Positions 1-64,000 of a stretch of DNA of 64,000 bases are shown here, piece after piece (position 1 is the stretch's first letter; every line of letters starts with the position of its first letter). Under the pieces are notes generated by a model. That model did no database searches, was not told the DNA's origin, and saw only the letters and a list, made by a program, of their open reading frames with translations. The position numbers and the translations under genes were made by a program. The stretch is from the NCBI RefSeq assembly GCF_014647455.2, contig NZ_BMPF01000001.1:620001-684000 (forward strand), read 5' to 3'. This stretch comes from Halarchaeum grantii (GTDB taxonomy: Archaea > Halobacteriota > Halobacteria > Halobacteriales > Halobacteriaceae).

Positions 1-1787
1 TCGAACCCGCGCCCGAGACGGTGCCCCTGCGGGAGTCGCGCGGGCGCGTCCTCGCGGAGCGCGTCGACGCCGGCATCGACGTCCCGGGCTTCGATCGGGC
101 GTCGATGGACGGCTACGCGCTCCGCGCGCGCGACACCTTCGGCGCCGACGAGGCCGACCCCGTCGTCCTCCCGCAGGTCGGCGTCGTCCACGCGGGCGAG
201 GAACCCGCCGTCGACGTCGGAGCGGGCGAGTGCGTCGAGATCTCGACGGGCGCCGTGATGCCGCCGGGCGCAGACGCCGTCGTCCCCGTCGAGCGCACTC
301 ACGACGTCGAGGACGGGGTCGCGTTCGACACGGCGGTCGCGCCCGGCGACAGCGTGATGGCGGCGGGCGCGGACGTCGCCGCCGGCGAACGCGCGCTCGG
401 CCCCGGCACCGAACTCACGCCGCGCGAGATCGGCCTCCTGTCGGCGCTCGGCGTCGACGAGGTGCCGGTGAGGGGGACGCCGACGGTGGGCGTCGTCTCG
501 ACGGGCGACGAGCTCGTCCGCCCGGGCGGCGAACTCGACCATCGCGCCGGCCAGATCCACGACGTGAACTCCTACACGGTCGCCGCCGCGGTCGAGGAGG
601 CCGGCGGCGAGGCCGTCCTCTACCCGCACGCCGGCGACGACTACGACGAGATGGAGCGCCAGCTCCGCGAAGCCGCCGCCGAGTGCGACCTCGTCCTCAC
701 CTCCGGGTCGACGTCCGCGTCCGCCGTCGACGTCGTCTATCGCGTTATCGAGGAGACCGGCGAGTTGCTCCTGCACGGCGTCGCCATCAAGCCCGGGAAG
801 CCGATGCTCGTCGGGCGCGTCGGCGAGAGCGCGTACGTCGGTCTCCCGGGCTATCCCGTGTCGGCGCTCACCATCTTCCGGACGTTCGTCGCGCCCGCGA
901 TCCGCGACGCCGCCGGAAAACCAGAGGGCGAGCGCGCCACCGTCGAGGGGCGGATGGCCGTCCGCGAACGCTACGCGCAGGGCCGCACGCGCCTCATGCC
1001 CGCCGGCCTCCTCACGGACGAAGCCGGCGAGACGCTCGTCTACCCCGTCGACAAGGGCAGCGGCGCCACCACGTCGCTCGTCGAGGCCGACGGCGTCGTC
1101 GAGGTCGACGCCGACACGGACTACCTCGCTGCGGGCGAGTCGGTGACCGTCGAGCTCTTCTCCCCGGACGTCCGCCCGCCGGCGGTGCTCGCCGTCGGCG
1201 AGGACGACCCCGCGTTCGCGCGCGCCCTCGACGGCGTCCGCGGGCCACGGTATCTCGCCGAGGGCACCCGCTCGGGCTATCGCCGCCTCCGCGACGGCCT
1301 CCCGGACGTCGTCGTCGCGAGCGGCCCGCTCGAGGCCGACGAGGAGACGGACGCGCTCGCGTCGTGGACGCGCGAGTGGGGCCTCGTCGTTCCTCGGGGG
1401 AATCCCGCCGGCATCGAGGGCGTCGCGGACCTCGCCGCGGCGGACGTCTCGTTCGTGAACCGGACGACCGCGAGCGGCCTCCGCGCCACGTTCGACGCCG
1501 CCCTCGCCGACGCCGGCGTGGACGCCGAGCGCGTCCACGGCTACGAGCGCACCGTCCGCGCTCACGAGTCGCCCGCGCGGAAGGTGCAGTCGGGCGACGT
1601 CGACGCCGGACTCGGCCTCCGCGCGAGCGCCGCCAAGCTCGGCCTCGGCTTCGTCCCCGTCGGCGAGGAGGCTGTGCGCGTCCTCGCGAACCCGGAGCGC
1701 ACCGAAAAAGACGGCGTGAGAGAACTCGTTCGCGCGCTCGACGGGATCGAAGCCGTGATAGCTGACCTCCCCGGCTACGGCGTCTAG
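1..1787 (+). CDS. moeA: MoeA-type molybdopterin molybdenumtransferase with C-terminal periplasmic-binding-like domain, 5' truncated
   Basis: The reading frame is open from base 3, so the true start lies left of the window; a GTG at 21 is internal. The first ~400 residues are MoeA-like, with SMDGYA near the N-terminus and the VAIKPGKPM and GLPGYPVSAL motifs of the MoaB/Mog-like domain. MoeA inserts molybdate into adenylylated molybdopterin in molybdenum-cofactor synthesis. The last ~190 residues form a second domain resembling the substrate-binding fold of LysR or periplasmic proteins, a fusion known in archaea; it may sense molybdate or a cofactor intermediate (inference). The usual GG-V-S loop reads SGSTSAS here. 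No other cofactor genes are visible. Confidence 0.85.
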   Translation, partial: EPAPETVPLRESRGRVLAERVDAGIDVPGFDRASMDGYALRARDTFGADEADPVVLPQVGVVHAGEEPAVDVGAGECVEISTGAVMPPGADAVVPVERTHDVEDGVAFDTAVAPGDSVMAAGADVAAGERALGPGTELTPREIGLLSALGVDEVPVRGTPTVGVVSTGDELVRPGGELDHRAGQIHDVNSYTVAAAVEEAGGEAVLYPHAGDDYDEMERQLREAAAECDLVLTSGSTSASAVDVVYRVIEETGELLLHGVAIKPGKPMLVGRVGESAYVGLPGYPVSALTIFRTFVAPAIRDAAGKPEGERATVEGRMAVRERYAQGRTRLMPAGLLTDEAGETLVYPVDKGSGATTSLVEADGVVEVDADTDYLAAGESVTVELFSPDVRPPAVLAVGEDDPAFARALDGVRGPRYLAEGTRSGYRRLRDGLPDVVVASGPLEADEETDALASWTREWGLVVPRGNPAGIEGVADLAAADVSFVNRTTASGLRATFDAALADAGVDAERVHGYERTVRAHESPARKVQSGDVDAGLGLRASAAKLGLGFVPVGEEAVRVLANPERTEKDGVRELVRALDGIEAVIADLPGYGV

Positions 1788-1851
1788 GCCTCTCCGTCGA
1801 ACGCGACCGTCTCGGCTCGTCCATCGCGCTCGTCGCGGCGCGTCGTCCGCC

Positions 1852-2502
1852 TCAGTCGTCGGCGGCGTGCGTCACACCGAGGTCGGCGAACGACTCGACG
1901 CGGCGGTCGCCGAGCACGCAGACGCCGCGTCGATGGGGGTCGTGGCGCTCGACGTGGATGGAGTCGAGGCCGGCGTTCGCCGCCGCGCCGACGTCGCTCG
2001 CGCCGTCGCCCGCGTAGACGCCGCGCGCCGTGGGCGCGACGCCGAGGTCGCCGCGCGCGAGGTCGAGCGGTCGCGCCGAGGGCTTGTAGCCCGTCTCGTC
2101 GTCGCACGCCACGACGACGTCGAACCAGTCCCGGACGTCGAGGCGGTCGAGGACGGCGTCGGTCGCGGGCGCCGGACAGTGCGTCACCAACCCGACGGGC
2201 GTGTCGAGGTCCGCGACGAACGACGCGTCCTCGTAGAGGTACGTCGCCTCCGCGCGCTCCACGGGGTCGTCGAGCGCGTCGAACACCTCCCAGAACGCCA
2301 CGGGGTCGTACCCCCACTCGCGGAGGAGGTCGTCCCGGTCGCCGCCGAGGCCGTGCCAGAGCACCTCGGCCTCGTAGTCCGTAAAGGAGACGCCGAGTTC
2401 GGCCTCCACGCGGTCGAACACCTCGCGCGTGTACGACCACTCCGTGTCCACGAGCGTCCCGTCGAGGTCGAGCAACCAGTAGTCGTAGCCCGGTTCGGTC
2501 AT
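1852..2502 (-). CDS. HAD-superfamily hydrolase
   Basis: A 216-residue haloacid-dehalogenase-type phosphatase. The nucleophile motif DLDGTLVDTEWS is at residues 12-23; a GLVTH segment supplies the motif II Ser/Thr position, and YAGDGASDVGAA near residue 165 is the acidic motif. The cap is helical, as in phosphoglycolate-phosphatase-like members. The substrate cannot be read from sequence. The gene converges on moeA, and the next minus-strand gene upstream is a separate unit, so context does not identify a pathway. Start is the ATG at 2502. Confidence 0.8.
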   Translation of the reverse strand: MTEPGYDYWLLDLDGTLVDTEWSYTREVFDRVEAELGVSFTDYEAEVLWHGLGGDRDDLLREWGYDPVAFWEVFDALDDPVERAEATYLYEDASFVADLDTPVGLVTHCPAPATDAVLDRLDVRDWFDVVVACDDETGYKPSARPLDLARGDLGVAPTARGVYAGDGASDVGAAANAGLDSIHVERHDPHRRGVCVLGDRRVESFADLGVTHAADD

Positions 2503-2622
2503 CTACTCGAGGGTACGCCACGGGACAGTAAAGGGGTTACGCGGAGGGCGCTCGGCGCCGCGCGCACGACGTCGGCCGGGGCCGCCGACGCGTGGCTACC
2601 CCGTTCGGGCGGGGGCAGCGTC

Positions 2623-3006
2623 CTACTCGTCCGATGACGCCCGCACCTCCAGCGAACTCCCGAGGTACTTGTTCACGACCTCGTCGACGCTGTCGGCGCG
2701 GAACGCCGCCAGTTCCGCCGCGACCGCCTCCCGGAACGCCGTCCGGTAGGCGTCGTCCATCTCGAACGCCCGGTACTCGGCGTCCGCCACCGTGACGTCG
2801 AGGGCGTCCTCGGCGAGCTCGCGGAAGTGCGCGTCGTCGGCCAACTCGCCGCGCCAGAGGTGGTTTCGGAAGAACAGCCAGCCGTCCTCGCCGGGCGTCT
2901 CGGCCTCCCGGTAGAGCCGCGTCTCGAACTCGGTCGGGTCGACGGTGACGCCGCGCGTCGACGGGTCGAGGCGGACGCGGAGGGCGAAGACGTACCGCGC
3001 CTCCAT
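2623..3006 (-). CDS. LWR-salt protein
   Basis: A 127-residue haloarchaeal protein of unknown function, carrying the NHLWRGEL segment near residue 60 that gives the family its name. It has no signal peptide or membrane segment and is acidic. Its ATG directly abuts the stop codon of the pterin-dehydratase-like gene upstream, so the two are probably co-transcribed. No biochemical role is known to me. Confidence 0.75.
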   Translation of the reverse strand: MEARYVFALRVRLDPSTRGVTVDPTEFETRLYREAETPGEDGWLFFRNHLWRGELADDAHFRELAEDALDVTVADAEYRAFEMDDAYRTAFREAVAAELAAFRADSVDEVVNKYLGSSLEVRASSDE

Positions 3007-3282
3007 CTACCGGAGCGCGTCGCACTCCGCGGCGAGTTCGAGGTCCTGCTCCGTGACGCCGCCCGCCTCGTGGCTCGTGAAGCGGACTTCGACCGTGTCG
3101 TACTCGATGACGATCGTCGGATGGTGGAACGCCTCGTCGGCGAGTTCGCCGACCTCGCTCGCGAACGCGACGCCCGCGAGGTAGTCGTCGAAGCCGTAGG
3201 TGCGGACGATTTCGTCGTCTTCGAGTTCCCACGCCGGCGGGAGACGGTCCTCGACCTCCTCGTCGCTCAGTGTCTCTGCCAT
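3007..3282 (-). CDS. 4a-hydroxytetrahydrobiopterin dehydratase (PCD/DCoH) family protein
   Basis: A 91-residue pterin-4a-carbinolamine dehydratase-like protein. The family signature is visible: ADEAFHHPTI holds the paired histidines and TSHEAGGVTEQD the C-terminal helix. I chose the ATG at 3282 (MAETLSDEEV); the frame extends nine codons further but family members start here. Known members dehydrate 4a-hydroxytetrahydropterin; the role in haloarchaea, which do not make tetrahydrobiopterin in the animal way, is unclear. It lies just downstream of hemA and just upstream of the LWR-salt gene. Confidence 0.8.
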   Translation of the reverse strand: MAETLSDEEVEDRLPPAWELEDDEIVRTYGFDDYLAGVAFASEVGELADEAFHHPTIVIEYDTVEVRFTSHEAGGVTEQDLELAAECDALR

Positions 3283-3333
3283 ACGTGTGGGGTCGCCGCC
3301 CAGCCCCAAAACCGTACTGTCCGCCTCGGCGCC

Positions 3334-4656
3334 TCAGTCGTCCTCGGTCTCGGCGGCCGCGAACCGTGCGGGCGGGCGCTCGTCGCCGAGACGGATGGGG
3401 TCCGCGTCCTCGATGTCGGGGTCGAAGAGCCGGATCGCCGTCGCGATCGTCTCCCAGTCGTCCTCGGCGGCGGCGTCCCGGAGGCTCTGGGTCGGCGCGG
3501 CGAGCATCTGGGAGACGAGCGCGTCCGCGAGCGACTCGACGACCTCGCGCTCGGCGTCGTCCACGCCGCCGTCGCCGTGCGATTCGAGCCGCGAGAGCGC
3601 CGTCGCGACCTCGCGGTCCTTCACGCGCTCCGCGCTCTCGTACATCCGCGCGATGACCGCGTCCGCGCGCTTGCGCTTGTACTGCGAGAGGAGGCGGTCG
3701 AACTCCTCGTCGATGATGGATTCGACGGCGAGCGCGGCGCTCGAACGGCGCTCTCGCGTCTCGTCCGTGACGTCCTCGAGGTCGTCGAGGTCGCGGACGG
3801 ACGCCGCCTCGTGCTCGGCGACGGCGGGCGCGACGTCGCGTGGCTGGCCGAGGTCGACGTAGAAGGTCTCCCCGGCGCCGGTGGCCACGTCGGGCGTGAC
3901 GACGGGGTCGTCGCTCCCCGTGGCCGCGACGACGACGTCGGCCTCGGTGAGCGTCTCCGGGAGCGCGTCGAGGCCGACCGCACGCCCCGGTGCGTCCAGA
4001 TCCGAGACGATCCACTCGCCGTGCTCGGGCGTCCGGTTCGCGATGACGACTTCGGCGACGCCGGCGGCGTCGAACGCCCTCGCGGCGAGCGACCCCATCT
4101 CGCCCGCACCGATGACGGCGGCGGCCGCGTCCGCGACGTCGAGTTCGCGCTCCGCGAGGTTGACGGCGGCGCTCCCGAGGCTGACCACGCCCTCGTTGAT
4201 GGCCGTCTCGTTGCGCGCGCGCTCGCCGACGCGGATCGCCTTCGTGACCCCCTCCTCGAGGACGGGGCCGATGGCGCCGGCGTCGACCGCGCTCTCGTAG
4301 GCCGAGCGGACCTGCCCGAGAATCTGGTCCTCCCCGAGGACGAGCGACTCGACGCCCGCCGCGACGCGCATCAGATGGCGGAGGCTCTCCTCGTGGCCGG
4401 TCTCGACGCTCGCGGCGTGCTCGGCGAGGCCGGTGGCGGCGAGCGCGCGCCGCCCCGTCTCGGGGTCGGCGGTGACGACGTACGCCTCGACGCGGTTGCA
4501 GGTCTGGAGCGCGTACGCCTCCTCGACGCCCGATTCGGCGCGTAGCGTGTCCAGTAGCGCCGCGACGCTCTCCGCGCGGGCGGCCTCGATGTCGTGGACG
4601 GTCGCCTCCGGGTGCGCGACCCGAACCCCCGAGACGACGCTCGTATTCCGATTCAC
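3334..4656 (-). CDS. hemA: Glutamyl-tRNA reductase
   Basis: A 440-residue HemA, which reduces glutamate on tRNA-Glu to glutamate-1-semialdehyde, the first committed step of C5 tetrapyrrole synthesis. The catalytic cysteine is in ALQTCNRVEAY near residue 50; the NADPH-binding loop VIGAGEMGSLAA is near residue 170; the C-terminus is a dimerisation helix region. The GTG start overlaps the TGA of the precorrin-2 dehydrogenase gene by four bases (GTGA), which indicates translational coupling. With the two genes upstream it forms a three-gene haem/siroheme operon. Confidence 0.95.
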   Translation of the reverse strand: MNRNTSVVSGVRVAHPEATVHDIEAARAESVAALLDTLRAESGVEEAYALQTCNRVEAYVVTADPETGRRALAATGLAEHAASVETGHEESLRHLMRVAAGVESLVLGEDQILGQVRSAYESAVDAGAIGPVLEEGVTKAIRVGERARNETAINEGVVSLGSAAVNLAERELDVADAAAAVIGAGEMGSLAARAFDAAGVAEVVIANRTPEHGEWIVSDLDAPGRAVGLDALPETLTEADVVVAATGSDDPVVTPDVATGAGETFYVDLGQPRDVAPAVAEHEAASVRDLDDLEDVTDETRERRSSAALAVESIIDEEFDRLLSQYKRKRADAVIARMYESAERVKDREVATALSRLESHGDGGVDDAEREVVESLADALVSQMLAAPTQSLRDAAAEDDWETIATAIRLFDPDIEDADPIRLGDERPPARFAAAETEDD

Positions 4657-5372
4657 GGTATGTGTTCCTCGTCGACGACGTCCGCGAGAGTTTCGTCCTC
4701 GCGTGGCCCGCCGGAGACGGCGTCCCCGGCGACGTCCGCGACCACCCGCCGCACGGCGTCGTCGACCTCTTGGTCGTCCTTGGTGTCTGCGCTACGTAAA
4801 GCCTTCCAAACCGGTTCCGAGCGCACGACAGCGCGGACGGCGTCGCGCCGTCGGCGGGGCGGGACGGCCGCGTCCTGCAGCGACTCGCGGAGCGCGGCGG
4901 TCAGCTCTGCCATCGCCCCCGCGCCCGTCACGGCGTCCTCGATTCGCTCGCGAAGGTGCTTCGCGAGCGCCGGACTCGACCCGCCCGTCGAGACGGCGAC
5001 GGTCACCGGGTCGTCGCGCACCGTCGCGGGGACGGCGACGTCGTCGAACGCCCGGTCGCCCGCGTGGTCCGCGCGGTTCACGAGCGCGCCCGCCGAGCGG
5101 GCGGCTTCGACGGCCGCGTCGTTCACGTCGGCGTCGTCGGTCGCCGCGACGACGAGCGCCGGGTCGAGGCGCCCCACCCAGTCGTCGAGGGCGTCGGCGT
5201 CCGCCGCCGTCCGCACGAGTTCGGCGTCGCCGAAGTCGGCGTCCGCGAACGCGGGGCTGAGGACGATGACGCGGGCTTCGCGGGCGAACCGGCGGGCCTT
5301 GCGCGCCCCGACGGGGCCGCCGCCGACGACCAGCACCGCCTCCTCGGAGAAGTCGAGGGCGAGCGGTATCAC
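4653..5372 (-). CDS. Precorrin-2 dehydrogenase / sirohydrochlorin ferrochelatase-like (SirC/Met8 type)
   Basis: A 239-residue protein that starts with an NAD-binding Rossmann motif, VLVVGGGPVGARKARRF near residue 15, followed by the family segment VAVSTGGSSPALAKHLRERI. It should oxidise precorrin-2 to sirohydrochlorin; some relatives also chelate iron. It lacks the CobA methyltransferase half found in bacterial CysG. The GTG start at 5372 overlaps the preceding stop (GTGA), and its own stop overlaps hemA in the same way, so it sits inside a coupled operon. Confidence 0.88.
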   Translation of the reverse strand: MIPLALDFSEEAVLVVGGGPVGARKARRFAREARVIVLSPAFADADFGDAELVRTAADADALDDWVGRLDPALVVAATDDADVNDAAVEAARSAGALVNRADHAGDRAFDDVAVPATVRDDPVTVAVSTGGSSPALAKHLRERIEDAVTGAGAMAELTAALRESLQDAAVPPRRRRDAVRAVVRSEPVWKALRSADTKDDQEVDDAVRRVVADVAGDAVSGGPREDETLADVVDEEHIP

Positions 5373-6451
5373 GCGTGCTGTTCGGTCTCGTCGGCTTGCG
5401 CGGTGTTCGCGTCCGCGCGCTCGGCGATTCGGATACCCGTCTTCTTCAGGATGCGCGTCGAGAACAGCGTGTCCCAGTCCTCCGCGCCGACGTCCCAGTG
5501 CTCCGCCATCACGTCGCGGACCTGCTCGACGCGCGCCTCGCTCTCGGCCTCGCTGCGGCCGTGCGTCATCGCGAAGAAGTTGTACGGCCAGACGCCGTCG
5601 TGTCGCGGGCGCTCGTAGCAGTGCGTCACGAAGTCGAGCGACGCGACGGCGGGCCCGACCTCCGAGACGGCGTCGTCCGGGACGTCCCACACCGTCATGC
5701 CGTTCTCCGAGTAGCCGAGCGCGTAGTGGTTCGGGACGACGCCGACGCGTCGGACCTTCCCCTCGACGTTGAACTGTCGGATCGTCTCCACCACCCACTC
5801 GGGGTCGGCGCCGATGGCCTCGGCGACGTCCCGATACGGCGTCTCCGAGACCGGGAGACCGCCCTGAATCTCCACGACGAGGTCGCGCTGGGCGGGCGTC
5901 AGCGTCGTCGCGTCCGTCGGGCTCGGATTCGGCCCGAGGTGCGAGAGGTCGATGTCGACGCCCTCGAGCGGGCCCTCGACGGGGAACTTCGCCTCGACGC
6001 GGAACTCCTGCTGTTTCGGGAGGTCGTAGGTCGGCTGCCCCGTCTCCGCCTCGATCTCGTCGAGCACGTCGGGGGCGCGCTCTCGCTCCGCGACGGACAC
6101 CACGAACCACATGTTGAGATGCGGGTGCGCGCGCTCGTAGTTGTGCGCGACCTCCCGGTGGGCGTTCACCGTCTCCGCGACCGCCTCGAAGCGCTCTTCG
6201 GGCGCGTGCATCGCGACGAGCGTCGCGTGCCCGCCGATCTCCTCGGCGTTGATGAGCGCGCCGAAGCGCGAGAGCGTCCCCGCCTCGACCATGCGACGAA
6301 CGCGCTCGACGAGCGTCGGCGCATCGACGTCGATGCCCTGTGAGCGGAGCGCGTGGGCGGCCGGTTCGAACGGCCGCTGCACCACCGGAAACCCCCCCTG
6401 GAAGGCGTTCACGATGGCGCGGTCCGTGTCGTCGAGGTCCGCGTCGGTCAT
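5369..6451 (-). CDS. ahbAB: Siroheme decarboxylase, AhbA-AhbB-type fusion (Lrp/AsnC-like)
   Basis: A 360-residue protein made of two tandem Lrp/AsnC-like halves, each with an N-terminal helix-turn-helix and a C-terminal alpha/beta domain (about 1-170 and 185-345). The pattern matches the AhbA/AhbB siroheme decarboxylase of the archaeal haem pathway, which converts siroheme to 12,18-didecarboxysiroheme; older annotation calls such proteins AsnC regulators. In most organisms the halves are separate genes, here they are fused. I chose the ATG at 6451 because a TATA box sits 26 bases before it. Position at the head of a tetrapyrrole operon supports the enzyme role. Confidence 0.82.
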   Translation of the reverse strand: MTDADLDDTDRAIVNAFQGGFPVVQRPFEPAAHALRSQGIDVDAPTLVERVRRMVEAGTLSRFGALINAEEIGGHATLVAMHAPEERFEAVAETVNAHREVAHNYERAHPHLNMWFVVSVAERERAPDVLDEIEAETGQPTYDLPKQQEFRVEAKFPVEGPLEGVDIDLSHLGPNPSPTDATTLTPAQRDLVVEIQGGLPVSETPYRDVAEAIGADPEWVVETIRQFNVEGKVRRVGVVPNHYALGYSENGMTVWDVPDDAVSEVGPAVASLDFVTHCYERPRHDGVWPYNFFAMTHGRSEAESEARVEQVRDVMAEHWDVGAEDWDTLFSTRILKKTGIRIAERADANTAQADETEQHA

Positions 6452-6472
6452 GGCCCGTAGTGGGGACTCACA

Positions 6473-6481
6473 CAGTATAAG
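6473..6481 (-). promoter_or_regulatory. TATA box of the haem/siroheme operon
   Basis: On the minus strand CTTATACTG is centred about 26 bases before the ATG at 6451. This is the spacing of a leaderless haloarchaeal transcript, and it supports the chosen start. Confidence 0.6.
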
Positions 6482-6670
6482 GGTTGAGTTCGGGCGTGCT
6501 AGTTTAACACACGGAGAGCGGGGGCTCTCCGGCTGCATCGGTTGGCCGCGCGTCGCGAGACGTGGCTCGCGGGTCGCACGCTCCCCGCTCACTCGTTCGT
6601 CCGGGCCGAGCGCCAGCGAGGGCCGGACGGGACCGTGAGCCCTTTAGCCCACACTCGCCTCTCCGCGAGT

Positions 6671-7090
6671 ATGACGGAGACGGCGAACGCGGACCTCTAT
6701 CGGCGCACTGTCGAACTCCTGAAACCGGGCGACATCACGCTTCACGGCGCGGTCGTCCACACCGACCTCGACGGCGAGGAGGAGAGCCTCCTCCACCAGC
6801 TCACCCTCGAGGCCGGCGACGTCGTCGCGGAGCACGCGGGCATCGAGGCGACGGACACCTACGTCTACTCCGGGAACGACGACGAGCGCTTCGGCGTCAA
6901 CCAGCACCAGGGGCTCACCGTCGACGGCGACGAGTTCGTCTGGGAGTGCCAGCAGCTCATGCGCGAGACGACCTACGACCTCGTGCTCTACTGGGAGGCC
7001 GGCGACGACCTCGAAACGGTCGTTTCGGCCCTCGAAGCACTCGACGGCGCCGAGTCCGTCGTCGGGATCACCGAGGACGGGTGGGAGTGA
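6671..7090 (+). CDS. DUF5778 family protein
   Basis: A 139-residue haloarchaeal protein of unknown function. The segments TDTYVYSGNDDERF and EFVWECQQLMRE match my memory of the DUF5778 family. It is soluble and acidic, with no recognisable catalytic motif. The ATG at 6671 is preceded at the leaderless distance by CCTTTAGCC (about 6641-6649). The 220 bases between it and the haem operon hold both promoters and a small GAGAGC/GCTCTC hairpin near 6513-6528. Confidence 0.7.
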   Translation: MTETANADLYRRTVELLKPGDITLHGAVVHTDLDGEEESLLHQLTLEAGDVVAEHAGIEATDTYVYSGNDDERFGVNQHQGLTVDGDEFVWECQQLMRETTYDLVLYWEAGDDLETVVSALEALDGAESVVGITEDGWE

Positions 7091-7219
7091 ACGCAGTTCC
7101 GTAGGAACCGCGAACGCCGCGAACGGGGAGGAACGACCCGTGAGCGGACGCGAGTCTAGCGTGCGTCGCTGACCGAGCGGAGGGCAAGGCTCATGGCGTC
7201 CGGCGCGCAACCGACACGT

Positions 7220-8140
7220 ATGCTTCGAGGGTGGGTCAGGGCGCAGTTCGACGCCGCCTACGAGCACGTCCTCCGCCACGAGCTCTCGGGCGCGCCGGAG
7301 CACGTCGCCGTGATTCAGGACGGGAACCGGCGCTACGCCCGGGAGCGCGGCGACGACCCGAGCGACGGCCACCGCGCGGGCGCGCAGACCACCGAGGACG
7401 TCCTCGACTGGTGTGCGGAACTCGGCGTCGAGGAGCTCACTCTCTACGCGTTCTCCACCGAGAACTTCGACCGGCCGCCCGAGGAGCGCGAGCGTCTCTT
7501 CGACCTCCTCGAGCGCAAGCTCACGGAGTTCGCGGACGCCGAGCGCGTCCACGACCAGGAGGTGCGCATCCGCGCCATCGGCGAGACGTCGCGCCTCCCC
7601 GAGCGCGTCCGCGACGCGGTCGACTACGCGGAGCGCCGGACCGACAGCTACGACGGGTTCACGCTGAACATCGCGCTCGCGTACGGCGGGCGCGCGGAAC
7701 TCCTCGGCGCCGCCCGCGACGTCGCGCGGGCCGTCGAGTCCGGCGACCTCTCCGCCGAGGACGTGGACGTCGCGACGATCGAGCGCCGCCTCCACGACGA
7801 CCGCGTTCGGGACGTCGACCTCATCGTCCGCACCGGCGGCGACGAACGCACCTCGAACTTCCTGCCGTGGCACGCGAACGGCAACGAGGCCGCCGTCTTC
7901 TTCTGCACGCCCTACTGGCCGGAGTTCTCGAAGGTCGACTTCCTGCGCGCCATCCGCACCTACGAGTCCCGCGAGGCGTCGTGGCAGCGCGCGAAGGCCG
8001 AGCGCGCGCTCGCGCTCGTCCGCGCGTTCGGGAGCGTCGAGGTCCGCGAAGCGCGCGCCGTCCTCTCGCGCCTCCGCGAGTACGTCCCGGACGGCGTGGA
8101 CGTCGACGTCGAGGGCGAGGAGAGCGCGAGCGCGGAGTAG
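7220..8140 (+). CDS. uppS: Cis-prenyltransferase (undecaprenyl/dolichyl diphosphate synthase family), catalytic subunit-like
   Basis: A 306-residue cis-prenyltransferase that condenses isopentenyl diphosphate units into the long polyprenyl carrier used for N-glycosylation and S-layer work. The pyrophosphate-binding signature DGNRRYA begins at Asp34. FSTENF, LNIALAYGG and the DLIVRTGGDERTSNFLPWHA block with RTGG and the following Trp are present. At the C-terminus, where bacterial single-chain enzymes end in an R-x-G motif, this protein reads YESREASWQRAKAER and continues with an extra helix. The missing R-x-G is present in the facing homologue at 8260-8868. Start is ATG 7220. Confidence 0.9.
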   Translation: MLRGWVRAQFDAAYEHVLRHELSGAPEHVAVIQDGNRRYARERGDDPSDGHRAGAQTTEDVLDWCAELGVEELTLYAFSTENFDRPPEERERLFDLLERKLTEFADAERVHDQEVRIRAIGETSRLPERVRDAVDYAERRTDSYDGFTLNIALAYGGRAELLGAARDVARAVESGDLSAEDVDVATIERRLHDDRVRDVDLIVRTGGDERTSNFLPWHANGNEAAVFFCTPYWPEFSKVDFLRAIRTYESREASWQRAKAERALALVRAFGSVEVREARAVLSRLREYVPDGVDVDVEGEESASAE

Positions 8141-8259
8141 GGCGCGTCGGGCGGACGGCACGCTCGCCGGCGCTCGGAAGATTCGCTACCGCTCATCTTC
8201 CGACCCATCGCGGGACGGACGTCCCGCTGGGTTTGGACGGTTCGCTCACTGGCGCTCGC
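8141..8259. terminator. Convergent intergenic region with three inverted repeats
   Basis: Between the two converging cis-prenyltransferase genes lie three inverted repeats: CGGAAGAT/ATCTTCCG (about 8175-8202), GCGGGAC/GTCCCGC (about 8212-8229) and GGACGGTT/ACCGTCC further on. They probably terminate both transcripts; no T-tract is obvious, so this rests on structure alone. Confidence 0.35.
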
Positions 8260-8868
8260 TCACCGTCCGAACCGCCGCTGGCGGTCCTGATAGTCGCGGA
8301 GCGCGCGGAGGTAGTCCCTCGCGCGGAAGTCCCGCCAGTTGACGTCCGTGAAGTAGAGTTCGCTGTAGACGGACTGCCAGATCATGAAGTCGCTGAGGCG
8401 CTCGGCGCCGGTCTTGATGACGAGGTCGGGGTCGGCGGGGAAGACGAGGTGCTCCTCGACGGCGGCCTCGTCGACGGTCTCGGGGTCCGCGTCGCCGGCC
8501 TCGACGGCGTCGGCGATGGCGCGGACGGCCTCGGCGAACTCGTGTTTGCCGCCGAGGCCGACGCTGACCTGCACGGGCGCGTCGGCGCGTTCGGTGTCAC
8601 CGGGGCCGCGAAGGGCGATGGGGTGGGGCGCGTCGAGCGCGGCGAGTTCGCGTTCGAGCGTCGGGACGACCGCGCGGTCGAGGACGCTGACGTAGACCGT
8701 GACCCGCTCGGCGCCGTGCTCGAAGGCGAGCGCGAGGAAGCGCTCGAGGGTGTCGTACGCGCCGTTCTCGAGCAGGTCGCGTTCGGTGATGACGAGCGCG
8801 ACGTGCGCGGGCGTGGCGGCGTCGTCGCGGCGGACGACCCAATCGAGGTAGCGGTCGTAGAGGCCCAC
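8260..8868 (-). CDS. Degenerate cis-prenyltransferase homologue, NgBR/Nus1-like accessory subunit candidate
   Basis: A 202-residue protein of the undecaprenyl diphosphate synthase fold. Where active enzymes have the D-G-N-R signature it reads HVALVITERDLLENG, so the pyrophosphate-binding aspartate loop is lost. It keeps the C-terminal family end, RDYQDRQRRFGR, including the R-x-G motif missing from the neighbour at 7220-8140. In eukaryotes a catalytic subunit without R-x-G pairs with an inactive subunit that supplies it. Context and the complementary motif loss suggest the same pairing here (inference). The GTG start at 8868 has a TTTAGGG box 27 bases upstream. A longer frame exists but starts before this promoter. 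Confidence 0.75.
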   Translation of the reverse strand: MGLYDRYLDWVVRRDDAATPAHVALVITERDLLENGAYDTLERFLALAFEHGAERVTVYVSVLDRAVVPTLERELAALDAPHPIALRGPGDTERADAPVQVSVGLGGKHEFAEAVRAIADAVEAGDADPETVDEAAVEEHLVFPADPDLVIKTGAERLSDFMIWQSVYSELYFTDVNWRDFRARDYLRALRDYQDRQRRFGR

Positions 8869-8960
8869 GACCGACAGGGGGAGCCGAGCGACCCTAAACC
8901 CCTCGCACGCGCTCGGTCGTTCGGGATTGTTAAGTACGCCGGCGGTGATACCCGCCGATA
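8869..8960. promoter_or_regulatory. Divergent promoter region
   Basis: The minus strand carries TTTAGGG near 8895 for the gene starting at 8868. The plus strand carries GTTAAGTA near 8930 for the gene starting at 8961. Both sit about 27-30 bases from a GTG start, as for leaderless transcripts. Confidence 0.5.
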
Positions 8961-10256
8961 GTGACTCTCCCGCTCCGTCGGGCCGCCGCGTACGCGCTGG
9001 TTTCGACGCTCGCGCTCGCCGCGCCACTGCTCGGTCGGTTCACGGCGGCGCCGTTCGTCGTCGTCGCCGCGTTCGCGTTCGTCGTCACGGACGGGCCGGC
9101 GTTCCGCCTCTTCGCGTATCCGTGGGACGACGTGCAGGACCGCCTCTGGACGCTCCTCGGGTTCGCGCTCGCCGCGACGGGCCTCGGCGTGCTCGTCCCC
9201 GCCTTCGACCTCCCCGTGGGCGTGTTCGCGGCGGCGGTGCTCGCGGTCGGCTACGGGGACTTCGGGCGGCGCTTCGCCCTCGAGTACGTCGAGCGAGCGG
9301 TCGCGGGGAGCGTCGGCTTCGTCGTGTTCGCGTTCGCCGGGACGTTCCTCGGGCAGGTGGTGGTCGCGGCGGCGGTCACGCCCGCGATGGCGTTCATCGC
9401 GGCGAGCGCGAGCCTCCTCGCCGCCCTCATGCGCGAGGTGTTCACGGAGCGCGACTACCCCTACGTCGTCCTCACCGTCGCCTTGCTGTGCTGGCTGTTC
9501 ACCGCGCTCGCGGTCTCGCCGTCGTGGGCGCGGATCGGCGTCGCGCTCGTCCTCACGGTCGTCTTCGGCGGCCTCTCCTACGGGCTCGGTGCGGCGTCCG
9601 TCACCGGGATGCTCACCGGCGTCTTCCTCGGCGTCCTCGCGGTCGTCCTCGGGGGCTACGGCTGGTTCGCGGTGCTCGTGACGTTCTTCGGCGTCGGCGG
9701 CCTCTCGACGAAGTTCCGCTACGAGGAGAAGACCGACATCGGCGTCGCGGAGGAGAACGAGGGCGCACGCGGCAGCGGGAACGTCCTCGGGAACTCGCTC
9801 GCCGCGCTCTTCGCCCTGCTCGGGTACACCGCGAGCCCGATGCTCGACGTGCACGCGGGGGTCTTCGTCTTCGCGTTCGCGGGGAGCGTCGCGACCGCGC
9901 TCGCGGACACGCTCTCCTCGGAGATCGGGACGCTCTACGGGCCGCCGCGCCTCCTCACGACGTTCGAGGAGGTGCCACCCGGGACGGACGGCGCGGTCAC
10001 GTGGCAGGGCGAGCTCGCGGGCGTCCTCGGCGCGGCGCTCATCGCCGCCCTCGCGTTCGCCCTCCTCGGCCTCTCCGCGCTCGGCGCGCTCCTCGTCGTC
10101 GCGGGCGGCGTCGTCGGTATGACGGTCGACAGCGTCGCCGGTGCGACCATCGAGGGGCGTGGCGTCGGGAACCAGACGGTGAACTTCCTCGCGACGCTCG
10201 GGGGCGCGCTCGCGAGCGGCCTGCTCGCGCTCGCCGTCGGTCTCGCCGCGCTCTGA
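8961..10256 (+). CDS. DUF92 family integral membrane protein (phytyl-phosphate-kinase-like)
   Basis: A 431-residue protein with about ten or more membrane segments and the DUF92 core: FFGVGGLSTKFRY, then SGNVLGNS, ADTLSSEIG and TVDSVAGATIEG. Plant VTE6, a phytyl-phosphate kinase, belongs to this family, so a role in phosphorylating a prenyl alcohol or phosphate is plausible. Sharing an intergenic promoter region with a cis-prenyltransferase homologue fits a polyprenyl-lipid theme, but the substrate is inferred. Start is GTG 8961, supported by a TATA-like box at the right distance. Confidence 0.75.
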   Translation: MTLPLRRAAAYALVSTLALAAPLLGRFTAAPFVVVAAFAFVVTDGPAFRLFAYPWDDVQDRLWTLLGFALAATGLGVLVPAFDLPVGVFAAAVLAVGYGDFGRRFALEYVERAVAGSVGFVVFAFAGTFLGQVVVAAAVTPAMAFIAASASLLAALMREVFTERDYPYVVLTVALLCWLFTALAVSPSWARIGVALVLTVVFGGLSYGLGAASVTGMLTGVFLGVLAVVLGGYGWFAVLVTFFGVGGLSTKFRYEEKTDIGVAEENEGARGSGNVLGNSLAALFALLGYTASPMLDVHAGVFVFAFAGSVATALADTLSSEIGTLYGPPRLLTTFEEVPPGTDGAVTWQGELAGVLGAALIAALAFALLGLSALGALLVVAGGVVGMTVDSVAGATIEGRGVGNQTVNFLATLGGALASGLLALAVGLAAL

Positions 10257-10260
10257 GGCG

Positions 10261-11418
10261 TCAGCCCGCACCCGCGAGCGTCACGTCGGTCTCGGCGACG
10301 GCCGTGCCGAGCGTCGGGCGCGTCTCGACGCCCGTTATCTCGAAGCGCGCGCCGCCACCGTCGGCTTCGGCGAGTCGGATCTCCCAGCCGTGAGCGTCGA
10401 CGATCTGCTCGACGATGGCGAGGCCGAAGCCGTTCCCGCCCTCGGTGGTCGTGTAGCCGGGCTCGAAGACGTCGTCACGGTCCGCCTCCGGGATGCCCCG
10501 GCCGTCGTCCGCGACGTAGAAGCCGCCGTCGAGCGTGCCGACGCGAACGTGGACGTCCGAACCGCCGTGCTCGACCGCGTTCTCCGGAGTATGTGACGGA
10601 GAGCCAGTCGAGCCGTGCTCGACGGCGTTCCGAAAGAGGTTCTCGAGGAGGTGTTCGAGTCGGCCCGGGTCGGCGACGATGACGGCCGAGGTGTCGACGG
10701 TCAGCGTCGCACTCCCCGTGGAGACGTTCGCCCAGCAGTGCCGCGCGTACTCCCCGAGGTCGACCGGCTCGGGGTCGTCGATGACGCGCCCGCTTCGCGC
10801 GAGCGTGAGCGTCTCCCCGACGATGCGGTCCATCCGGTCGAGCGAGCGCTGGACTGCGGCGAGGCGCTCGTCGTCCGCGTCGCCGTCCTCGCGGAGGAGG
10901 TCGACGTAGCCGCGCGCGACCGTGAGCGGGTTGCGGAGGTCGTGGGAGATGACGCTCGCGAGGTCGTCGAGGCGCTCGTTCTGTCGGCGGAGTTCCTCGT
11001 TGCGGACGCGAACGCGCTCGGCGGCGACGGCGCGCTCGACGGCGCGCGCCTCGAAGGCGCCGATGAGGAACCCCGTGCCGCCGCCGGTGGAGGCGGCCCA
11101 GCCGAGGATGACGACCCGAGCCACCCAGTCGCTCTGCGTGGTGAAGGCGATGACGGCGAACAGCGCCACGAAGAACCCCACCCCGGCCGCGACCCAGAGG
11201 GCGACGCGCCGATGGCGAGCGGGCGAGACGTCGCCGTGCGAGAGCCAGTACCCCCCGTAGGCGAGGAGAGCGGCGAACGGGAGGCTACTGGCGTGCGTGA
11301 CGAGCGCTACGGCGTCGAGCGTCCCGCGGGAGAGGAAGTAGGCGAACCCACAGAGCATGACGGCGCAGAGGAGCACACCGACCCCGCTCAGCGCGTACGG
11401 GACGCCCCGGTTTGACAC
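10261..11418 (-). CDS. Membrane sensor histidine kinase
   Basis: A 385-residue kinase with four to five N-terminal membrane segments (about 1-130) and no large extracellular domain, then a coiled linker. The HisKA helix contains SHDLRNPL with the phospho-accepting His near residue 177. The HATPase domain has FRNAVEHG (N box), DDGRGIPEAD (G1) and GNGFGLAIV (G2). Between two NAVEHG-like copies sits a short duplicated segment of about 15 residues, a recurrent feature of haloarchaeal kinases. No response regulator is adjacent. It converges on the DUF92 gene. Confidence 0.88.
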   Translation of the reverse strand: MSNRGVPYALSGVGVLLCAVMLCGFAYFLSRGTLDAVALVTHASSLPFAALLAYGGYWLSHGDVSPARHRRVALWVAAGVGFFVALFAVIAFTTQSDWVARVVILGWAASTGGGTGFLIGAFEARAVERAVAAERVRVRNEELRRQNERLDDLASVISHDLRNPLTVARGYVDLLREDGDADDERLAAVQRSLDRMDRIVGETLTLARSGRVIDDPEPVDLGEYARHCWANVSTGSATLTVDTSAVIVADPGRLEHLLENLFRNAVEHGSTGSPSHTPENAVEHGGSDVHVRVGTLDGGFYVADDGRGIPEADRDDVFEPGYTTTEGGNGFGLAIVEQIVDAHGWEIRLAEADGGGARFEITGVETRPTLGTAVAETDVTLAGAG

Positions 11419-11498
11419 AGTAGTATCGCTATGGGCCTAATACGCAATAAATTCGGGGATCGCTGACCGTCGAGGCGTCGGCGCGACGCCGCGTGCGC

Positions 11499-12812
11499 TC
11501 AGAGGTCGTCGAAGCGGTGGACGGCGACGGACGCGGGTTCCTTCACGACGTCCGAGCGTTCGGTGCCGACGAGCGCCCCCGTGCCGCGCTGGGCGGCGAC
11601 GTCGAGGAGGCGCTGTGTGACCGGGCCGTCGCGGACGACGACCTCGGGGGGTTCGTCGGCGTCGCGGAGCGCCTCGAAGGCGTCGTCGGCCGGAACGTCG
11701 GAGACGAGGGTGAAACCCGCGCCGTAGAGGTGACAGCGCTCCGTCCCGGCGACGGCGTCGGCGGCGGCCGGCGTGGACGTCGGGCCGTCCTCCTCGTCAC
11801 CCTCGTCGGTCTCGCCGTCGCGGGCCTCGGTGGCGGCGGTCGCGTGCTCGGTGTCGTCGACCGGATGCTCGGCGTCGCCGTCGGCTGGCGTCAGAGTATC
11901 GGGCGCGCCGGGGGATTCGGGGGCGGACGGCGGGGAGGGGACGGCGCTGCCGTCGGTGGCGGCGATGGCGTCGGCGGCGTCGGCGGGGTGCGCGTCCTCG
12001 ACTGCGGCCTCGGGGCTGGCGTCGGCGCGGGACTTCTCGCGGAGCGCGGCGTCGACTTCGGCACGCGAGAGGTCCTCGACCGACTTCTCGCCGGGCGCGA
12101 ACGCGACGTAGTCGACGTCACCCACCTGCTCGAGCTCGCGGCGGATGAGGTCGCCGCCGCGGTCGCCATCGAAGAACGCGGTGGTGGTGCGCTCGCAGGT
12201 GAGGTCGGCGACGGCGTCGGGGACGTTCGTCCCCTCGACGGCGATGGCGTTCTTCACGCCGTACTTGAGGAGGGTGAGGACGTCGGCGCGGCCCTCGACG
12301 ACGACGACGGCGTCGCTGGAGGCGACGTTCGGGCCGGCGGGGAGGCCCTCGTACTCGGTGACGTCGCCGACGCGGACGGATTCGCGGACGTCGGCGAGGA
12401 TGTCGTCGCTGTCGATGGCGCCCTCGTCGAAGGACGTCGCGAGGAGTTCCTTCGCGCGCTCGGTGACCTCGCGGCGTTTGGCGGCGCGGAGGTCCTCGAT
12501 GCGTGCGACTTCGACGTCCGCCCGGCAGGGGCCGACGCGCTCGATGGCTTCGAGCGCCGCCCCGAGGACGGCGGTTTCCACCTTGTCGAGGCTGGAGGCG
12601 AGCGTGACGTGCCCGAAGGACTGCCCGCCCTCGGTCTCGACGGTGACGTCGAGGCGGCCGAGCTTCGAGGCGTCCTGGAGGGCGTGGATGTCGAGGTCGT
12701 CGCCGAGCAGTCCTTCGGTCTGGCCGAACAGCGCACCGACGACGTCGCTGCGTTCGACGATGCCGTCGGCGACGAGGTCGGCGTGAATGAGGTATTTGGC
12801 CGTGTCTTCCAT
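11499..12812 (-). CDS. dnaG: Archaeal DnaG primase-like protein
   Basis: A 437-residue archaeal DnaG. The TOPRIM core is visible: VVVEGRADVLTLLKYG, then AFFDGDRGGDLI with the metal-binding Asp pair, then VDYVAFAP. In archaea this protein associates with the exosome as a poly(A)-binding subunit and may also prime DNA. An acidic, Ala/Pro-rich spacer separates the TOPRIM region from the conserved C-terminal block that ends SVAVHRFDDL. The ATG at 12812 gives the family start (MEDTAKYLIHADL). It is transcribed alone between a kinase and an MFS transporter. Confidence 0.92.
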   Translation of the reverse strand: MEDTAKYLIHADLVADGIVERSDVVGALFGQTEGLLGDDLDIHALQDASKLGRLDVTVETEGGQSFGHVTLASSLDKVETAVLGAALEAIERVGPCRADVEVARIEDLRAAKRREVTERAKELLATSFDEGAIDSDDILADVRESVRVGDVTEYEGLPAGPNVASSDAVVVVEGRADVLTLLKYGVKNAIAVEGTNVPDAVADLTCERTTTAFFDGDRGGDLIRRELEQVGDVDYVAFAPGEKSVEDLSRAEVDAALREKSRADASPEAAVEDAHPADAADAIAATDGSAVPSPPSAPESPGAPDTLTPADGDAEHPVDDTEHATAATEARDGETDEGDEEDGPTSTPAAADAVAGTERCHLYGAGFTLVSDVPADDAFEALRDADEPPEVVVRDGPVTQRLLDVAAQRGTGALVGTERSDVVKEPASVAVHRFDDL

Positions 12813-12874
12813 AGGGACCACTCGGAGTCCGTTCAGAATACGCCCGTACGACGGAAATAACTGTCGGGGCGCGC

Positions 12875-14293
12875 CTACTGAAGCGGTTTCCCCATGGTCT
12901 CGACGCCGAATGCGAGGACGACGACGCCGCCGAGGGCGAACGCGACGGCGAGGGGAAGGAGCGCGGCGACGTAGCCGACCGGGACGAGCGCGCCGGCGAG
13001 GATGGGACCGATGACGGCGGCGATCTTGCCGACGCCGCCCGCGAAGCCGTTGCCGGTGGCGCGCAGGTGCGTCGGGAAGAGTTCGGGCGTGTAGGCGTAG
13101 ATAGCGCCCCACGCGCCGAGCGTGAAGAAGGAGGAGGCGAGCAGGGCGAGGAAGAACGCCCAGAAGCCCTCGATGCCGAGGCCGAAGCCGGCGCCCGGCA
13201 TCGCGCTCGCGAAGACGAACGTGAAGAGGCCGGAGGCGAGCAGATACGTCCCGAGCGTGAGTTTACGGCCCACCTTCTCGACGAGGTAGGCGGCGCTCGC
13301 GTAGCCGGGGAACTGCACGAGGGCGATGAGGAGGAAGTAACTGTACACCCCGCCGACGGTGATGCCGCCGAACGAGAGGGCGGGGACGGTGCCGCTCGCG
13401 CCGAACGTCTGCGGGAGCCAGATGAACACGCCGTAGTAGCCGAAGTTGATGGCGAACCACGCGAACGCGATGGTGGCGGTGCGGCCACGGAGGCCGTCGG
13501 CGAAGAGTTCGCGGACGCTCGCGGAGTCGTGCGGTTCGATGTCGTCGGGGTCGATCGGGGTGTAGTCGCCGCCGGATTCGGCGGCCATGGCGCGCAGGCG
13601 CTCGTTGGCGGCCTCGACCTTCCCGACGCGCGCGAGGTAGTACGGCGTCTCGGAGAGGCCGTAGCGGATGACGAAGACGAGGAGGCCGGGAATCGCGGAG
13701 GCGACGAAGAGGAGCCGCCAGCTCTCGACGGCGCCGAAGACGGGGACGGAGACGAGGCCGCCGCCGGGGAGGTAGGAGAGGAAGAACCACGCGAGCACGA
13801 CGGCGAAGCCGTAGCCGAGCGGCCAGAAGGCGTCGAGATAGACGAGATACCGGCCCCGGCGGTTCGTGGGGAGGTGCTCGGAGAGGTAGGAGGTGTCGAC
13901 GGCGAGCGCACCCCCCAATCCGACGCCGGTGAGGAAGCGGAGGGCGAACCCACTATAAAAACCGACGGCGAGCGCGGTGAGGCCGGCGAAGAGCGCGTAG
14001 GTGAGGACGGTCCACTGGAAGGCGGGTTTGCGGCCGTACTGGTCGGCGACGTACCCCCACCCCCAGTTGCCGGCGATCATCCCCATGAGGCTCGCGGAAC
14101 CGAGGAGGCCCGCGGAGAGGCCGCTGAGTGCCCACGCGTCGAGGAGGACGGGGAGGGTGAAGCTGATGAGGATGACCTCCATGCCGTCGAAGGCCCACGC
14201 GGTACCACAGATGGCGAGCAGGCGCCGGTGGAACGAGCCGACCGGAATACGGTCGAGTGCGCCCGCGACGCCCGTCGCGTTCGTCTCGGTCAT
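12875..14293 (-). CDS. MFS transporter (sugar/aromatic-acid porter-like)
   Basis: A 472-residue major-facilitator protein with twelve predicted membrane segments. The loop 2-3 signature appears as GYVADQYGRKPAF, and RFLTGVGLGGALAVDTSYLSE matches the segment 4-5 region of the sugar-porter and aromatic-acid:H+ symporter groups. ELFPTHLRATGNG is typical near segment 10. The substrate is unknown. The ATG at 14293 has a TATTATG box about 28 bases upstream. It is divergent from the HFX_2341-type regulator, which could control it (inference from position only). Confidence 0.8.
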   Translation of the reverse strand: MTETNATGVAGALDRIPVGSFHRRLLAICGTAWAFDGMEVILISFTLPVLLDAWALSGLSAGLLGSASLMGMIAGNWGWGYVADQYGRKPAFQWTVLTYALFAGLTALAVGFYSGFALRFLTGVGLGGALAVDTSYLSEHLPTNRRGRYLVYLDAFWPLGYGFAVVLAWFFLSYLPGGGLVSVPVFGAVESWRLLFVASAIPGLLVFVIRYGLSETPYYLARVGKVEAANERLRAMAAESGGDYTPIDPDDIEPHDSASVRELFADGLRGRTATIAFAWFAINFGYYGVFIWLPQTFGASGTVPALSFGGITVGGVYSYFLLIALVQFPGYASAAYLVEKVGRKLTLGTYLLASGLFTFVFASAMPGAGFGLGIEGFWAFFLALLASSFFTLGAWGAIYAYTPELFPTHLRATGNGFAGGVGKIAAVIGPILAGALVPVGYVAALLPLAVAFALGGVVVLAFGVETMGKPLQ

Positions 14294-14390
14294 GTACAAC
14301 GTCGTGGGACACAGGACCACATAATAGTGGAGGATAGGTGAACGGGTTGCCGCATCGAAGAAAAAATCTCTTCGGGAAGGGTCGGTAACG

Positions 14391-14397
14391 CTTATCC
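14391..14397 (+). promoter_or_regulatory. TATA box of the HFX_2341-type regulator
   Basis: CTTATCC is centred 28 bases before the ATG at 14422, which fits a leaderless transcript and favours 14422 over the in-frame GTG at 14416. Confidence 0.5.
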
Positions 14398-14421
14398 GTC
14401 GTTCGACCCCTCTACGTGAAC

Positions 14422-15315
14422 ATGGCTACGCACGTCGTGCCGGTCGGCTTCGACTACGACCGGCTCATCGCCCCGCTCGTCCGCGAGCGCCTCTCCGTCG
14501 ACCGCGTCGTCCTCCTCGAGGGCGCGGTCGGGAGCGAGGCTAACGTCGAGTACTCGCGGAACCTCGCGGAGAAGCTCTCGCGGGACTTCGAGAACCTGCT
14601 CGGCGCGGAGACCGAGCGCCGCGACGTCGCGGACGTCTACGACTACGACGCCGCCTTCGAGCAGGCCTTCGACCTCATCAGCGACGAGCTCGACCGGGGC
14701 GAGGGCGACGTCTGGGTGAACATCTCCTCGATGCCCCGCACCGTGAGCTTCGCGTTCGCGACCGCCGCCGACTCCGTCGTCATCGAGCGCGACGACGACC
14801 GGGACCGCGTCCACACCTACTACACGGCGCCCGAGAAGTACCTCGAGACCGAACTCGCCGAGGAGCTCCGCGCAGCCGTCGACCTCCTCGAGGACGCCGC
14901 CGAGGACGAGGTGGAGGCCGAGGCCGCCACCGAGCGCGCCCGGTCCGCGCGCGAGCTCCTCGGCGAGTTCGACGAGCGCGGCACCACTATCGGCGCGAAG
15001 GAACTCGAGGGCGGGCACATCATCGAGTTCCCCGTCGCCTCCTTCTCGAACGTCAAGCCCTTCGAGGAGCTCATCCTCTACACGCTCGGCGACCACGGCG
15101 AGTTCGAGAGCGTGAGCGAGCTCGCGAAGACGCTCGCCGGCGAACTCGGCGAGGAGTACACCGATAGCTTCCGCTCGAAGGTCATCTACAACGTCGACCG
15201 ACTCGGCCCGAACGGGAAGGGGTACGTCGAGCAGGACGCCCACGGGAACGCCCACCGCACGTACCTCTCGCGCATCGGCGAGCTCTGGGTGCGCGCCCAC
15301 CAGAACGAGGACTAA
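14422..15315 (+). CDS. HFX_2341 family transcriptional regulator
   Basis: A 297-residue haloarchaeal regulator-like protein. The N-terminal ~130 residues form an alpha/beta domain starting THVVPVGFDYDRL, with ISSMPRTVSFAFA further on, resembling a Rossmann-like ligand-binding fold as in CARF proteins (my inference). An acidic helical linker follows near 150-175. The C-terminus (about 215-295) has a winged-helix pattern with ILYTLGDHGEFESVSELAKTL. Ligand and targets are unknown. It diverges from an MFS transporter gene. Confidence 0.72.
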   Translation: MATHVVPVGFDYDRLIAPLVRERLSVDRVVLLEGAVGSEANVEYSRNLAEKLSRDFENLLGAETERRDVADVYDYDAAFEQAFDLISDELDRGEGDVWVNISSMPRTVSFAFATAADSVVIERDDDRDRVHTYYTAPEKYLETELAEELRAAVDLLEDAAEDEVEAEAATERARSARELLGEFDERGTTIGAKELEGGHIIEFPVASFSNVKPFEELILYTLGDHGEFESVSELAKTLAGELGEEYTDSFRSKVIYNVDRLGPNGKGYVEQDAHGNAHRTYLSRIGELWVRAHQNED

Positions 15316-15540
15316 TCAGCGCGTGTAGTCGTACAGCGTCGCCGCGACGCCGAACGCGACGAGGGCCGCGACGGCGACGACGACCTCGCTCCGCGTCGCG
15401 TCCACGCGGAGCGGCGACGGGCCGTACGCGAGGACGGCGACGGCGAGGAGGAGCACGAGGGTTCGGATGCCGTTGCGTCGGAGGGCGCGGCGCGCACTCG
15501 CGTCGTCGAGGGGGGACACGGGTCGTCGGACGGCGGGCAC
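15316..15540 (-). CDS. Small two-span membrane protein
   Basis: A 74-residue protein with two predicted membrane segments, about residues 26-42 and 50-68, an Arg-rich N-terminus and a short C-terminal tail ending YDYTR. No family is recognised. Its stop is directly next to that of the regulator upstream on the other strand. It may be co-transcribed with the enolase-like gene, which ends 10 bases before it. Confidence 0.55.
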   Translation of the reverse strand: MPAVRRPVSPLDDASARRALRRNGIRTLVLLLAVAVLAYGPSPLRVDATRSEVVVAVAALVAFGVAATLYDYTR

Positions 15541-15550
15541 CGGAAAAAAC

Positions 15551-16591
15551 CTACCCCCAGTTGAGGCCGGCGGTGTTCGCGGGCGCGGAGAGCGGGCTGC
15601 CGGGGAGGTGCTCGGGAATCTCGGGGTCGTTGTACATCGGGGGTGCGACGTCGTTCGGACCGTCCGGGTAGAAGAGCGAGGCGAGGAGTTGGACGTGCGT
15701 GCGCCCGACGTCGAGTTCGAACTGGCCGCCGCCGTAGCACTCCACGCCGTTCGCCTCCGCCCACTCGATGGTTTCGAGGAGGGACTCGACGCTCCCGAAA
15801 CGCGAGGGCTTGACGTTCAGCCACGCGGGCTCGAAGGGCAACTCGTCGATGCTCGCCACGCCCGTGACGGGCGCGTCGAAGGAGACGCGCCCCCGGTTCG
15901 AGCGGACGAGCGCCTCCGTCTCCTCGGTCAGCGCGGGGTCCTCGACGACGGCGCCCGGGAGGTCGAAGACGCGCTCGTAGAGGTCGACGTCGGGGTCCTG
16001 GTCGACGTCGGTCCCCTCGTAGTACCCCTTCAGGTCGAGCACTCTGACGGCCTCGGTCTCGCGGAGCGTCCGGAAGGTCGCCTCGCTCCACTCCTCGGTC
16101 GGGTCGAGTTTGAACTCGAGCGTCGAGTCAAGTTCGCGAAAACGCTCGACGCGCGCGGTGTCGCCCTCGGGGAGGCGGGTGGAGGCGACGAAGCGGACGG
16201 GCGACGTCTCACGATCGAGGACGCCCGCGAGCGACGTCTTCGACTGCTTGAGCGCGAGGTCGAGCGCGGCGGACTCGAGCGCCCACCGGCGGTAGTGTCG
16301 GAAGTCCTCGCGCTCGGGGTCGGCGTCCGGGAAGAGGTCGCGCGTCGCGAGATGCGCGGAGAAGCCGTCGAACGTCCACTCGCCCGCGAGGTCGGGGAAG
16401 GACGTCTCGAGGGCGTCGTGCGCGTCCGCGTCGTAGATGACGTCCTCGCCGCGCCCGGCGACGCCGCGCCCCCGGAGGGAGAACGTCGTCGTGACGCGTT
16501 CGAAGCCGCTGGACGTGTCTCGCGCGTTCCGCTCGCGGTCCGTCCCCTCGATTTCGAGCGGGAGGTCGGCGAGCGCGTCGTAGAGTGCCAT
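15551..16591 (-). CDS. Enolase-superfamily protein (mandelate racemase/MenC-like)
   Basis: A 346-residue protein with an enolase-like capping domain and TIM barrel. Candidate metal ligands lie on successive strands: Asp in VLDLKGYYEG, Glu-Asp in AVVEDPAL and Asp in VSFDAPVTG; a lysine follows in LNVKPSRFG. The C-terminal segment GQFELDVGRTHVQLLAS is typical of haloarchaeal members. Related proteins include o-succinylbenzoate synthase and dipeptide epimerases. No men genes are nearby, so I leave the reaction open. Confidence 0.7.
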   Translation of the reverse strand: MALYDALADLPLEIEGTDRERNARDTSSGFERVTTTFSLRGRGVAGRGEDVIYDADAHDALETSFPDLAGEWTFDGFSAHLATRDLFPDADPEREDFRHYRRWALESAALDLALKQSKTSLAGVLDRETSPVRFVASTRLPEGDTARVERFRELDSTLEFKLDPTEEWSEATFRTLRETEAVRVLDLKGYYEGTDVDQDPDVDLYERVFDLPGAVVEDPALTEETEALVRSNRGRVSFDAPVTGVASIDELPFEPAWLNVKPSRFGSVESLLETIEWAEANGVECYGGGQFELDVGRTHVQLLASLFYPDGPNDVAPPMYNDPEIPEHLPGSPLSAPANTAGLNWG

Positions 16592-16624
16592 ACGTTGGCC
16601 GTGGTGGTGACGGCGGAAAAAGCG

Positions 16625-17362
16625 TTACCGTAGCTTCGCGACGCGGGTGGCGAGCGCGAGGAACGTCGCGAGGAGCGTGAGCACCACCGCGCCCGCCGCC
16701 GCGAGGGCGTGTGCGCCCGGGTCGTGGACGACCGGCCCGGAGAGCAGGGACTGGCCGAGGAACGTCCCGGTGACCGCGCCGACGGATTCGGCGGGGACGA
16801 ACGTGTGGTGTGGCGTGCCGACGAGCGGGACGAAGTAGTCGAGGACGAGGTTGGCGGTGTACCACGCGAACGCGACGGCGACGGCGCGCACCGTGAAGTC
16901 GGCGTAGCGCTGGATGACGAACGCCTCGACGGCCATCGCGAGATGCGAGCAGAAGAGGAAGGCGTACATGTACCACGGGAGATAGCTGAAGCCGTCGCGG
17001 AAGACGAGGAGCGTGTACGGCGTCCAGAGCCCGAGGACGAGACAGCCGTAGAAGCCGAGGGCGTGCACCCACTCGCGCCCGCGACCGGTCGCCCAGAGCG
17101 CGAGCGACGCGCCGACGAAGAGCGTCGCCATCGGCGAGTCGGGGACGAACGCCCAGAGCGCGAGCGGTTCGACGGAGAACTGCGGGACGTAGTACCAGAA
17201 GCCGAAGAGCGTGCCGAGGACGTTCGCGAGGACGACCGGCCAGACGAAGCGGAGCCCGAGGTCCTCGAGGCGCGTCGGGAGCGGCGCGACGTACCACGGG
17301 AGGCCCTCCGGGTCCGGGAGCGTCTCGCGCGGGCGGCGGAGCCACGACGGGAGCGACGACAT
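16625..17362 (-). CDS. DUF1405 family membrane protein
   Basis: A 245-residue protein with about six membrane segments. The pattern FGFWYYVPQF followed by LWAFVPDSPMATLF matches DUF1405 (YpjA-like) proteins of unknown function. I chose the ATG at 17362 (MSSLPSWLRR) because ACCTAAG on the minus strand (about 17387-17393) lies at the leaderless distance; the frame extends further into the pdxS promoter region. It is divergent from pdxS. Confidence 0.7.
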   Translation of the reverse strand: MSSLPSWLRRPRETLPDPEGLPWYVAPLPTRLEDLGLRFVWPVVLANVLGTLFGFWYYVPQFSVEPLALWAFVPDSPMATLFVGASLALWATGRGREWVHALGFYGCLVLGLWTPYTLLVFRDGFSYLPWYMYAFLFCSHLAMAVEAFVIQRYADFTVRAVAVAFAWYTANLVLDYFVPLVGTPHHTFVPAESVGAVTGTFLGQSLLSGPVVHDPGAHALAAAGAVVLTLLATFLALATRVAKLR

Positions 17363-17544
17363 GCGCGAGGCGACGCCCGCGCATCGCTTAGGTGTTGGCG
17401 TTCCCCGACGGCGGGACGGAACGCGACGGGGCGGGCCGTGGCGGCGAGGCACGACGCGCGACGGGGGATGACGGATGGCCCGTTCCGACCGGGGGCGCCA
17501 CCGCAACCGGCATTCCTTTGACGGTCCCGCCGCTACCGCGACGC

Positions 17545-18450
17545 ATGACCGAGACCGACATCGAGGACCTCAAGCGCGGGACGGACCTCGTCAAGCGCGG
17601 CTTCGCACGCATGCAGAAGGGCGGCGTCATCATGGACGTCGTGAACGCAGAGCAGGCCCGAATCGCCGAGGACGCGGGCGCCGTCGCCGTCATGCACCTC
17701 GAGGCCGTGCCCGCCGACATCCGCAAGCGCGGCGGCGTCGCGCGGATGGCGGACCCGAGCGGCATCCAGGAGGTCATCGACGAAGTCTCCATCCCCGTGA
17801 TGGGGAAGGTCCGCATCGGTCACCGGAAGGAGGCCGAAATCATGGAGGTCGCGGGCGCGGACATGATCGACGAGTCCGAAGTCCTCACCCCCGCCGACGA
17901 GACGTACCACATCGACAAGCGCGACTTCACCGCGCCGTTCGTCTGCGGCGCGCGCAACCTCGGTGAGGCTCTCCGGCGAATCGACGAGGGCGCCGCGATG
18001 ATCCGCACGAAGGGCGAGGCCGGCACCGGCGACGTCAACCAGGCCGTCCACCACCAGCGCACCATCAAGAGCGCCATCCGAAAGCTCGAGGGCATGAACT
18101 ACGAGGAGCGCCAGATGTGGGCGCGCGAGAACGAAGCCCCCGCCGAGCTCGTCCACGAGACGGCCGAAATGGGGCGTCTCCCCGTCGTCAACTTCGCCGC
18201 CGGCGGCATCGCGACGCCCGCCGACGCCGCGCTCATGATGTATCACGAGTGCGACGGCATCTTCGTCGGCTCCGGCATCTTCGGCGCCGAGGACCCCGAG
18301 AAGATGGGGCGCGCCATCGTCGACGCCGTCAACAACCACGACGACCCCGAGCGCCTCGCCGAAATCGCCTCCAACATCGGCGCCGGCATGAAGGGCGAAG
18401 CCAACGTCTCGCTCCCCGAAGAGGAGAAGATGCAGGGTCGCGGGAACTAG
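17545..18450 (+). CDS. pdxS: Pyridoxal 5'-phosphate synthase subunit PdxS
   Basis: A 301-residue PdxS, the synthase half of the ribose-5-phosphate-dependent vitamin B6 pathway. The Schiff-base lysine is in [10 protein letters not shown] and a second lysine in [11 protein letters not shown]; the N-terminal [15 protein letters not shown] is highly conserved. It works with the glutaminase PdxT, which is not adjacent. The ATG at 17545 begins the normal family N-terminus. Directly after the stop lies a copy of a two-hairpin RNA motif. Confidence 0.97.
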
Positions 18451-18458
18451 GAACGACC

Positions 18459-18547
18459 GTCTTTTTCCGTCAGGGGGTCGCGTAGCAACCCCCGTACCGC
18501 AAAAACACGGGAGAAAAAGGCCGAGCGCGTCGCGCTCGGTGAATCGC
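18459..18547 (+). ncRNA. Two-hairpin RNA motif, copy 1 (downstream of pdxS)
   Basis: A T-run (CTTTTTCCG) is followed by stem 1 (GGGGGT 18473-18478 with ACCCCC 18488-18493), a linker CCGCAAAAACACGGGAGAAA, stem 2 (CCGAGCGC 18521-18528 with GCGCTCGG 18532-18539) and a tail TGAATCGC. An inverted second copy at 19528-19618 keeps linker and tail but has different paired bases in both stems. It could be a 3' UTR element, a complex terminator or a stand-alone RNA; both copies sit just after a stop codon. Confidence 0.55.
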
Positions 18548-18666
18548 GCGAACTACCGGGTCCTGACGGACCGCTCGTTCGCGCGAATGCGATCCACAGA
18601 GAGCGTTAAATAGAGACGAACGCTCTATCGCGTCAAAACCAATCTACTTAGAGGTTGAAAGGACTG

Positions 18667-18681
18667 GCGTGCTGAATACAG
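18667..18681 (+). repeat. 15-base inverted repeat, left arm
   Basis: GCGTGCTGAATACAG is the exact reverse complement of 19304-19318. The two arms enclose about 620 bases with one small membrane-protein gene. I see no target-site duplication outside the arms. Confidence 0.5.
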
Positions 18682-18756
18682 GGCGCGAATACGGCACGGA
18701 GCGATTACGATGCGAGTGATCCCGTCTCGACCGACCTACACACCTATCGTGAAATC

Positions 18757-19158
18757 TCAGTCTGACCCAAACAGCGCTTTGGTGAGTTCGCCACCGTAGG
18801 CGAGTCTCGAACCGAGCCACAGCGCACCGAGGATGACGCCCACCGCTATGAGGTCGGGACCCGGCTCCGGAAAGTGGCTGCTCGCCACGCGGGCAAGAAG
18901 GCTCGCCAAGGCGACACCGCCGAACCACACAGCCAAGAAGGCGACGTGCTGGTGAAGGGACTTCCTTCGGCGTGCGTGACGGTAACCAACCACGAGAAAG
19001 CCCACGAGTAGCAGGACGCCTACAGCCGCAAGGGCGAGAGAGCGGATCTGCCCACCAAACAGAAACGCGGTGGAGAAGGCGATTACCGCCGCGAGAACAA
19101 AGATCGTCTGGACGACCAGTCCGAGAGATGGTTTAATATTGGAGGGCTGTTGGGGCAC
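18757..19158 (-). CDS. Small four-span membrane protein
   Basis: A 133-residue protein with four predicted membrane segments: about 14-34, 39-57, 70-90 and 100-118, with a basic HARRRKSLHQH loop between the second and third. The N-terminus MPQQPSNIKPSLG is soluble. No family is recognised. The gene is less G+C-rich than its neighbours and stands alone between two exact 15-base inverted repeats, themselves inside the inverted RNA motif copies. It may be a recent insertion. Confidence 0.5.
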   Translation of the reverse strand: MPQQPSNIKPSLGLVVQTIFVLAAVIAFSTAFLFGGQIRSLALAAVGVLLLVGFLVVGYRHARRRKSLHQHVAFLAVWFGGVALASLLARVASSHFPEPGPDLIAVGVILGALWLGSRLAYGGELTKALFGSD

Positions 19159-19303
19159 AGATTGCGGTTACGGACGACGAGGAGATGAATCTTCTCGACG
19201 TGACCGAATCCCGGCCATCCAGATTGGTTCTACCCTACGTTACCGACCAGACTGTCCATCGTGACGTTCACTGCTATCTCTGATACGTCACTAAGTACAT
19301 CCT
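19159..19303. other. Intergenic DNA, no gene seen
   Basis: Between the small membrane-protein gene and the right inverted-repeat arm I see no supported gene. Composition is more AT-rich than the core, and only short chance reading frames are open. Confidence 0.4.
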
Positions 19304-19318
19304 CTGTATTCAGCACGC
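19304..19318 (-). repeat. 15-base inverted repeat, right arm
   Basis: CTGTATTCAGCACGC is the exact reverse complement of 18667-18681. Confidence 0.5.
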
Positions 19319-19527
19319 TCCCGAGAACACCAATGATATCTGGCAGAACCCTCGGCGGTGGGTTTGCAGACCTACCTAACGGCTGGTGCACGAGAGTCGA
19401 CTGGGGATGGAGATTGATCCCTTACAGAGCTCCGGCGATGCTCCCCCGTAGTCGTACGTCTTCACCCGGTTGACCATGTCACGTGAGTAGCGTTCGCTGA
19501 TCGAGCGGTCTGGAAGACCCGAGCGAG
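19319..19527. other. Intergenic DNA, no gene seen
   Basis: About 200 bases between the inverted-repeat arm and the second RNA motif. I see no coding signal. Composition is closer to that of the 18.6-19.3 kb segment than to the chromosome core. Confidence 0.4.
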
Positions 19528-19618
19528 GCGATTCACCGGTCGCCTACGGCGACCGGCCTTTTTCACCCATGTTTTTGCGGGGACGGGTGCGCGAAGCGCA
19601 CCCGACCCGGAAAAAGAT
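19528..19618 (-). ncRNA. Two-hairpin RNA motif, copy 2 (downstream of the TFS gene)
   Basis: Read on the minus strand from just after the TFS stop: ATCTTTTTCCGG, stem 1 (CGGGTGCGC with GCGCACCCG, 19584-19604), linker CCGCAAAAACATGGGTGAAA, stem 2 (CCGGTCGCC with GGCGACCGG, 19536-19556) and tail TGAATCGC. It shares T-run, linker and tail with copy 1, while both stems are re-paired with different bases. Confidence 0.55.
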
Positions 19619-19620
19619 GG

Positions 19621-19941
19621 TTAGTTATAGTCGCGCCACCGGTGGCCGCACTCGGTGCACTTGAAGAAGCGCGTCGGCGGTTCGTCGGCGGCGCCGGTCT
19701 GTTTGATGGTGTACCACGCTTCGTCGTTCTCGCACTCCTCGCAGACGACGTCGGCGGTGGGTTTGCCTTCGTCGTCGGCGTCCTCGGTGGTCTCGATGAC
19801 GTCGCTGTCGTCCTGTGCGTCGGTGGAGACGAAGTCGGCGGCGCGCTCGTCGTCGCGGCCCTGCTCGTGGCCGCAGCTCGAGCAGACCATCACGCCGTCG
19901 GTGGCGTGCATCATGGAGCCGCATTCGTCGCAGAACTGCAT
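19621..19941 (-). CDS. tfs: Transcription factor S (TFIIS/Rpb9-like)
   Basis: A 106-residue TFS, which rescues arrested RNA polymerase by stimulating transcript cleavage. The N-terminal zinc ribbon has CDECG and CSSCG; the C-terminal ribbon has CEEC and CTECGHRWRDYN. The acidic Asp-Glu pair that enters the polymerase pore is in GAADEPPTRF. An acidic linker joins the ribbons. I chose the ATG at 19941, which gives the family start MQFCDECG. Confidence 0.93.
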   Translation of the reverse strand: MQFCDECGSMMHATDGVMVCSSCGHEQGRDDERAADFVSTDAQDDSDVIETTEDADDEGKPTADVVCEECENDEAWYTIKQTGAADEPPTRFFKCTECGHRWRDYN

Positions 19942-20003
19942 ACGTGGGCCTAGCGGGTGGGCACGCAAAAACCCCGAGTTCGCGGGCGGGCGTCGAAGCG
20001 GTG

Positions 20004-20546
20004 TCAGAACTCCTCGACGATGTCGACGTCGTCGAGCACCATCGGGCAGTTCACGACCTCGTAGTGGTCGGTGTCGACGACGCGTCTGATCTCGGTGCCC
20101 TCGTGCGTGCAGGCGAGGTCGGGCGGGTCCGCGAAGAACTCGCAGCTGTGGCAGGTCCGGTCGGAGATGACGCGGACGTCGCCCTCGGCGCCCGACGCGG
20201 ACGCGTCGGCGGTGTCGGGCGCGACGTCCATATCGGCCGTCTCTTCGGCGGCCGCGAAGACGTCGGCGGCCTCGACGGCGTCCGCGTCGACGTCCATCTC
20301 CTCGAAGGGGCTCCCTTCGACGGGTTCGTCGGCGTCGTCCGCGAGGGGGGCACCGAGGTCGGCGTCGTCGATACCCTCCGCCGCGTCGTCGCCCGACGCG
20401 GGCACCTCCGGTGACGGGCGGCCGGACGGCGTCTCGACGTCCGCACGCTCGTCCGGGCCGGCGGACCGGTCGCGCTCGGTGGGTTCGTCGCGGTCGTCCG
20501 GACCGGCGGGTTCGTCGTCGGCGGCGTCGTCCTCGCCGTCACTCAC
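20004..20546 (-). CDS. Acidic protein with C-terminal cysteine motif (haloarchaeal, unknown)
   Basis: A 180-residue protein. Residues 1-130 are low-complexity and very acidic (Asp, Glu, Ala, Pro). The last 50 hold a conserved-looking cysteine module, CHSCEFFADPPDLACTHEG then VVNCPMVLDDVDIVEEF, which could bind zinc. I recall similar C-termini beside TFS genes in other haloarchaea. The GTG at 20546 is the only reasonable start in frame. It lies in a minus-strand series with the RecA-like gene upstream and the TFS gene downstream. Confidence 0.6.
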   Translation of the reverse strand: MSDGEDDAADDEPAGPDDRDEPTERDRSAGPDERADVETPSGRPSPEVPASGDDAAEGIDDADLGAPLADDADEPVEGSPFEEMDVDADAVEAADVFAAAEETADMDVAPDTADASASGAEGDVRVISDRTCHSCEFFADPPDLACTHEGTEIRRVVDTDHYEVVNCPMVLDDVDIVEEF

Positions 20547-20625
20547 CGCGACCGACCTCCGGTGTGGCGTAGCGGTCCCATCCGTGCGTCACGTCGGCGC
20601 GACGAACCATAAGGCCGGGGGGGCG

Positions 20626-21462
20626 TCATCGGATCTTCCGGACGTTCGAGACGTCGAAGCCGGCCTCGTGAATCTCCGTCTCGAAGCGGACGATGTCCTC
20701 CTCTTCGAGCTGGCTGAGGACGCCGCGGAACTCCTGAACGAACATCGAGCGCACGCGCTCGTTGCCGCCGGTCTCCCAGCCGAACTGGATGGTGCCGTCG
20801 ACGCTGCTCATCAGCTCCCCGAACTCCGTCTCGGTGACGGCGTCGCGCGAGAGGTGAAGGAGGACGAGGCCGCCCCACTCGCGGGCGGCCTTCCGGAGGC
20901 CCTTCAGGAGGTAGACGACGTCCGACCACGGCCGCTCGTGCTGTTCGTCGCCGAGGAGGTCGGTGAGCGAGTCGACGACGACGAGGCTGTCGGTCGCGTG
21001 CTCGTCGAGGTAGTCCGCGAACGCCTGAATGACGGTTCGGCGCTCGTCCTGCGCGCCGAGGTCGGAGAGCGAGCGCGGCCCGTCGACGTACCACTCGCGC
21101 GGGACCGGACTCAGCTGGAAGTACTCGGCGGAGAGGTCGTGGAAGGTGACGCCGCCGAGGCCGGCGTCGACGATCTCCTCCTCCATCGAGAAGGAGATCT
21201 CGCGGCGGACGTCCGCGCGACTCGACGAGAAGGAGACGTAGTGGACCTCCGACGGCGGTTCGGCCTCGCGGGAGAGGCTCCCGTAGTGGAGGTCGAAGAG
21301 GTCGAGGTCGTTCTGGAGCAGGCCGTTGAAGACGGCGCTCGTGTAGAGGAACTCGCGCGCGCCGGCGCCGGCGCTACCCGCGAGCAACACCACGCTTCCC
21401 TCCGGGGCGCCACCCCCGATCTGGCTGTCGAAGCGCGAGACGCCGAACGGGATTCGCATCAT
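20626..21462 (-). CDS. RecA/KaiC-like ATPase-fold protein (HTR-like), degenerate Walker A
   Basis: A 278-residue protein of the RadA/KaiC fold. The N-terminus (IPFGVSRFDSQIGGGAPEGS) and the strand LVVVDSLTDLLGD (Walker B-like) are clear, but the P-loop position reads AGSAGAGAREF, without the GKT, so ATP hydrolysis is doubtful. Haloarchaeal HTR-like proteins show this feature. The role may be regulatory. The ATG at 21462 has GGTAAG about 28 bases upstream. Confidence 0.75.
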   Translation of the reverse strand: MMRIPFGVSRFDSQIGGGAPEGSVVLLAGSAGAGAREFLYTSAVFNGLLQNDLDLFDLHYGSLSREAEPPSEVHYVSFSSSRADVRREISFSMEEEIVDAGLGGVTFHDLSAEYFQLSPVPREWYVDGPRSLSDLGAQDERRTVIQAFADYLDEHATDSLVVVDSLTDLLGDEQHERPWSDVVYLLKGLRKAAREWGGLVLLHLSRDAVTETEFGELMSSVDGTIQFGWETGGNERVRSMFVQEFRGVLSQLEEEDIVRFETEIHEAGFDVSNVRKIR

Positions 21463-21516
21463 GCCCGATACATCTCCGCGCGCTCGCTTACCAGTTGTGC
21501 CTCACGCACCCCGACT

Positions 21517-22488
21517 CTACACCTCGCTCACGCGCGCGCCGTCGCTCGCCGCGCGGACGACGCGGACGTCCCCGCCGGTGCCCGCCTCGCCGAGCGCGTC
21601 GCTCGCGGCGGCGCGCACCTCGGTCGCGTGCGCGGCGTCGGTGAGCGCGTAGACGGCCGGCCCCCACGAGGACTGGCCGGCGCCCGCGACGGCGGCGTGC
21701 TCGCGCAGCGTCTCGACGAGCGCGCCCGCCGGCGGCCGATAGACGCCGCCCTGTTCGTCGGCGTACCAGCGGCCGTTGAGGCGGCCGACCTCGGCGATCC
21801 CGTCGCCGAACGCCGCGAGGTCGCCGTCGACGACGCCGGGGAGGACGCGCCGGAGGACGACGCCCGCGATGCGGTCGGCGACACTGGAGTCGGCGCGCTC
21901 GACGACGTCGCGCATGCTCGCGTCCTCGTCGGCGCCCGACTTCCCGGGTTCGACGTCGGGGACGGCGAGGACGAAGCGCCACGAGTCGGGGATGCGGTGG
22001 CGCGCGCTGACGCCGGGGACGGTCCACGACCCGTCCGGGGGGCGCTCGGTCGTGAAGCGCTCGGTCGGATGGCCGGCGTCGAGGACGAACCCGCCGGACT
22101 CGAAGGCGGCGACGCCGACGCCGCTCCGGCCGCCGCGCCCGAGCGCGGGAGCGTGCTCGCGGACGCGGGGGTCGCGGTCGTGGGCGCGCGCGACGGCGGC
22201 GTAGACGGCGAGCGCGAGTTGCGTGCCGCTCCCGAAGCCGACGTGGCGCGGGAGGGAGTCGCGGACGGCGACGGCGGCGCCGTCGACGCCGAGGACGTCG
22301 CAGGCGCGTTCGGCGGCCTCGCGGGCGGCCGCGTCCTCACAGCGCACCGCGTCGGCCGGGTCCGCGTCGACGACGACGCGGGGGTCATCGAGCGCGACGC
22401 CGAGGCTGCCGTAGAGACGGTCGGTGGCGAGCGAGAGGTTACAGAAGCCGAAGTGGAGGCGGGCGCCGGCGCTGACGCGGACGGTCAT
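21517..22488 (-). CDS. Beta-ribofuranosylaminobenzene 5'-phosphate synthase-like GHMP protein
   Basis: A 323-residue GHMP-superfamily protein. The N-terminus RVSAGARLHFGFCNLS and the glycine-rich loop HVGFGSGTQLALA (the P-SSS-like motif) match beta-RFAP synthases, which start methanopterin-type C1-carrier synthesis by joining p-aminobenzoate and PRPP. The C-terminal GAGQSSWGPAVYAL is also typical. Haloarchaea use folate-like or modified pterin carriers, so the exact product is uncertain. It begins 56 bases before the RecA-like gene. Confidence 0.78.
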   Translation of the reverse strand: MTVRVSAGARLHFGFCNLSLATDRLYGSLGVALDDPRVVVDADPADAVRCEDAAAREAAERACDVLGVDGAAVAVRDSLPRHVGFGSGTQLALAVYAAVARAHDRDPRVREHAPALGRGGRSGVGVAAFESGGFVLDAGHPTERFTTERPPDGSWTVPGVSARHRIPDSWRFVLAVPDVEPGKSGADEDASMRDVVERADSSVADRIAGVVLRRVLPGVVDGDLAAFGDGIAEVGRLNGRWYADEQGGVYRPPAGALVETLREHAAVAGAGQSSWGPAVYALTDAAHATEVRAAASDALGEAGTGGDVRVVRAASDGARVSEV

Positions 22489-22593
22489 ACTCGCACCTGT
22501 GTCCTCCGGGTGGTTCGTGGTTTCGGCGGTGGCAAGACCGGACGCGGCCGCACGGGCGGCGACGCTCCGGTGTCGGGGGCTGTCGAGCGCGCG

Positions 22594-23532
22594 CTATCGC
22601 GACAGCACGGCGGCGGCGACGCGGCCCGCGCCGTTCTCGTAGACGGGGTCGGCGGGCGGGTCGCGGGCGGCGCGCGCCACCTCGTCGGGCGACGTGACGG
22701 TCCGGAAGCCGGTCGCGTGGGAGGCGAGGCGCGCGACGCCGCGCTGCTCGGACGTGAACGGGTAGACGAGACACGGCGTCCCAGCGACGGCGGCCTCCAT
22801 CACCGTCGAGTAGCCGGGGCAGAGCACGAGGTCGGCCGCCCGGAGCGTCGGGAGCATCGACGCCACCGGCTCCCAGTCGTCGCCGCCGACGACCGTCGCG
22901 TCGCGGCCGTCCGCTCGCAGCCGCTCGACGCTCTCGTTCAGGGCCGTCGAGTAGGTGGATGGGACGACGACGACGTCCGGGTCGCCGACGACGGGGGCCT
23001 CGACGTCGAGCGCGAGCGGCCCGACACGGGTGACACCGTCGGGGTCCGCGTCGCCGTGCGGCCACACGGTCGGGAAGTAGAACTCGCGCGCCGCCCGGAG
23101 CTGGTACTCGGTGAGCGCCCACGCGCCCGCGCGCTCGACGGCGTCGTCGTAGAGGCCGGGCGCGTTGTGCGTGCAGACGGAGAGCGGGACGCCCGCGAGC
23201 GGCGCCGCCATCGCCGCGAACATGTCGTCCGTGAGGAGGTGGTCCGGGTCCTCGCGCCGGAGCCACCGGTAGATGTCGCGGACGCGGCACGCGCTCGCCG
23301 GCACGCTCCCCGTGAGCGTGTCTGAGAGTCCGCCCGACTCCTGGTAGTCGCCGATGAAGTCGACGGGCGTCGGGACGTACTCCTCGTAGCCGAGCAGGTC
23401 GACGAAGCGCTTCCCGGGGCCGCCGCCCGCGAGCGACACCGACGCGCCGCGCGCCTCGAGTTCGCGCGCGATTGCGAGCATCCGCGTGGCGTGGCCGGCG
23501 CCCTCCGGGTAGTGTGCGACCGCGACGTGCAT
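22594..23532 (-). CDS. MurG-like GT-B glycosyltransferase
   Basis: A 312-residue protein with a two-domain GT-B layout. The N-terminal loop YPEGAGHATRMLAIA is the G-x-GH-x-xR motif of GT28/MurG-like enzymes; the C-terminal nucleotide-sugar site appears as VLCPGYSTVMEAAVAGTP followed by YPFTSEQ. The acceptor is unknown; glycolipid or glycoprotein synthesis is likely. The ATG at 23532 begins MHVAVAHYPEG, the natural start. It is divergent from ilvD. Confidence 0.78.
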   Translation of the reverse strand: MHVAVAHYPEGAGHATRMLAIARELEARGASVSLAGGGPGKRFVDLLGYEEYVPTPVDFIGDYQESGGLSDTLTGSVPASACRVRDIYRWLRREDPDHLLTDDMFAAMAAPLAGVPLSVCTHNAPGLYDDAVERAGAWALTEYQLRAAREFYFPTVWPHGDADPDGVTRVGPLALDVEAPVVGDPDVVVVPSTYSTALNESVERLRADGRDATVVGGDDWEPVASMLPTLRAADLVLCPGYSTVMEAAVAGTPCLVYPFTSEQRGVARLASHATGFRTVTSPDEVARAARDPPADPVYENGAGRVAAAVLSR

Positions 23533-23609
23533 ACGTGCGCTCGCGGCCGGGACGCCCGAGTAGCTTCCGGTCGTGCGGGCGTCCCGAATGTCGCACAAAT
23601 CGCGCTGGG

Positions 23610-23617
23610 TTTATGAC
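23610..23617 (+). promoter_or_regulatory. TATA box of ilvD
   Basis: TTTATGAC is centred about 28 bases before the ATG at 23641, as expected for a leaderless transcript. Confidence 0.55.
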
Positions 23618-23640
23618 CGAGCGTCGGCATCCTACCGGTA

Positions 23641-25407
23641 ATGAGTGGCAAGCCGGAGTCTACCACGGAGGAAGCGACCCCGTCCGTCCCGGAGGAGAAA
23701 CCCGAGAAGGACCCCGACCTGCGCAGCACCGAGGTCACCGAGGGCCCGGACCGCGCGCCCCACCGCGCGATGTTCCGCGCGATGGGCTACGACGACAAGG
23801 ACCTCTCCTCGCCGATGGTCGGCGTCGCGAACCCCGCCGCCGACATCACGCCGTGTAACGTCCACCTCGACGACCTCGCGGACGCCGCGACCGTCGGCAT
23901 CGACGAGGAGGGCGGGATGCCCATCGAGTTCGGCACCGTCACCGTCAGCGACGCCATCTCGATGGGGACGGAGGGGATGAAGGCCTCGCTCATCAGTCGG
24001 GAAGTCATCGCGGACTCCGTCGAACTCGTCTCCTTCGCCGAGCGCATGGACGCGCTCGTCACCATCGGCGGCTGCGACAAGAACCTCCCCGGCATGATGA
24101 TGGCCGCCATCCGCACCGACCTGCCCAGCGTGTTCCTCTACGGTGGCTCCATCATGCCCGGCCACCACGACGGCCGCGAGATAACCGTCCAGAACGTCTT
24201 CGAGGGCGTCGGCAGCGTCGCCTCCGGCGACATGGACGAGGAGGAGCTCTACGAGATGGAGCACGAGGCCTGCCCCGGCGCGGGCTCCTGCGGGGGGATG
24301 TTCACCGCGAACACGATGGCCTCCATCAGCGAGACGCTCGGCCTCGCCCCGCTCGGGTCGGCCTCCCCGCTCGCCGAGAGCGAGGAGCGCACCGAGGTCG
24401 CGCGCGAAGCCGGGAAGGTCGTCCTCGACGCCGTCGAGAACGACCGGCGCCCGAGCGACATCCTCTCGAAGGAGTCCTTCGAGAACGCCATCGCCGTGCA
24501 GGTCGCGATGGGCGGGTCGACGAACGCCGTGCTGCACGTGCTCGCGCTCGCCGCCGAGGCCGGCGTCGACCTCTCTATCGAGGAGTTCGACGAGATCAGC
24601 GCGCGCACGCCGAAGATCGCGAACCTCCAGCCCGGCGGCTCGCGCGTCATGAAGGACCTCCACGAGGTCGGCGGCGTCCCCGTCGTCATCCGCCGCCTCC
24701 TCGAGGGCGGCTACATCCACGGCGACGCGATGACCGTCACCGGCAACACCATCGCCGAGGAGCTCGAGACGCTCGACCTCCCGGACGACGAGGACATCGA
24801 CGCGGACTTCCTCTACACGGTCGACGAGCCCTACAGCGAGGAGGGCGCCATCAAGATCCTCACCGGGAACCTCGCGCCGGACGGCGGCGTCCTCAAGGTG
24901 ACGGGCGAGGAGGGCTTCCACCACGAGGGCCCTGCGCGCGTCTTCGACAAGGAAGAGGACGCGATGGCGTACGTGCAGGGCGGCGAGATCGAGTCCGGCG
25001 ACGTCATCGTCATCCGCAACGAGGGCCCGCGCGGCGGCCCCGGCATGCGCGAGATGCTCGGCGTCACCGCCGCCGTCGTCGGCCAAGGCCACGAGGACGA
25101 CGTCGCGCTCCTCACCGACGGCCGCTTCAGCGGCGCGACTCGAGGCCCGATGATCGGGCACGTCGCCCCCGAGTCCGTCGTCGGCGGCCCAATCGCCGCC
25201 CTCGAAGACGGCGATACGGTGACCGTCGACGTCCGCGAGCGCGAACTGTCCGTCGACGTCTCCGAGGAGGAACTCGAAGCGCGCCTCGATGACTACGAGC
25301 GCCCCGAGATCCAGTACGAGGGCGGCTTCCTCCGCAAGTACGGCGACATGTTCGACTCCGCCGCCAACGGTGCGGTGACGAACCCCGCCGTCAAGCGCGA
25401 CGACTAG
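23641..25407 (+). CDS. ilvD: Dihydroxy-acid dehydratase
   Basis: A 588-residue IlvD, which dehydrates 2,3-dihydroxy acids in valine, leucine and isoleucine synthesis. Iron-sulfur cysteines are seen in [21 protein letters not shown] and [17 protein letters not shown]. The C-terminal [19 protein letters not shown] is diagnostic. The N-terminus has a 35-residue acidic and basic extension before the conserved start. No other ilv genes are adjacent. Confidence 0.96.
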
Positions 25408-25417
25408 CGACGGCGCC

Positions 25418-26635
25418 CTACGCCGGGAGTCGGCGTCCCGCCTCGACGGCGAGAGCGCACGCGAGCGCGATGACGGCGAGGCCGGTCGCGTACGTGCCCG
25501 TGAGGTCGTAGAGCGCGCCGATCAGGAACGGCCCGAGGAAGCCGCCGAGTTCGCCGACCGCGAAGACGAGGCCGACCGCCGTGCCGGTGAGGGTGGGTCC
25601 GACGCCGTCGAGTTCGGCGGGGACCATGCGGACGAGCGGGGAGACGCCGCCGGCGCCGAGGCCGACGAGGAGCGCGCCGGCGAGGAGGCCGGCCAGCGGG
25701 ACGCCCGCCGGGAGGAACGCGAGCGTCCCGAGCGCACAGAACGCGAGACAGCCCGCGATGACCGCGCCGCGCTCACCCAGTCGGTCGGAGAGCGCGGGGA
25801 CGGCGAGCGTGCCGACGGCTTGCGCGGCGACGAACCCGCTGACGAACGTCGCCGCGAGCGGGGCGGCGACGCCGTGGGACTGGAGCACGGTCGCCAGCCA
25901 GTTCTGGACGCCGTGCGTGACGAGCAGGTAGACGACGCCGACGACCACGAGGAGGCGCATCGAGCGGTTCGCGAACACGCGCCCGACGTCGCGACGGAGC
26001 GCCGCAAGCGAGAGCGACGCGTCGTCGGCCGCCGGGTCGTCCGCGTACCGGATCGTTTCAATCGGGACCGTCCGAACGACCGCCCACCAGCAGAGCGCGT
26101 AGCCGAGCACGGCGACGCCCGTCGCGGCGAAGAGCGCGCGCCACCCGCCGAGCGCCGGGCCGAGCACGCCGCGCCCGAGGCTGAACGCCGCCGCCGTCCC
26201 CGCGAGCGACCCGACGACGTACACCGACGAGGGCGTTCCGGACGCAGCCGGCGGGTAGAGGTCGGAGACGAGCTTCGGCAGGCCGAACGTGATGGTCGTC
26301 GCGCCGACCCCCACCACGACCGTGAGCGCGAGCAGGACGGGAAACGACTCGGCGAACGAGCGCCCGAGTTGCGCGGCGCCGAACAGCGGGACGCCGACGC
26401 CGATGGCGCGATACGGGCCGACGCGGTCCGTCACCACGCCCGAGAAGAGCGCGACCGGCACGTACGTGAGCGGAATCGCGCCCGTCAACACCCCGGCCTG
26501 CGTGCTCGAGAGCGCGAAGTCCGCGACGATAGCGTCCAAGTACGCCGGCACCGAGAACCAGACGAACATCAGCGACGCGTACGCGAGCGTGCCGAGCGCG
26601 AGGAGAAGCGTGCGAGTGCGCGACGTCGAGAGCAC
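25418..26635 (-). CDS. MFS transporter
   Basis: A 405-residue major-facilitator protein with twelve membrane segments and the loop 2-3 variant GVVTDRVGPYRAIG. It resembles nitrate/cyanate or oxalate-formate type porters by length and spacing, but the substrate is not recognisable. The GTG start at 26635 has GGTTAACC centred 27 bases upstream on the minus strand (26659-26666). It converges on ilvD and is the last chromosomal gene before the accessory region. Confidence 0.78.
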   Translation of the reverse strand: MLSTSRTRTLLLALGTLAYASLMFVWFSVPAYLDAIVADFALSSTQAGVLTGAIPLTYVPVALFSGVVTDRVGPYRAIGVGVPLFGAAQLGRSFAESFPVLLALTVVVGVGATTITFGLPKLVSDLYPPAASGTPSSVYVVGSLAGTAAAFSLGRGVLGPALGGWRALFAATGVAVLGYALCWWAVVRTVPIETIRYADDPAADDASLSLAALRRDVGRVFANRSMRLLVVVGVVYLLVTHGVQNWLATVLQSHGVAAPLAATFVSGFVAAQAVGTLAVPALSDRLGERGAVIAGCLAFCALGTLAFLPAGVPLAGLLAGALLVGLGAGGVSPLVRMVPAELDGVGPTLTGTAVGLVFAVGELGGFLGPFLIGALYDLTGTYATGLAVIALACALAVEAGRRLPA

Positions 26636-27297
26636 ACCACAGGGATGCGGGGACGAACGGTTAACCGGCCGGATTGCGGCGAACGCGACCCACTCGCCCG
26701 CGCGACACCGCGAGCGAAACGGCCGTCATCACGACAACCGGACCACGACACCGCGGACGAGCCGCCGTCACCGGCGTGCCACGGACGATATTTCCGCGGC
26801 TAACGGTAGAAAGGAGAAAACAGGACAGCTAAGGAGCCGAAACTGCATTACGTGTCCGCCGCTTGCACTCGAACGCCCACGGCTGGAGGCGTGACCACCG
26901 GGTCTCCCCGCGCGGGGAGAGAACCCAGTGGTCGAAATCCGGCCACGATGGCAGCTTCAAGGGGGGAGTTGACACCCATCGGAACAACTGGTCGCGGCCA
27001 GTGAACCGGAGCCTCGTCTCCGGTTCGACGGCATTACTGCCTCAGCGAAGTAAAGCACATCTATCACAGCCGTGAGTGACACCGAGAACCACGGCCGGGG
27101 ACACGGCGCGAACGGAGCGGTACTCTAACCGGCGACCGGGCGCCCATCAGGCAGCGGTAGGCATCCCGAAAAGCGCTTCAACCCGTCACGTCAGGAGACG
27201 ACCCCACTTGAAAGAGGGGTTGTATGCACTTCCACTTATGTGGAAATTCGTCGATTGGACGCCTAAAACCCGAGGTGTTCGGGTTCAGGAGTGTGAG
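26636..27297. other. Gene-free junction region with RNA-like structure
   Basis: About 660 bases without a convincing protein gene. Contents: the MFS promoter near 26662; a long imperfect hairpin at 26893-26933; a 7-base-pair hairpin ACCGGAG/CTCCGGT around 27006-27025; hairpins TTCCAC/GTGGAA near 27230-27246 and AACCCGA/TCGGGTT near 27268-27286. The density of stems suggests a structured RNA, the remnant end of a transposon, or integration-site scar. I tested it against tRNA, SRP RNA and RNase P RNA hallmarks and found none. Confidence 0.4.
26893..26933 (+). ncRNA. Long hairpin, possible structured RNA or transposon-end RNA
   Basis: GACCAC..GGGT pairs with ACCC..GTGGTC around a perfect 16-base palindrome, CTCCCCGCGCGGGGAG (26904-26919). 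One C/A mismatch and a short bulge interrupt the arms. Such a stem is unlikely by chance even in GC-rich DNA. It could be part of the guide RNA at the right end of a lost TnpB-type element (inference, weak). Confidence 0.35.
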
Positions 27298-27316
27298 AAG
27301 TGGGACCGTTGAGGTG
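27298..27316 (+). repeat. 19-base direct repeat, left copy (candidate att site)
   Basis: AAGTGGGACCGTTGAGGTG recurs exactly at 41964-41982. Each copy lies just beyond the 3' end of an integrase gene of the same family (24 and 56 bases away), in the same orientation. This is the arrangement expected for att sites of tandem integrated elements. Confidence 0.65.
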
Positions 27317-27339
27317 GCCGAGCGGACGCGTATCGCGGC

Positions 27340-28437
27340 TCATTGCTCATCACCGTCCTCGTCGAGCGTGTCGAGAAGCGACCGCCGCGACTGCATCCGC
27401 CGGAGCTTGTCCGGCCAGTCGTAGTGTGTGTCGATGGTGTCCGCCGTCGCGTTCACCCTCGATCCGAGGTCCGTCTTCGACCACCCACGGTCGAGATGGT
27501 GCGTGATCGCGCCCGTCCGAATCGCGTGCGGCTTCCGAACACTCGGACACCGCGACTCCCGACCGTGCTCGCGAGCGACGCACTCCTCGGGGTCGCGGCC
27601 ATGCGGACAGTCACCGAAGCGACACGGCTGGGTGATCTTGTAGATGTGCCGCCGGAGCGTCCCCTTCGACGCTCGCCCGTCGCCCTTCGACGTGCAGAAG
27701 AGCGGCCGGCGGTCGTTCTCGTCGGTGATAGACGGCCGGTTCACGTTGATGTAGGCGCGTAGCACGTCCGCGTAGTCGTCGAGAAGCGCGACCGCGCGCT
27801 CGCCGTCGCGCTGGTTCTTCAACGCCGTCGTCCCCTCGTGATGGGGCACCCAGACGAACGGCGGTTCGACGTCGCCGAGGACTTCATCGGAGACCGGGAC
27901 CCGCTGGGGGAGACGGTCAAGATCGTCGGCTTCGAGGTAGCAGTCTTCGACGTCGAGCGCACGCAGGCCACCGAGGCGCATCCCCGTGTGCCACGCGAGC
28001 GCGAACAGCGCGTGGTCGAAGCTCCCGTACTCGAAGCGGTGCAGCTGGTCGAAGATCGTTTGAGCACGCTCGGGTTCGAGCTTCTCGGAATCCGCGCGTT
28101 CCGCCTTTCGAACGCTCGGCGGGTCGACGGTCTCGGCGAGCCCGTCGCGCACGCCGTCGATGGTCTCGCAGAACCGGAGGAAGAGCCGGAGCGTGCCCAT
28201 CTGATTGTTCACCGTCGAAACGGACAACCCCTCACTACGGCGCTCGGCGTCGAAGCGGTGGAGGTCGCGCCCGGTGAGGTCGTTCAGGTCGGTGATTCCC
28301 TCCGACTCGCACCACTCGACGAAGATCCCGACGCGGTACGTGTAGGACTGGATCGTCGCCTCCGAGCGGTTCGTCCGCTGGTGGTCGAGCCACATCTCCA
28401 TCGCTTCGTGCGGGTCGAGAGCTTCGAGGTCGCTCAC
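27340..28437 (-). CDS. Tyrosine recombinase/integrase of element A (SNJ2-type)
   Basis: A 365-residue integrase. Residues ~10-95 are a SAM-like core-binding domain. The catalytic domain has Arg in TGMRLGGLRALD, His-x-x-Arg in KPHAIRTGAITHH, and the nucleophile Tyr in TIDTHYDWPD. A Cys/His insert, CRFGDCPHGRDPEECVA followed by CPS, precedes the H-x-x-R box and may bind zinc; the integrase at 42038 has the same insert. It should excise and integrate element A at the adjacent 19-base repeat. The GTG start overlaps the upstream 40-residue gene (GTGA). Confidence 0.88.
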   Translation of the reverse strand: MSDLEALDPHEAMEMWLDHQRTNRSEATIQSYTYRVGIFVEWCESEGITDLNDLTGRDLHRFDAERRSEGLSVSTVNNQMGTLRLFLRFCETIDGVRDGLAETVDPPSVRKAERADSEKLEPERAQTIFDQLHRFEYGSFDHALFALAWHTGMRLGGLRALDVEDCYLEADDLDRLPQRVPVSDEVLGDVEPPFVWVPHHEGTTALKNQRDGERAVALLDDYADVLRAYINVNRPSITDENDRRPLFCTSKGDGRASKGTLRRHIYKITQPCRFGDCPHGRDPEECVAREHGRESRCPSVRKPHAIRTGAITHHLDRGWSKTDLGSRVNATADTIDTHYDWPDKLRRMQSRRSLLDTLDEDGDEQ

Positions 28438-28556
28438 TTGCCGTCACCCCCGTAGTAGGCGGCGATGACGGCGGGCGCACAGTCGCGGCAAAGCGGGCCG
28501 AGCGGACCGGCGACGACCTTCGTGTCGGCGTCGCACTCGACGCACGTCTCGGTCAT
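28434..28556 (-). CDS. Zinc-ribbon microprotein
   Basis: A 40-residue protein with two Cys pairs, TCVECD and CRDCA, spaced like a small zinc ribbon. The ATG at 28556 overlaps the stop of the AbrB-like gene (ATGA), and its own stop overlaps the integrase start (GTGA), so all are translationally coupled. Such microproteins next to viral integrases may act as excision or regulatory partners (inference). Confidence 0.6.
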   Translation of the reverse strand: MTETCVECDADTKVVAGPLGPLCRDCAPAVIAAYYGGDGK

Positions 28557-28768
28557 CGCTCGCCCTCCGTGTCGGCGGCTTCGATGACGATTTCACCGGC
28601 GTCGTTCCGACGAACCGCTACCTCGTCGCCCGGCTCGGCGTCAAGCGCATCCACAACGGGCGTGCAGAGAACGATCTTCGGCCGGGCGTCGTCAGTCACC
28701 GAGTACCGGCGCGGTAGGTCGGGCGCGCGACGCTCGTAGGACCCACGGTCCGCCGAGTCCGCCATCAT
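28553..28768 (-). CDS. AbrB/SpoVT-like small DNA-binding protein
   Basis: A 71-residue protein whose C-terminal half has a swapped-hairpin AbrB pattern: KIVLCTPVVDALDAEPGDEV, then VIEAADTEGER. It may regulate the integrase operon, in which it sits with four-base overlaps on both sides. Start at ATG 28768 (a second Met follows immediately). Confidence 0.6.
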   Translation of the reverse strand: MMADSADRGSYERRAPDLPRRYSVTDDARPKIVLCTPVVDALDAEPGDEVAVRRNDAGEIVIEAADTEGER

Positions 28769-28941
28769 ACCGACCCCTCCCGGAGTTCCGCACAGCGCCG
28801 ACAGACGGCGCGCTCCAACTCGGCGTCGTACCCGTCCGCGACATCGCCGCAGACCGCGCACCGCGAGACGGCGGGTTTAATCGCTAGCGATACCGTACCG
28901 ACAATGGGGGCGTTAAGGCCCCCGTACGTGGTTTCGGGCAT
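28765..28941 (-). CDS. Zinc-ribbon small protein
   Basis: A 58-residue protein with CAVCGD and CRRCAELREG, a probable single zinc ribbon. It is the first gene of the minus-strand integrase operon. The ATG at 28941 is preceded by a GC-rich inverted repeat at 28965-28986. No family is assigned. Confidence 0.55.
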   Translation of the reverse strand: MPETTYGGLNAPIVGTVSLAIKPAVSRCAVCGDVADGYDAELERAVCRRCAELREGSV

Positions 28942-29129
28942 GGTGGTGCCTCGAAACCGTCCTCGGGGCGCGCTGCAACGCGCCCCGCTCTTCATCGACC
29001 AACAAGAGTCATCTTCGACCAGCGACGGCTTCGCACCTGGAACAACAAACTCCGAGTAAATATAGCTAACGGAGGTTTGCACACCAACCAATCCGTAGTA
29101 TTTCAGCGGATAGTTTCTAATAGAGCTGT
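28942..29129. promoter_or_regulatory. Divergent control region of element A
   Basis: This region separates the leftward integrase operon from the rightward regulators. It has a perfect inverted repeat GGGGCGCG/CGCGCCCC (28965-28986) and TATA-like boxes on the plus strand (AGTATTTC near 29098, TTCTAATA near 29115). It is noticeably more AT-rich than the coding DNA and is the natural place for a lysis/lysogeny-type switch (inference). Confidence 0.45.
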
Positions 29130-29459
29130 GTGAGACACTCCGGAGACTGGATGTCACTCGCAGACGACCGCATCCTTGAGTACATCCGGGAGAACGGATC
29201 GGGTTCTCCGGAGAAGATGCGGAAAGAGGGACCGATTCACTACTCCCGTCCGCACATCCACACCCGTTGTAAGACGCTCACCGAGAAGGGACTCCTGAAT
29301 CACCTCGGGAACGGCGTCTACGTCCTCACAGACGACGGCGAGGCGTATCTTGAGGGGCGTCTCGACACACAGAACTGGAAGTATATCAACGACGGAAGCG
29401 AATCAGCAAGCGCCGGGGTCGAGGAATCGAACGGCGAGACGAGCGAGCAGGAGGGATAG
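29130..29459 (+). CDS. Winged-helix regulator, PhiH1-repressor-like
   Basis: A 109-residue winged-helix protein with the family pattern W-M-x-x-x-D-x-x-I-L-E at the N-terminus (DWMSLADDRILEYI), then a recognition helix region YSRPHIHTRCKTLTEKGLL and the wing YVLTDDGEAYLEG. PhiH1-type repressors are common in haloarchaeal viruses. The acidic C-terminal tail is disordered. GTG 29130 is used; ATG 29151 is an alternative. Confidence 0.75.
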   Translation: MRHSGDWMSLADDRILEYIRENGSGSPEKMRKEGPIHYSRPHIHTRCKTLTEKGLLNHLGNGVYVLTDDGEAYLEGRLDTQNWKYINDGSESASAGVEESNGETSEQEG

Positions 29460-29462
29460 CCG

Positions 29463-29789
29463 ATGCGACAGTCCGCCCCGTGGATGGTACAACTCGACGA
29501 GCGCATCCTCGAACACCTCGCAAGTCACTCGTGGGCAGCACCGGACACGATGACGACTGCGTTCACCGGCACGGATTCGCGTGCCACCGTCTGGGCCCGG
29601 TGTCGACGTCTCTCCGAGGCGGGACTCATCGGTCCGCTATGGCCCCACTCGCGGATGTACGAGATAACTACGAGCGGGCAGCTGTATCTTGACGGCGAAC
29701 TGAACGCACACGACGTGCCGGCCCCGGGTCCGGTACGCGTCGGGCCGCCACCGCAGAAACACGAACGGCCCTGCTACACGCTCGGCTAA
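29463..29789 (+). CDS. Winged-helix regulator, PhiH1-repressor-like (second copy)
   Basis: A 108-residue relative of the preceding gene, starting MRQSAPWMVQLDERILEHL and ending with a wing YEITTSGQLYLDGEL. It follows the first after three bases. Two similar regulators in tandem suggest a paired switch or a duplication that has diverged. The C-terminal ~25 residues are Pro-rich and unlike the first copy. Confidence 0.72.
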   Translation: MRQSAPWMVQLDERILEHLASHSWAAPDTMTTAFTGTDSRATVWARCRRLSEAGLIGPLWPHSRMYEITTSGQLYLDGELNAHDVPAPGPVRVGPPPQKHERPCYTLG

Positions 29790-29836
29790 CGAACTGGACA
29801 GGAATCTTAAGACCGCTCGTCATCGAGACACGTTCG

Positions 29837-30337
29837 ATGGATGACTTACCGGACTCCCACCAAGACGCGTTAGAACGACACGCGGGCGAGGGGGAGAAGA
29901 TACAGGCAGCGACGACGAGCAGGTCAACGACCTCGGCAGTTTCGGGGCGGCGTTTCTATCGGGTCTCACGAGGCAGAAGCACGGATCCCCAGATTGTGGA
30001 CTCGGTAAGCCTCGATGCAGTCACGAGCGTGCACGTCGAGCGCCACCCCGACGAGGAGCCCGACTACGGGATGCTCGTGGTAGGAGGAATCCTTGGACTG
30101 CTAGGATTCGGTTTTATCGGGTACGCGGACCGAATTGGAGGAATAGACATCGCAGTCGTAGCCGTATTCGGGGTGATACTATTCGTCGTCGGTCTACTGA
30201 TCGCGGCGAGCGGGATGACCACAGAGGATGGACACGTAGATCTACGAATTCGGACGCCGAGCGACGAACTCACCGAAACCTACGAACTCAGCGACTACTT
30301 CCCCGAAACGGTCTCCCAGCAGGTGGCCGAGCGATAG
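29837..30337 (+). CDS. Two-span membrane protein with PH-like region
   Basis: A 166-residue protein. Residues ~1-75 look like a small beta-rich domain (FYRVSRGRSTDPQIVDSV then VTSVHVERHP), as in bacterial PH-like proteins. Two membrane segments follow at about 80-98 and 105-124, and a soluble tail to 166. It precedes the structural block by 62 bases. Function unknown. Confidence 0.6.
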   Translation: MDDLPDSHQDALERHAGEGEKIQAATTSRSTTSAVSGRRFYRVSRGRSTDPQIVDSVSLDAVTSVHVERHPDEEPDYGMLVVGGILGLLGFGFIGYADRIGGIDIAVVAVFGVILFVVGLLIAASGMTTEDGHVDLRIRTPSDELTETYELSDYFPETVSQQVAER

Positions 30338-30339
30338 GC

Positions 30340-30399
30340 TCACAAAATTATTGAAGATTTAGACCGACTCTAGAGCGCCCAACACGTCTGTCTGGGCGC
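30340..30399 (+). promoter_or_regulatory. Promoter and leader hairpin of the element A structural operon
   Basis: An AT-rich stretch (AAAATTATTGAAGATTTAG, 30345-30363) supplies TATA-like boxes. A hairpin, GCGCCCA (30375-30381) with TGGGCGC (30393-30399), ends exactly at the base before the ATG at 30400, so it would either lie in the leader or overlap the transcription start. Confidence 0.45.
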
Positions 30400-30804
30400 A
30401 TGGCAAGCAATTCGATTGACCCCATCGACCTCGCCGGCATGGCCCTGGTGGCCGTCTTCGGGCCGATGGCCATCGGCGTTGTCTCGTTCAGAATCACCGT
30501 CTTCGGCGGCTTCAGCTTCACCGACATCCTCTGGTCGGGAAGCGGCATCGAAGTCACCTACGCCACCGTCCTCGCGCTCGCTGGCGTCGGGTGGATCGTC
30601 GTCGCGAACTTCCTCGCGGGAGACTGGGATATCGACGACCTCGAAATCTACCATACTGCCGCTATCGTCGTCGCGCTCGGCATCGTCCCCGTCTACGCCA
30701 TCGTTCCCGCCGTTCAAACGCTCTTCAGCGATTACGGCGCGATCGCGCTCGTCGTCGCCATCATTCAGGCCGGGTTCGGCCCGCTGCTCAGCTGGGAGGG
30801 CTAA
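30400..30804 (+). CDS. Four-span membrane protein, pleolipovirus VP3-like
   Basis: A 134-residue protein that is almost entirely hydrophobic: membrane segments at about 12-32, 52-72, 85-105 and 110-130, with short charged loops. Pleolipoviruses carry a small internal-facing membrane protein (VP3 type) of this size just before the spike gene, so position and topology suggest that role. No alignment was possible. First gene of a run with tight spacing or overlaps. Confidence 0.55.
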   Translation: MASNSIDPIDLAGMALVAVFGPMAIGVVSFRITVFGGFSFTDILWSGSGIEVTYATVLALAGVGWIVVANFLAGDWDIDDLEIYHTAAIVVALGIVPVYAIVPAVQTLFSDYGAIALVVAIIQAGFGPLLSWEG

Positions 30805-30806
30805 CC

Positions 30807-30917
30807 ATGCAGGCCGACCACACCAACGAACTCGACGGTCGCCTGATGTTCGCCGCTGGGTCGCTCGCGACGCTCGCGGGCGTCGCGATCTCCACGCTTC
30901 CGGGGGTGGGGCTGTGA
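30807..30917 (+). CDS. Small single-span membrane peptide
   Basis: A 36-residue product with one membrane segment (about 13-34). Its ATG lies 2 bases after the previous stop, and its TGA overlaps the next GTG (GTGA). Context in the structural operon supports expression. Confidence 0.5.
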   Translation: MQADHTNELDGRLMFAAGSLATLAGVAISTLPGVGL

Positions 30918-31147
30918 CCGACACCGACCCGGACCCGACGCTGTGGGAGGGCGCACTCGCCAGCGGCGTGCTTCTCGTCGTCGTCGCCATCGTCGGCGAG
31001 CCCGAGGGCGTCGCGCTCCTCCCCATCGCCTGCGTCGCCTGGGTCCGCGCCGACCACGGCCGCACCACCCACGAAGACGTCCGCGCGGACAGCGGCCGTC
31101 ACGACATCGGCGGCCTCACCGCCGCCGAGGTGGGTGATGGCCTGTGA
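30914..31147 (+). CDS. Small two-span membrane protein
   Basis: A 77-residue protein with two hydrophobic segments (about 12-28 and 33-46) and a polar tail. GTG start and stop both overlap neighbouring genes by four bases. Probably a virion or assembly membrane protein by context; no family recognised. Confidence 0.55.
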   Translation: MTDTDPDPTLWEGALASGVLLVVVAIVGEPEGVALLPIACVAWVRADHGRTTHEDVRADSGRHDIGGLTAAEVGDGL

Positions 31148-32676
31148 CGCGGTCGCTTCCGCGCCGGCTGGCGGCGGTCGCACTCGTTGTGCTGCTCGTT
31201 TCCTCGAGTGTCGCCGCGCCCGTGGCCGGTGCGACTGACTCCGACTCCGGGGAGTGCTCTCCGCTCTCCGCAATCGTCGCTTACGCGACCGGGAACCCTG
31301 CGGGCGGCATCGCTGCCGCCTCCGGCTGCTTGGCCGGCTCGACCACTGACGACGTCGAAGCCGTCACAAACGCCGAGGACAACCAGACTGCACTCCAACT
31401 CTATCAGGCCGCAAGTGCACAGGCCGCCGCTGACGACCAGTTCCTCGCGCAAGGCGCTAACTACGCCAACGACACCCGACACGCCGCGTGGAGTCGCGCT
31501 GAGATTGCCTACTACAAGGCTATCCAGAACGGCTCGGTCAAGGAGGTCGCTCGCGAGAAGGCCATGCGTGCCATCGAGGACTACTACACTCAGCGCCAGA
31601 TGACCCTCGCACAGCACTGGGAGGTGCAGGCGCACGCCGCCTACGCCCTCCATCAGCGCGCCGTCAACGAATCTGGCGTTGCCGACGATCTCGTGACGAT
31701 TCGGCCGCTCGGCGACCCGGTGAGTGACGCCTACTCGCCCCAGACTGGCCCGCCCAAGTGGAACCTCACCACGAACGTCACCTACCTGAACGGCTCCACG
31801 ACGGCCCTCTACAGCTTCGGGGGTGTCGACCAGTACGACTCCGGCGGCAGCAACCCCATCAAGTACCCGACCGTCGTTCGCTCGATCGACGGCTCTGACG
31901 GGGTCCCGAGTAGCCAAGGTAAATACACCAGAATCGTCGTGAACTCGCCGAGCGGCTCCGACATCAACCAGTTCACGTACTTCAACACGACGGCGTACTC
32001 GACGACGTGGAACAGATACAGCGCCCTCGCGTCGGACCTGAAAGGCGAGTTCTCCACTTACGCCAACAACACCTATCCGGCCATCGAGGACGGCCGCCTG
32101 AACGCCTCGCAGGTCCTCTCAACCGAAACCCGGATGTTCAACCTGGGGACGCAGGCCGCCGACTCCGGGTCGCTCTACGACTCGGTCGCCGCGCTCGCCC
32201 AACTCGGCCTCGCGACACCGAACCTGAACGGCACGGGCACCATGACCGTCTACTACGAGAACCGGCAGTATCACGGCCTCCTCCTCGCACCGCAGGTGCC
32301 AAACGGCACGTGGACCGCCAACACCACCTATAACGGGAGCGCCCCGCCGCTCGACGACTCGGCGCTCCTCGCCACCACCACCGGCGAGACGGTCCACCTC
32401 ACTGGGGAGTTCCGCGTCGGCGCGATCTCTAACCAGAACGGCGGCTCTCTCAACTCGGTGAACGCCACGCGGGCGCAGTATCAGACGACGAACGTCACCA
32501 CACTCCTCGAGCAAATCAACGACACTCAGCGACTCATCGCGCAGGCCGAAGCACGGCAGGCGGCCGGCGGCGGTGGTGGCTCCGGCTCCGGTGGCGGGGG
32601 CGGCGGCTCTATCGCGGTCGTCGGCGGCCTGGCTGTACTCGCGCTTGGTATCGTCATCGTCTTGCAGAGGGACTGA
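31144..32676 (+). CDS. Spike-like secreted, C-terminally anchored protein (pleolipovirus VP4-like)
   Basis: A 510-residue protein with a Sec signal peptide (about 1-29, ending APVAGA), a long extracellular region rich in Asn, Ser and Thr with many N-x-S/T sequons (for example NLTTNVTYLNGST), a Gly/Ser-rich stalk near 475-488 and a C-terminal membrane anchor with the short tail LQRD. Pleolipovirus spikes have exactly this layout and length. It should bind the host and fuse membranes if that assignment is right. The GTG start overlaps the preceding stop. Confidence 0.68.
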   Translation: MTRSLPRRLAAVALVVLLVSSSVAAPVAGATDSDSGECSPLSAIVAYATGNPAGGIAAASGCLAGSTTDDVEAVTNAEDNQTALQLYQAASAQAAADDQFLAQGANYANDTRHAAWSRAEIAYYKAIQNGSVKEVAREKAMRAIEDYYTQRQMTLAQHWEVQAHAAYALHQRAVNESGVADDLVTIRPLGDPVSDAYSPQTGPPKWNLTTNVTYLNGSTTALYSFGGVDQYDSGGSNPIKYPTVVRSIDGSDGVPSSQGKYTRIVVNSPSGSDINQFTYFNTTAYSTTWNRYSALASDLKGEFSTYANNTYPAIEDGRLNASQVLSTETRMFNLGTQAADSGSLYDSVAALAQLGLATPNLNGTGTMTVYYENRQYHGLLLAPQVPNGTWTANTTYNGSAPPLDDSALLATTTGETVHLTGEFRVGAISNQNGGSLNSVNATRAQYQTTNVTTLLEQINDTQRLIAQAEARQAAGGGGGSGSGGGGGGSIAVVGGLAVLALGIVIVLQRD

Positions 32677-32678
32677 CG

Positions 32679-32897
32679 ATGGCCCGGCCGCTTCTCTCCA
32701 TCGTGCTCGCGCTCGTCGCGGTCGGTCTCGGCGCGGCGGCTCTCGGGATGTACACCGGCTGGTTCGACATCGGCGCCATCCTCAGCGACGCTGTCGTGCA
32801 GACGCTCGGCGGCCTGCTTGACGCCGTCGTCTCGACCGTCGAGGGCGCCGTGCAGTGGTTCATCGACGAACTCGCGAACGCCCTTAATCCGGTCTAA
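32679..32897 (+). CDS. Small membrane protein following the spike gene
   Basis: A 72-residue protein with one strong N-terminal membrane segment (about 5-25) and an amphipathic second half (VQTLGGLLDAVVSTVEGAVQ). Its last codons overlap the region that can fold like a tRNA. Context suggests a virion membrane component. Confidence 0.55.
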   Translation: MARPLLSIVLALVAVGLGAAALGMYTGWFDIGAILSDAVVQTLGGLLDAVVSTVEGAVQWFIDELANALNPV

Positions 32898-32958
32898 CCC
32901 ACCGGTAGCCGTCCCGTGGTCGGCACCCGCGCCGGTTCGACTCCGGCGGGCGGCTCTC
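32884..32958 (+). other. tRNA 3'-half-like sequence between structural genes
   Basis: GCCGG-TTCGACT-CCGGC (32931-32947) is a perfect T-arm with a B-box match GGTTCGACTCC, followed by GGGCGGCT, close to the 3' end of haloarchaeal tRNA-Thr. Upstream, CCGG/CCGG can mimic a D-arm, GCCG/CGGC an anticodon arm and CGCCC/GGGCG a partial acceptor stem. A-box, U33 and a full acceptor stem are missing, so it is not a working tRNA; it may be a captured tRNA fragment. Confidence 0.4.
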
Positions 32959-32959
32959 T

Positions 32960-33499
32960 ATGAATCGTCGTACCCTCCTCGCTGTGCTCCTCGTCGCGAC
33001 CGTCGCGGTCGGCGGCGCCGGCGTCGCGAGCGCAGCCGGGAACAACTCCACGACCGCGACGCCGGTCGCCGACGGCGGCCATCCCGTCGCCGTCGACGGC
33101 GTCCTCTCCGTCACCGGCTGGGAGTACGAAGACGGGCGGATGAACGTCACCCTCCGCGCCTCACAGTACAAGAGCGTCACCCTCGCTGCCTCCGCAGAAG
33201 CGAACGGACGGGTCGCACAGGCCGCCTACCGGCAGGTCGTTCTCCAACGCGGCGACACCACGACCGTCTCCCTCCCGGCTGACCGCGTCGATGGGGCCGC
33301 CTCTGTCTCCGTGACGACTGGCGCCTGCATCGCGAGCGGGTCGTGTCCGACGATCTACTCCGACGACAACACGGGGCCGTGGCTCACTGGCGGCTCCGAA
33401 GTCGGCTGGCTCGGCGGCGCCGGTGTCGCGCTCGCCTCCTGCTTCGGCATCGGCTGGTGGACGCTCCGCCGTGGCACCGAGGAGCCGGAGGTCGCCTAA
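32960..33499 (+). CDS. Secreted, C-terminally anchored small protein
   Basis: A 179-residue protein with a signal peptide (about 1-24, ending GVASA), a beta-rich ectodomain with sequons NNST and MNVT, a Cys pair (TGACIASGSCPT) that could form a disulfide, and a C-terminal membrane segment before RRGTEEPEVA. It is a miniature version of the spike layout. Function unknown; presumably on the virion surface. Confidence 0.6.
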   Translation: MNRRTLLAVLLVATVAVGGAGVASAAGNNSTTATPVADGGHPVAVDGVLSVTGWEYEDGRMNVTLRASQYKSVTLAASAEANGRVAQAAYRQVVLQRGDTTTVSLPADRVDGAASVSVTTGACIASGSCPTIYSDDNTGPWLTGGSEVGWLGGAGVALASCFGIGWWTLRRGTEEPEVA

Positions 33500-33501
33500 C
33501 G

Positions 33502-34290
33502 ATGGTGCGCGCGACCTTCCAGGACTGGCGCGACCGTCTCACCTTCCTCGCCTCCAAGAGTCCCCTCCTCTTCGCGTTCGTCCTCGCGATCGCACTCGCC
33601 GCCATCGGCGCTACCGCGTGGCTCTTCACCGCCGGCGGCGTCGATGTGCCCGCGTGGGGCTGGTCGCTCATCGGTGGCAGTCTCGTCCTCACTCCAATCA
33701 CAATTCCGAGCGCCTACGCGCTCGCCCGGTGGCTTCGTCGCCGCCGTCAGGTCACCGTCTACCTCTGCAACGCCGAGAATCACGCCACGAACGACGGTCC
33801 GGCACAGGAGAAGTTCTACGTCCCGCCCGAGCTATGGAGCGAGAAGGAAATCGGCCGGTGGACGCCCACACCCATCAACGGCGGCGCCGCGTGGCAAGTC
33901 CGCGAATTCGACTGGGATGAGGATACCGGGACGCTGTTCGTCGAGGGCACGCCGCTCCCGGCCGTCAACGACGACCGCATGTTCACCTGGGAGAACTACG
34001 TCGAGGACATCTACAACGACCTTCTCGACCGCCACCGCGCGCTCTCCCGCGCCCGCGACCGTACGAGCAAGATGGCCGCCGACGTCCAAGAAGCGACGGT
34101 GAACGCGAGCGCCGAAGCCCGTGAGCGCGGCCAGATGCTCGACGCCGACGCCACCAAGGACGCTTGGGAGGACGCCACCGAGGACGTCGACGAACTCGCC
34201 GACCTCGACGATCTCCCCGAGATCGACGACTACATCGACACCGCCGAAGCCGACACCGACGACACCGACGAAACCCCCGACCATGAGTGA
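33502..34290 (+). CDS. Two-span membrane protein with cytoplasmic domain
   Basis: A 262-residue protein with membrane segments at about 21-43 and 50-70 and then a soluble region of ~190 residues that is rich in Trp and charged residues and ends in a very acidic tail. A basic stretch ARWLRRRRQ follows the second segment, fixing the domain inside the cell. The stop overlaps the ATPase gene by eight bases. Unknown family; equivalents of similar size precede the ATPase in pleolipoviruses. Confidence 0.6.
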   Translation: MVRATFQDWRDRLTFLASKSPLLFAFVLAIALAAIGATAWLFTAGGVDVPAWGWSLIGGSLVLTPITIPSAYALARWLRRRRQVTVYLCNAENHATNDGPAQEKFYVPPELWSEKEIGRWTPTPINGGAAWQVREFDWDEDTGTLFVEGTPLPAVNDDRMFTWENYVEDIYNDLLDRHRALSRARDRTSKMAADVQEATVNASAEARERGQMLDADATKDAWEDATEDVDELADLDDLPEIDDYIDTAEADTDDTDETPDHE

Positions 34291-35455
34291 CGAAAACGCT
34301 ACCCAAGACCTCTACACGCCCGCGCAGTCCCGCGAGCACCTCGACGGCTACGGCATCCGCGACCCACTCGCCCATCCGAACAGCGCCATCGTCGAAGACC
34401 AACTGGTTGACCGCTATCTCGCCGTCCTCCAGAACGTCTACGACCCCACCACCGCCGAGCGCCCCGATGTCCTTCCTGGCCGCGCCGAGCAGCTCGAGGA
34501 AGTCCGCCGAATCGCCGCCGTCTCCGCGACCGAACGCCACCGTGAGGCACTCGCCGACGGCGATATGCAGACGCTCAAGCACCTCACCGGCCAGCAGGAC
34601 CAGCGCGCCGACGTGAGCGGAATGAAGGCCATCGGAAAGATCGACCAACTCATCAACGGTCCCGCGCCCATCCTCGTCATCATCGGCGAGCCCGGCGCTG
34701 GCAAGACGAACTTCGCGTGCATGCTCGCCCAGCGCTTCGTCGACGACAATCCCGGGACGCTCGTCGCCAGTAACGTCCGCACACTCCGCGAAACGACCGG
34801 CTGGACCGACAAGAAGGGGAACGAACGCGACGGCTGGACCGGTGGCTTCCCCGAGTTCAAAGAGTGGCTCCGCCACGAAGGCAACCCGACGCGGAACGAA
34901 CAGACCCCGAAGCTCGGCCTCCTCGATGAACTCTCCTCGCACGCCGGCGGGAGCGGGAAAGCCGGCCAACTCACCCGCAAGTACATGGGCCCACTCGTCT
35001 TCAAGGTTCGCAAGTTCGGCGGCGCGCTCATCGTCATCGCCCACGACGAGGCATCCATCCACCCGCTCCTGACACGGCTCGGCCTCGTCATCAAGAAGAC
35101 CTCGAAGAAGAAGGCCGTCGTCTACGACCGCATCGTCAACGGACGACCGAAGGGCAAACGCTTCGAGGTCGAGGGTATCCCGCCGACCGACTGGCGCTAC
35201 GACGACAAGGAGGAGACCGATTGGTACTGGCAGAACGAGGAAGCCGAAGATGACGGTTCTGGCCTCGATGAAACCGACGTGAAACAGGTCGCGGCATGGA
35301 CGATGGTCACGTGCCGGAATGCCGGTCTGTCCACCCGCCAAATCGCCGAGTACGTGCCGTATGGGAAGTCTACCGTCGGGAACTGGCTCGACGACATCGA
35401 CGACGGCGGCGAAAAGGCTGATTGGGTGGACACCGTAGATGCCATAATCGCATGA
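34283..35455 (+). CDS. P-loop ATPase, pleolipovirus VP8-like
   Basis: A 390-residue protein. Walker A is GEPGAGKTNFA near residues 134-144; a Walker B-like strand KLGLLDELSS follows near 212. The last ~60 residues contain a helix-turn-helix pattern, LSTRQIAEYVPYGKSTVGNW. Every pleolipovirus encodes a putative NTPase after its membrane proteins, thought to serve assembly or genome handling. Here a C-terminal HTH could bind the genome (inference). Confidence 0.7.
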   Translation: MSDENATQDLYTPAQSREHLDGYGIRDPLAHPNSAIVEDQLVDRYLAVLQNVYDPTTAERPDVLPGRAEQLEEVRRIAAVSATERHREALADGDMQTLKHLTGQQDQRADVSGMKAIGKIDQLINGPAPILVIIGEPGAGKTNFACMLAQRFVDDNPGTLVASNVRTLRETTGWTDKKGNERDGWTGGFPEFKEWLRHEGNPTRNEQTPKLGLLDELSSHAGGSGKAGQLTRKYMGPLVFKVRKFGGALIVIAHDEASIHPLLTRLGLVIKKTSKKKAVVYDRIVNGRPKGKRFEVEGIPPTDWRYDDKEETDWYWQNEEAEDDGSGLDETDVKQVAAWTMVTCRNAGLSTRQIAEYVPYGKSTVGNWLDDIDDGGEKADWVDTVDAIIA

Positions 35456-35640
35456 TGGCGTCGTGGTGTCCACCTGTCCACGTCCGCCGTCCCCCCTTTA
35501 CTATAGTGGGGTCCTGCCACGTGTCGCGTCACTCTGGCGAGCGACGCGAGCCACCACCCCACGCGCTCGGCGGCCGGCCCGGTTTATATATAAGACGCGC
35601 GCGACGCGAACGCGTGGCTTCTATAAGGACAGAATAAGCG
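35456..35640 (+). promoter_or_regulatory. Promoter region of the nuclease gene
   Basis: A strong TATA box, GTTTATATATAAG (35582-35594), lies about 50 bases before the ATG at 35641, so this transcript has a short leader. The rest of the 185 bases holds CTTTACTATAGTGGGG (about 35497-35513) and no gene that I can support. Confidence 0.55.
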
Positions 35641-36036
35641 ATGGGCTCGAAAAACTCGAAGCGCGCGAACCGGTATGGGACGCTCGCCGAGAAACGGATG
35701 GCCGAGAAATGGCGTCTCCAACGCGACGGCGTCCACACCTACTGGCGGGACGCCATCGACGCGGATGGGACGCCGTGGGAGCTGAAGGCGGCGGTCGTCG
35801 AAACCGCGAGTGGTCGGCCCGGTCGCTTCCGTGTCCGCGAGCACGCTCACGACCAGCTCCTCGACGCCGGTGGCTGGTACGGCTTCGCCGTCTACCGCCG
35901 CGTCGGGCGCGGGATTCGCGTCCTTCGCTACCGGGCACTCCCGGCCGCGCGCCTCCCCGTCTCCGCGTGGTACGGCGCGAGCGAGGACGGCGACGAGCAC
36001 GACCACACTAAAATTGCGCCTCAGGAGGTTATATAG
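35641..36036 (+). CDS. Holliday-junction-resolvase-like PD-(D/E)XK nuclease
   Basis: A 131-residue protein with an Hjc-like arrangement: an N-terminal RYGTLAEKRMAEKW helix with the early Glu, then DAIDADGTPWELKAAVVE, which gives the Asp and the E-x-K of the PD-(D/E)XK site. Small archaeal resolvases of this kind are common in viruses and plasmids, where they resolve recombination intermediates. The C-terminal ~60 residues are beta-rich and variable. It has its own promoter. Confidence 0.68.
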   Translation: MGSKNSKRANRYGTLAEKRMAEKWRLQRDGVHTYWRDAIDADGTPWELKAAVVETASGRPGRFRVREHAHDQLLDAGGWYGFAVYRRVGRGIRVLRYRALPAARLPVSAWYGASEDGDEHDHTKIAPQEVI

Positions 36037-36088
36037 AGATCCCGGCGGAGGGACTATTTACTATCGGATACAGTTACTCAAGAGACAG

Positions 36089-36922
36089 ATGCCTATGGAC
36101 CAATTCATCACAAAGAAACAGATTGGCAAAGAGAGCCAAAATGACGAGGAAACAGTCTTAGAGCTCTACGAACTTGCCGATGAGTTAATTGAGTCACTAG
36201 AAGAAGGATATAGAGAGGGCCGTCTCGATGGGATGAACATTTCTGATACAGTTGATGGTCAAGGATCACTTCTGATAAATCAGTTTGATATGATGGACTA
36301 CCTCTGCAAACTGGCACGGCAAAGTGAGCTAGAGATTTGCTATTCTAGTGATTTGTCTGTGCTTTCTGGACACATTTCTCTTCTAAGGACCGCGATAGAC
36401 GTTCTCGCTATCAACAATCCGGATGTGGAGGGACTAGGGATATTGGAATATTTCGGTGTAGAGGAGGAGAACCACTCTAGGTTGGACATCTCAGTAGACG
36501 GCGGTAATGATCTCCTCGCTTTCTACACATTATCTGAGGAATTGCTTAAGGGGCACTGCGAGAGGTTAGTTGTTCAAGAATTGATTGGTCCAGCGGAGGG
36601 TGAGCGAGAATCCACCACGAAATGGGTTAATAGTAGCTTATCCCATGACCAGCGCTGTCAGTTACTCCGCTACTCAGGTGTTCTAAGTGATGAGACTGCA
36701 GGGGAGATACATCGATTGAGTCAGATAAGAAACGTCTTGGTTCATCAATTGGATGGCCGTCTCTTTCTCGATTCAAACCAATTAGCAGAGAGCGAACAAT
36801 TGGCCTCTGATATGGTATTCAGCACATTAGAACTGGTCGGGCATCTAGGCTATGAGACGGGAAATCCATTCCCGGTTGGATTTCTAATGGAGCGTTTCGT
36901 TCCAGAAGGATATACAGGCTAA
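36089..36922 (+). CDS. AT-rich cargo protein with HEPN-type R-x4-H motif
   Basis: A 277-residue, mainly helical, soluble protein of unknown family. Residues 214-219 read RNVLVH inside an otherwise helical segment (RLSQIRNVLVHQL), the R-x4-6-H motif of HEPN ribonucleases and their partners. DNA composition and codon use are clearly more AT-rich than the surrounding viral genes, so it arrived separately. A TATTTAC box lies about 30 bases before the ATG at 36089. It may be an anti-phage or toxin-type cargo gene (inference). Confidence 0.55.
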   Translation: MPMDQFITKKQIGKESQNDEETVLELYELADELIESLEEGYREGRLDGMNISDTVDGQGSLLINQFDMMDYLCKLARQSELEICYSSDLSVLSGHISLLRTAIDVLAINNPDVEGLGILEYFGVEEENHSRLDISVDGGNDLLAFYTLSEELLKGHCERLVVQELIGPAEGERESTTKWVNSSLSHDQRCQLLRYSGVLSDETAGEIHRLSQIRNVLVHQLDGRLFLDSNQLAESEQLASDMVFSTLELVGHLGYETGNPFPVGFLMERFVPEGYTG

Positions 36923-36942
36923 TTTGGAGTACAATAGCCCAT

Positions 36943-37203
36943 TTACTCCGTTTCACAGACTGAAGCTGTCGCCCGTTGAAATTCGACGTTAATATTTCGA
37001 ATGCTTACCTTTTCGGCGATCTTCTCAGCTTCACTCGGTGGGATGTCGGCCTCGGCGAGCGCATTCTCTAACTGCGGCACCAGACGGCCAGCGAGGTCGC
37101 ACGATTTCACGACGGCGTCGGTCTTGTTCACTCCCCAGAAGTCGGCGGCGTCCTCAATGACGTCCTTGCGGTGTGCGTAGTCGCCGTCCGTTCGGATTCG
37201 CAT
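36943..37203 (-). CDS. DUF7692-like small protein
   Basis: An 86-residue protein starting MRIRTDGDYAHRKDVIEDAA, then NKTDAVVKSCDLAGRL. This matches my memory of a small haloarchaeal family (DUF7692) common on plasmids and viruses; a ribbon-helix-helix-like DNA-binding role is possible but not shown. The ATG at 37203 has GATATCTAG about 26 bases upstream. It faces the HEPN-motif gene and diverges from the Mrr-like gene. Confidence 0.55.
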   Translation of the reverse strand: MRIRTDGDYAHRKDVIEDAADFWGVNKTDAVVKSCDLAGRLVPQLENALAEADIPPSEAEKIAEKVSIRNINVEFQRATASVCETE

Positions 37204-37472
37204 GCTCGTACACACGACGCGCAGAACCTAGATATCTGCGGTGACTCGAACGTTCTGAGTATAAGTAGTGCGCTGGGCCTCGGTACCGCTCGCGGGGTGG
37301 TGCCGCGAGAAGCTGCCCGTAACCCGGGTCGTCGTGCACACGATCACCGCCGAACACGCAGGGCTCGTGTGCATATTCGGAAGAACGGGATTCCGGACGC
37401 GTGAGTCCGTGGGGAGAATCAATGTGAGAGATAGTTTCATGAGAAGTGAGTTGTGAGTAGTGAATAACAGTC
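37204..37472. other. Intergenic region upstream of the Mrr-like gene
   Basis: About 270 bases with the promoter of the minus-strand small gene and a plus-strand TATA-like GAGTATAAG near 37256. I see no supported protein gene. The last 60 bases before 37473 are AT-rich and probably carry the nuclease promoter. Confidence 0.35.
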
Positions 37473-38603
37473 ATGGCGTCGGCAGAAGAACTGCGGGAGC
37501 ATTTTGATGAAATCGCTGAAATCACAGATAGAAGTGGTTCTAGCCGTAGCCAGCCAGACTTTAACCGGGCGATACCAGGTCTAATCGAGTCACTAGGGTA
37601 TGACAGAGATAAGTTGTTTTTTGATGTTACTTACGAACCCGAGCGCGACTCTGGCTTCGTCCGCTGGGTAAATGCCGCCATCAAGCAAGACGTCACATCA
37701 CCAATATGGATGACTATATCGACTAATTTTAATTTTTCTCATGGTGAGGAAGAATCGTTTAGTTGGCCAGGACATAGGGGATATCAAGCACATATTGATA
37801 AACAAACCTTAGAAGAGATCTCTGACCAGACGGACGCACAGTATTCTGTATTGATCTCAAACCACCGTATCGCGTATTATAATGGGTTTGATTTTAGAGG
37901 ATTTTCTTTTGAGGATCTGACTGCTGAAGCCGTACGGGAGATATTTGGTGACTTGCGTGCTCCAGAAAGCCTGCCTCAAAGCGAGGAGGAGTCAAGGGAA
38001 GATAGGTTAGAGATATTTCACAAGACGGAATTTCGACGAACAAATAGTGACCTCAAAATCTCAATCGAGACTGACCATTATTCGCTAGATCTACAGAAGT
38101 TCTGGAATGAGTTAGAGGCGGTTCGGTCTGCAGAGTCACCCATCGAGAAGGGGAACTCATTAGAAAGGTTATCCCACTCTATTTTCGATGGGTTCCCATT
38201 CATACAGATTAGAGGGCAGAACGTTCGAACCTCGTCCGCAGAAATAGATTTGATTCTGGAATATCAGCCGCCTTCGGGAGGAACACTGTTTGATGACTTT
38301 GGAAGATATATTCTTGTAGAATGTAAGAACTGGCAGAGGTCTGTAGGTGCAGATACAGTTCGTGATTTCAAGGGGAAGGCCGATTCAGCAAAAGTCGATC
38401 TTGGAATAATTGTCGCGTCAAATGGGATTTCCGGTGAGAGCGGGAAAGACGCTGTAGATGAGCTAAACCAGTACTATCAACGTGATGACCTCACAATAAT
38501 TGTTATCGACGAATCCGATTTAGAGACGATAATCCGAGGCAATTCACTATATGAGATTATCGACGAAAAAATATTCAACCGCAGATTTAGGAGGATAGTC
38601 TAA
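37473..38603 (+). CDS. Mrr-like restriction endonuclease, AT-rich cargo
   Basis: A 376-residue protein with a C-terminal PD-(D/E)XK domain: Glu257-Ile-Asp259 and, 24 residues later, Glu283-Cys-Lys285 in ILVECKNW, followed by FKGKADSAKVDLGIIVASNG, the Mrr-type strand and helix. The N-terminal ~230 residues have no family I can name and may recognise DNA or a modification. No methyltransferase is next to it, so a modification-dependent (type IV-like) role is likely (inference). AT-rich composition marks it, with the HEPN-motif gene, as acquired cargo. Confidence 0.7.
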   Translation: MASAEELREHFDEIAEITDRSGSSRSQPDFNRAIPGLIESLGYDRDKLFFDVTYEPERDSGFVRWVNAAIKQDVTSPIWMTISTNFNFSHGEEESFSWPGHRGYQAHIDKQTLEEISDQTDAQYSVLISNHRIAYYNGFDFRGFSFEDLTAEAVREIFGDLRAPESLPQSEEESREDRLEIFHKTEFRRTNSDLKISIETDHYSLDLQKFWNELEAVRSAESPIEKGNSLERLSHSIFDGFPFIQIRGQNVRTSSAEIDLILEYQPPSGGTLFDDFGRYILVECKNWQRSVGADTVRDFKGKADSAKVDLGIIVASNGISGESGKDAVDELNQYYQRDDLTIIVIDESDLETIIRGNSLYEIIDEKIFNRRFRRIV

Positions 38604-38891
38604 TCTCCTCGTCAAGAATATAGTGATTTTCGCGCGCCCCGCAGGGCGGGGCTGTCGCGTCGCGGGGCGGTGCCCGCGCCGAAGGCGCGGGGTACCTTGG
38701 TTTTGTGCCCTTAGGCACACCCGTAAGGGGGTATTGGACACCCCCGGTGTAGCGCGCCCGGTGGGCGCGACCGCGCTCGGCGTGCTCGTCGAGCCGGCGA
38801 ACGCACGCACCACTCGTGAAACCCGTTGTTACTCACGTGGAAGCACCGAAAAGAAGGGTTCTGGAGAGTGTTGCCACTGGCCGCCGGCCGC
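38604..38891. other. Non-coding region with five tandem stem-loops
   Basis: Between the Mrr-like gene and the end of the replication operon. Five perfect stem-loops lie in 134 bases: 38636-38652, 38673-38691, 38704-38719, 38727-38745 and 38753-38769, with stems of 6-8 pairs and loops of 3-7 bases. The remaining ~120 bases towards 38891 hold no gene. Position next to a putative initiator operon makes a replication origin possible; multiple terminators are the alternative. Confidence 0.5.
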
Positions 38892-40589
38892 CTACCCGAG
38901 CCAGTAGCTGGCGGCCGAGCCGCGATTCCCGAGGTCGATGTGGGCCATACGGTAGGTGGCGGGGTCGCGGCCGGCGTCCGTCCACAGCTCGTAGCCGCGC
39001 TGGATTCGTCGGCGAATCTCGCGCGCCGGGAGGTCGCCGTCGAGTCGGAGGCGCATCCGGGCGTCCTCGCGGTTCGTCACGTCGACGTCGTGCTTCGCCG
39101 CCCACGCGACGAACGCGCTCGCCGACTCCTCGGCGCCCCGGCGGTTCGCTTCTGCCGCCTTCGCGACCGTCGCGAGTCCGCGCTGGCCCGCGTCACGCGC
39201 CTGGCGCACCGCGTCGACGACGAGTTCCGCGACGTGGGGGGACTCGAAGGCGATCTTCTCGCGAGCGCGGTTGAGGAACCCGTCGAGGCGCTGTAGCGCG
39301 CGGTACACGCTTCCGAGCGGTCGGTCGTTCTCCTCGGCGATGTCCGCCGGCGCGACTTCCCCGCCGTCACTCGCGAGCGTCTCCGCGATCTCCCACTCGA
39401 CGGGTGAGAACCCGCCGTCGGCGAGGTGGCGAACGACCACGGATTCCTGCTCGTCGCGAATCCGCGCGAAGTCGAGACGTACCGGGTCCGGGCCGCGCTC
39501 GCTCACCTCCGGCGTCCAGTAGGCGTCTTCGACGAACGGCCCGCGACCACCCGGCCCGTCGCCGTCGTCGTCCTCGCGGTCGCTCGGTGCGACGTCGAGG
39601 CCGGCCTCGGCGAGCGCCGACAAGACCACGCGGTCGAGCTCGCGCTGGAGCTGGGTGACTCCCTCGTCGTCCCACCGAAGCGTGTAGTCGGCGGGCATCC
39701 GCGACACCTGGTAGGACGCGCCGAGTTTCGGGTGCGCGGTCGGCTTCCGTGGGTCGGTGCCGACGGCCTCGCGCGCGTAGTAGTGCTTGCACTCGATGGC
39801 GAGTTCGTGGCCGGGGAAGGCCTCGGCGACGCGCTTCGGGCCGAGCGTCACGGTGTGGTAGTAACCGGGGCGGTTCCGGCCGCGCTCGTCGTCGTCGTTC
39901 TGCACGACCTTCCGGTAGCCGGTGCGGTCGTTTTCGAGGAGGTGGCCCATGCGCGCGAGCGGGCCGTCGCGGCCGTGGATGGGGCCGGACTCGCCCTTGT
40001 AGACGCGGACGTAGCGCTCGGCGTCCTGGATGTTGCTCGTCTCGTGGGGGCCGTAGCCGTCCTCTCCGGGCACGCCGCCGAAGTGCGCGGGGTTCACGCC
40101 GAACGCGGTGACGGCGTGGCGCAGGAGCGGGAAGTAGCGTCGCGGGTCGATGTTCGCCCCGGAGACGCGGACGTTCAGCCCGTCACCGAGCGAGTCCGGC
40201 GTCGGGATGTCGGTGAGGTCGCCGTTGGTCTTCTCGGCCTTCTGGTGGCGCCAGCGCGGGCGGACGTGTGCGCTGAAGCGCTGGCGGCCCTCGCGCTCGA
40301 CGGCGGGCTCGGCGACGGGGTCCTCGTCCGGGTGGCGTTTGATGGTGAGGCGCCACTCCCGAATCGTCTCGAACTCCACCGCCGTCCCGTCCGGTGTCTC
40401 GCCGTCGGTCGGCGGCAGGAGGTTCCCCTCCTGATAGGAGAGCGTCGCGAGCCATCGCTCGCCGCTCTCCGTGAACTCACGCGTCGTCTCCTCGGGGTCG
40501 AAGGCCGATTCCAGCGCGAACCAACCTTCGAGCCCGCTGAAGTTCAGGTTCCCCGCGACTTCGTGCCACCCCGGCGTGACCGCCTTCAC
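38892..40589 (-). CDS. Putative replication initiator of element A (DUF7845-like)
   Basis: A 565-residue soluble protein, largest of the leftward operon. The N-terminal ~300 residues are beta/alpha and unassigned. A winged-helix pattern, APADIAEENDRPLGSVYRALQRL, lies in the last third, followed by a helical C-terminus. Similar large winged-helix proteins occupy this position in betapleolipoviruses and related plasmids and are thought to start replication; I recall the label DUF7845. The GTG start overlaps the DUF488 gene stop (GTGA). Confidence 0.5.
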   Translation of the reverse strand: MKAVTPGWHEVAGNLNFSGLEGWFALESAFDPEETTREFTESGERWLATLSYQEGNLLPPTDGETPDGTAVEFETIREWRLTIKRHPDEDPVAEPAVEREGRQRFSAHVRPRWRHQKAEKTNGDLTDIPTPDSLGDGLNVRVSGANIDPRRYFPLLRHAVTAFGVNPAHFGGVPGEDGYGPHETSNIQDAERYVRVYKGESGPIHGRDGPLARMGHLLENDRTGYRKVVQNDDDERGRNRPGYYHTVTLGPKRVAEAFPGHELAIECKHYYAREAVGTDPRKPTAHPKLGASYQVSRMPADYTLRWDDEGVTQLQRELDRVVLSALAEAGLDVAPSDREDDDGDGPGGRGPFVEDAYWTPEVSERGPDPVRLDFARIRDEQESVVVRHLADGGFSPVEWEIAETLASDGGEVAPADIAEENDRPLGSVYRALQRLDGFLNRAREKIAFESPHVAELVVDAVRQARDAGQRGLATVAKAAEANRRGAEESASAFVAWAAKHDVDVTNREDARMRLRLDGDLPAREIRRRIQRGYELWTDAGRDPATYRMAHIDLGNRGSAASYWLG

Positions 40590-41083
40590 GCCTCGTCACC
40601 TCCGAAGGTGGTGAGAGAGGTGTCACGCGGCTCGGGCTCAGGGACGAACGGCTCGGGATGGTGTTCGACGGCGACGTCGCCGAGCGGCTCGACGAGAACG
40701 TCGGCGAGGACGCGCCGGTGACACCACTGTGGATTCTTCTCCCAGCACGCGAGTGTGAGTGTCTCACCGTCGCGAAGGCGATTTCGGAGCTTCGACAGCG
40801 CGCGGTTCGCGCCGGCGTAGTTCTGTAGACGGCGTCGATACCGCGCCTCGAAGCTCACACTCTCCCAGGCTATCTTCGCGGGAAGAGGCTCGCCGTCGGT
40901 CTCGGCGGCGTCCTCGACGCGCTTGTAGGCGGTGAGGAGCGACTCGGGCGGTGCGAGCGCGGCGACGTTGCGGTCGGTGACGTCGTCGATAAAGTCGTGG
41001 GGACGGCGAACAACCGCGAGGACGGCGTCAGTCTCGACGTCGAGGCCGGCGAGACCGCCGAAGTAGGTCGTGTGGACCGTCAT
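40586..41083 (-). CDS. DUF488-like protein
   Basis: A 165-residue protein whose ACWEKNPQWCHRRVLADVL segment is the DUF488 hallmark, with the conserved Cys-His pair. DUF488 members are of unknown biochemistry and often sit near nucleic-acid genes. Coupled to both neighbours by four-base overlaps, so part of the replication operon. Confidence 0.65.
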   Translation of the reverse strand: MTVHTTYFGGLAGLDVETDAVLAVVRRPHDFIDDVTDRNVAALAPPESLLTAYKRVEDAAETDGEPLPAKIAWESVSFEARYRRRLQNYAGANRALSKLRNRLRDGETLTLACWEKNPQWCHRRVLADVLVEPLGDVAVEHHPEPFVPEPEPRDTSLTTFGGDEA

Positions 41084-41349
41084 GCGCGACCACCCTCGTG
41101 TCCGAAGGTCGTGCGGGCGTGGTCGTCGGACTTCTCGACAGACAGGTTCGTCGGGCGGTTGTCGTACTTGACGCCGCTCTCGTGGTGAACGTGGTACTCA
41201 CCAGCGGAGAAGACGAGATACGGGCTCGCGCCGTCGGCGATGGCGAGCAGCTGGTGAACGTAGACGTAGCGCTCGCGCTTCTGCTCGGGGTCCCACGCGC
41301 GCCATCGCTCGTAGCCGTCCGCCCGGGTTTCGAGGCGCGCGGGCGTCAC
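41080..41349 (-). CDS. HNH-like small nuclease
   Basis: An 89-residue protein with an HNH pattern: YVYVHQLLAIADG, then VHHESGVKYDNRPTNLSV and a final His in DDHARTTF. This is the homing-type HNH core alone, without extra DNA-binding domains. I chose the GTG at 41349 because it overlaps the preceding stop (GTGA), the habit of this operon; a GTG nine bases earlier is also open. Confidence 0.62.
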   Translation of the reverse strand: MTPARLETRADGYERWRAWDPEQKRERYVYVHQLLAIADGASPYLVFSAGEYHVHHESGVKYDNRPTNLSVEKSDDHARTTFGHEGGRA

Positions 41350-41618
41350 GGCAACCACCCCGCGTTGCGAACCGCGCGCTGAATCGCGGGCTTCGCGCTC
41401 GGCGCGTAGATCGCGGTCTTCACCTCACCGTCGCGGACGGGCATCACGACGCGCGTCGTCGGGTCGTACCGCGCACGCTCACCGCGTAGCCACGCACCGC
41501 CCGGAATCTCGTGGCCCTGCCGCCACGCGTCCTCGATGGCCGGCGTCAGGTCGATCCGGTCCGCCCGCTTCAGGAACTTCTCGCGGGCGTGCTCGGAGAC
41601 CGAGACGGTGACGCTCAC
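41346..41618 (-). CDS. Small unknown protein (RelE-like size)
   Basis: A 90-residue protein starting MSVTVSVSEHAREKFLKR, with a basic middle and a C-terminus ending RAVRNAGWLP. Length and charge resemble a small RelE-like or DUF4258-like fold, but no motif settles it. GTG start and stop overlap neighbours. Confidence 0.45.
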   Translation of the reverse strand: MSVTVSVSEHAREKFLKRADRIDLTPAIEDAWRQGHEIPGGAWLRGERARYDPTTRVVMPVRDGEVKTAIYAPSAKPAIQRAVRNAGWLP

Positions 41619-41854
41619 AGCGCGTCACCCCACAGGTCGCGACACGACGCACACAGCGGCACGCGCTCGGCGTCCGGACGGTTGGGTAGGTAGACACGCC
41701 GAACGTCGTGGCCGTCGCCGTCTGCGCCACACACCTCGCACGCGTCGCCCTTCGGTGCGCGTTCCGCGAGCGACGCCCAGTAGCCTTCTCGCTGTGCCTG
41801 CGGGCCGTAGCCGTCGGCGCGGAGACGAGACGCACGAACGAACTCGCGCGTCAT
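41615..41854 (-). CDS. Zinc-ribbon small protein, head of the replication operon
   Basis: A 79-residue protein with CEVCGADGDGHDV and, 20 residues on, LCASCRDLWGDAL, a likely zinc ribbon. It is the first gene of the six-gene leftward operon that ends with the putative initiator. Start is ATG 41854. The region 41855-41963 before it holds the operon promoter and a CTTCTAC/GTAGAAG hairpin. Confidence 0.55.
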   Translation of the reverse strand: MTREFVRASRLRADGYGPQAQREGYWASLAERAPKGDACEVCGADGDGHDVRRVYLPNRPDAERVPLCASCRDLWGDAL

Positions 41855-41963
41855 CGCGAAACCCCCAAATTACGCGTAGCTAGAGGTTGAGGTTTCGGTT
41901 CAGAACGTGCAAAATGGAACGCTGGCGCTTCTACGTCTACTTGTGTAGAAGCAACGAAAGTGA

Positions 41964-41982
41964 AAGTGGGACCGTTGAGGTG
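41964..41982 (+). repeat. 19-base direct repeat, right copy (candidate att site)
   Basis: Exact copy of 27298-27316. It forms the boundary between element A and element B, and lies 56 bases beyond the end of the second integrase gene. Confidence 0.65.
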
Positions 41983-42037
41983 CGCGCTTCGCGACTGAGC
42001 GATACTCCGGAGAGTCGCGTCGGTGATGAAGTGGGCG

Positions 42038-43219
42038 TCATTCGTCGTCCTCGTCGAGTCGGTCGAGTAGGTCACGGCGCCCGGCGGCGCGCGTCAGATG
42101 CTCGGGTTGGTCGTAGACGTCGATCTCCGTCGTGTTCGCTTTCGCCTCCAGGTCGCGACGCGGCCAGCCGCGATCACGGTGCCACGTGAACGAGCCCGTT
42201 CGGATCTTATGCGGACTCCGCGCGGACGGGCACTTGTTCCCGTAGCCGTGCTCGCGCGCCTCGCACGTCTCCGGATCGCGGTCGTGTGGACACTCGTCGC
42301 CGAACTCGCACGGCTGCGTGAGCACGTACATCCAGTTCCGAATCGCCGACTTCGAGAGTCGACCATCGCCCTTCTGTGAGGAGAGAAGCGGCGAGCGACC
42401 GTGCTCGTCCTCGATGTCCGCGCGGTTCACGCGTAGGTAGTCGGCGACGATCTCGCCGACCTCGTCAGCGAGGTTGATGACACGCTCGCCCTCGACGCCG
42501 TTCTTCAATCGCGTGCCGGTTGCGGGCCGATTCCGAGGGAAGACGAACGGGGTCTCCGCACGCTCGAGCATCTTCTCGACGACGCTCGGCGCGTAGCCCT
42601 CCTCCTCGTAGTCACGGCGCAGTCGCTTGAGGTCGGCCTCCTCCAGGTAGACGTCCTGGACGTCGAGTGAATGGAGCGCGCCGAGCCGCATCGTCGTCCG
42701 CCAGAACAGCAGGAAAGTGACGTGCTCGCGGGTCGCGTACCGATAGCGCTTCAGGTTTTCGAGGATGGTCTCCGCGCGCTCGATCGGGAGTTTCTCCGTG
42801 TTGATGCGCTCCTCCTTCGTCGGACTCGGAACATCGAGAGCGTCCGGGACGTCCGAGGTGACGGCGTCGAGATCCTCGCAGTACTCGAGGAAACGCTGGA
42901 GTGTCCCCCACTCGTTCTTCCGCGTGCTCACGTCGAGGCCGTCCGAGATACGCCCCGACTCGTAGGCCTTCATGTGCCGTGTCGTCAGGTCGTTCAGGTT
43001 CTCGATATCGTGCGCCGCGCAGAACCGGAGGAAATGAACCGTCCGATCACGGTAGGAGCGAATCGTCGAGTCCGAGCGGTCGTCGAGGCGCGCGAGCCAC
43101 TCTTCGCGAGCAGCTTCCGGAGACATCGGTTCGAGGTCGGCCTCCGGGTCGAGGCGTGCCTCGAGCTCGTCGAGGCGCTCGATGACATCCGCCGCGTCCG
43201 CGCCATCGTTCTCACTCAC
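42038..43219 (-). CDS. Tyrosine recombinase/integrase of element B (SNJ2-type)
   Basis: A 393-residue relative of the integrase at 27340-28437. The core-binding domain is at about 30-125. Catalytic residues: Arg in TTMRLGALHSLD, His-x-x-Arg in SPHKIRTGSFTWH, Tyr in TEIDVYDQPE. The Cys/His insert CEFGDECPHDRDPETCE is shared with the first integrase. The GTG at 43219 overlaps the dpdA-like stop (GTGA). The two integrases are clearly related but not recent copies, so A and B arrived separately. Confidence 0.85.
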   Translation of the reverse strand: MSENDGADAADVIERLDELEARLDPEADLEPMSPEAAREEWLARLDDRSDSTIRSYRDRTVHFLRFCAAHDIENLNDLTTRHMKAYESGRISDGLDVSTRKNEWGTLQRFLEYCEDLDAVTSDVPDALDVPSPTKEERINTEKLPIERAETILENLKRYRYATREHVTFLLFWRTTMRLGALHSLDVQDVYLEEADLKRLRRDYEEEGYAPSVVEKMLERAETPFVFPRNRPATGTRLKNGVEGERVINLADEVGEIVADYLRVNRADIEDEHGRSPLLSSQKGDGRLSKSAIRNWMYVLTQPCEFGDECPHDRDPETCEAREHGYGNKCPSARSPHKIRTGSFTWHRDRGWPRRDLEAKANTTEIDVYDQPEHLTRAAGRRDLLDRLDEDDE

Positions 43220-44124
43220 TCGGACCCCTCCATGTCCGCAGATCGTTCGGTGTCCGAACCTGCTGAACAATTCCCACCGTCCGTCGCGACGAGTGTCGTT
43301 TGGGTGCTCCGGTCGTCGTGCAGCGACTCGGACCCCATCGTTCGGAGGAGATCGTGTCGCCAGTTGAGATAGGAGCGAGCGGAGTCACGCCACGAGAATG
43401 ATTCGCCGTCCGAGCGCGTCTTTGGGACGCGACTCTCGGCCCAATCGTAGGCCGCAGAATCCACGCTGTCGAGTGCATCGACTACCTCACGGAACCGGAG
43501 AACTGAGCCTTTGACGCCGAAAGCGTGGAGTTTCACGGACGCCGGGATAGCGTCTCGAACTGCGAGCACCACGTCGGCTATGTCTTCGTCGGCGTTGCGT
43601 CGGCAGACGCTGCCAATCGCGAGATAATCGGTCATGACGCCGTGGTCGCGGAGCGCGTCTAAGTGGTCGAGGTACTGCTCTCGTGTCCACCCCTGAACGA
43701 CGGAAACCGCATTATCGGCGAGTGAGTGGCCGTCTACTTTGTCGTAGAGCCGGATGTGATGTTCGAGCGTACGCTCTTGCTGTTCTTCGACGGTCCGGCC
43801 GAGGGAGCGAAGTAAGTCGGGCTCGCAGGGATAGTCTCGGAGTGCATATAAATCGGGCCTGTGTTTAAGTAGGTACCTGAGGTACTCCTCGTCGCTTTCT
43901 GCGTACTCGCCCGCTCCAGCCTGCATATGGTGGTAGCCGCCGGAATCGACGAACAGTTCGTAGTCCCCTTCCCACGGCACGTTATTCGCCGTTGCGTGGG
44001 AGATCATCACGGCGTCCGGGTCGAGACGGCGGAGCGCCGATCTCTGTTGACCGCTCGCCGCGCCAGCGAAGAACGTCGGGCGTTCGATGTCGCTGTCCTG
44101 CTTAACGATCTCGTCCTCGGTCAC
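43216..44124 (-). CDS. dpdA: DpdA-like 7-deazaguanine DNA transglycosylase (TGT fold)
   Basis: A 302-residue protein with a TIM-barrel tRNA-guanine-transglycosylase pattern: FVDSGGY at residues 58-64 (the substrate-binding Asp of DSGG), DYPCEP at 97-102, VVQGW at 142-146, AIGSVCRR at 169-176, KLHAFGVKG at 198-206 and DSAAYDW at 222-228. Phage DpdA enzymes of this type swap guanine in DNA for 7-deazaguanines made from preQ0; some haloviruses have them. Host archaeosine synthesis could supply preQ0. It would protect element DNA from restriction (inference). The GTG start overlaps the upstream stop. Confidence 0.68.
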   Translation of the reverse strand: MTEDEIVKQDSDIERPTFFAGAASGQQRSALRRLDPDAVMISHATANNVPWEGDYELFVDSGGYHHMQAGAGEYAESDEEYLRYLLKHRPDLYALRDYPCEPDLLRSLGRTVEEQQERTLEHHIRLYDKVDGHSLADNAVSVVQGWTREQYLDHLDALRDHGVMTDYLAIGSVCRRNADEDIADVVLAVRDAIPASVKLHAFGVKGSVLRFREVVDALDSVDSAAYDWAESRVPKTRSDGESFSWRDSARSYLNWRHDLLRTMGSESLHDDRSTQTTLVATDGGNCSAGSDTERSADMEGSE

Positions 44125-44309
44125 GAGTCGCTCACCTCCTGCTCGATTACCTTGACATGGCGACAATGGTCGCACTCCCAGACGATCGCGTCGTCCGTCT
44201 CCTTCTCGCGCGTCCACGTCGTCTCGAACGGCTCGGGAGCATCCGGATCCTCAGCGGTCTCCCGGCCGCACGTCCAACAGCCGTTCGGGCGTTCGGCGTC
44301 GTCAGTCAT
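44121..44309 (-). CDS. Zinc-ribbon small protein
   Basis: A 62-residue protein with CWTCGRETA near the start and WECDHCRHVKV near residue 45, a two-Cys-pair zinc ribbon. Coupled by overlap to the dpdA-like gene downstream and to the C2H2 protein upstream, so it may assist DNA modification (inference from position). Confidence 0.6.
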   Translation of the reverse strand: MTDDAERPNGCWTCGRETAEDPDAPEPFETTWTREKETDDAIVWECDHCRHVKVIEQEVSDS

Positions 44310-44793
44310 CGTTACGGCCCTCCGTTCCGGATGCGTCTCGGATGCGCTCGAGGACGACTTCGTCCTCGCCAGCGCCGTCCGCGACCGCTTCGAGCACCTC
44401 GGGGTAGCGGTCTTCGCGGCCGAGCACGAGAACGCGGTCGTCCGTCGTGAGCCACGCGACGCCGTCGTCGGCGAGATCGTCGACCTGCGCCTGCGTGAGC
44501 TTCACCACGTCGGCGTCCATCTGGTCGTCTCCGTCGTCGCGCATCGCCAGCTGCTCGGCGTTCCGGCGCGCGTGCACGTCGTCGTCGCGCGACTCGCCGT
44601 CGCGCAGCGTCGCCTGCTCCGGCTCGTACTCCTCGCCACCGTCGGCGACCAAGCGTGGCGCGTCGCCGCCGGAGTCGTCGTCCTCGTCGGGCGAGGCCTC
44701 GCCGCAGCCCGGATGGTCGAGGAGGTTGTCGAAGGTCTCGAAGTCACGGTCACAGCGGTTACAGTGGTACTGAGCGGTGTCGGGTCCGATCAT
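44302..44793 (-). CDS. C2H2 zinc-finger acidic protein
   Basis: A 163-residue protein whose N-terminus has a zinc finger, YHCNRCDRDFETFDNLLDH, ending in a His-x-x-x-Cys variant. A low-complexity acidic stretch follows, containing RLVADGGEE, a short motif that recurs in nearby proteins of element B. The C-terminal half is helical. Start is ATG 44793. It is divergent from the AbrB-like gene. Confidence 0.6.
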   Translation of the reverse strand: MIGPDTAQYHCNRCDRDFETFDNLLDHPGCGEASPDEDDDSGGDAPRLVADGGEEYEPEQATLRDGESRDDDVHARRNAEQLAMRDDGDDQMDADVVKLTQAQVDDLADDGVAWLTTDDRVLVLGREDRYPEVLEAVADGAGEDEVVLERIRDASGTEGRNDD

Positions 44794-44833
44794 GGTGGGA
44801 AGGGTTGAACTGCTGGCAGTCGAAGAGCGATAC

Positions 44834-45025
44834 ATGAGTGACGAGTTGGAGTTCCACGGGACGCGGAAGGCACGTGAGACGTCCTCGGGCGCCGTCGACA
44901 TCCGGATCCCTGGGGACGCACTGGCGGAGTCGGACATCGAGCCCGAAACGGACGTGATGGTCGCGACGCTCGACGGGCGCGTCATCCTGCTGTCTGAGGA
45001 CGACGTGCGCGGGCTCATCGAGTAG
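44834..45025 (+). CDS. AbrB/VapB-like small regulator
   Basis: A 63-residue protein with the swapped-hairpin pattern: AVDIRIPGDALAESDIEPET, then VMVATLDGRVILLSEDD. It could be an antitoxin or a transcription regulator; no toxin is next to it on the same strand. Start is ATG 44834. Its 3' end overlaps the converging 42-residue gene by 11 bases. Confidence 0.55.
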   Translation: MSDELEFHGTRKARETSSGAVDIRIPGDALAESDIEPETDVMVATLDGRVILLSEDDVRGLIE

Positions 45026-45143
45026 CCTCCTCGCGAGCGCGGTCGCGCAGGGCGGCGTCGACCGCTTCGTTCGTTTCGCGGACGGCGCGCTCGAGGCGGG
45101 CGCGCTCTTCGTCGGTGAGGTCGTCCAGGTCGGGCGCGGTCAT
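45015..45143 (-). CDS. Small acidic helical protein
   Basis: A 42-residue helical protein (DEERARLERAVRETNEAVDA). ATG 45143 overlaps the stop of the upstream zinc-ribbon gene (ATGA), which is the main reason to believe it is translated. No family. Confidence 0.42.
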   Translation of the reverse strand: MTAPDLDDLTDEERARLERAVRETNEAVDAALRDRAREEATR

Positions 45144-45388
45144 GCCTGCCCTCCGACGTCGTCGGGGTCGGCGGCGAGCAGGCGCGAGGCGAGCGAGCCC
45201 GAGCTTGGGGCGCTCGTGCTCTTGGGCGGGCGCCACTCTGCTTCGCTGGCGCGCTCGCCACACTCGCGGCAGTACCAGTGTTCGCCGCGCTCGTTCTCGC
45301 GTTTGGAGAGGCCTGCGCGCCCGCAGTGCGGGCACGCCGGCACGTTCCCCTCGCGGGAGAGTTCGATGCGGTCCGCGCGGGGCTTCAT
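45140..45388 (-). CDS. Zinc-ribbon small protein
   Basis: An 82-residue protein with CPHCGRAGL and WYCRECGERAS, a clear zinc ribbon, and a Ser-rich tail. Both ends overlap neighbours by four bases, in a leftward chain from 46079 to 45015. Confidence 0.58.
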   Translation of the reverse strand: MKPRADRIELSREGNVPACPHCGRAGLSKRENERGEHWYCRECGERASEAEWRPPKSTSAPSSGSLASRLLAADPDDVGGQA

Positions 45389-45735
45389 CGCTCCACCTCG
45401 CTGGTCAGGTCGAGATCGACGACGACGGTCCCGGGTGCGTAGCGGAGCGTCCCGATGCAGGGCGCGGGACTGTCGCGGCCATCCTCTTCGGGGAGCGCGT
45501 CGAGGCCGTCGACGTCCTCGACGACGCTCGCCTCGATCCACTTCGTCGTCGACTCGTAGTCGGTCTGCTCGGGGATGCCGAGCGCCTCGACCGTCGGGTA
45601 GTTGACGTCGAAGGTGACGAAGACGCCCGTCTCGCTCACTCCGGCGTCGATGTTCGACGAGTAGTGCGCGTAGACGCGCGACGTCTCGAGGTCCACCGCG
45701 TCGAACGGCGAGCCCGACTCGGAATCGGCGCTCAC
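45385..45735 (-). CDS. Unknown small protein of element B
   Basis: A 116-residue protein with alternating beta pattern (GVFVTFDVNYP, GTVVVDLDLTSEVER) and an acidic N-terminus. The GTG start overlaps the upstream stop (GTGA). Not recognised. Confidence 0.5.
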   Translation of the reverse strand: MSADSESGSPFDAVDLETSRVYAHYSSNIDAGVSETGVFVTFDVNYPTVEALGIPEQTDYESTTKWIEASVVEDVDGLDALPEEDGRDSPAPCIGTLRYAPGTVVVDLDLTSEVER

Positions 45736-46079
45736 ACCGACTCACCTCCGGCCATGTTCTTCCGAACACGCTTCTCGACGCGGTCGCCGATGGCCTCTCG
45801 AAGATCGCGGGAGAAGTGGGCGTGTTCGTCGAGTTGTGCCAGTACTTCCTCGCGAACTGATTCCGGTGTCACCTCGCCGCGTCGAATCTCGACGATCTCG
45901 GCGTCGACACTGACCTCCTCGATGACATCGTAGATCCCCTGGAAGACGGCGGTGTGCGTGCCGCGCGTCGGATCCTCGCCGTTCGCGACGAAGTACGCAT
46001 GGAACCCCATGTCGCCCTCGAGGATGGCTTCGAGGTCGTCGTTCTCTTCCTCGAAGCGGTCGGCCGTCGCCTTCAGCAT
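45732..46079 (-). CDS. Unknown small helical protein of element B
   Basis: A 115-residue, largely helical protein (FEEENDDLEAILEGDMG, then VREEVLAQLDEHAHFSRDL). The ATG at 46079 is the only ordinary start, but the frame continues upstream through LVTDGGEDVDRSWFE, a motif shared with neighbours, and a TATA-like CAGTAAAG lies near 46150. The true start may be earlier at an unusual codon. Confidence 0.5.
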   Translation of the reverse strand: MLKATADRFEEENDDLEAILEGDMGFHAYFVANGEDPTRGTHTAVFQGIYDVIEEVSVDAEIVEIRRGEVTPESVREEVLAQLDEHAHFSRDLREAIGDRVEKRVRKNMAGGESV

Positions 46080-46178
46080 CTCGAACCAACTACGGTCGAC
46101 ATCCTCGCCGCCGTCGGTGACGAGGCACGGTGTCTCGTCCGAGGGTTCTTTACTGCGGCCGGGTGCACTCTCAGGCGT

Positions 46179-46442
46179 ATGAGCGAGACGTGTGCGGTCT
46201 GCGGCGAGCGGGAGTCGATGGACGAAATCTCGGTGACGCACGACTGGATGCACTACCTCCACGACGAACGCGGGCTCGAGTATCCCGCCATCAACTACCA
46301 TATCCCCGTCTGCTCGGATTGCTACACGCGTGCCGACCGACTCCGGAGTGGGGGATATTCGGCGGCGACGCCGAGTGAGAGTGAGGACCTCCGCGATCTC
46401 CTCGATGGCCTCCACCTCGACCATCTCGTCGATCGAATGTAG
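46179..46442 (+). CDS. Zinc-binding small protein
   Basis: An 87-residue protein with CAVCGERESMDE near the start and VCSDCYTRADRL in the middle, with histidines between (THDWMHYLHDE), suggesting a treble-clef or HNH-like metal site. It converges on the 46445 gene with a two-base gap and is divergent from the 46079 gene. Confidence 0.6.
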   Translation: MSETCAVCGERESMDEISVTHDWMHYLHDERGLEYPAINYHIPVCSDCYTRADRLRSGGYSAATPSESEDLRDLLDGLHLDHLVDRM

Positions 46443-46444
46443 CG

Positions 46445-46783
46445 TCATTTCGCCCCCTCCGTGAAGAGGAGCCAGACGCCGAAGCTCCCGTCCTCCTTCT
46501 TGTCGACGCGGCTGATGAAGAGGCCGTGTTTCTGCCGTACCTGGTAGATGCAGTCCGTGGTGTTGAACTCGGGGAAGTCGACGAAAATCCCGCGCGGGCT
46601 GTCGCTCGGTCGGGCCTCGACGCTCCGCACGGCGTCGACCGCTTCGAGGTCGTCGCGCGCCGCCTCAACCTCCTCGATGTCCGGCACGCGATGCATCGTC
46701 GTCTCGCCGCCGTCGGTCACTAACCGCCTCGATTCGCCGTCGTCTGCGGGGCCTTCAAGACCCCCGATAGCGTTGTCGTACAT
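46445..46783 (-). CDS. Unknown small protein with LVTDGG motif
   Basis: A 112-residue protein. Residues ~20-28 read RRLVTDGGE; the rest is an alpha/beta domain (VPDIEEVEAARDDLE, GIFVDFPEFNTTD, LFISRVDKKEDGSFG). Start is ATG 46783. Unknown family; it shares the short motif with two or three neighbours. Confidence 0.5.
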   Translation of the reverse strand: MYDNAIGGLEGPADDGESRRLVTDGGETTMHRVPDIEEVEAARDDLEAVDAVRSVEARPSDSPRGIFVDFPEFNTTDCIYQVRQKHGLFISRVDKKEDGSFGVWLLFTEGAK

Positions 46784-46924
46784 GGCTTTCGTGCCTGATT
46801 CACGAGGGCCCACGCGAACCGGCGCCACCAACGCCGGGTTCGCATTTTGCTGCCGTGAAACGGAACCCGCCGAGCGACGGGTTCGCGAAGAGTCCTCGTT
46901 ATCAACAACCCTGTGGACAGGACA

Positions 46925-46931
46925 CTTAATT
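46925..46931 (+). promoter_or_regulatory. TATA-like box
   Basis: CTTAATT lies about 25 bases before the ATG at 46953, supporting expression of that small reading frame and the regulator behind it. Confidence 0.4.
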
Positions 46932-46952
46932 CTTCTCCACAACTCTGTTGAT

Positions 46953-47066
46953 ATGGGGAGCAGTTTTGTTACTGAACAGGAGGACGGGAAAATAGTATTA
47001 CGAGCGGGAGAGACGGTATTGTATCTTGGCCCGGCTGAATCTCGCCTCATGGATGACTCGCGTTGA
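46953..47066 (+). CDS. 37-residue small protein
   Basis: A short frame (MGSSFVTEQEDGKIVLRAGE at the start) whose ATG is at the leaderless distance from a TATA-like box. It overlaps the start of the winged-helix gene by 41 bases, so it may be a coupling leader rather than a functional peptide. Confidence 0.4.
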   Translation: MGSSFVTEQEDGKIVLRAGETVLYLGPAESRLMDDSR

Positions 47067-47310
47067 CCTCGATATTCTGGAAACGCTCCAGAATGAGGGG
47101 AACGACGAGCTCGTTCTGACGCCGGGAGTGATCGCAGAGAACACCCACTGGGGCCGTAACACGGTGCGAAAACACCTGATACTGCTCCGCAACCACAGCC
47201 TCGTCGAATACTACGACGAAGACCGCTCTCTCTACCAGCTCTCAGATCGCGGCCGCGCGTGGCTCCGTGGCGATCTCCCGACCGAGGAGCTTGAGGACGA
47301 CGATGAATGA
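47026..47310 (+). CDS. Winged-helix regulator of element B
   Basis: A 94-residue winged-helix protein. It has the W-M-x-x-x-D-x-x-I-L-E pattern of PhiH1-type repressors (SWMTRVDLDILETL), a recognition region WGRNTVRKHLILL and a wing YQLSDRGRAWLRG. I use the TTG at 47026 because the motif needs the residues before the ATG at 47053; the latter is the alternative. Its stop overlaps the next gene (ATGA). Confidence 0.68.
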   Translation: MARLNLASWMTRVDLDILETLQNEGNDELVLTPGVIAENTHWGRNTVRKHLILLRNHSLVEYYDEDRSLYQLSDRGRAWLRGDLPTEELEDDDE

Positions 47311-47936
47311 GTAAGGACGAACCTGACGTAGACGAGGAGAGCCGTGATGAGTCGGACGTCGAGGCGCTCCGGCTCACGCTGGAGGAGTCACGGCAAGTGA
47401 TGGACCACCAGATCGCGCTCTTCGACGAAATCGACGATAAGGCGATGCGGTCTGTTCGGACGGCCGTCATCGTGGTCGGATTCGTCGTCTCTGCGTTCGG
47501 AATTGCAGGACCCGGTGCGATTACACAGCTCGGGATATCTGCCCTCGGCTTTGGCGTGATGGGAGTCCTCTTCCTTCTCGTAACGATCTTCGCGGGTATC
47601 GGGACGTACACCGTATCGGATATCCCGTACGGAATCGGGCCCTCGTATCGCGATGAAGTTCGGAGAGGATACTCGGAGCGGGAATGGATACACGAACTGT
47701 TAGAGGGATACGACGAGTGGTCAGAATACCTCGAAGAGGAAGAAGCCCGGAACCGCCGGTATCTCGACGTGACGCAGTTCTCGTTGTTTACTGGATCTGG
47801 TATGCTGTCTCTTTCAGCTGGTGTCCTGATCCTCCGTGCAGTAACTGACCTCTCCTCGCCCGTAGCAGCTACAACCCTAGTGATTGCGCTTTCCGTTTTA
47901 CTGCCCCTCTTAAGGCGGTATGGTTGGGGCGAATAG
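47307..47936 (+). CDS. Four-span membrane protein
   Basis: A 209-residue protein: an acidic helical N-terminus (1-45), membrane segments at about 50-68 and 75-98, a charged helical loop (105-155, with EWIHELLEGYDEWSEYLEEE) and two more segments at about 165-182 and 187-204. The arrangement resembles SLATT-type membrane effectors, but I see no decisive motif. Coupled by overlap to the winged-helix regulator. Confidence 0.58.
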   Translation: MSKDEPDVDEESRDESDVEALRLTLEESRQVMDHQIALFDEIDDKAMRSVRTAVIVVGFVVSAFGIAGPGAITQLGISALGFGVMGVLFLLVTIFAGIGTYTVSDIPYGIGPSYRDEVRRGYSEREWIHELLEGYDEWSEYLEEEEARNRRYLDVTQFSLFTGSGMLSLSAGVLILRAVTDLSSPVAATTLVIALSVLLPLLRRYGWGE

Positions 47937-47983
47937 GACAGTGGCGACAACTTATTATGGTGCAACCTATAGTTGTCTCTGTC

Positions 47984-48112
47984 ATGGTAAAGTCCGAGAA
48001 AACCGGCCGAGAACTTGAGCCTCAGCGCGGCCAGAAGGGAGGGCCGATGCTTCGCCGGTTCTATAGCTGGTTCGGCATCACGCCGGCCCACGATGACGAC
48101 AACCAGAGCTAA
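47984..48112 (+). CDS. Small basic protein
   Basis: A 42-residue protein (MVKSEKTGRELEPQRGQKGG at the start, ending DDDNQS). The ATG at 47984 has TTATTATG about 30 bases upstream. The frame is open further left, but starts there precede the promoter. Unrecognised. Confidence 0.4.
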   Translation: MVKSEKTGRELEPQRGQKGGPMLRRFYSWFGITPAHDDDNQS

Positions 48113-48158
48113 CCGACGTTTTGCAACAGCCTCCGGCTGAGGACGGGGAGGAAATTGG

Positions 48159-48281
48159 ATGAGCGACGACACCCCCGAACACGGAGAGCGAAAACCGCTC
48201 GGTACTCGTCTCCGCGGAATAGCCGACGATATCGACGCCGATCCAGTCGGTGATGTACGCGACATCCGCGAGGACGTGTGA
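48159..48281 (+). CDS. 40-residue small protein with Shine-Dalgarno-like site
   Basis: A short acidic protein (MSDDTPEHGERKPLGTRLRG at the start). GGGGAGGA lies about seven bases before the ATG, unusual here because most genes are leaderless or overlapped. This supports translation. Function unknown. Confidence 0.45.
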   Translation: MSDDTPEHGERKPLGTRLRGIADDIDADPVGDVRDIREDV

Positions 48282-48310
48282 AACGCGCTCTCGACACGGC
48301 GGAGTAGTGT

Positions 48311-48324
48311 CGTATCGAGATACG
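48311..48324. promoter_or_regulatory. Palindromic operator candidate of hicBA
   Basis: CGTATC-GA-GATACG is a perfect 14-base palindrome just upstream of the TATA-like CTTATCC (48333-48339) that serves the HicB gene. It is the likely site of autoregulation. Confidence 0.4.
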
Positions 48325-48364
48325 TCCGAATGCTTATCCGGCAGATTCGCGTACTGGTCTGGTA

Positions 48365-48628
48365 ATGGCGAGTGCGTCCCGAGACACGAACGGCGAGGGC
48401 GTGAAGTTCGTCCACGAGGAGGACGGGAGCATCACGGCCGTCGACGAGGAGACGGGCGTCGCGTCGTTCGGCGACACGAAGGCGGAGGCACTGCGGATGC
48501 TCGCCGAAGCGCTCGAACTCCACGAGGGCGGCGGCGAACCGGTCACGGACGAGGACCTCGAGGAGTTCGGCCTCGATCCCGACGACGTCGGCGGCGAGTC
48601 CGAAGAGCCCCCCGAGTTCATGCGGTAG
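48365..48628 (+). CDS. hicB: HicB-family antitoxin
   Basis: An 87-residue protein with the HicB fold pattern: VKFVHEEDGSITAVDEETGV, then SFGDTKAEALRMLAEALELH, and an acidic C-terminal tail instead of a DNA-binding domain. It should neutralise HicA, whose gene follows directly with no gap. The ATG has a TATA-like box about 29 bases upstream. Confidence 0.78.
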   Translation: MASASRDTNGEGVKFVHEEDGSITAVDEETGVASFGDTKAEALRMLAEALELHEGGGEPVTDEDLEEFGLDPDDVGGESEEPPEFMR

Positions 48629-48871
48629 ATGGCGGGGACCTTCACCGGGAAGGACGTCGCGTCGGCGCTGATGGAGATGAACTACGTACCGGTCGACCGG
48701 ACCGGGAGTCACCTGAAACTCCGCTGGGAGGCTCCCGACGGCGACGAGGTCCGCGTCGTCACAGTGCCGATGCACGGCGAAATCCCGACCGGAACGCTCC
48801 GCTCCATCGCCGAGCAGTGCGGCGCGGAGGACTTCCGCGCGTGGTGCGAGTGGATCGACGAACACAGCTGA
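48629..48871 (+). CDS. hicA: HicA-family mRNA interferase toxin
   Basis: An 80-residue HicA with a double-stranded-RNA-binding-like fold. The catalytic histidine is in RTGSHLKLRWE, and VTVPMHGEIPTGTLRSIAEQ is the conserved second half. It cleaves mRNA when not bound by HicB. In a mobile element it probably stabilises inheritance. Confidence 0.82.
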   Translation: MAGTFTGKDVASALMEMNYVPVDRTGSHLKLRWEAPDGDEVRVVTVPMHGEIPTGTLRSIAEQCGAEDFRAWCEWIDEHS

Positions 48872-48876
48872 GCGCG

Positions 48877-49116
48877 TCATAGTTCCACCTCGTCGAATCC
48901 GACCTCCTCCAGGAAGCGACGCATCCAGCTGGGCACGTCGGCCGTCGAGCGCGCCTCGAGGAGGCGGGCGGTCTCGATGTCGATGGCGAAGACCCAGCGT
49001 TCGCCGTCGCAGTGGACGGTGACGTGCTCGTCGTGGAGATGCGCGCGGATGCACTGACCCCACGGTAGGTGTTCGGTGACGGTGCGAGTCGGTGGTCCGT
49101 GCTCGGCGTCGGACAT
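48877..49116 (-). CDS. Unknown small protein converging on hicA
   Basis: A 79-residue protein with a beta-rich middle (VTVHCDGERWVFAIDIETAR) and a helical end (SWMRRFLEEVGFDEVEL). ATG 49116 is preceded by CCTTATCC about 25 bases upstream on the minus strand, and further up by four copies of a TTCCGGCA repeat. Not recognised. Confidence 0.5.
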   Translation of the reverse strand: MSDAEHGPPTRTVTEHLPWGQCIRAHLHDEHVTVHCDGERWVFAIDIETARLLEARSTADVPSWMRRFLEEVGFDEVEL

Positions 49117-49160
49117 GGGAGAAGCGAGACACGGGATGGATAAGGCGCTACAGCGGCGCG

Positions 49161-49255
49161 TGCCGGAAACAGCCGCAGAAGGCCGAAACGCATGAATACG
49201 GACGCGAGAGGTGCGCTATCCCATGCCGGAAGTGCGTGCCGGAAGTATGCCGGAA
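49161..49255. repeat. Four copies of TGCCGGAA
   Basis: TGCCGGAA begins at 49161, 49224, 49237 and 49248. The last three are spaced 13 and 11 bases, near one helical turn. They lie behind the promoter of the minus-strand gene at 48877-49116 and before the end of the lipoprotein gene, so they look like binding sites of a regulator. Confidence 0.45.
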
Positions 49256-49268
49256 AGAGAAGAAGGGT

Positions 49269-50858
49269 CTACGTCGACACGGTGACGGTATCGCTGAGAA
49301 CGGTTTCGCCGCCGTTCTTCAGTCGAATCGTGACATCGTGGCTTCCGTCGGAGACGACGATAGCGTCGGTGAAGGACAGGTACTCGGTCGCGCTCGACCC
49401 GCTAGCGATGGACTGCGTCGAGTACAGGGACTCGGAGCGCGTCGCGCCGTCAACCTCGATCTCGATGGAGTCGTAGCTGACGGGGAGACCTCCGGTATTC
49501 TGGATGTCGACATCGAGGGACGAGAGTTCGTAGTCGTTCCCGTTCATCTGCTCGTAGAAGGTCGCGTCCGCGTTGATGGATGCGGACACGTCCTCGAAGG
49601 ACGCCGAGGCGGTTTTCTCGCTCGTCCCGGTGGACCCGGGCGTACTCACTGAGACAGTAACGTCGACATCGCCACCGGATGTGACCGTGTAGATCGGCCC
49701 GTAACCCGACGAGAGGCCGTCGCCGTAGGAGAACGTCGCCGTCTCGCCACCTCCGATACGGTAAGTCGGCGACGCGATCTCCTCGCCACCGACGGTGATG
49801 TACGCGGTGAACTCACTCTCGACGTCGCCTTCGTTCGTCGCGGTGAACTTGAGGTTCTGGAGTACACCGTTCTGCCAGTTCGGAGTCAGCGAGGTGATCG
49901 TGACGTCCGCACCGGTGACAGAGTGCGAGAGCGGCGTCGTCGTGAATCCGGCAGAAGAGTTCACGACGAGCGAGAGATCGACGTCACCACCGGACGTCGC
50001 CCTGTAGATGTAGCTGAACGAGGAGATATCGTACTGGACCGTTTCTCCAGCGGCGATCCGTGTTCCGAACCCATCGATGGCGCGCTGTTCTTCACCATGG
50101 TAGACGGCGGCGGTCGCCGTCGTGCCCATGTCGCCGGTGTTCTTGACGGTCGCAGTTACGTGAGTCAGCGTGTCGCCGTTCCACTGCGAGGAGGTATTGA
50201 CGACCTTCAGATTCGGCCCCTCGAAGGACTTCGCGAAGGTGTCGGTGAACGTCTCGTTGGCGGCTCGAATCGAAACCTGTCCACGGACGTCGCCGGACTC
50301 CTCAACGACGAGCGCACCGAACGATGGCGAGACTGTCACAGTCTCGGTGGTGTTTGCGGGAATCCACTCGTAGAGAGAACCGTTCACCGAGGCATCGCGC
50401 ACGCTGACTGTCCCGCTTTTGACGTAGAACGGAAGGTCGCCAGTATTCTCGATGGTCACGGAGACGTCGTGGAGGACGCTTCCGGACCAGTTCGCGTTCA
50501 CCTCGCGGACGTGCGCGTTTGGCCCGTCGAAAGTGACCTCCTTCGTCACCACGGTCTCGCCACCCTGCTGCACGATGAGCTTGTACGTCCCCGGTTGCGG
50601 ATCACCCATCAGGAGTGCGCTCGAACTCTGGTTCGGCTCGATAGTGTCGTCGGTCACGACCTCACCGTCTGGCCGCTGGAGGAGGACCTGTGAGTAGTCG
50701 CTGACGGAGTAGTTGAACTCGATAGCTGGTCCGTACTCGGTCAGCTGAGTCTGTGTGTTCGAGACCGACGGCCCGGAGTCGAGAACACCGCTACAGCCGG
50801 CAGTCAACACCATCGCACCGATGAGTGTGACGAGTAAGACCGCCCTGAAACGTACCAT
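49269..50858 (-). CDS. Large lipoprotein with repeated Ig-like beta domains
   Basis: A 529-residue protein with a lipoprotein signal (LLVTLIGAMVLTAGCSG, Cys at about residue 22) and then about four beta-sandwich repeats of CARDB type. Repeat hallmarks such as VSVTIENTGDLPFYV, VTATVKNTGDMGTTA and LKFTATNEGDVESEF recur every ~95 residues. It is anchored on the outside of the cell membrane. Many sequons are present. Possible roles are surface exclusion or adhesion (inference). The frame also opens at GTG 50882, eight residues earlier. Confidence 0.68.
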   Translation of the reverse strand: MVRFRAVLLVTLIGAMVLTAGCSGVLDSGPSVSNTQTQLTEYGPAIEFNYSVSDYSQVLLQRPDGEVVTDDTIEPNQSSSALLMGDPQPGTYKLIVQQGGETVVTKEVTFDGPNAHVREVNANWSGSVLHDVSVTIENTGDLPFYVKSGTVSVRDASVNGSLYEWIPANTTETVTVSPSFGALVVEESGDVRGQVSIRAANETFTDTFAKSFEGPNLKVVNTSSQWNGDTLTHVTATVKNTGDMGTTATAAVYHGEEQRAIDGFGTRIAAGETVQYDISSFSYIYRATSGGDVDLSLVVNSSAGFTTTPLSHSVTGADVTITSLTPNWQNGVLQNLKFTATNEGDVESEFTAYITVGGEEIASPTYRIGGGETATFSYGDGLSSGYGPIYTVTSGGDVDVTVSVSTPGSTGTSEKTASASFEDVSASINADATFYEQMNGNDYELSSLDVDIQNTGGLPVSYDSIEIEVDGATRSESLYSTQSIASGSSATEYLSFTDAIVVSDGSHDVTIRLKNGGETVLSDTVTVST

Positions 50859-50911
50859 ATCCCTGAATAGATCATCGCGCACTTGTACCTATGGGAACAG
50901 TTCCGTGCCGC

Positions 50912-51913
50912 TCAGATGTTCGAGTAGAAGACCTTGCCACGGCCCGTCCCGCTCGACGCGATGAGACCGTAGTGCTCCTCGAGGGCACGCAGATACTTCC
51001 GACGGGTCCGACTCGCGACTGGATCCGAGCGCTGCTGCTTGTAGCGAGCTCGGAGGTCACTGGCTGAGATCCGGCCGGACTGTGCGATGAGTTCGAAGAG
51101 GATGCGTTTCTCGGTGGAGAGTTCGGCGACGCGCTGCTCGTTGATCACGTCGCGGGCCTCACCGACGACGCCATCGACGACGTCGACGGTGATGTAGCGG
51201 CCATCATTCGTCTCGACGTGGCGGGCGGCCCGCCGGAGGAGCGCGATCCCGTAGCGTGCGTCGCCGGTCGCGATGTCGGCGATGTGGTCGAGGACGTCGT
51301 CGCGGACCATACCGGGGCGGAGTGCGGCTTTCACGCGCGAGCGCAGAATGTCGACCATCTCGTCGTGGCCGTACGGCCGCAACTCCACGCGGCACGCTCC
51401 CCGTAGACGACTCTGGAGGCGACCGTCGAGGCGGGCGAAGAAGTCGTCCTCGTCGAGCGTGACCAAGACGAGCGTGACGTTCGGAATTTCGTAGAGGGAC
51501 ATGAGGACATCGTGATCGGCGAGGACGTCAACCTCGTCGAGGATGGCGACGAACTGCTCGTCCAGGTCGCGGAGTCGATTCAGGAAGCGACTCGGCGCAG
51601 TGCCGTCCTGTCGGAGATCGTGGCCGAGCTCGGCGTCGCGAAGAAGCCGGTGGAGAACGGCGGACTTCCCGGAGTCGCTGATGCAGTTCACGTAACCCCA
51701 ACGAATCGACGCCTCGCGGTCGAGTTGTCGGAGTACGTAGCGCGTCGTCGTCGTTTTCCCGGCGCCACTCGGACCGAAGACGAACAGGTCCTCACCAGCA
51801 TGACCGCCGACCAGGGGTTCGAGCGCGGCGGTCATCTGGTTGATCTGCCCCTCCCGATGATGCAGGTCACGCGGGACGTAGGCATCCTCCAGTGCTCGGA
51901 GGTTGGTGATCAT
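50912..51913 (-). CDS. orc: Orc1/Cdc6 replication initiator
   Basis: A 333-residue AAA+ protein. Walker A GPSGAGKTTTTRYV is near residue 47, Walker B FVAILDEVDVL near 120; DARYGIALLRRAARH is sensor-2-like and a winged-helix domain occupies the last ~80 residues. It should bind an origin next to its own gene and load the helicase. The ATG at 51913 has TCATATCC about 26 bases upstream; the frame extends further but not with a promoter. Divergent from the third integrase. Confidence 0.88.
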   Translation of the reverse strand: MITNLRALEDAYVPRDLHHREGQINQMTAALEPLVGGHAGEDLFVFGPSGAGKTTTTRYVLRQLDREASIRWGYVNCISDSGKSAVLHRLLRDAELGHDLRQDGTAPSRFLNRLRDLDEQFVAILDEVDVLADHDVLMSLYEIPNVTLVLVTLDEDDFFARLDGRLQSRLRGACRVELRPYGHDEMVDILRSRVKAALRPGMVRDDVLDHIADIATGDARYGIALLRRAARHVETNDGRYITVDVVDGVVGEARDVINEQRVAELSTEKRILFELIAQSGRISASDLRARYKQQRSDPVASRTRRKYLRALEEHYGLIASSGTGRGKVFYSNI

Positions 51914-52044
51914 ACTCGCTTCGAGTTTGCGATAGGATATGAAAGCTCGCAGAGTGGAGTGAAAGTGGATTGCCGAATGTTCGACTCTACTAATAGAAGC
52001 GAACATTGAAGCCCTACGCGGCCGAGTCTGTTTATATACTACCC
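51914..52044. promoter_or_regulatory. Orc1-integrase intergenic region with CGAACATT repeats; origin or operator candidate
   Basis: AATGTTCG (51976-51983) and CGAACATT (52000-52007) form an inverted pair, and a third copy, CGAACATT, is at 52073-52080 inside the integrase gene. The region also holds the Orc1 TATA (about 51935-51942) and TTTATATACT (52031-52040). AT-rich tracts next to an Orc1 gene are typical of haloarchaeal origins. Confidence 0.48.
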
Positions 52045-52668
52045 ATGCCTCCGACCGCCACCCCTGCAAACTCGAACATTCAGAAGTGTTGGCTGAAGCC
52101 CGAGCAGGTCGAAGCCATGCGTGACGCTGCACACGAAGGCCGCCACGGTACCCGCGACGACGCCATCGTCACCACACTCTACGATACCGGCCTCCGCCGC
52201 GCCGAACTCGCGCAGGTGAATCGCGATATGCTCGACCTCGACGATGAGCAGTTACGTATCCCGGCGAGCATCCAGAAGGACTACCCAAACGACAACACGC
52301 CGAGCGCCGCGACGTTCGCCCTCGACCCGAGCGGCGACCTCCGAACCGTTCGGACCCTCCGCATCTACCTCCAGTCACGCGACGACGACAGTCCCGCACT
52401 CTTTCCGAGTCGCAAGAGTGACCGCCTCACCGGGAAGGCCATCAACGACGTCGTGAAGCGTCTTGCCGAGCGTGCCGACATTCGGCCGCACTCGTACGCT
52501 GGCCGAGGTGATCCGAGCGACGTGACGGCACACACGCTCCGACACAGTGTAGCATGGCGGATGCTCCGGGACGGGCGGGACAACACGCTCTACGACGTCC
52601 GAAACCGGCTTCGGCACGCCACGATTCTCACTACAGAAAGAGAGTACGATCACTTCGAGACCATCTGA
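52045..52668 (+). CDS. Short tyrosine recombinase, catalytic domain only
   Basis: A 207-residue XerC/D-like recombinase without a SAM-like core-binding domain. Catalytic residues: Arg in TGLRRAELAQ, His-x-x-Arg in AHTLRHSVAW, and Tyr in TTEREYDHFET; the second His box, normally LGH, reads LRHAT. A strong TATA box at 52031-52040 is too close for the ATG at 52045 to be read from it, so a later start or another promoter may be used. It is divergent from Orc1 and may resolve element dimers (inference). Confidence 0.75.
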   Translation: MPPTATPANSNIQKCWLKPEQVEAMRDAAHEGRHGTRDDAIVTTLYDTGLRRAELAQVNRDMLDLDDEQLRIPASIQKDYPNDNTPSAATFALDPSGDLRTVRTLRIYLQSRDDDSPALFPSRKSDRLTGKAINDVVKRLAERADIRPHSYAGRGDPSDVTAHTLRHSVAWRMLRDGRDNTLYDVRNRLRHATILTTEREYDHFETI

Positions 52669-52676
52669 CCGAGGAC

Positions 52677-52952
52677 TCAGTCGAGTTCGAGTTCGACGCG
52701 GTGGTGGTCGTCGTCTAAAAGCAGTTGCATGGCGGCTCGCTGGACGGCATCGGCCTCGAGGAGATCGGGAACGTCCCCCTCTCCGTTGACGTTGACGAGC
52801 CGCACCAAGAACTGGCCACGCCCGAGTCGGTCGACGACACATTGCTGCTCGAATCCCGAGGGAAAGTCGTCCTCGATGATGCCGTCTCGACGGAGATCTG
52901 ATTTCGGGAGCGTGACCTGCCCGCTCTTGTTGTGCACTTGTAGGGACTGCAT
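52677..52952 (-). CDS. AbrB/SpoVT-like small protein
   Basis: A 91-residue protein with VHNKSGQVTLPKSDLRRDGI at the N-terminus, an AbrB-like strand and turn, and an acidic C-terminus (LLLDDDHHRVELELD). I chose the Met at 52952 because CTTTACTA lies about 29 bases upstream; another ATG lies nine bases earlier. It converges on the short recombinase. Confidence 0.5.
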   Translation of the reverse strand: MQSLQVHNKSGQVTLPKSDLRRDGIIEDDFPSGFEQQCVVDRLGRGQFLVRLVNVNGEGDVPDLLEADAVQRAAMQLLLDDDHHRVELELD

Positions 52953-53059
52953 AGTCGTCATGTCGTCAGCGAGCTAGTAAAGCGTTCCTCGTGCACACGT
53001 TGTGGACACGCGGTATGTGCGTGGTGTGTGTTCTGCGGGGGTGTTTGAGGGTCTGACGT

Positions 53060-53257
53060 GTGGATGTAGGCGTCCGTCGCGACGGCGACGGAGTGCCAAT
53101 CATGGCGACCAGACACCAACGGCCGTCCTCGCCGGACGGTTCGCACTCGTTTTTGGAGGCATCGCTTAGCGACCGGTCTGTCGCGACGACCGTCGAGGTG
53201 CGTGACGTCGCGCGACTCGACGACGCAGTGAGCGCACTCGTCGGAGGGATGCCGTGA
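53060..53257 (+). CDS. Small protein at the head of the membrane operon
   Basis: A 65-residue protein of unknown type (ending DAVSALVGGMP). GTG 53060 is tentative; ATG 53102 is possible. Its stop overlaps the next start (GTGA), which ties it to the rightward operon that runs to the edge of the window. Confidence 0.42.
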   Translation: MDVGVRRDGDGVPIMATRHQRPSSPDGSHSFLEASLSDRSVATTVEVRDVARLDDAVSALVGGMP

Positions 53258-53367
53258 CCGATCACGTCGACGAGGCGCAGGCTCGGCGCGCTCGACTCGA
53301 AGACGTCGCCCGTGACCGGCGAGAGACGGAACTCCAGCAGAAGGAGGAGGTCCATGACTGGCGCTGA
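53254..53367 (+). CDS. Small charged coiled peptide
   Basis: A 37-residue charged helix (RRARLEDVARDRRETELQQK). Start overlaps the previous stop, and its end overlaps the next gene by 14 bases. Credible because of this coupling, but without known function. Confidence 0.4.
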   Translation: MTDHVDEAQARRARLEDVARDRRETELQQKEEVHDWR

Positions 53368-53785
53368 CAGCGGTGAGGTATCCGTTCGTCAGGACGGGCA
53401 GGTGACGGTCCTCGATGCGCCCGAGCTGGATGGCGCAGTTCGCATCGATCTCGACTACGAGAGTGCACCTCACGTTCGTGTACCTGCGGATACGGAGGTG
53501 TCGTTCAGCTCTCCGGATGGGGAGCTATCCACCGACGGTGGCGAGTTGTGGTCAGAGTACGGCGCGCGCCGCATCAAGTCGCGCGGCTGGGCGCTTCGCG
53601 AAGACCACGCGGCTGTCGCCCTCGCGGCCGGCGTCTTCGGTCTCGTCGGTGGCGGCACGCTTCTCCCGAGCTCGGGGAGCGAGTTCATGGCCGGCCTACT
53701 CCTGCTCGTTCTCGGCGGCGCAGCGGCGTACGTCGGCGCTCGGTCGAAGTGGTCGGGGACGGCCGTGGAGGCCGACGATGAGTGA
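53354..53785 (+). CDS. Two-span membrane protein
   Basis: A 143-residue protein with a beta-rich soluble N-terminus (1-80) and two membrane segments at about 86-104 and 110-128. The acidic tail overlaps the next gene by eight bases. Not recognised. Confidence 0.58.
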   Translation: MTGADSGEVSVRQDGQVTVLDAPELDGAVRIDLDYESAPHVRVPADTEVSFSSPDGELSTDGGELWSEYGARRIKSRGWALREDHAAVALAAGVFGLVGGGTLLPSSGSEFMAGLLLLVLGGAAAYVGARSKWSGTAVEADDE

Positions 53786-54035
53786 CGCTCGCGCGGAGCT
53801 GGTCGCAGCGTCGATCCTCCTCGCGGCAGCAGTCGTGAGCGCGACGCTGATCGGCGTCTTCCTCTTCGACTCGGTGCTGATCGCTGGCGCGCTCGGCGTC
53901 GTCATGCCGACCGTGTTCGCCGCTGGCGTGTCGGTATCGCGGATCCGCGAATCGAGTCCCGCAGCGAGCGGAGTCCCAGAAGCTCAGACAGACATGACGG
54001 ACACACACGCGGACGACGGAGGCATCGCGGAATGA
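53778..54035 (+). CDS. Small two-span membrane protein
   Basis: An 85-residue protein with membrane segments at about 9-29 and 33-52 and a polar acidic tail. Overlaps both neighbours (four bases with the next gene, ATGA). Confidence 0.55.
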   Translation: MSDARAELVAASILLAAAVVSATLIGVFLFDSVLIAGALGVVMPTVFAAGVSVSRIRESSPAASGVPEAQTDMTDTHADDGGIAE

Positions 54036-55471
54036 AACTGAACATCGGTGGCGGTCGTGGCTTCGGGCTCTTTCTGGCGGCGCTCATGGTGTTGAGCGTC
54101 GGCGTTGGAGCCGTCTCGGCGGCCAACTCGGCGGTCAACTACGACGCGGACGCGACGCAGTCCCAGCACTATCGCGGTGACGTGACGATCGCGACGTACC
54201 AGATGGACTGGTCGGGGCTCCAGTACGAGGACGACAGCGGTGAGGTCGTGGAGTTCCCCGGCTCGGTGAACGAGAGTGCGGACAACCCGTACTCGTATCT
54301 GCCGACGCGTGCGGTCGTGTCGGACTTCGGGGCGTTCCCGCACGCGAAGGAGAACGTGAGCGCGCTTGAGGCGTCGGAGTGGTCGACGTCGGGCGCGAGC
54401 GTCACGAACACGCAGCCGGCGTCCGATGTCGACGCGGTGGAGATGTCGCTCGCGTCGGGTGACTCGGCGACGTACTCGAACTTCTCGATCACCTCGGACG
54501 AGGCGAAGAAGACGCTCTTCGCGGCGTTCGACGTGAACTCGCTGTCGAGTGACGCGACGGTGGAACTCCGTGTGAACGACACGGACGGCGACATGAAGGT
54601 CGCGGAGATCAACGCGTCGCGCTCGAGTGGCGAGGACTGGATGGCTGGCGAGACGGGCGACGGGTTCGTCTTCCAGCGCCAGCTCGGCCAGATGGACACG
54701 GTGACGGCGTCCGGGAGTGACGGGACGTTCGACGACATCGAGAGCGTCGAGGTCGTCGCGACGTCCGGGAGCGCGGACATCACGTGGACGGGCCTGAACC
54801 TCGACAAGACCGGGACGTACGTTCTCGGTGAGCGGCTCGCAGACACGGACGACGACGACGAGCTCGAGACGGAGACGATCACCGAGCACAAGACACCGGG
54901 CGCGATCTCGGTGACGTCACTCGACACGCTCGGGGACGTCTTCGGCGACGCGACGCTGCACGGGCTGACGGTCGACTTCGTCCAGAGCGCGGAGTCACTG
55001 CCGAGCGCGGACGTGAACGTCACGTTCTCGAACGCCGAGAGCTACCCGAGCTTCGACGTCACGGTGGACCTCTACTACCGGATGTCGCTCCGGTCCGCGT
55101 ACGACCTGGGCTACTCGAACCTCGATCTCGTTGCGGAGCAGGCGCTTCCGGAGTCGCGCTACCAGACGGCCGAGTACGCCGAGGGTGCGGGTGACGTGGA
55201 CTTCACGGACGCGTCGTACGCGTCTATCTCGTCACTCGGGAACGCCGGCGACACGGTCGTCATCGACTCGACGATCCAGCCGGGGCAGACCAGCGACGTG
55301 CACTGGCGCTACCTCGTGACGTCGTCCGAGAAGTCCGGGATCCAGAGCGTCGGCGGTATCATGGGTCCGACGGGCGGGTCCGGTGGCATCGTGAGCTTCC
55401 TGATCTCGCTCCCGGGGATGGCCGTGTCGGCGCTCCTCGGGCTGCTCGGCGTCCGCTGGGCACGGGGGTGA
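54032..55471 (+). CDS. Secreted, C-terminally anchored surface protein
   Basis: A 479-residue protein with a signal peptide (cleavage about VGAVSA/ANSA, residue 30), a large beta-rich ectodomain with sequons and few cysteines, a Gly-rich stalk (GIMGPTGGSGG) and a C-terminal membrane segment ending RWARG. The layout is like a viral spike or S-layer-anchored protein, but I see no similarity to the spike-like protein of element A. It is the first of three large exported proteins of the operon. Confidence 0.62.
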   Translation: MKLNIGGGRGFGLFLAALMVLSVGVGAVSAANSAVNYDADATQSQHYRGDVTIATYQMDWSGLQYEDDSGEVVEFPGSVNESADNPYSYLPTRAVVSDFGAFPHAKENVSALEASEWSTSGASVTNTQPASDVDAVEMSLASGDSATYSNFSITSDEAKKTLFAAFDVNSLSSDATVELRVNDTDGDMKVAEINASRSSGEDWMAGETGDGFVFQRQLGQMDTVTASGSDGTFDDIESVEVVATSGSADITWTGLNLDKTGTYVLGERLADTDDDDELETETITEHKTPGAISVTSLDTLGDVFGDATLHGLTVDFVQSAESLPSADVNVTFSNAESYPSFDVTVDLYYRMSLRSAYDLGYSNLDLVAEQALPESRYQTAEYAEGAGDVDFTDASYASISSLGNAGDTVVIDSTIQPGQTSDVHWRYLVTSSEKSGIQSVGGIMGPTGGSGGIVSFLISLPGMAVSALLGLLGVRWARG

Positions 55472-55477
55472 CTCCCT

Positions 55478-55918
55478 GTGTCATCGAGCGATGAGCTGAG
55501 CGGAGCGGAGTACTACCTCGATCGCGCTCGTGGGACGTCGCTGACGAACCTCGCGAAGCGCGGCGTCGGGGGATGGCTGCTCGCACTCGCCGGCGCGGGA
55601 ATCACGGGCATGCAGTCGATGCTCCAGCTCCTGCTGACGCCGGTGGAGCTGCTCACCGATCTGATGGCGGCGTCGGTGAATGCGTTCTTCCTCGAGCCGT
55701 TCGGCATCGTCATCGCGGGAGCCTCGGCGTCCGCAGAAGGCGCGCGCCAGTTCGGGATCTTCGGGTTGATCGTCGCCGTGTTGATCGTGCTCGCTTCGTT
55801 CTGGATCGTGATCCAGTACATCAACCAGCAGGACACCACGGACGTCCCGATTCCGGGCCTCACGGTGGACGTGATTCCGTTCGTCGGTGTCGACGAAGAG
55901 GTCGACGCGGAGGACTGA
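55478..55918 (+). CDS. Small membrane protein with amphipathic region
   Basis: A 146-residue protein with hydrophobic segments near 27-50, 55-75 and 93-113 and an acidic tail. An amphipathic stretch (PVELLTDLMAASVNAFFLEP) precedes a long membrane helix, a layout repeated in the two following genes. Start GTG 55478, six bases after the previous stop. Confidence 0.55.
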   Translation: MSSSDELSGAEYYLDRARGTSLTNLAKRGVGGWLLALAGAGITGMQSMLQLLLTPVELLTDLMAASVNAFFLEPFGIVIAGASASAEGARQFGIFGLIVAVLIVLASFWIVIQYINQQDTTDVPIPGLTVDVIPFVGVDEEVDAED

Positions 55919-55958
55919 CAGATGAGCCGAGATCGCAGATCGACCAGGAGGGCCGCCG

Positions 55959-56390
55959 ATGGCGGATAGCTCGTACACGTACGGGTCCGGTGGCGGCGAC
56001 GAAGGCGGCGGTGACCCGTACGATGACGGCGTTGAGGCGCGCCTCCCGGGCGGTGCGAACGGGATCGCGCGAACGCTGAAGAGCATCTTGGCCTCGGGTT
56101 CGTGGAGCGATCTCGGCGGCGCGGTGATCGGCGGCCTGCTCTACCAGCTCTGGGCCGGCGTGATCAACCTCCCGCTGGCGCTCGGTGACGCGGTCGGCGC
56201 GCTCGTGTCGCCGGTGACCGATGGCCTGTCGGCCGGCGTCGGTTCGATCGGGTCGACGCTCGTCTCGGAGGCGGAGGCCGTGTGGACTCCGCTCGATGCC
56301 GGGATATTCGGTCTCCCGCTGAACGCCGCGATCCTGATCGTCGCGATGTGGGTCGCGGTGCGCGGCTACCGGGTGATCCAGGATGGTTGA
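55959..56390 (+). CDS. Small membrane protein with amphipathic region
   Basis: A 143-residue protein: a Gly-rich N-terminus (SSYTYGSGGGDEGGGD), a hydrophobic helix near 50-65, an amphipathic stretch (LGDAVGALVSPVTDGLS) and a final membrane segment near 118-137. Overlaps the next gene by eight bases. Confidence 0.55.
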   Translation: MADSSYTYGSGGGDEGGGDPYDDGVEARLPGGANGIARTLKSILASGSWSDLGGAVIGGLLYQLWAGVINLPLALGDAVGALVSPVTDGLSAGVGSIGSTLVSEAEAVWTPLDAGIFGLPLNAAILIVAMWVAVRGYRVIQDG

Positions 56391-56904
56391 TCCGGGAGAC
56401 GTCACCCCGAACGGCGGGAACGAGAGCGATGGCGGTAACGTGCTGCCGTCGTGGCTCACGGACAACGCAGGCACGCTGAAGGACTTCGCGAAGAACCCAG
56501 CTGGGTTCCTTCGGAAGTTCATCATCGGCTCGTTCATCGCCGGTCTCGGGTGGCTGCTGCGTCCGATCTTTGACGCGATCCAGCTCGTCTTTCTCGGGTC
56601 TGAGCCGTCGACGTTCGCGGCGCCGGGAGAGGTTCTCGGGCTCGCGGACCTGCCGGTCGCGCTCGCGGGACTGTTCGGCGACGCGGTCGGCTCGACGGTT
56701 CGGGTGGCCCTCGAGGCAGTCGCGTCGATCATCGGATCGGTCGTGCCGCAGGGGTCCGGCCCGCTCGGCGGGCTCGTACTGACGGTCGTGTTCGTGGTGC
56801 TCGCGGTCGCGGCCGTGCGGATCGGGGTGCCGTTGCTGCGCGCCGGCCTCGAGGCGGTGCCGGTCGTCGGCGGCCCGCTGAGCACACTACTCGGAAAGCT
56901 ATGA
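56383..56904 (+). CDS. Small membrane protein with amphipathic region
   Basis: A 173-residue protein with hydrophobic helices near 44-66, 82-100 and 126-146, and an amphipathic VALAGLFGDAVGSTVRVALE stretch that resembles the two genes before it. Ends GPLSTLLGKL; overlaps the next ATG (ATGA). Confidence 0.55.
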   Translation: MVDPGDVTPNGGNESDGGNVLPSWLTDNAGTLKDFAKNPAGFLRKFIIGSFIAGLGWLLRPIFDAIQLVFLGSEPSTFAAPGEVLGLADLPVALAGLFGDAVGSTVRVALEAVASIIGSVVPQGSGPLGGLVLTVVFVVLAVAAVRIGVPLLRAGLEAVPVVGGPLSTLLGKL

Positions 56905-57191
56905 ACTGGAAAAAGACACTCACGCACCCGGCGAGCGTGGTCGCTGGCGCGCTCGGCGTCGTCGGCATCGCGGTGAAGCCGACGGTGATCACGGCCGTCT
57001 TCGCGGCGGTCTGGGCGCAAGCGGGAACGATCTTCACGGCGACGTCGCTGACGGCGTTCTCGATCGTCCCGAATCTGCCGTCGCTGGCCGGCTTCCAGCC
57101 GGTCGCTATCGGCGTTGCGCTCGTGAGCGGCGCGGTGTACCTCGTGAAGCTGGGAGATCGCGTGATCGACGAGTTCGAGAGGAGACTATGA
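56901..57191 (+). CDS. Small three-span membrane protein
   Basis: A 96-residue protein that is hydrophobic nearly throughout, with about three membrane segments and a short charged end DRVIDEFERRL. Part of the coupled series. Confidence 0.52.
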   Translation: MNWKKTLTHPASVVAGALGVVGIAVKPTVITAVFAAVWAQAGTIFTATSLTAFSIVPNLPSLAGFQPVAIGVALVSGAVYLVKLGDRVIDEFERRL

Positions 57192-57247
57192 ACGGAGAGC
57201 AATCGGTACGGCGGCTGTATCGGGCGGTGAATGGAGGTGGACGGTAG
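57188..57247 (+). CDS. 19-residue basic peptide, coupling frame
   Basis: A frame of 19 codons rich in Arg and Asn. ATG overlaps the preceding stop (ATGA) and the TAG overlaps the next GTG. It may only re-initiate ribosomes; a functional peptide is uncertain. Confidence 0.28.
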   Translation: MNGEQSVRRLYRAVNGGGR

Positions 57248-57660
57248 TGCCGTCGATGGTCGTCTGGGCGGCCCTCGGCGTTCTGGCGACGTTCGTCGCG
57301 GCGAGCTTCGTGTGGGACTACCTGCGCGAGGATCGCGAGCTGGAGGACGCTGCGACCCGGACGGGAGAGCGTGCCCAGCGAACGGTCAAGGGCGCGGCGA
57401 AGGGGTCGCGTCTCGCCGTCGTCGGGCTTGCCGGCCTCGGCGCGTCGGTCGCGGCGGAGATGCTCCAGTTCGCCGGAGAGCTGAACGCCGTCCTCGGAGG
57501 TGCGCCGGTGCTGATCGGGCACCTGATCTTCGGGATGGCGACGTTCGCTGGCCTGAAAGGCCTGATTCCGTTCGACGTGGAGACGATGGGGTTCGTCTTC
57601 ATCTTCGTGACGGCGATCGCGCTGATCCTGCGCTACGGAAGCGCGGGGGAGGGCTCCTGA
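57247..57660 (+). CDS. Membrane protein with single N-terminal and two C-terminal spans
   Basis: A 137-residue protein: membrane segment about 5-22, a charged loop (DYLREDRELEDAATRTGERA), then hydrophobic segments near 55-75, 88-105 and 113-131. GTG 57247 overlaps the previous stop; ATG 57256 is the alternative. Confidence 0.52.
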   Translation: MPSMVVWAALGVLATFVAASFVWDYLREDRELEDAATRTGERAQRTVKGAAKGSRLAVVGLAGLGASVAAEMLQFAGELNAVLGGAPVLIGHLIFGMATFAGLKGLIPFDVETMGFVFIFVTAIALILRYGSAGEGS

Positions 57661-57746
57661 TGCGGCGGCGACGCGAGGGATCGACCGCTAACGGTCCGCG
57701 GGCGGTCTCCCGCGGATTCGCCTCCGGTTCTGGGGGATGCTCATGA
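57660..57746 (+). CDS. 28-residue basic peptide, coupling frame
   Basis: A 28-codon Arg/Gly/Ser-rich frame whose ATG shares a base with the preceding TGA and whose TGA overlaps the ATG of the 977-residue protein (ATGA). It bridges an otherwise empty gap, so it probably exists for translational coupling. Confidence 0.33.
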   Translation: MRRRREGSTANGPRAVSRGFASGSGGCS

Positions 57747-60676
57747 AACGAATCAGTGCTCTCGCTCTCGTCGTTCTCGTCGTTGGATCGCTCGTCGTCC
57801 CGTTCGTCGGCGGCGCAGTAGCCGCTGGAGGGGCGCCGTCGGGGATGACCGGCGTCCCGGACGGGAATATCGACGCGGACGTTCCTGCCGGAGAGAGTCT
57901 CCCGGTCGACGCGTCGGATCTCCAGGGACAGGTGTACGCGAGCGAGTACGCGCAGTCGCTCGACGTGACGCTCACAACGGCCGAGAACGCGGACGATGTC
58001 GTCGGGAGTGACTCGGTGCGTGTCTCGGGGGACGGGATGGCACTCGTGCTCAGCGACAGTCAGCATCACGCTGGTCGTGAGGTCGGCATCGAGGCAACGG
58101 TGCTGCGGCAGTCGCTGGGTTACCTCCCGGAGGCGGTGTATGGAGTCCACGACGACGGCAGCAAGTGGCAGCGCTCCGCGACGTATCGGGACGGGTGGCT
58201 CGTCTTCACCGTTCCAGAGTTCTCGAGCAACGTCGTCTCGTTCACCGGGGAGGTGTCGATCAACGCGACCCCCGCGACAGACGGGACGTCCGCGTCGTGG
58301 TCGCTGTCCTCGACAGACGCCGTGAGCGCGCCTGTGGTGAATGTGACGGGCGTTCAGAACACGGAGACAGATGTTAAGAGTGTGAGTAGTGCGTCGGATG
58401 GGTCGACGACGAATCTGTCTGTCGCGGGGACGTCTGTGAGTCCTGCGACGGTTAATGTGACGGACGTCACTCCGACGTCGTCTGTCGATTATGCGGATAG
58501 CTCAGAGCGGTCGACAAGCTCACAGACGACGTTCACGGTCCCAATCGACTCCGACTCGCGGCCGATCTCGGGAGTTAACGTCGAGTGGACGCTCTCGGGC
58601 TCGGTTGGCTGGGATGCCGATGCTGCCGTGTACGTCGCGGGCGGCGACGTGGGCAGCAGCGTCTTCTCGGATGGCGAGTTGGTCCAAGAGTACTCTCGGC
58701 AGGACGCACCGTGGGACACGGTATATAAGGAGGAGTCTATCGACCCGTCGATTAGTGGAGTTAACACGTTGACAATCGGGTTGGAGGTCCGCTCCTCGAG
58801 TTCGGACTTCGACGCGATGACTGTGACTGACCACGACTCGGACGGGGAGGCCATCTCGGTCTCGGTCGAGGAGGATCTCAGTCTAGCTGTGTCTGACTCT
58901 GAGACGGGCGATTCGGCAACGGTGACGTCTCCGGGGACCTACTCGCTCGATATCTCGACGTCGACGACGGACCTCTCGTGGTCGGGGAGCGGTAGCGTCG
59001 ACGGGTCGATCTCCTACGAAGAGCGCACGCAGACCGCCAATGCCAGTGTGGAGCTAAACGGCAACGCGACGACGGTGCACTCTGGAACGCTCGCTGATGG
59101 TGAGACGGTCTCGGCGACGCTCGCGAAGAGCGACCTCCGCGAGGGGACGAACCGCCTCAACGTGACGATGGGTGACGGGAGTCTCTCCGCAGACGCCCCG
59201 GAAATGCAAGCAGACGTTACCCTCACGCATGATGCAACCGACCGAATCTCAACGACGTACGATGGCGAGAAGTGGTCGGAGCGGTACAACATCTCGCATA
59301 CGTTCGCGGGAGATCGCGGGAGTGCGTCGGCGACGATCCCGTTTGCGAACGAGGTCGTCGGGATCCGCTCTATCGAAGCGAGTGTGAACGGCTCGGAATG
59401 GTCGCCGGTCTCGACGAGTGACTACGCACTCAGTGCTGACGGGAACGACCTCACGGTCGACCTCGACGGTGTCGTCGGTGGAGACATCACAGCGGGGACG
59501 AGCGTGAGCGTGCGCACGACGGGAACGCGCGTGCACGTCTCTGGCGGGTCGATCAAGGTGACGGAGCCGACGACGCGTGGTGAGCGACTCGACTCCGAAG
59601 TTGCGGTTCTCACGCGTGGGAGTGGTGACTTCGCGATCTCGACAGGCACGCCGAGTCCGGACACGCCACCACGGATCCACTACACGTACGACGAGTCGTG
59701 GGATGCAGATGAGCGCGCTGTCGTCACGTCCGGCGGGTCGCAGTCGCTCGTGATGCCGTCGGTCGGTGCCTCGGACACGTTCCGCGTGTCGACGATCCCG
59801 GTGGTTGCGGAGCCGGAGACGGCAGCGGGGGACGTCGCGGTGCGCGTCGACGAGCCGGCACAGACGACGCCGCAGTTCGAGGTCTCCGGGAGCGCGCACG
59901 AAGGCGACACGATCCGCTACACGTTCCTCGATGCACAGGACGACACGACGTACTCGCTGTACTCGCAAACACGGGACGTCGTGCTCGATTCGGGGACGGC
60001 GAACTCGCCGCTGACGCTGAGCGGGGCCGACGACGCGGGAGTGCTCGAGTTCGTCACCGGGAGCGACGGAGCGTCGCAGCCGTCGGACTCGGGTGAGACG
60101 GGACTCATGGGGCCCGTGCCATCGAGCACGACGACCGGCGTCTGGGACGCGCTCTCGACGCCGCTGGTGATCCTCACCGGGGTCGTCGCGCTGATCGTCC
60201 TCTGGCTCGTTCAGCGGCGGTTCTCTGACTCGGATCCGGCAAGAAGTCGCTCGAGTGGACCACTGTCCCTCGTCGCGTCCACGGCAACGAGTTCGGCGCG
60301 GTGGGGACGCCGGCATCCGGGAGCGGTCGGTGTTCTCGCGGCCGTTGTGGGTGTCGGACTCATCGCGACGGGCGTGATCTCGGTTCCGTCGGGGACGGTT
60401 CCGGCGCTGTTCACCGTCGGCGCACCGCTCGCGAGCTACGTCGCGCTCGGCCGGCTCGGTGATCGGTCGATGCTCGTCTGGGGCGCGATAGCGGGTATCT
60501 CCGTGGTGATCGGGCTCGTCTGGATGGGTGTCGACCTGTTCGGCGAGCTCCTGAACCAGCAGGTGAGTATCGTCCTCGCGGTCGGCGGGCTGGCTCTCGC
60601 GTACAAGCTCGTACAGGCGTATCAGAGTCCGAACAAGGTGCAGCGGTTCGTCTTCCGTGGAGGTGACGACAAGTGA
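57743..60676 (+). CDS. Giant exported protein with C-terminal membrane bundle
   Basis: A 977-residue protein. It has a signal peptide (cleavage near AAGGAPS, residue 30), about 780 residues of Ser/Thr/Asp-rich beta structure with many sequons, and then four membrane segments near 795-815, 850-868, 875-925 and 935-955 with a basic cytoplasmic end. The ectodomain region 500-700 has beta-sandwich patterns (SYEERTQTANASVELNGNAT, then VRTTGTRVHVSGGSIKV). A large ectodomain on a multi-span base suggests a secretion, fusion or surface-assembly role. I use ATG 57743, which overlaps the preceding TGA; ATG 57737 is also open. Confidence 0.6.
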   Translation: MKRISALALVVLVVGSLVVPFVGGAVAAGGAPSGMTGVPDGNIDADVPAGESLPVDASDLQGQVYASEYAQSLDVTLTTAENADDVVGSDSVRVSGDGMALVLSDSQHHAGREVGIEATVLRQSLGYLPEAVYGVHDDGSKWQRSATYRDGWLVFTVPEFSSNVVSFTGEVSINATPATDGTSASWSLSSTDAVSAPVVNVTGVQNTETDVKSVSSASDGSTTNLSVAGTSVSPATVNVTDVTPTSSVDYADSSERSTSSQTTFTVPIDSDSRPISGVNVEWTLSGSVGWDADAAVYVAGGDVGSSVFSDGELVQEYSRQDAPWDTVYKEESIDPSISGVNTLTIGLEVRSSSSDFDAMTVTDHDSDGEAISVSVEEDLSLAVSDSETGDSATVTSPGTYSLDISTSTTDLSWSGSGSVDGSISYEERTQTANASVELNGNATTVHSGTLADGETVSATLAKSDLREGTNRLNVTMGDGSLSADAPEMQADVTLTHDATDRISTTYDGEKWSERYNISHTFAGDRGSASATIPFANEVVGIRSIEASVNGSEWSPVSTSDYALSADGNDLTVDLDGVVGGDITAGTSVSVRTTGTRVHVSGGSIKVTEPTTRGERLDSEVAVLTRGSGDFAISTGTPSPDTPPRIHYTYDESWDADERAVVTSGGSQSLVMPSVGASDTFRVSTIPVVAEPETAAGDVAVRVDEPAQTTPQFEVSGSAHEGDTIRYTFLDAQDDTTYSLYSQTRDVVLDSGTANSPLTLSGADDAGVLEFVTGSDGASQPSDSGETGLMGPVPSSTTTGVWDALSTPLVILTGVVALIVLWLVQRRFSDSDPARSRSSGPLSLVASTATSSARWGRRHPGAVGVLAAVVGVGLIATGVISVPSGTVPALFTVGAPLASYVALGRLGDRSMLVWGAIAGISVVIGLVWMGVDLFGELLNQQVSIVLAVGGLALAYKLVQAYQSPNKVQRFVFRGGDDK

Positions 60677-60891
60677 GCGTCCTCGGATCGGTCGCGGACG
60701 GAGTCGGGCGAGCGGTCGTGTTCGTCATCGCGTTCGCCGTCGCTGCGGTCGGATGGGCGGCCCTGACAGGTGTCGTCGGCGGGATGCTCGACGCGGTCGG
60801 GATCGTGATCCCTGCGTCGACGTATCTCGCCGCGACACCGATCGTCTCCGGGTTGGCTGCGAGCTACGTCGTCATGCGGGGTGAGCGATAG
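60673..60891 (+). CDS. Small two-span membrane protein
   Basis: A 72-residue protein with membrane segments near 12-34 and 41-62. GTG start overlaps the giant gene's stop, and the next gene begins immediately after its own stop. Confidence 0.52.
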   Translation: MSVLGSVADGVGRAVVFVIAFAVAAVGWAALTGVVGGMLDAVGIVIPASTYLAATPIVSGLAASYVVMRGER

Positions 60892-62598
60892 ATGCGCCGT
60901 ACGCTCGCGGTGTTGGCTGTGGTCGCGCTCCTCGTGACGACGGTTGGCGGCGTCGCGATGGCGCAGGAGACGTCGTCGAACGACTCGCAGTACACGATAG
61001 AGGAGCTGAAGGAGGACGGCCAGCACTACTCACAGCCGTCGATGCGTATCGTTCCATCGGAGAACCGACTGTACTGGTTGGAGCATCGGCCGGTGAATCA
61101 GCCGTGGAAGGACGTGACGAAGGCGTCGAGCGGGAAGATGCTCGACGGCCAGTTGCAAACGGACACGCTGTATCTGCGGACGTACACGGCGACGTCTGAG
61201 CCACGCTCGGTGGACGTGACGCTCGTCTTCTGGGAGCAGGGGACGCGCAGCGTATCGCGTGGGAACGCGACGACGACGGAGGCCGTGGCGGAGAACGTGA
61301 GCGTCGTGCATCGGACGGTGACGCTCGAGCCCGGGAAGTCGCTCGGGGAGATCGCGCTCCCGCAGCACGACGAGTCGACGCGAGTGACGATGTGGCTCGA
61401 TTCCGCCCCAGAGACGGCGCGATGGACGTTCTCGCACCGGTCGGTGGCGTTCACGCAGCCCATCGACGCGGACACGTGGAGTGACTTCTTGATCCTCGCG
61501 GCCGGCTTCGTGATCCTCCCGGCGCTCGCGTTCGGGTGGGTCGGCGGCCGAAAGGTCAAGACTGCGATTGAGAAGGCGGGAGAGCCGCCGGGGCACGGGT
61601 TCGGTTACTACGCGCTCGTGGCAACGATCGCGACGGCTCTGATCATGTTCGGTGCGTACTACTACGCGGCGGAGGTGATCGTGACGCTCCCGGTCGTGCT
61701 GGGGCTCTACGTCGCCGTCGTGTACGTCGGCTATATGCTCGCGACGCACTCTGGCCGGAGCGAGACGAAGCTGTTCTGGCAGCCGCATATCGAGTCAGTC
61801 GAGGCGTTCACGAAGACGAAGCTCCCGGCGATCGGCGCGGGGAACTCGGACAAGCAGCTGTCGTTCAGCGAGGATATGCCGTTCGGGAAGATGCAGTCGT
61901 TCCGCGTCCTTGACGAAGGCCAGGACGGGCTGAGCATCGTTCGGAACGGCTGGTTCGCGTTCCTCGCCCGACTCAAGGGCGGTCGTGCGCGGATCGAGAA
62001 CGCCGACGAGCTGAAGACGCGCTTCTCGCTCACGGAGAGCCCGTGGGGCGAGGTCTTCATCGTGGATCCAGAAGCGACGACGCTGATCGAGTACGAGCCG
62101 CCCGGGCTCGAACTGAAGACGCCGGAAGTCGAGTCCTGGAAGGATCTCGTCTGGCCGGCTGCGCTCCTCGGTGCCGGTGGCGTGATCGCGTGGCAGGCCG
62201 CCCAGCAGTACGGGCCGACTGCGTGGGCGGTCCTGCTCGTCGCTGTTCCGGTCCTCGCCTGGAAGTTTGCGGTGACGGGGACAGACACGCACGTACATGT
62301 GGAACCGGCTCCGGCGGCTCTGCGGCCGGTTCTCGCGTCGATGCTCGTTCTCCACCTCGGCTACCAAGACGCGTCGAAGCTCCGGGAGGCCGAGCAGTTC
62401 GCGTGGAGCGCGCTCGCCGGCCAAGAGAAGGAGAAGATGTCGTGGGAGCGGGACCGCGACGAGACGTTCGTCGAGCGGACGTTCCGCGATGAGAGCACCG
62501 ACGCGGACGGTAGCGACGGCGAGAAATCTGAGTCAGAGGCGCCGCGTGAGGACGACGAGGATCTAATCGACCGTGTGGGGGCGTCGAGTGATGACTGA
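60892..62598 (+). CDS. Exported multi-span membrane protein with cytoplasmic domain
   Basis: A 568-residue protein with a signal peptide (about 1-22, ending VAMAQ), an exported beta domain (23-195), three or more membrane segments near 198-216, 238-260 and 265-285, a cytoplasmic alpha/beta domain (290-420), two further segments near 422-440 and 445-462, and a charged tail with coiled-coil potential. The mix of outer domain and large inner domain suits a channel or assembly platform working with the ATPase two genes on. Not recognised. Confidence 0.6.
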   Translation: MRRTLAVLAVVALLVTTVGGVAMAQETSSNDSQYTIEELKEDGQHYSQPSMRIVPSENRLYWLEHRPVNQPWKDVTKASSGKMLDGQLQTDTLYLRTYTATSEPRSVDVTLVFWEQGTRSVSRGNATTTEAVAENVSVVHRTVTLEPGKSLGEIALPQHDESTRVTMWLDSAPETARWTFSHRSVAFTQPIDADTWSDFLILAAGFVILPALAFGWVGGRKVKTAIEKAGEPPGHGFGYYALVATIATALIMFGAYYYAAEVIVTLPVVLGLYVAVVYVGYMLATHSGRSETKLFWQPHIESVEAFTKTKLPAIGAGNSDKQLSFSEDMPFGKMQSFRVLDEGQDGLSIVRNGWFAFLARLKGGRARIENADELKTRFSLTESPWGEVFIVDPEATTLIEYEPPGLELKTPEVESWKDLVWPAALLGAGGVIAWQAAQQYGPTAWAVLLVAVPVLAWKFAVTGTDTHVHVEPAPAALRPVLASMLVLHLGYQDASKLREAEQFAWSALAGQEKEKMSWERDRDETFVERTFRDESTDADGSDGEKSESEAPREDDEDLIDRVGASSDD

Positions 62599-63394
62599 GC
62601 ACGACGGCACGCGGTCGCGGCGGCCAGCGGAGGTGCAGGTCGTCACGCAACTCTCGGCGGAGCGTGACCAGCTCCTCGAGGGCTTCACGTCGCGCCGTGC
62701 GGTGATTCGGTGGGGCCAACGCGTGGCAGTCCGGACGCTCGGGCAGGTTCCACAGGATCGGTATCGGCAGCTCGCGCGGAGCTTCAAACCGGACAACAAC
62801 GCGCAGGAGGGCGTGTTGCTCGCGGCGTTCCTCCGGTCGGGTGCGCGAACGCGCGATCTCGACGACGAGGTGGCGCGTGGTCTCCGCGAGCGATGGGCGG
62901 CGGACGTCCTCGGCACGGTGAGCGTGCGCGCGTTCCGCTCGATCAGGAAGGATGCTGGCGAGTACATCGGTGACAGCGAGGACGACGGAAGTAGCGACGT
63001 GGGGTACGACCCGGCGAGTCAGTCGTTCGCGATGCGGCCAGCGCTCTCCGAGCTCGATGACGTGCAGGCGGACACGCTCGGGATGCTTCTCGGTGGCCTC
63101 GAGGATCGGCGGCAGATCCTCGACTGGGGGGACTACCTCACGTCGGCGACGCGTGGTGAGCCGGTCGATCCGGATCTCGGTACGGGCGCGTTCGTGCCGA
63201 AGTGCTATCGGGAGTCCTCGACGGTGCGCGCGCTGACGGATCCCGGTGAGGAGTACGAGCGGTTTCGGGAGATGTTCGCGGCGAAGTGGTTGCTCCCGGC
63301 GTTCAATCGCGGCGTACGCGACCTGACGAATCGGACGGCAGAGGAGCCCGACGGCGGCGACGACTCGGGGCCAGCGGAAGCACCCTCGTGGTAA
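62591..63394 (+). CDS. Soluble partner protein upstream of the ATPase
   Basis: A 267-residue soluble, mostly helical protein, acidic at the ends (DDEVARGLRERWAADVL, then LSELDDVQADTLGMLLGGLE). It overlaps the 568-residue gene by eight bases and precedes the ATPase by two. A cytoplasmic adaptor is plausible from position only. Confidence 0.55.
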   Translation: MTEHDGTRSRRPAEVQVVTQLSAERDQLLEGFTSRRAVIRWGQRVAVRTLGQVPQDRYRQLARSFKPDNNAQEGVLLAAFLRSGARTRDLDDEVARGLRERWAADVLGTVSVRAFRSIRKDAGEYIGDSEDDGSSDVGYDPASQSFAMRPALSELDDVQADTLGMLLGGLEDRRQILDWGDYLTSATRGEPVDPDLGTGAFVPKCYRESSTVRALTDPGEEYERFREMFAAKWLLPAFNRGVRDLTNRTAEEPDGGDDSGPAEAPSW

Positions 63395-63396
63395 CT

Positions 63397-64000
63397 ATGA
63401 GTGTCATAAAGCAACAGGCGAGTTCGGAGGCAGAGATTCGAGAACAGCTCCGCAAGATCACGGAGCCGTGGGAGAAGTCGCGGCAGGCGCTCGGAGACAT
63501 CACGGCACAGAACCACGACGACGGCGAGGTGATCCACAAGCACTTCTCGGTGCCGCCGCTGCACAAGTATCTCGCGAAGGCGGATCGCGCGGGCGCACCA
63601 GTCGCGCAGTTCCCTCGCGCGTTCGTCGACAACATCCTCTATACGGATAGTCGCGACCTCGAGCTGATGCGCCAGCTGGCCGGAGAGGTCGACTACGACT
63701 TCCGTGATCCGAACCCGTCGCACGAGGCGCTCGAACGATACGGCCGGTACCGTGCGAAGCTGATCGAGTGGGTGTGTGACGATCCGCGCCGTGTCTCCGA
63801 GGTCCGGAGCGAGGGCGGGACGGACATGTTCATGCACGGCGAGCCGGGGGGTGGGAAGACGACGCTCGCGCTCTCGAACGCGATGTGGCGGATGCAGGTG
63901 AACAACGAGACGTTCATCTGGGCGGAGTCAGTCGACGAGTCGGGGACGAACGAGCGGACGGAGTGGCTGGCGTTCGCGCCGTACGCGACGCTGGCGATCC
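63397..64000 (+). CDS. P-loop ATPase, 3' truncated by window
   Basis: The first 201 residues of a larger protein. After a ~145-residue helical N-terminus comes Walker A, HGEPGGGKTTLALSNAMWR, near residue 148, and the strand NETFIWAESVDESG. The loop is like that of the element A ATPase, but the surroundings differ. Transfer, packaging and Zot-like ATPases share this form; the class cannot be fixed without the C-terminus. It is the last gene seen in the 53-64 kb operon. Confidence 0.65.
   Translation, partial: MSVIKQQASSEAEIREQLRKITEPWEKSRQALGDITAQNHDDGEVIHKHFSVPPLHKYLAKADRAGAPVAQFPRAFVDNILYTDSRDLELMRQLAGEVDYDFRDPNPSHEALERYGRYRAKLIEWVCDDPRRVSEVRSEGGTDMFMHGEPGGGKTTLALSNAMWRMQVNNETFIWAESVDESGTNERTEWLAFAPYATLAI

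Follow-up and report, generated by a model that had tools for sequence, protein, structure and literature searches.

A dispersed palindromic DNA element at gene boundaries in haloarchaea, a candidate portable two-way transcription terminator

The window analyzed here, a stretch of 64,000 nucleotides from Halarchaeum grantii, contains two copies of a folded repeat on opposite strands, one following pdxS (element A) and the other following the gene for the TFIIS zinc ribbon protein TFS (element B). Both lie where a preliminary description of the DNA had placed them (Table 1), and that description was also right in noting that the copies share a T-run, a linker and an TGAATCGC tail, while their stems differ in sequence and yet remain paired. 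It had, however, taken them for a two-hairpin motif. In the predicted fold the T-run and the linker pair with each other, the T-run with the linker AAAAAC, to form an outer helix around hairpin 1, and there are more than two hairpins: hairpin 2 comes after GAAAAAG, and a third hairpin comes after TGAATCGC. The complete plan thus reads P1 and T-run, hairpin 1, A-run and P1', GAAAAAG, hairpin 2, TGAA and, often, hairpin 3 and AYGCT. In both window copies the outer pairing is CCRU-C-UUUUU-C-CG ... CG-C-AAAAA-C-AYGG, with C.C mismatches flanking U5/A5, and in predicted folds of 136 copies the T-run pairs with the first A-run in 117 cases and with the second in 10. T-runs of the CTTTTTC type are present on both strands of the element, the order on the other strand being hairpin 2, then CTTTTTC, then GTTTTTG. 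The P1 arms covary (CCAT/ATGG, CGAA/TTCG, CCAC/GTGG, GCAA/TTGC). Their tetranucleotide resembles a lineage dialect, with CGAA/TTCG in all sampled copies of one family (f8), mostly CCAC/GTGG in another (f4), and CCAT or CCGT in the genus of the window.

Table 1. Positions in the window of elements A and B, their parts and neighboring features.
Feature	Position	Strand	Remarks
pdxS (SOR/SNZ) stop codon	18448-18450	+	
Element A, 3' of pdxS	18455-18590	+	Covariance model; core 18455-18543; hairpin 3 and end AATGC to about 18590
Element A, P1 5' arm CCGT	18457-18460	+	Pairs with ACGG at 18507-18510 (fold)
Element A, sense T-run CTTTTTC	18461-18467	+	11 nt past pdxS stop; pairs with AAAAA at 18501-18505, C.C mismatch on each side
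Element A, hairpin 1	18474-18495	+	
Element A, AAAAAC and P1 3' arm	18501-18510	+	Minus strand reads CCGTGTTTTT; fold
Element A, GAAAAAG	18513-18519	+	Minus strand CTTTTTC directly after hairpin 2; antisense terminator-like
Element A, hairpin 2	18521-18539	+	9-nt arms, perfect
Element A, hairpin 3 (TCGCGCGAACTACCGG ... CCGCTCGTTCGCGCGA)	18544-18586	+	Same hairpin at L007 and L011
652-bp unit between the elements	18667-19318		Perfect 15-bp inverted repeats at 18667-18681 and 19304-19318
Gene for 133-aa predicted membrane protein	18757-19158	-	Within the 652-bp unit
Element B, 3' of TFS	19500-19622	-	Covariance model; core 19532-19622; hairpin 3 to about 19500
Element B, hairpin 2	19536-19556	-	
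Element B, plus-strand CTTTTTC	19558-19564	+	Directly after hairpin 2; antisense-direction terminator-like
Element B, AAAAAC and ATGG arm	19567-19576	-	CCATGTTTTT on plus strand
Element B, T-run CTTTTTC	19610-19616	-	5 nt past TFS stop
TFS (TFIIS zinc ribbon) stop codon	19623-19621	-	

The two copies had also been considered as possible inverted ends of a mobile unit enclosing about 1 kb, which is wrong as stated. The spacing varies, the orthologous facing pair in one congener (G002) being only about 300 bp apart, and this, in combination with the 652-bp inverted-repeat unit present in the interval, identifies the interval as a separate insert and not as part of the element. The unit is bounded by GCGTGCTGAATACAG and encodes a predicted membrane protein that has no match in Pfam; relatives with 67-79% identity occur in Haloferax massiliensis, Halogranum and Halorubrum, two of which adjoin other inverted repeats (L270 and L273, CTGTTGAAATCCT).

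A covariance model was built from 17 copies. Element A scored 81.7 bits and element B 100.9 bits, scores that place the pair far beyond chance, and the other matches in the window were only their antisense echoes. A second model gave 76.8 and 97.3 bits, respectively, and the single-copy fold z-scores of the two copies were -2.8 and -6.9. Pattern searches located a minimum of five copies in the genome of the window and further ones in 11 of 59 relatives; the reversed control gave no match. With the covariance model, about nine distinct copies above 30 bits were found in the genome of the window, two congeners gave 29 and 38 matches, part of them antisense echoes, and the family was present in 161 of 195 sampled Halobacteriales genomes and in 54 of 66 genera, the per-genome counts of this survey being lower bounds, bearing out the expectation of the preliminary description that further copies exist. 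Run over the whole phylum, the second model likewise recovered the family in most of the Halobacteriales sampled; outside this order just six genomes gave one match each (E 0.002-0.009), which is near chance. Named carriers of plasmid-borne copies include Halarchaeum, Haloarcula, Halomicrobium, Haloterrigena, Natrinema, Natronococcus, Natronosalvus and Halomontanus. No element was found in phages, and none of 16 matches to a short pattern in viral contigs was upheld by the covariance model. Scanning the locus against Rfam 15, also at a relaxed threshold, returned no relevant family and just spurious sub-threshold miRNA models, and a literature search, with most subscription literature outside its scope, found no description of the element. 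The two window copies are members of a large haloarchaeal family of folded DNA repeats of ~90-150 bases that apparently has not been described so far.

The stems of the family pair, as had also been anticipated, and they covary strongly. Among 110 distinct copies, 96.4% of stem cells are paired (73.2% when shuffled) and the covariation score is 0.501, compared to 0.109 for shuffled and at most 0.046 for slid alignments. The alignment of the 110 rows was fitted to the covariance model, and a MAFFT alignment of 17 copies agrees (0.316 versus 0.094). Two-sided change is seen at 25 of 29 pairs. Covariation of this strength, the conservation of the single-stranded linkers and the ability of the T-run to pair with either of two A-runs would be expected of a 3' UTR element, a small RNA or an attenuator working as a folded RNA. 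The pattern of change speaks against this reading, however: 637 changed stem cells are two-sided as opposed to about 26 one-sided, such that one-sided intermediates are rare, and G-U and A-C cells are equal overall (33 and 34), with the helices disagreeing on the strand (G-U to A-C 14:4 in hairpin 2, 0:9 in P1). Moreover, orthologous copies have exchanged entire hairpins. The TFS copies of two congeners (G000 and G002) have different first hairpins and almost the same hairpins 2 and 3; at pdxS, each of the three hairpins differs among three congeners; and in the comparison of G117 with G174, where P1 and hairpin 1 match exactly, hairpins 2 and 3 have been replaced, hairpin 3 retaining a similar core between two altered outer arms. 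In addition, a T-run located 3-15 nt past a gene would end transcription before the structure forms, and the element also sits upstream of promoters. A function as structured RNA thus appears decidedly unlikely, and the small RNA envisaged in the preliminary description is not supported, the loop of hairpin 1 being 3 nt long in 121 of 124 cases by a method that favors the longest perfect stem.

The large excess of two-sided over one-sided change, together with the parity of G-U and A-C, argues instead for exchange of palindromes and template-switch correction at the level of DNA, and against selection on one RNA strand. Homogenized arms and inverted spacers are known outcomes of template switching between inverted repeats (PMC8604942, PMC8794818), a process that, combined with exchange among copies, yields hairpin replacements and inverted inserts of the kind seen here. 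Perfect palindromy is thus probably maintained by DNA template switching between the arms and gene conversion among copies and not by the needs of one functional RNA strand, and hairpins are exchanged among copies as modules. The C.C positions flanking the T-run and A-run do not follow this pattern: they stay unpaired, with C in 107 and 99 of the 110 rows at the outer and in 79 and 99 at the inner positions, which argues against pure palindrome correction and suggests that they are kept for another reason. Both orientations of the hairpin-1 loop are present, unequally (TTC/GAA 22:7, TCC/GGA 17:15); flipping therefore occurs, and an equilibrium of loop flips was rejected. Two loci (L079:1501-1651 and L089:1501-1652) share an additional palindromic insert within hairpin 1, which they carry in opposite orientations.

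Individual elements behave as insertions. Comparison of the flanks in four congeners revealed that presence and absence differ at the same gene: one convergent gene pair encloses two facing elements in G002 and G003 and only a ~30 bp spacer in G000 and G001. Of the promoter-side copies, one is restricted to G001 and another to G000, and several other elements are absent in G000 only. On the left, the junction falls where the conserved block ends, and since the empty alleles lack the T-run, the T-run arrives with the element; the congener spacers are too diverged to place the right junction or a target duplication. At TFS the element is confined to the genus, TFS homologues outside it carrying none, and a third congener, G003, has a sister type instead, so that deep vertical inheritance at this gene was rejected; the TFS of G172 was discarded as an orthologue, as it is a paralogue. 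The sister family (CGACCTTTTGC ... GCAAAAGCTCG; L070, L073, L202, L207), of the same genus and likewise positioned directly after stop codons, follows the same plan of P1, T-run, hairpin 1, A-run, second A-run, hairpin 2, TGAACC and hairpin 3, but at the loci examined it carries T4 instead of T5 and different linkers.

With regard to the origin of copies, three tandem copies of a 142-bp unit comprising the whole element follow a regulator-like gene in G072 (L094:964-1389), and a similar array of three 182-bp units in G117 (L096) includes a duplication of the gene end. Several reverse-oriented copies (L084, L077 and L086 in G003, L244 and L263 in G174) are flanked by variable direct duplications of ~30-57 bp of the adjacent gene 3' end, some of which are themselves repeated. 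To judge from the tandem arrays and gene-end duplications, some copies may have arisen by replication slippage.

The variable occupancy, the tandem arrays, the lineage-biased P1 tetranucleotides, the plasmid-borne copies and the resemblance of AYGCT after hairpin 3 to a terminal oligonucleotide could all be accommodated by a selfish miniature mobile element, similar to REPs or PATEs, that inserts beside gene ends and promoters, its T-runs serving as ends or targets and termination being a side effect. We regard this as rather unlikely, since there is no linked transposase, element-rich genomes (G002, G010, G008, G044) lack a Y1 transposase (PF01797), and two genomes with Y1 genes (G080 with 8, G167 with 9) have no listed elements. 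As Y1 counts do not track element counts, mobilization by IS200/IS605 was rejected. Furthermore, the stop-codon class examined shows no target duplication, and the same genes carry the element in different families, which random insertion does not predict. From a canonical MITE, with its terminal inverted repeats and target duplication of fixed length, the element differs in that single copies have no repeated ends and that duplications, where seen, are of variable length.

Comparison with known repeats shows likeness and difference. Like the REP/BIME sequences of enterobacteria and pseudomonads, the elements are short, dispersed extragenic palindromes at gene ends, with about 9-38 matches per genome within the genus, and form mosaics of several palindromes and conserved linkers, with tandem arrays and modules in either orientation. 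Unlike REPs, they combine three different palindromes and carry T-runs on both strands, their stems vary much more, and they show neither a conserved GTAG/CGTC tag beside the palindromes (74 listed copies, judged by eye) nor an association with a Y1/RAYT transposase. With the IS605-derived PATEs of Haloquadratum (PMC3119063) they share a haloarchaeal host, the lack of coding capacity, palindromes with heterogeneous stems and the absence of target duplication. Hairpin 3 and AYGCT might correspond to the near-terminal palindrome and the short conserved terminal oligonucleotide of PATEs, the right end not being fixed by an empty site. Their exact placement at gene and promoter edges and their abundance in genomes without Y1 transposase set them apart from PATEs, as judged from descriptions of PATEs.

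To analyze placement, we examined the surroundings of 136 copies with a simple gene finder based on a codon model, which had retrieved most of the annotated genes of held-out records and the known genes of the window; closely related copies are included, so that the following counts are not fully independent. Where a gene or tRNA on the same strand lies to the left (n=99), the T-run starts 3-15 nt past its end in 79 cases, with a mode of 6 nt, just 3' of the gene as in archaeal T-run terminators. For comparison, a T5 lies within 17 nt of the stop codon in only 4 of 64 confident window genes, two of which are accounted for by elements A and B. Where the gene on the left is divergent (n=36), the commonest distance is 43-46 nt upstream of the start codon; this promoter class shows a T/A-rich box near -28, such that the element lies just outside the BRE/TATA-like region of a leaderless promoter. 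The right end of the 136 copies shows no comparably sharp placement. By context, 55 elements are convergent, 66 co-directional and 10 divergent, convergent elements making up 42% compared to 13% of neighbor pairs (10/75) and 13% of intergenic bases in the window. Facing pairs like that of the window occur between convergent genes at about ten loci, with spacings of about 120 to 1,000 bp. The same genes (for example argS, PhoU, CDC48-like and glutamate dehydrogenase-like, names judged from sequence) carry elements in different families, with different P1 sequences, which would indicate either repeated gain at preferred genes or old inheritance.

The convergent bias and the facing pairs, as well as perfect palindromes with 3-nt loops and equal G-U and A-C, might also reflect a BIME-like site of DNA topology, in which hairpin 1, shielded from transcription on both sides, would extrude, or bind gyrase, SMC or a nucleoid protein, and absorb supercoils between convergent genes. 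This seems quite unlikely: copies of the promoter-side class are not convergent, conservation is highest in the T-runs, and no binding protein was identified.

The stop-codon class and the promoter class are both most simply accounted for by a two-way terminator or insulator. We therefore consider the mosaic, dispersed, palindromic element at gene boundaries to be most likely a portable element of this kind, a reading to which we would give an even chance. The sense CTTTTTC just past a stop codon or tRNA would end the upstream transcript, while on the other strand hairpin 2, CCTTTTTC and then GTTTTTG would halt opposing transcription, coming either from a convergent gene or as read-through into a promoter. 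Hairpin 1 would thus be placed between two inward-facing T-runs. In Haloferax volcanii, T-stretches with a TC dinucleotide are established as terminators (PMC7237163). Like the element, they stand after genes, whereas the T-run here is part of a palindromic cassette that is dispersed and insertable and has T-runs on both of its strands. Of the suggestion of a haloarchaeal 3' UTR or terminator class, the part concerning gene 3' ends and termination is supported by the T-runs 3-15 nt past stop codons and tRNA ends and by their presence on both strands. Not all features agree with this reading: some promoter-class copies have no gene reading into the sense T-run, a plain T-run terminator needs neither P1 pairing nor the conserved C.C mismatches, and at least 55 nt follow the sense T-run, seemingly more than a terminator needs.

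More tentatively, the elements may be haloarchaea-wide mobile boundary cassettes: palindromic units that home to the exact edge of a transcription unit, either the end of a gene or the upstream edge of a promoter, and enclose a palindrome that is never transcribed between T-run terminators facing inward on both strands. They would spread with no Y1 transposase linked to them and replace whole arms or hairpins in a way that mimics RNA covariation. The family, which was missing from both Rfam and the literature searched, is a prominent part of haloarchaeal genomes throughout the order. Its strong two-sided covariation, usually read as proof of a functional RNA, comes here without a G-U excess and with module swaps, which is the expectation under turnover of DNA palindromes and is a warning for the interpretation of such signals. 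In archaea, where few terminator structures are recognized beyond T-runs, the element is a candidate for how transcription units are separated.
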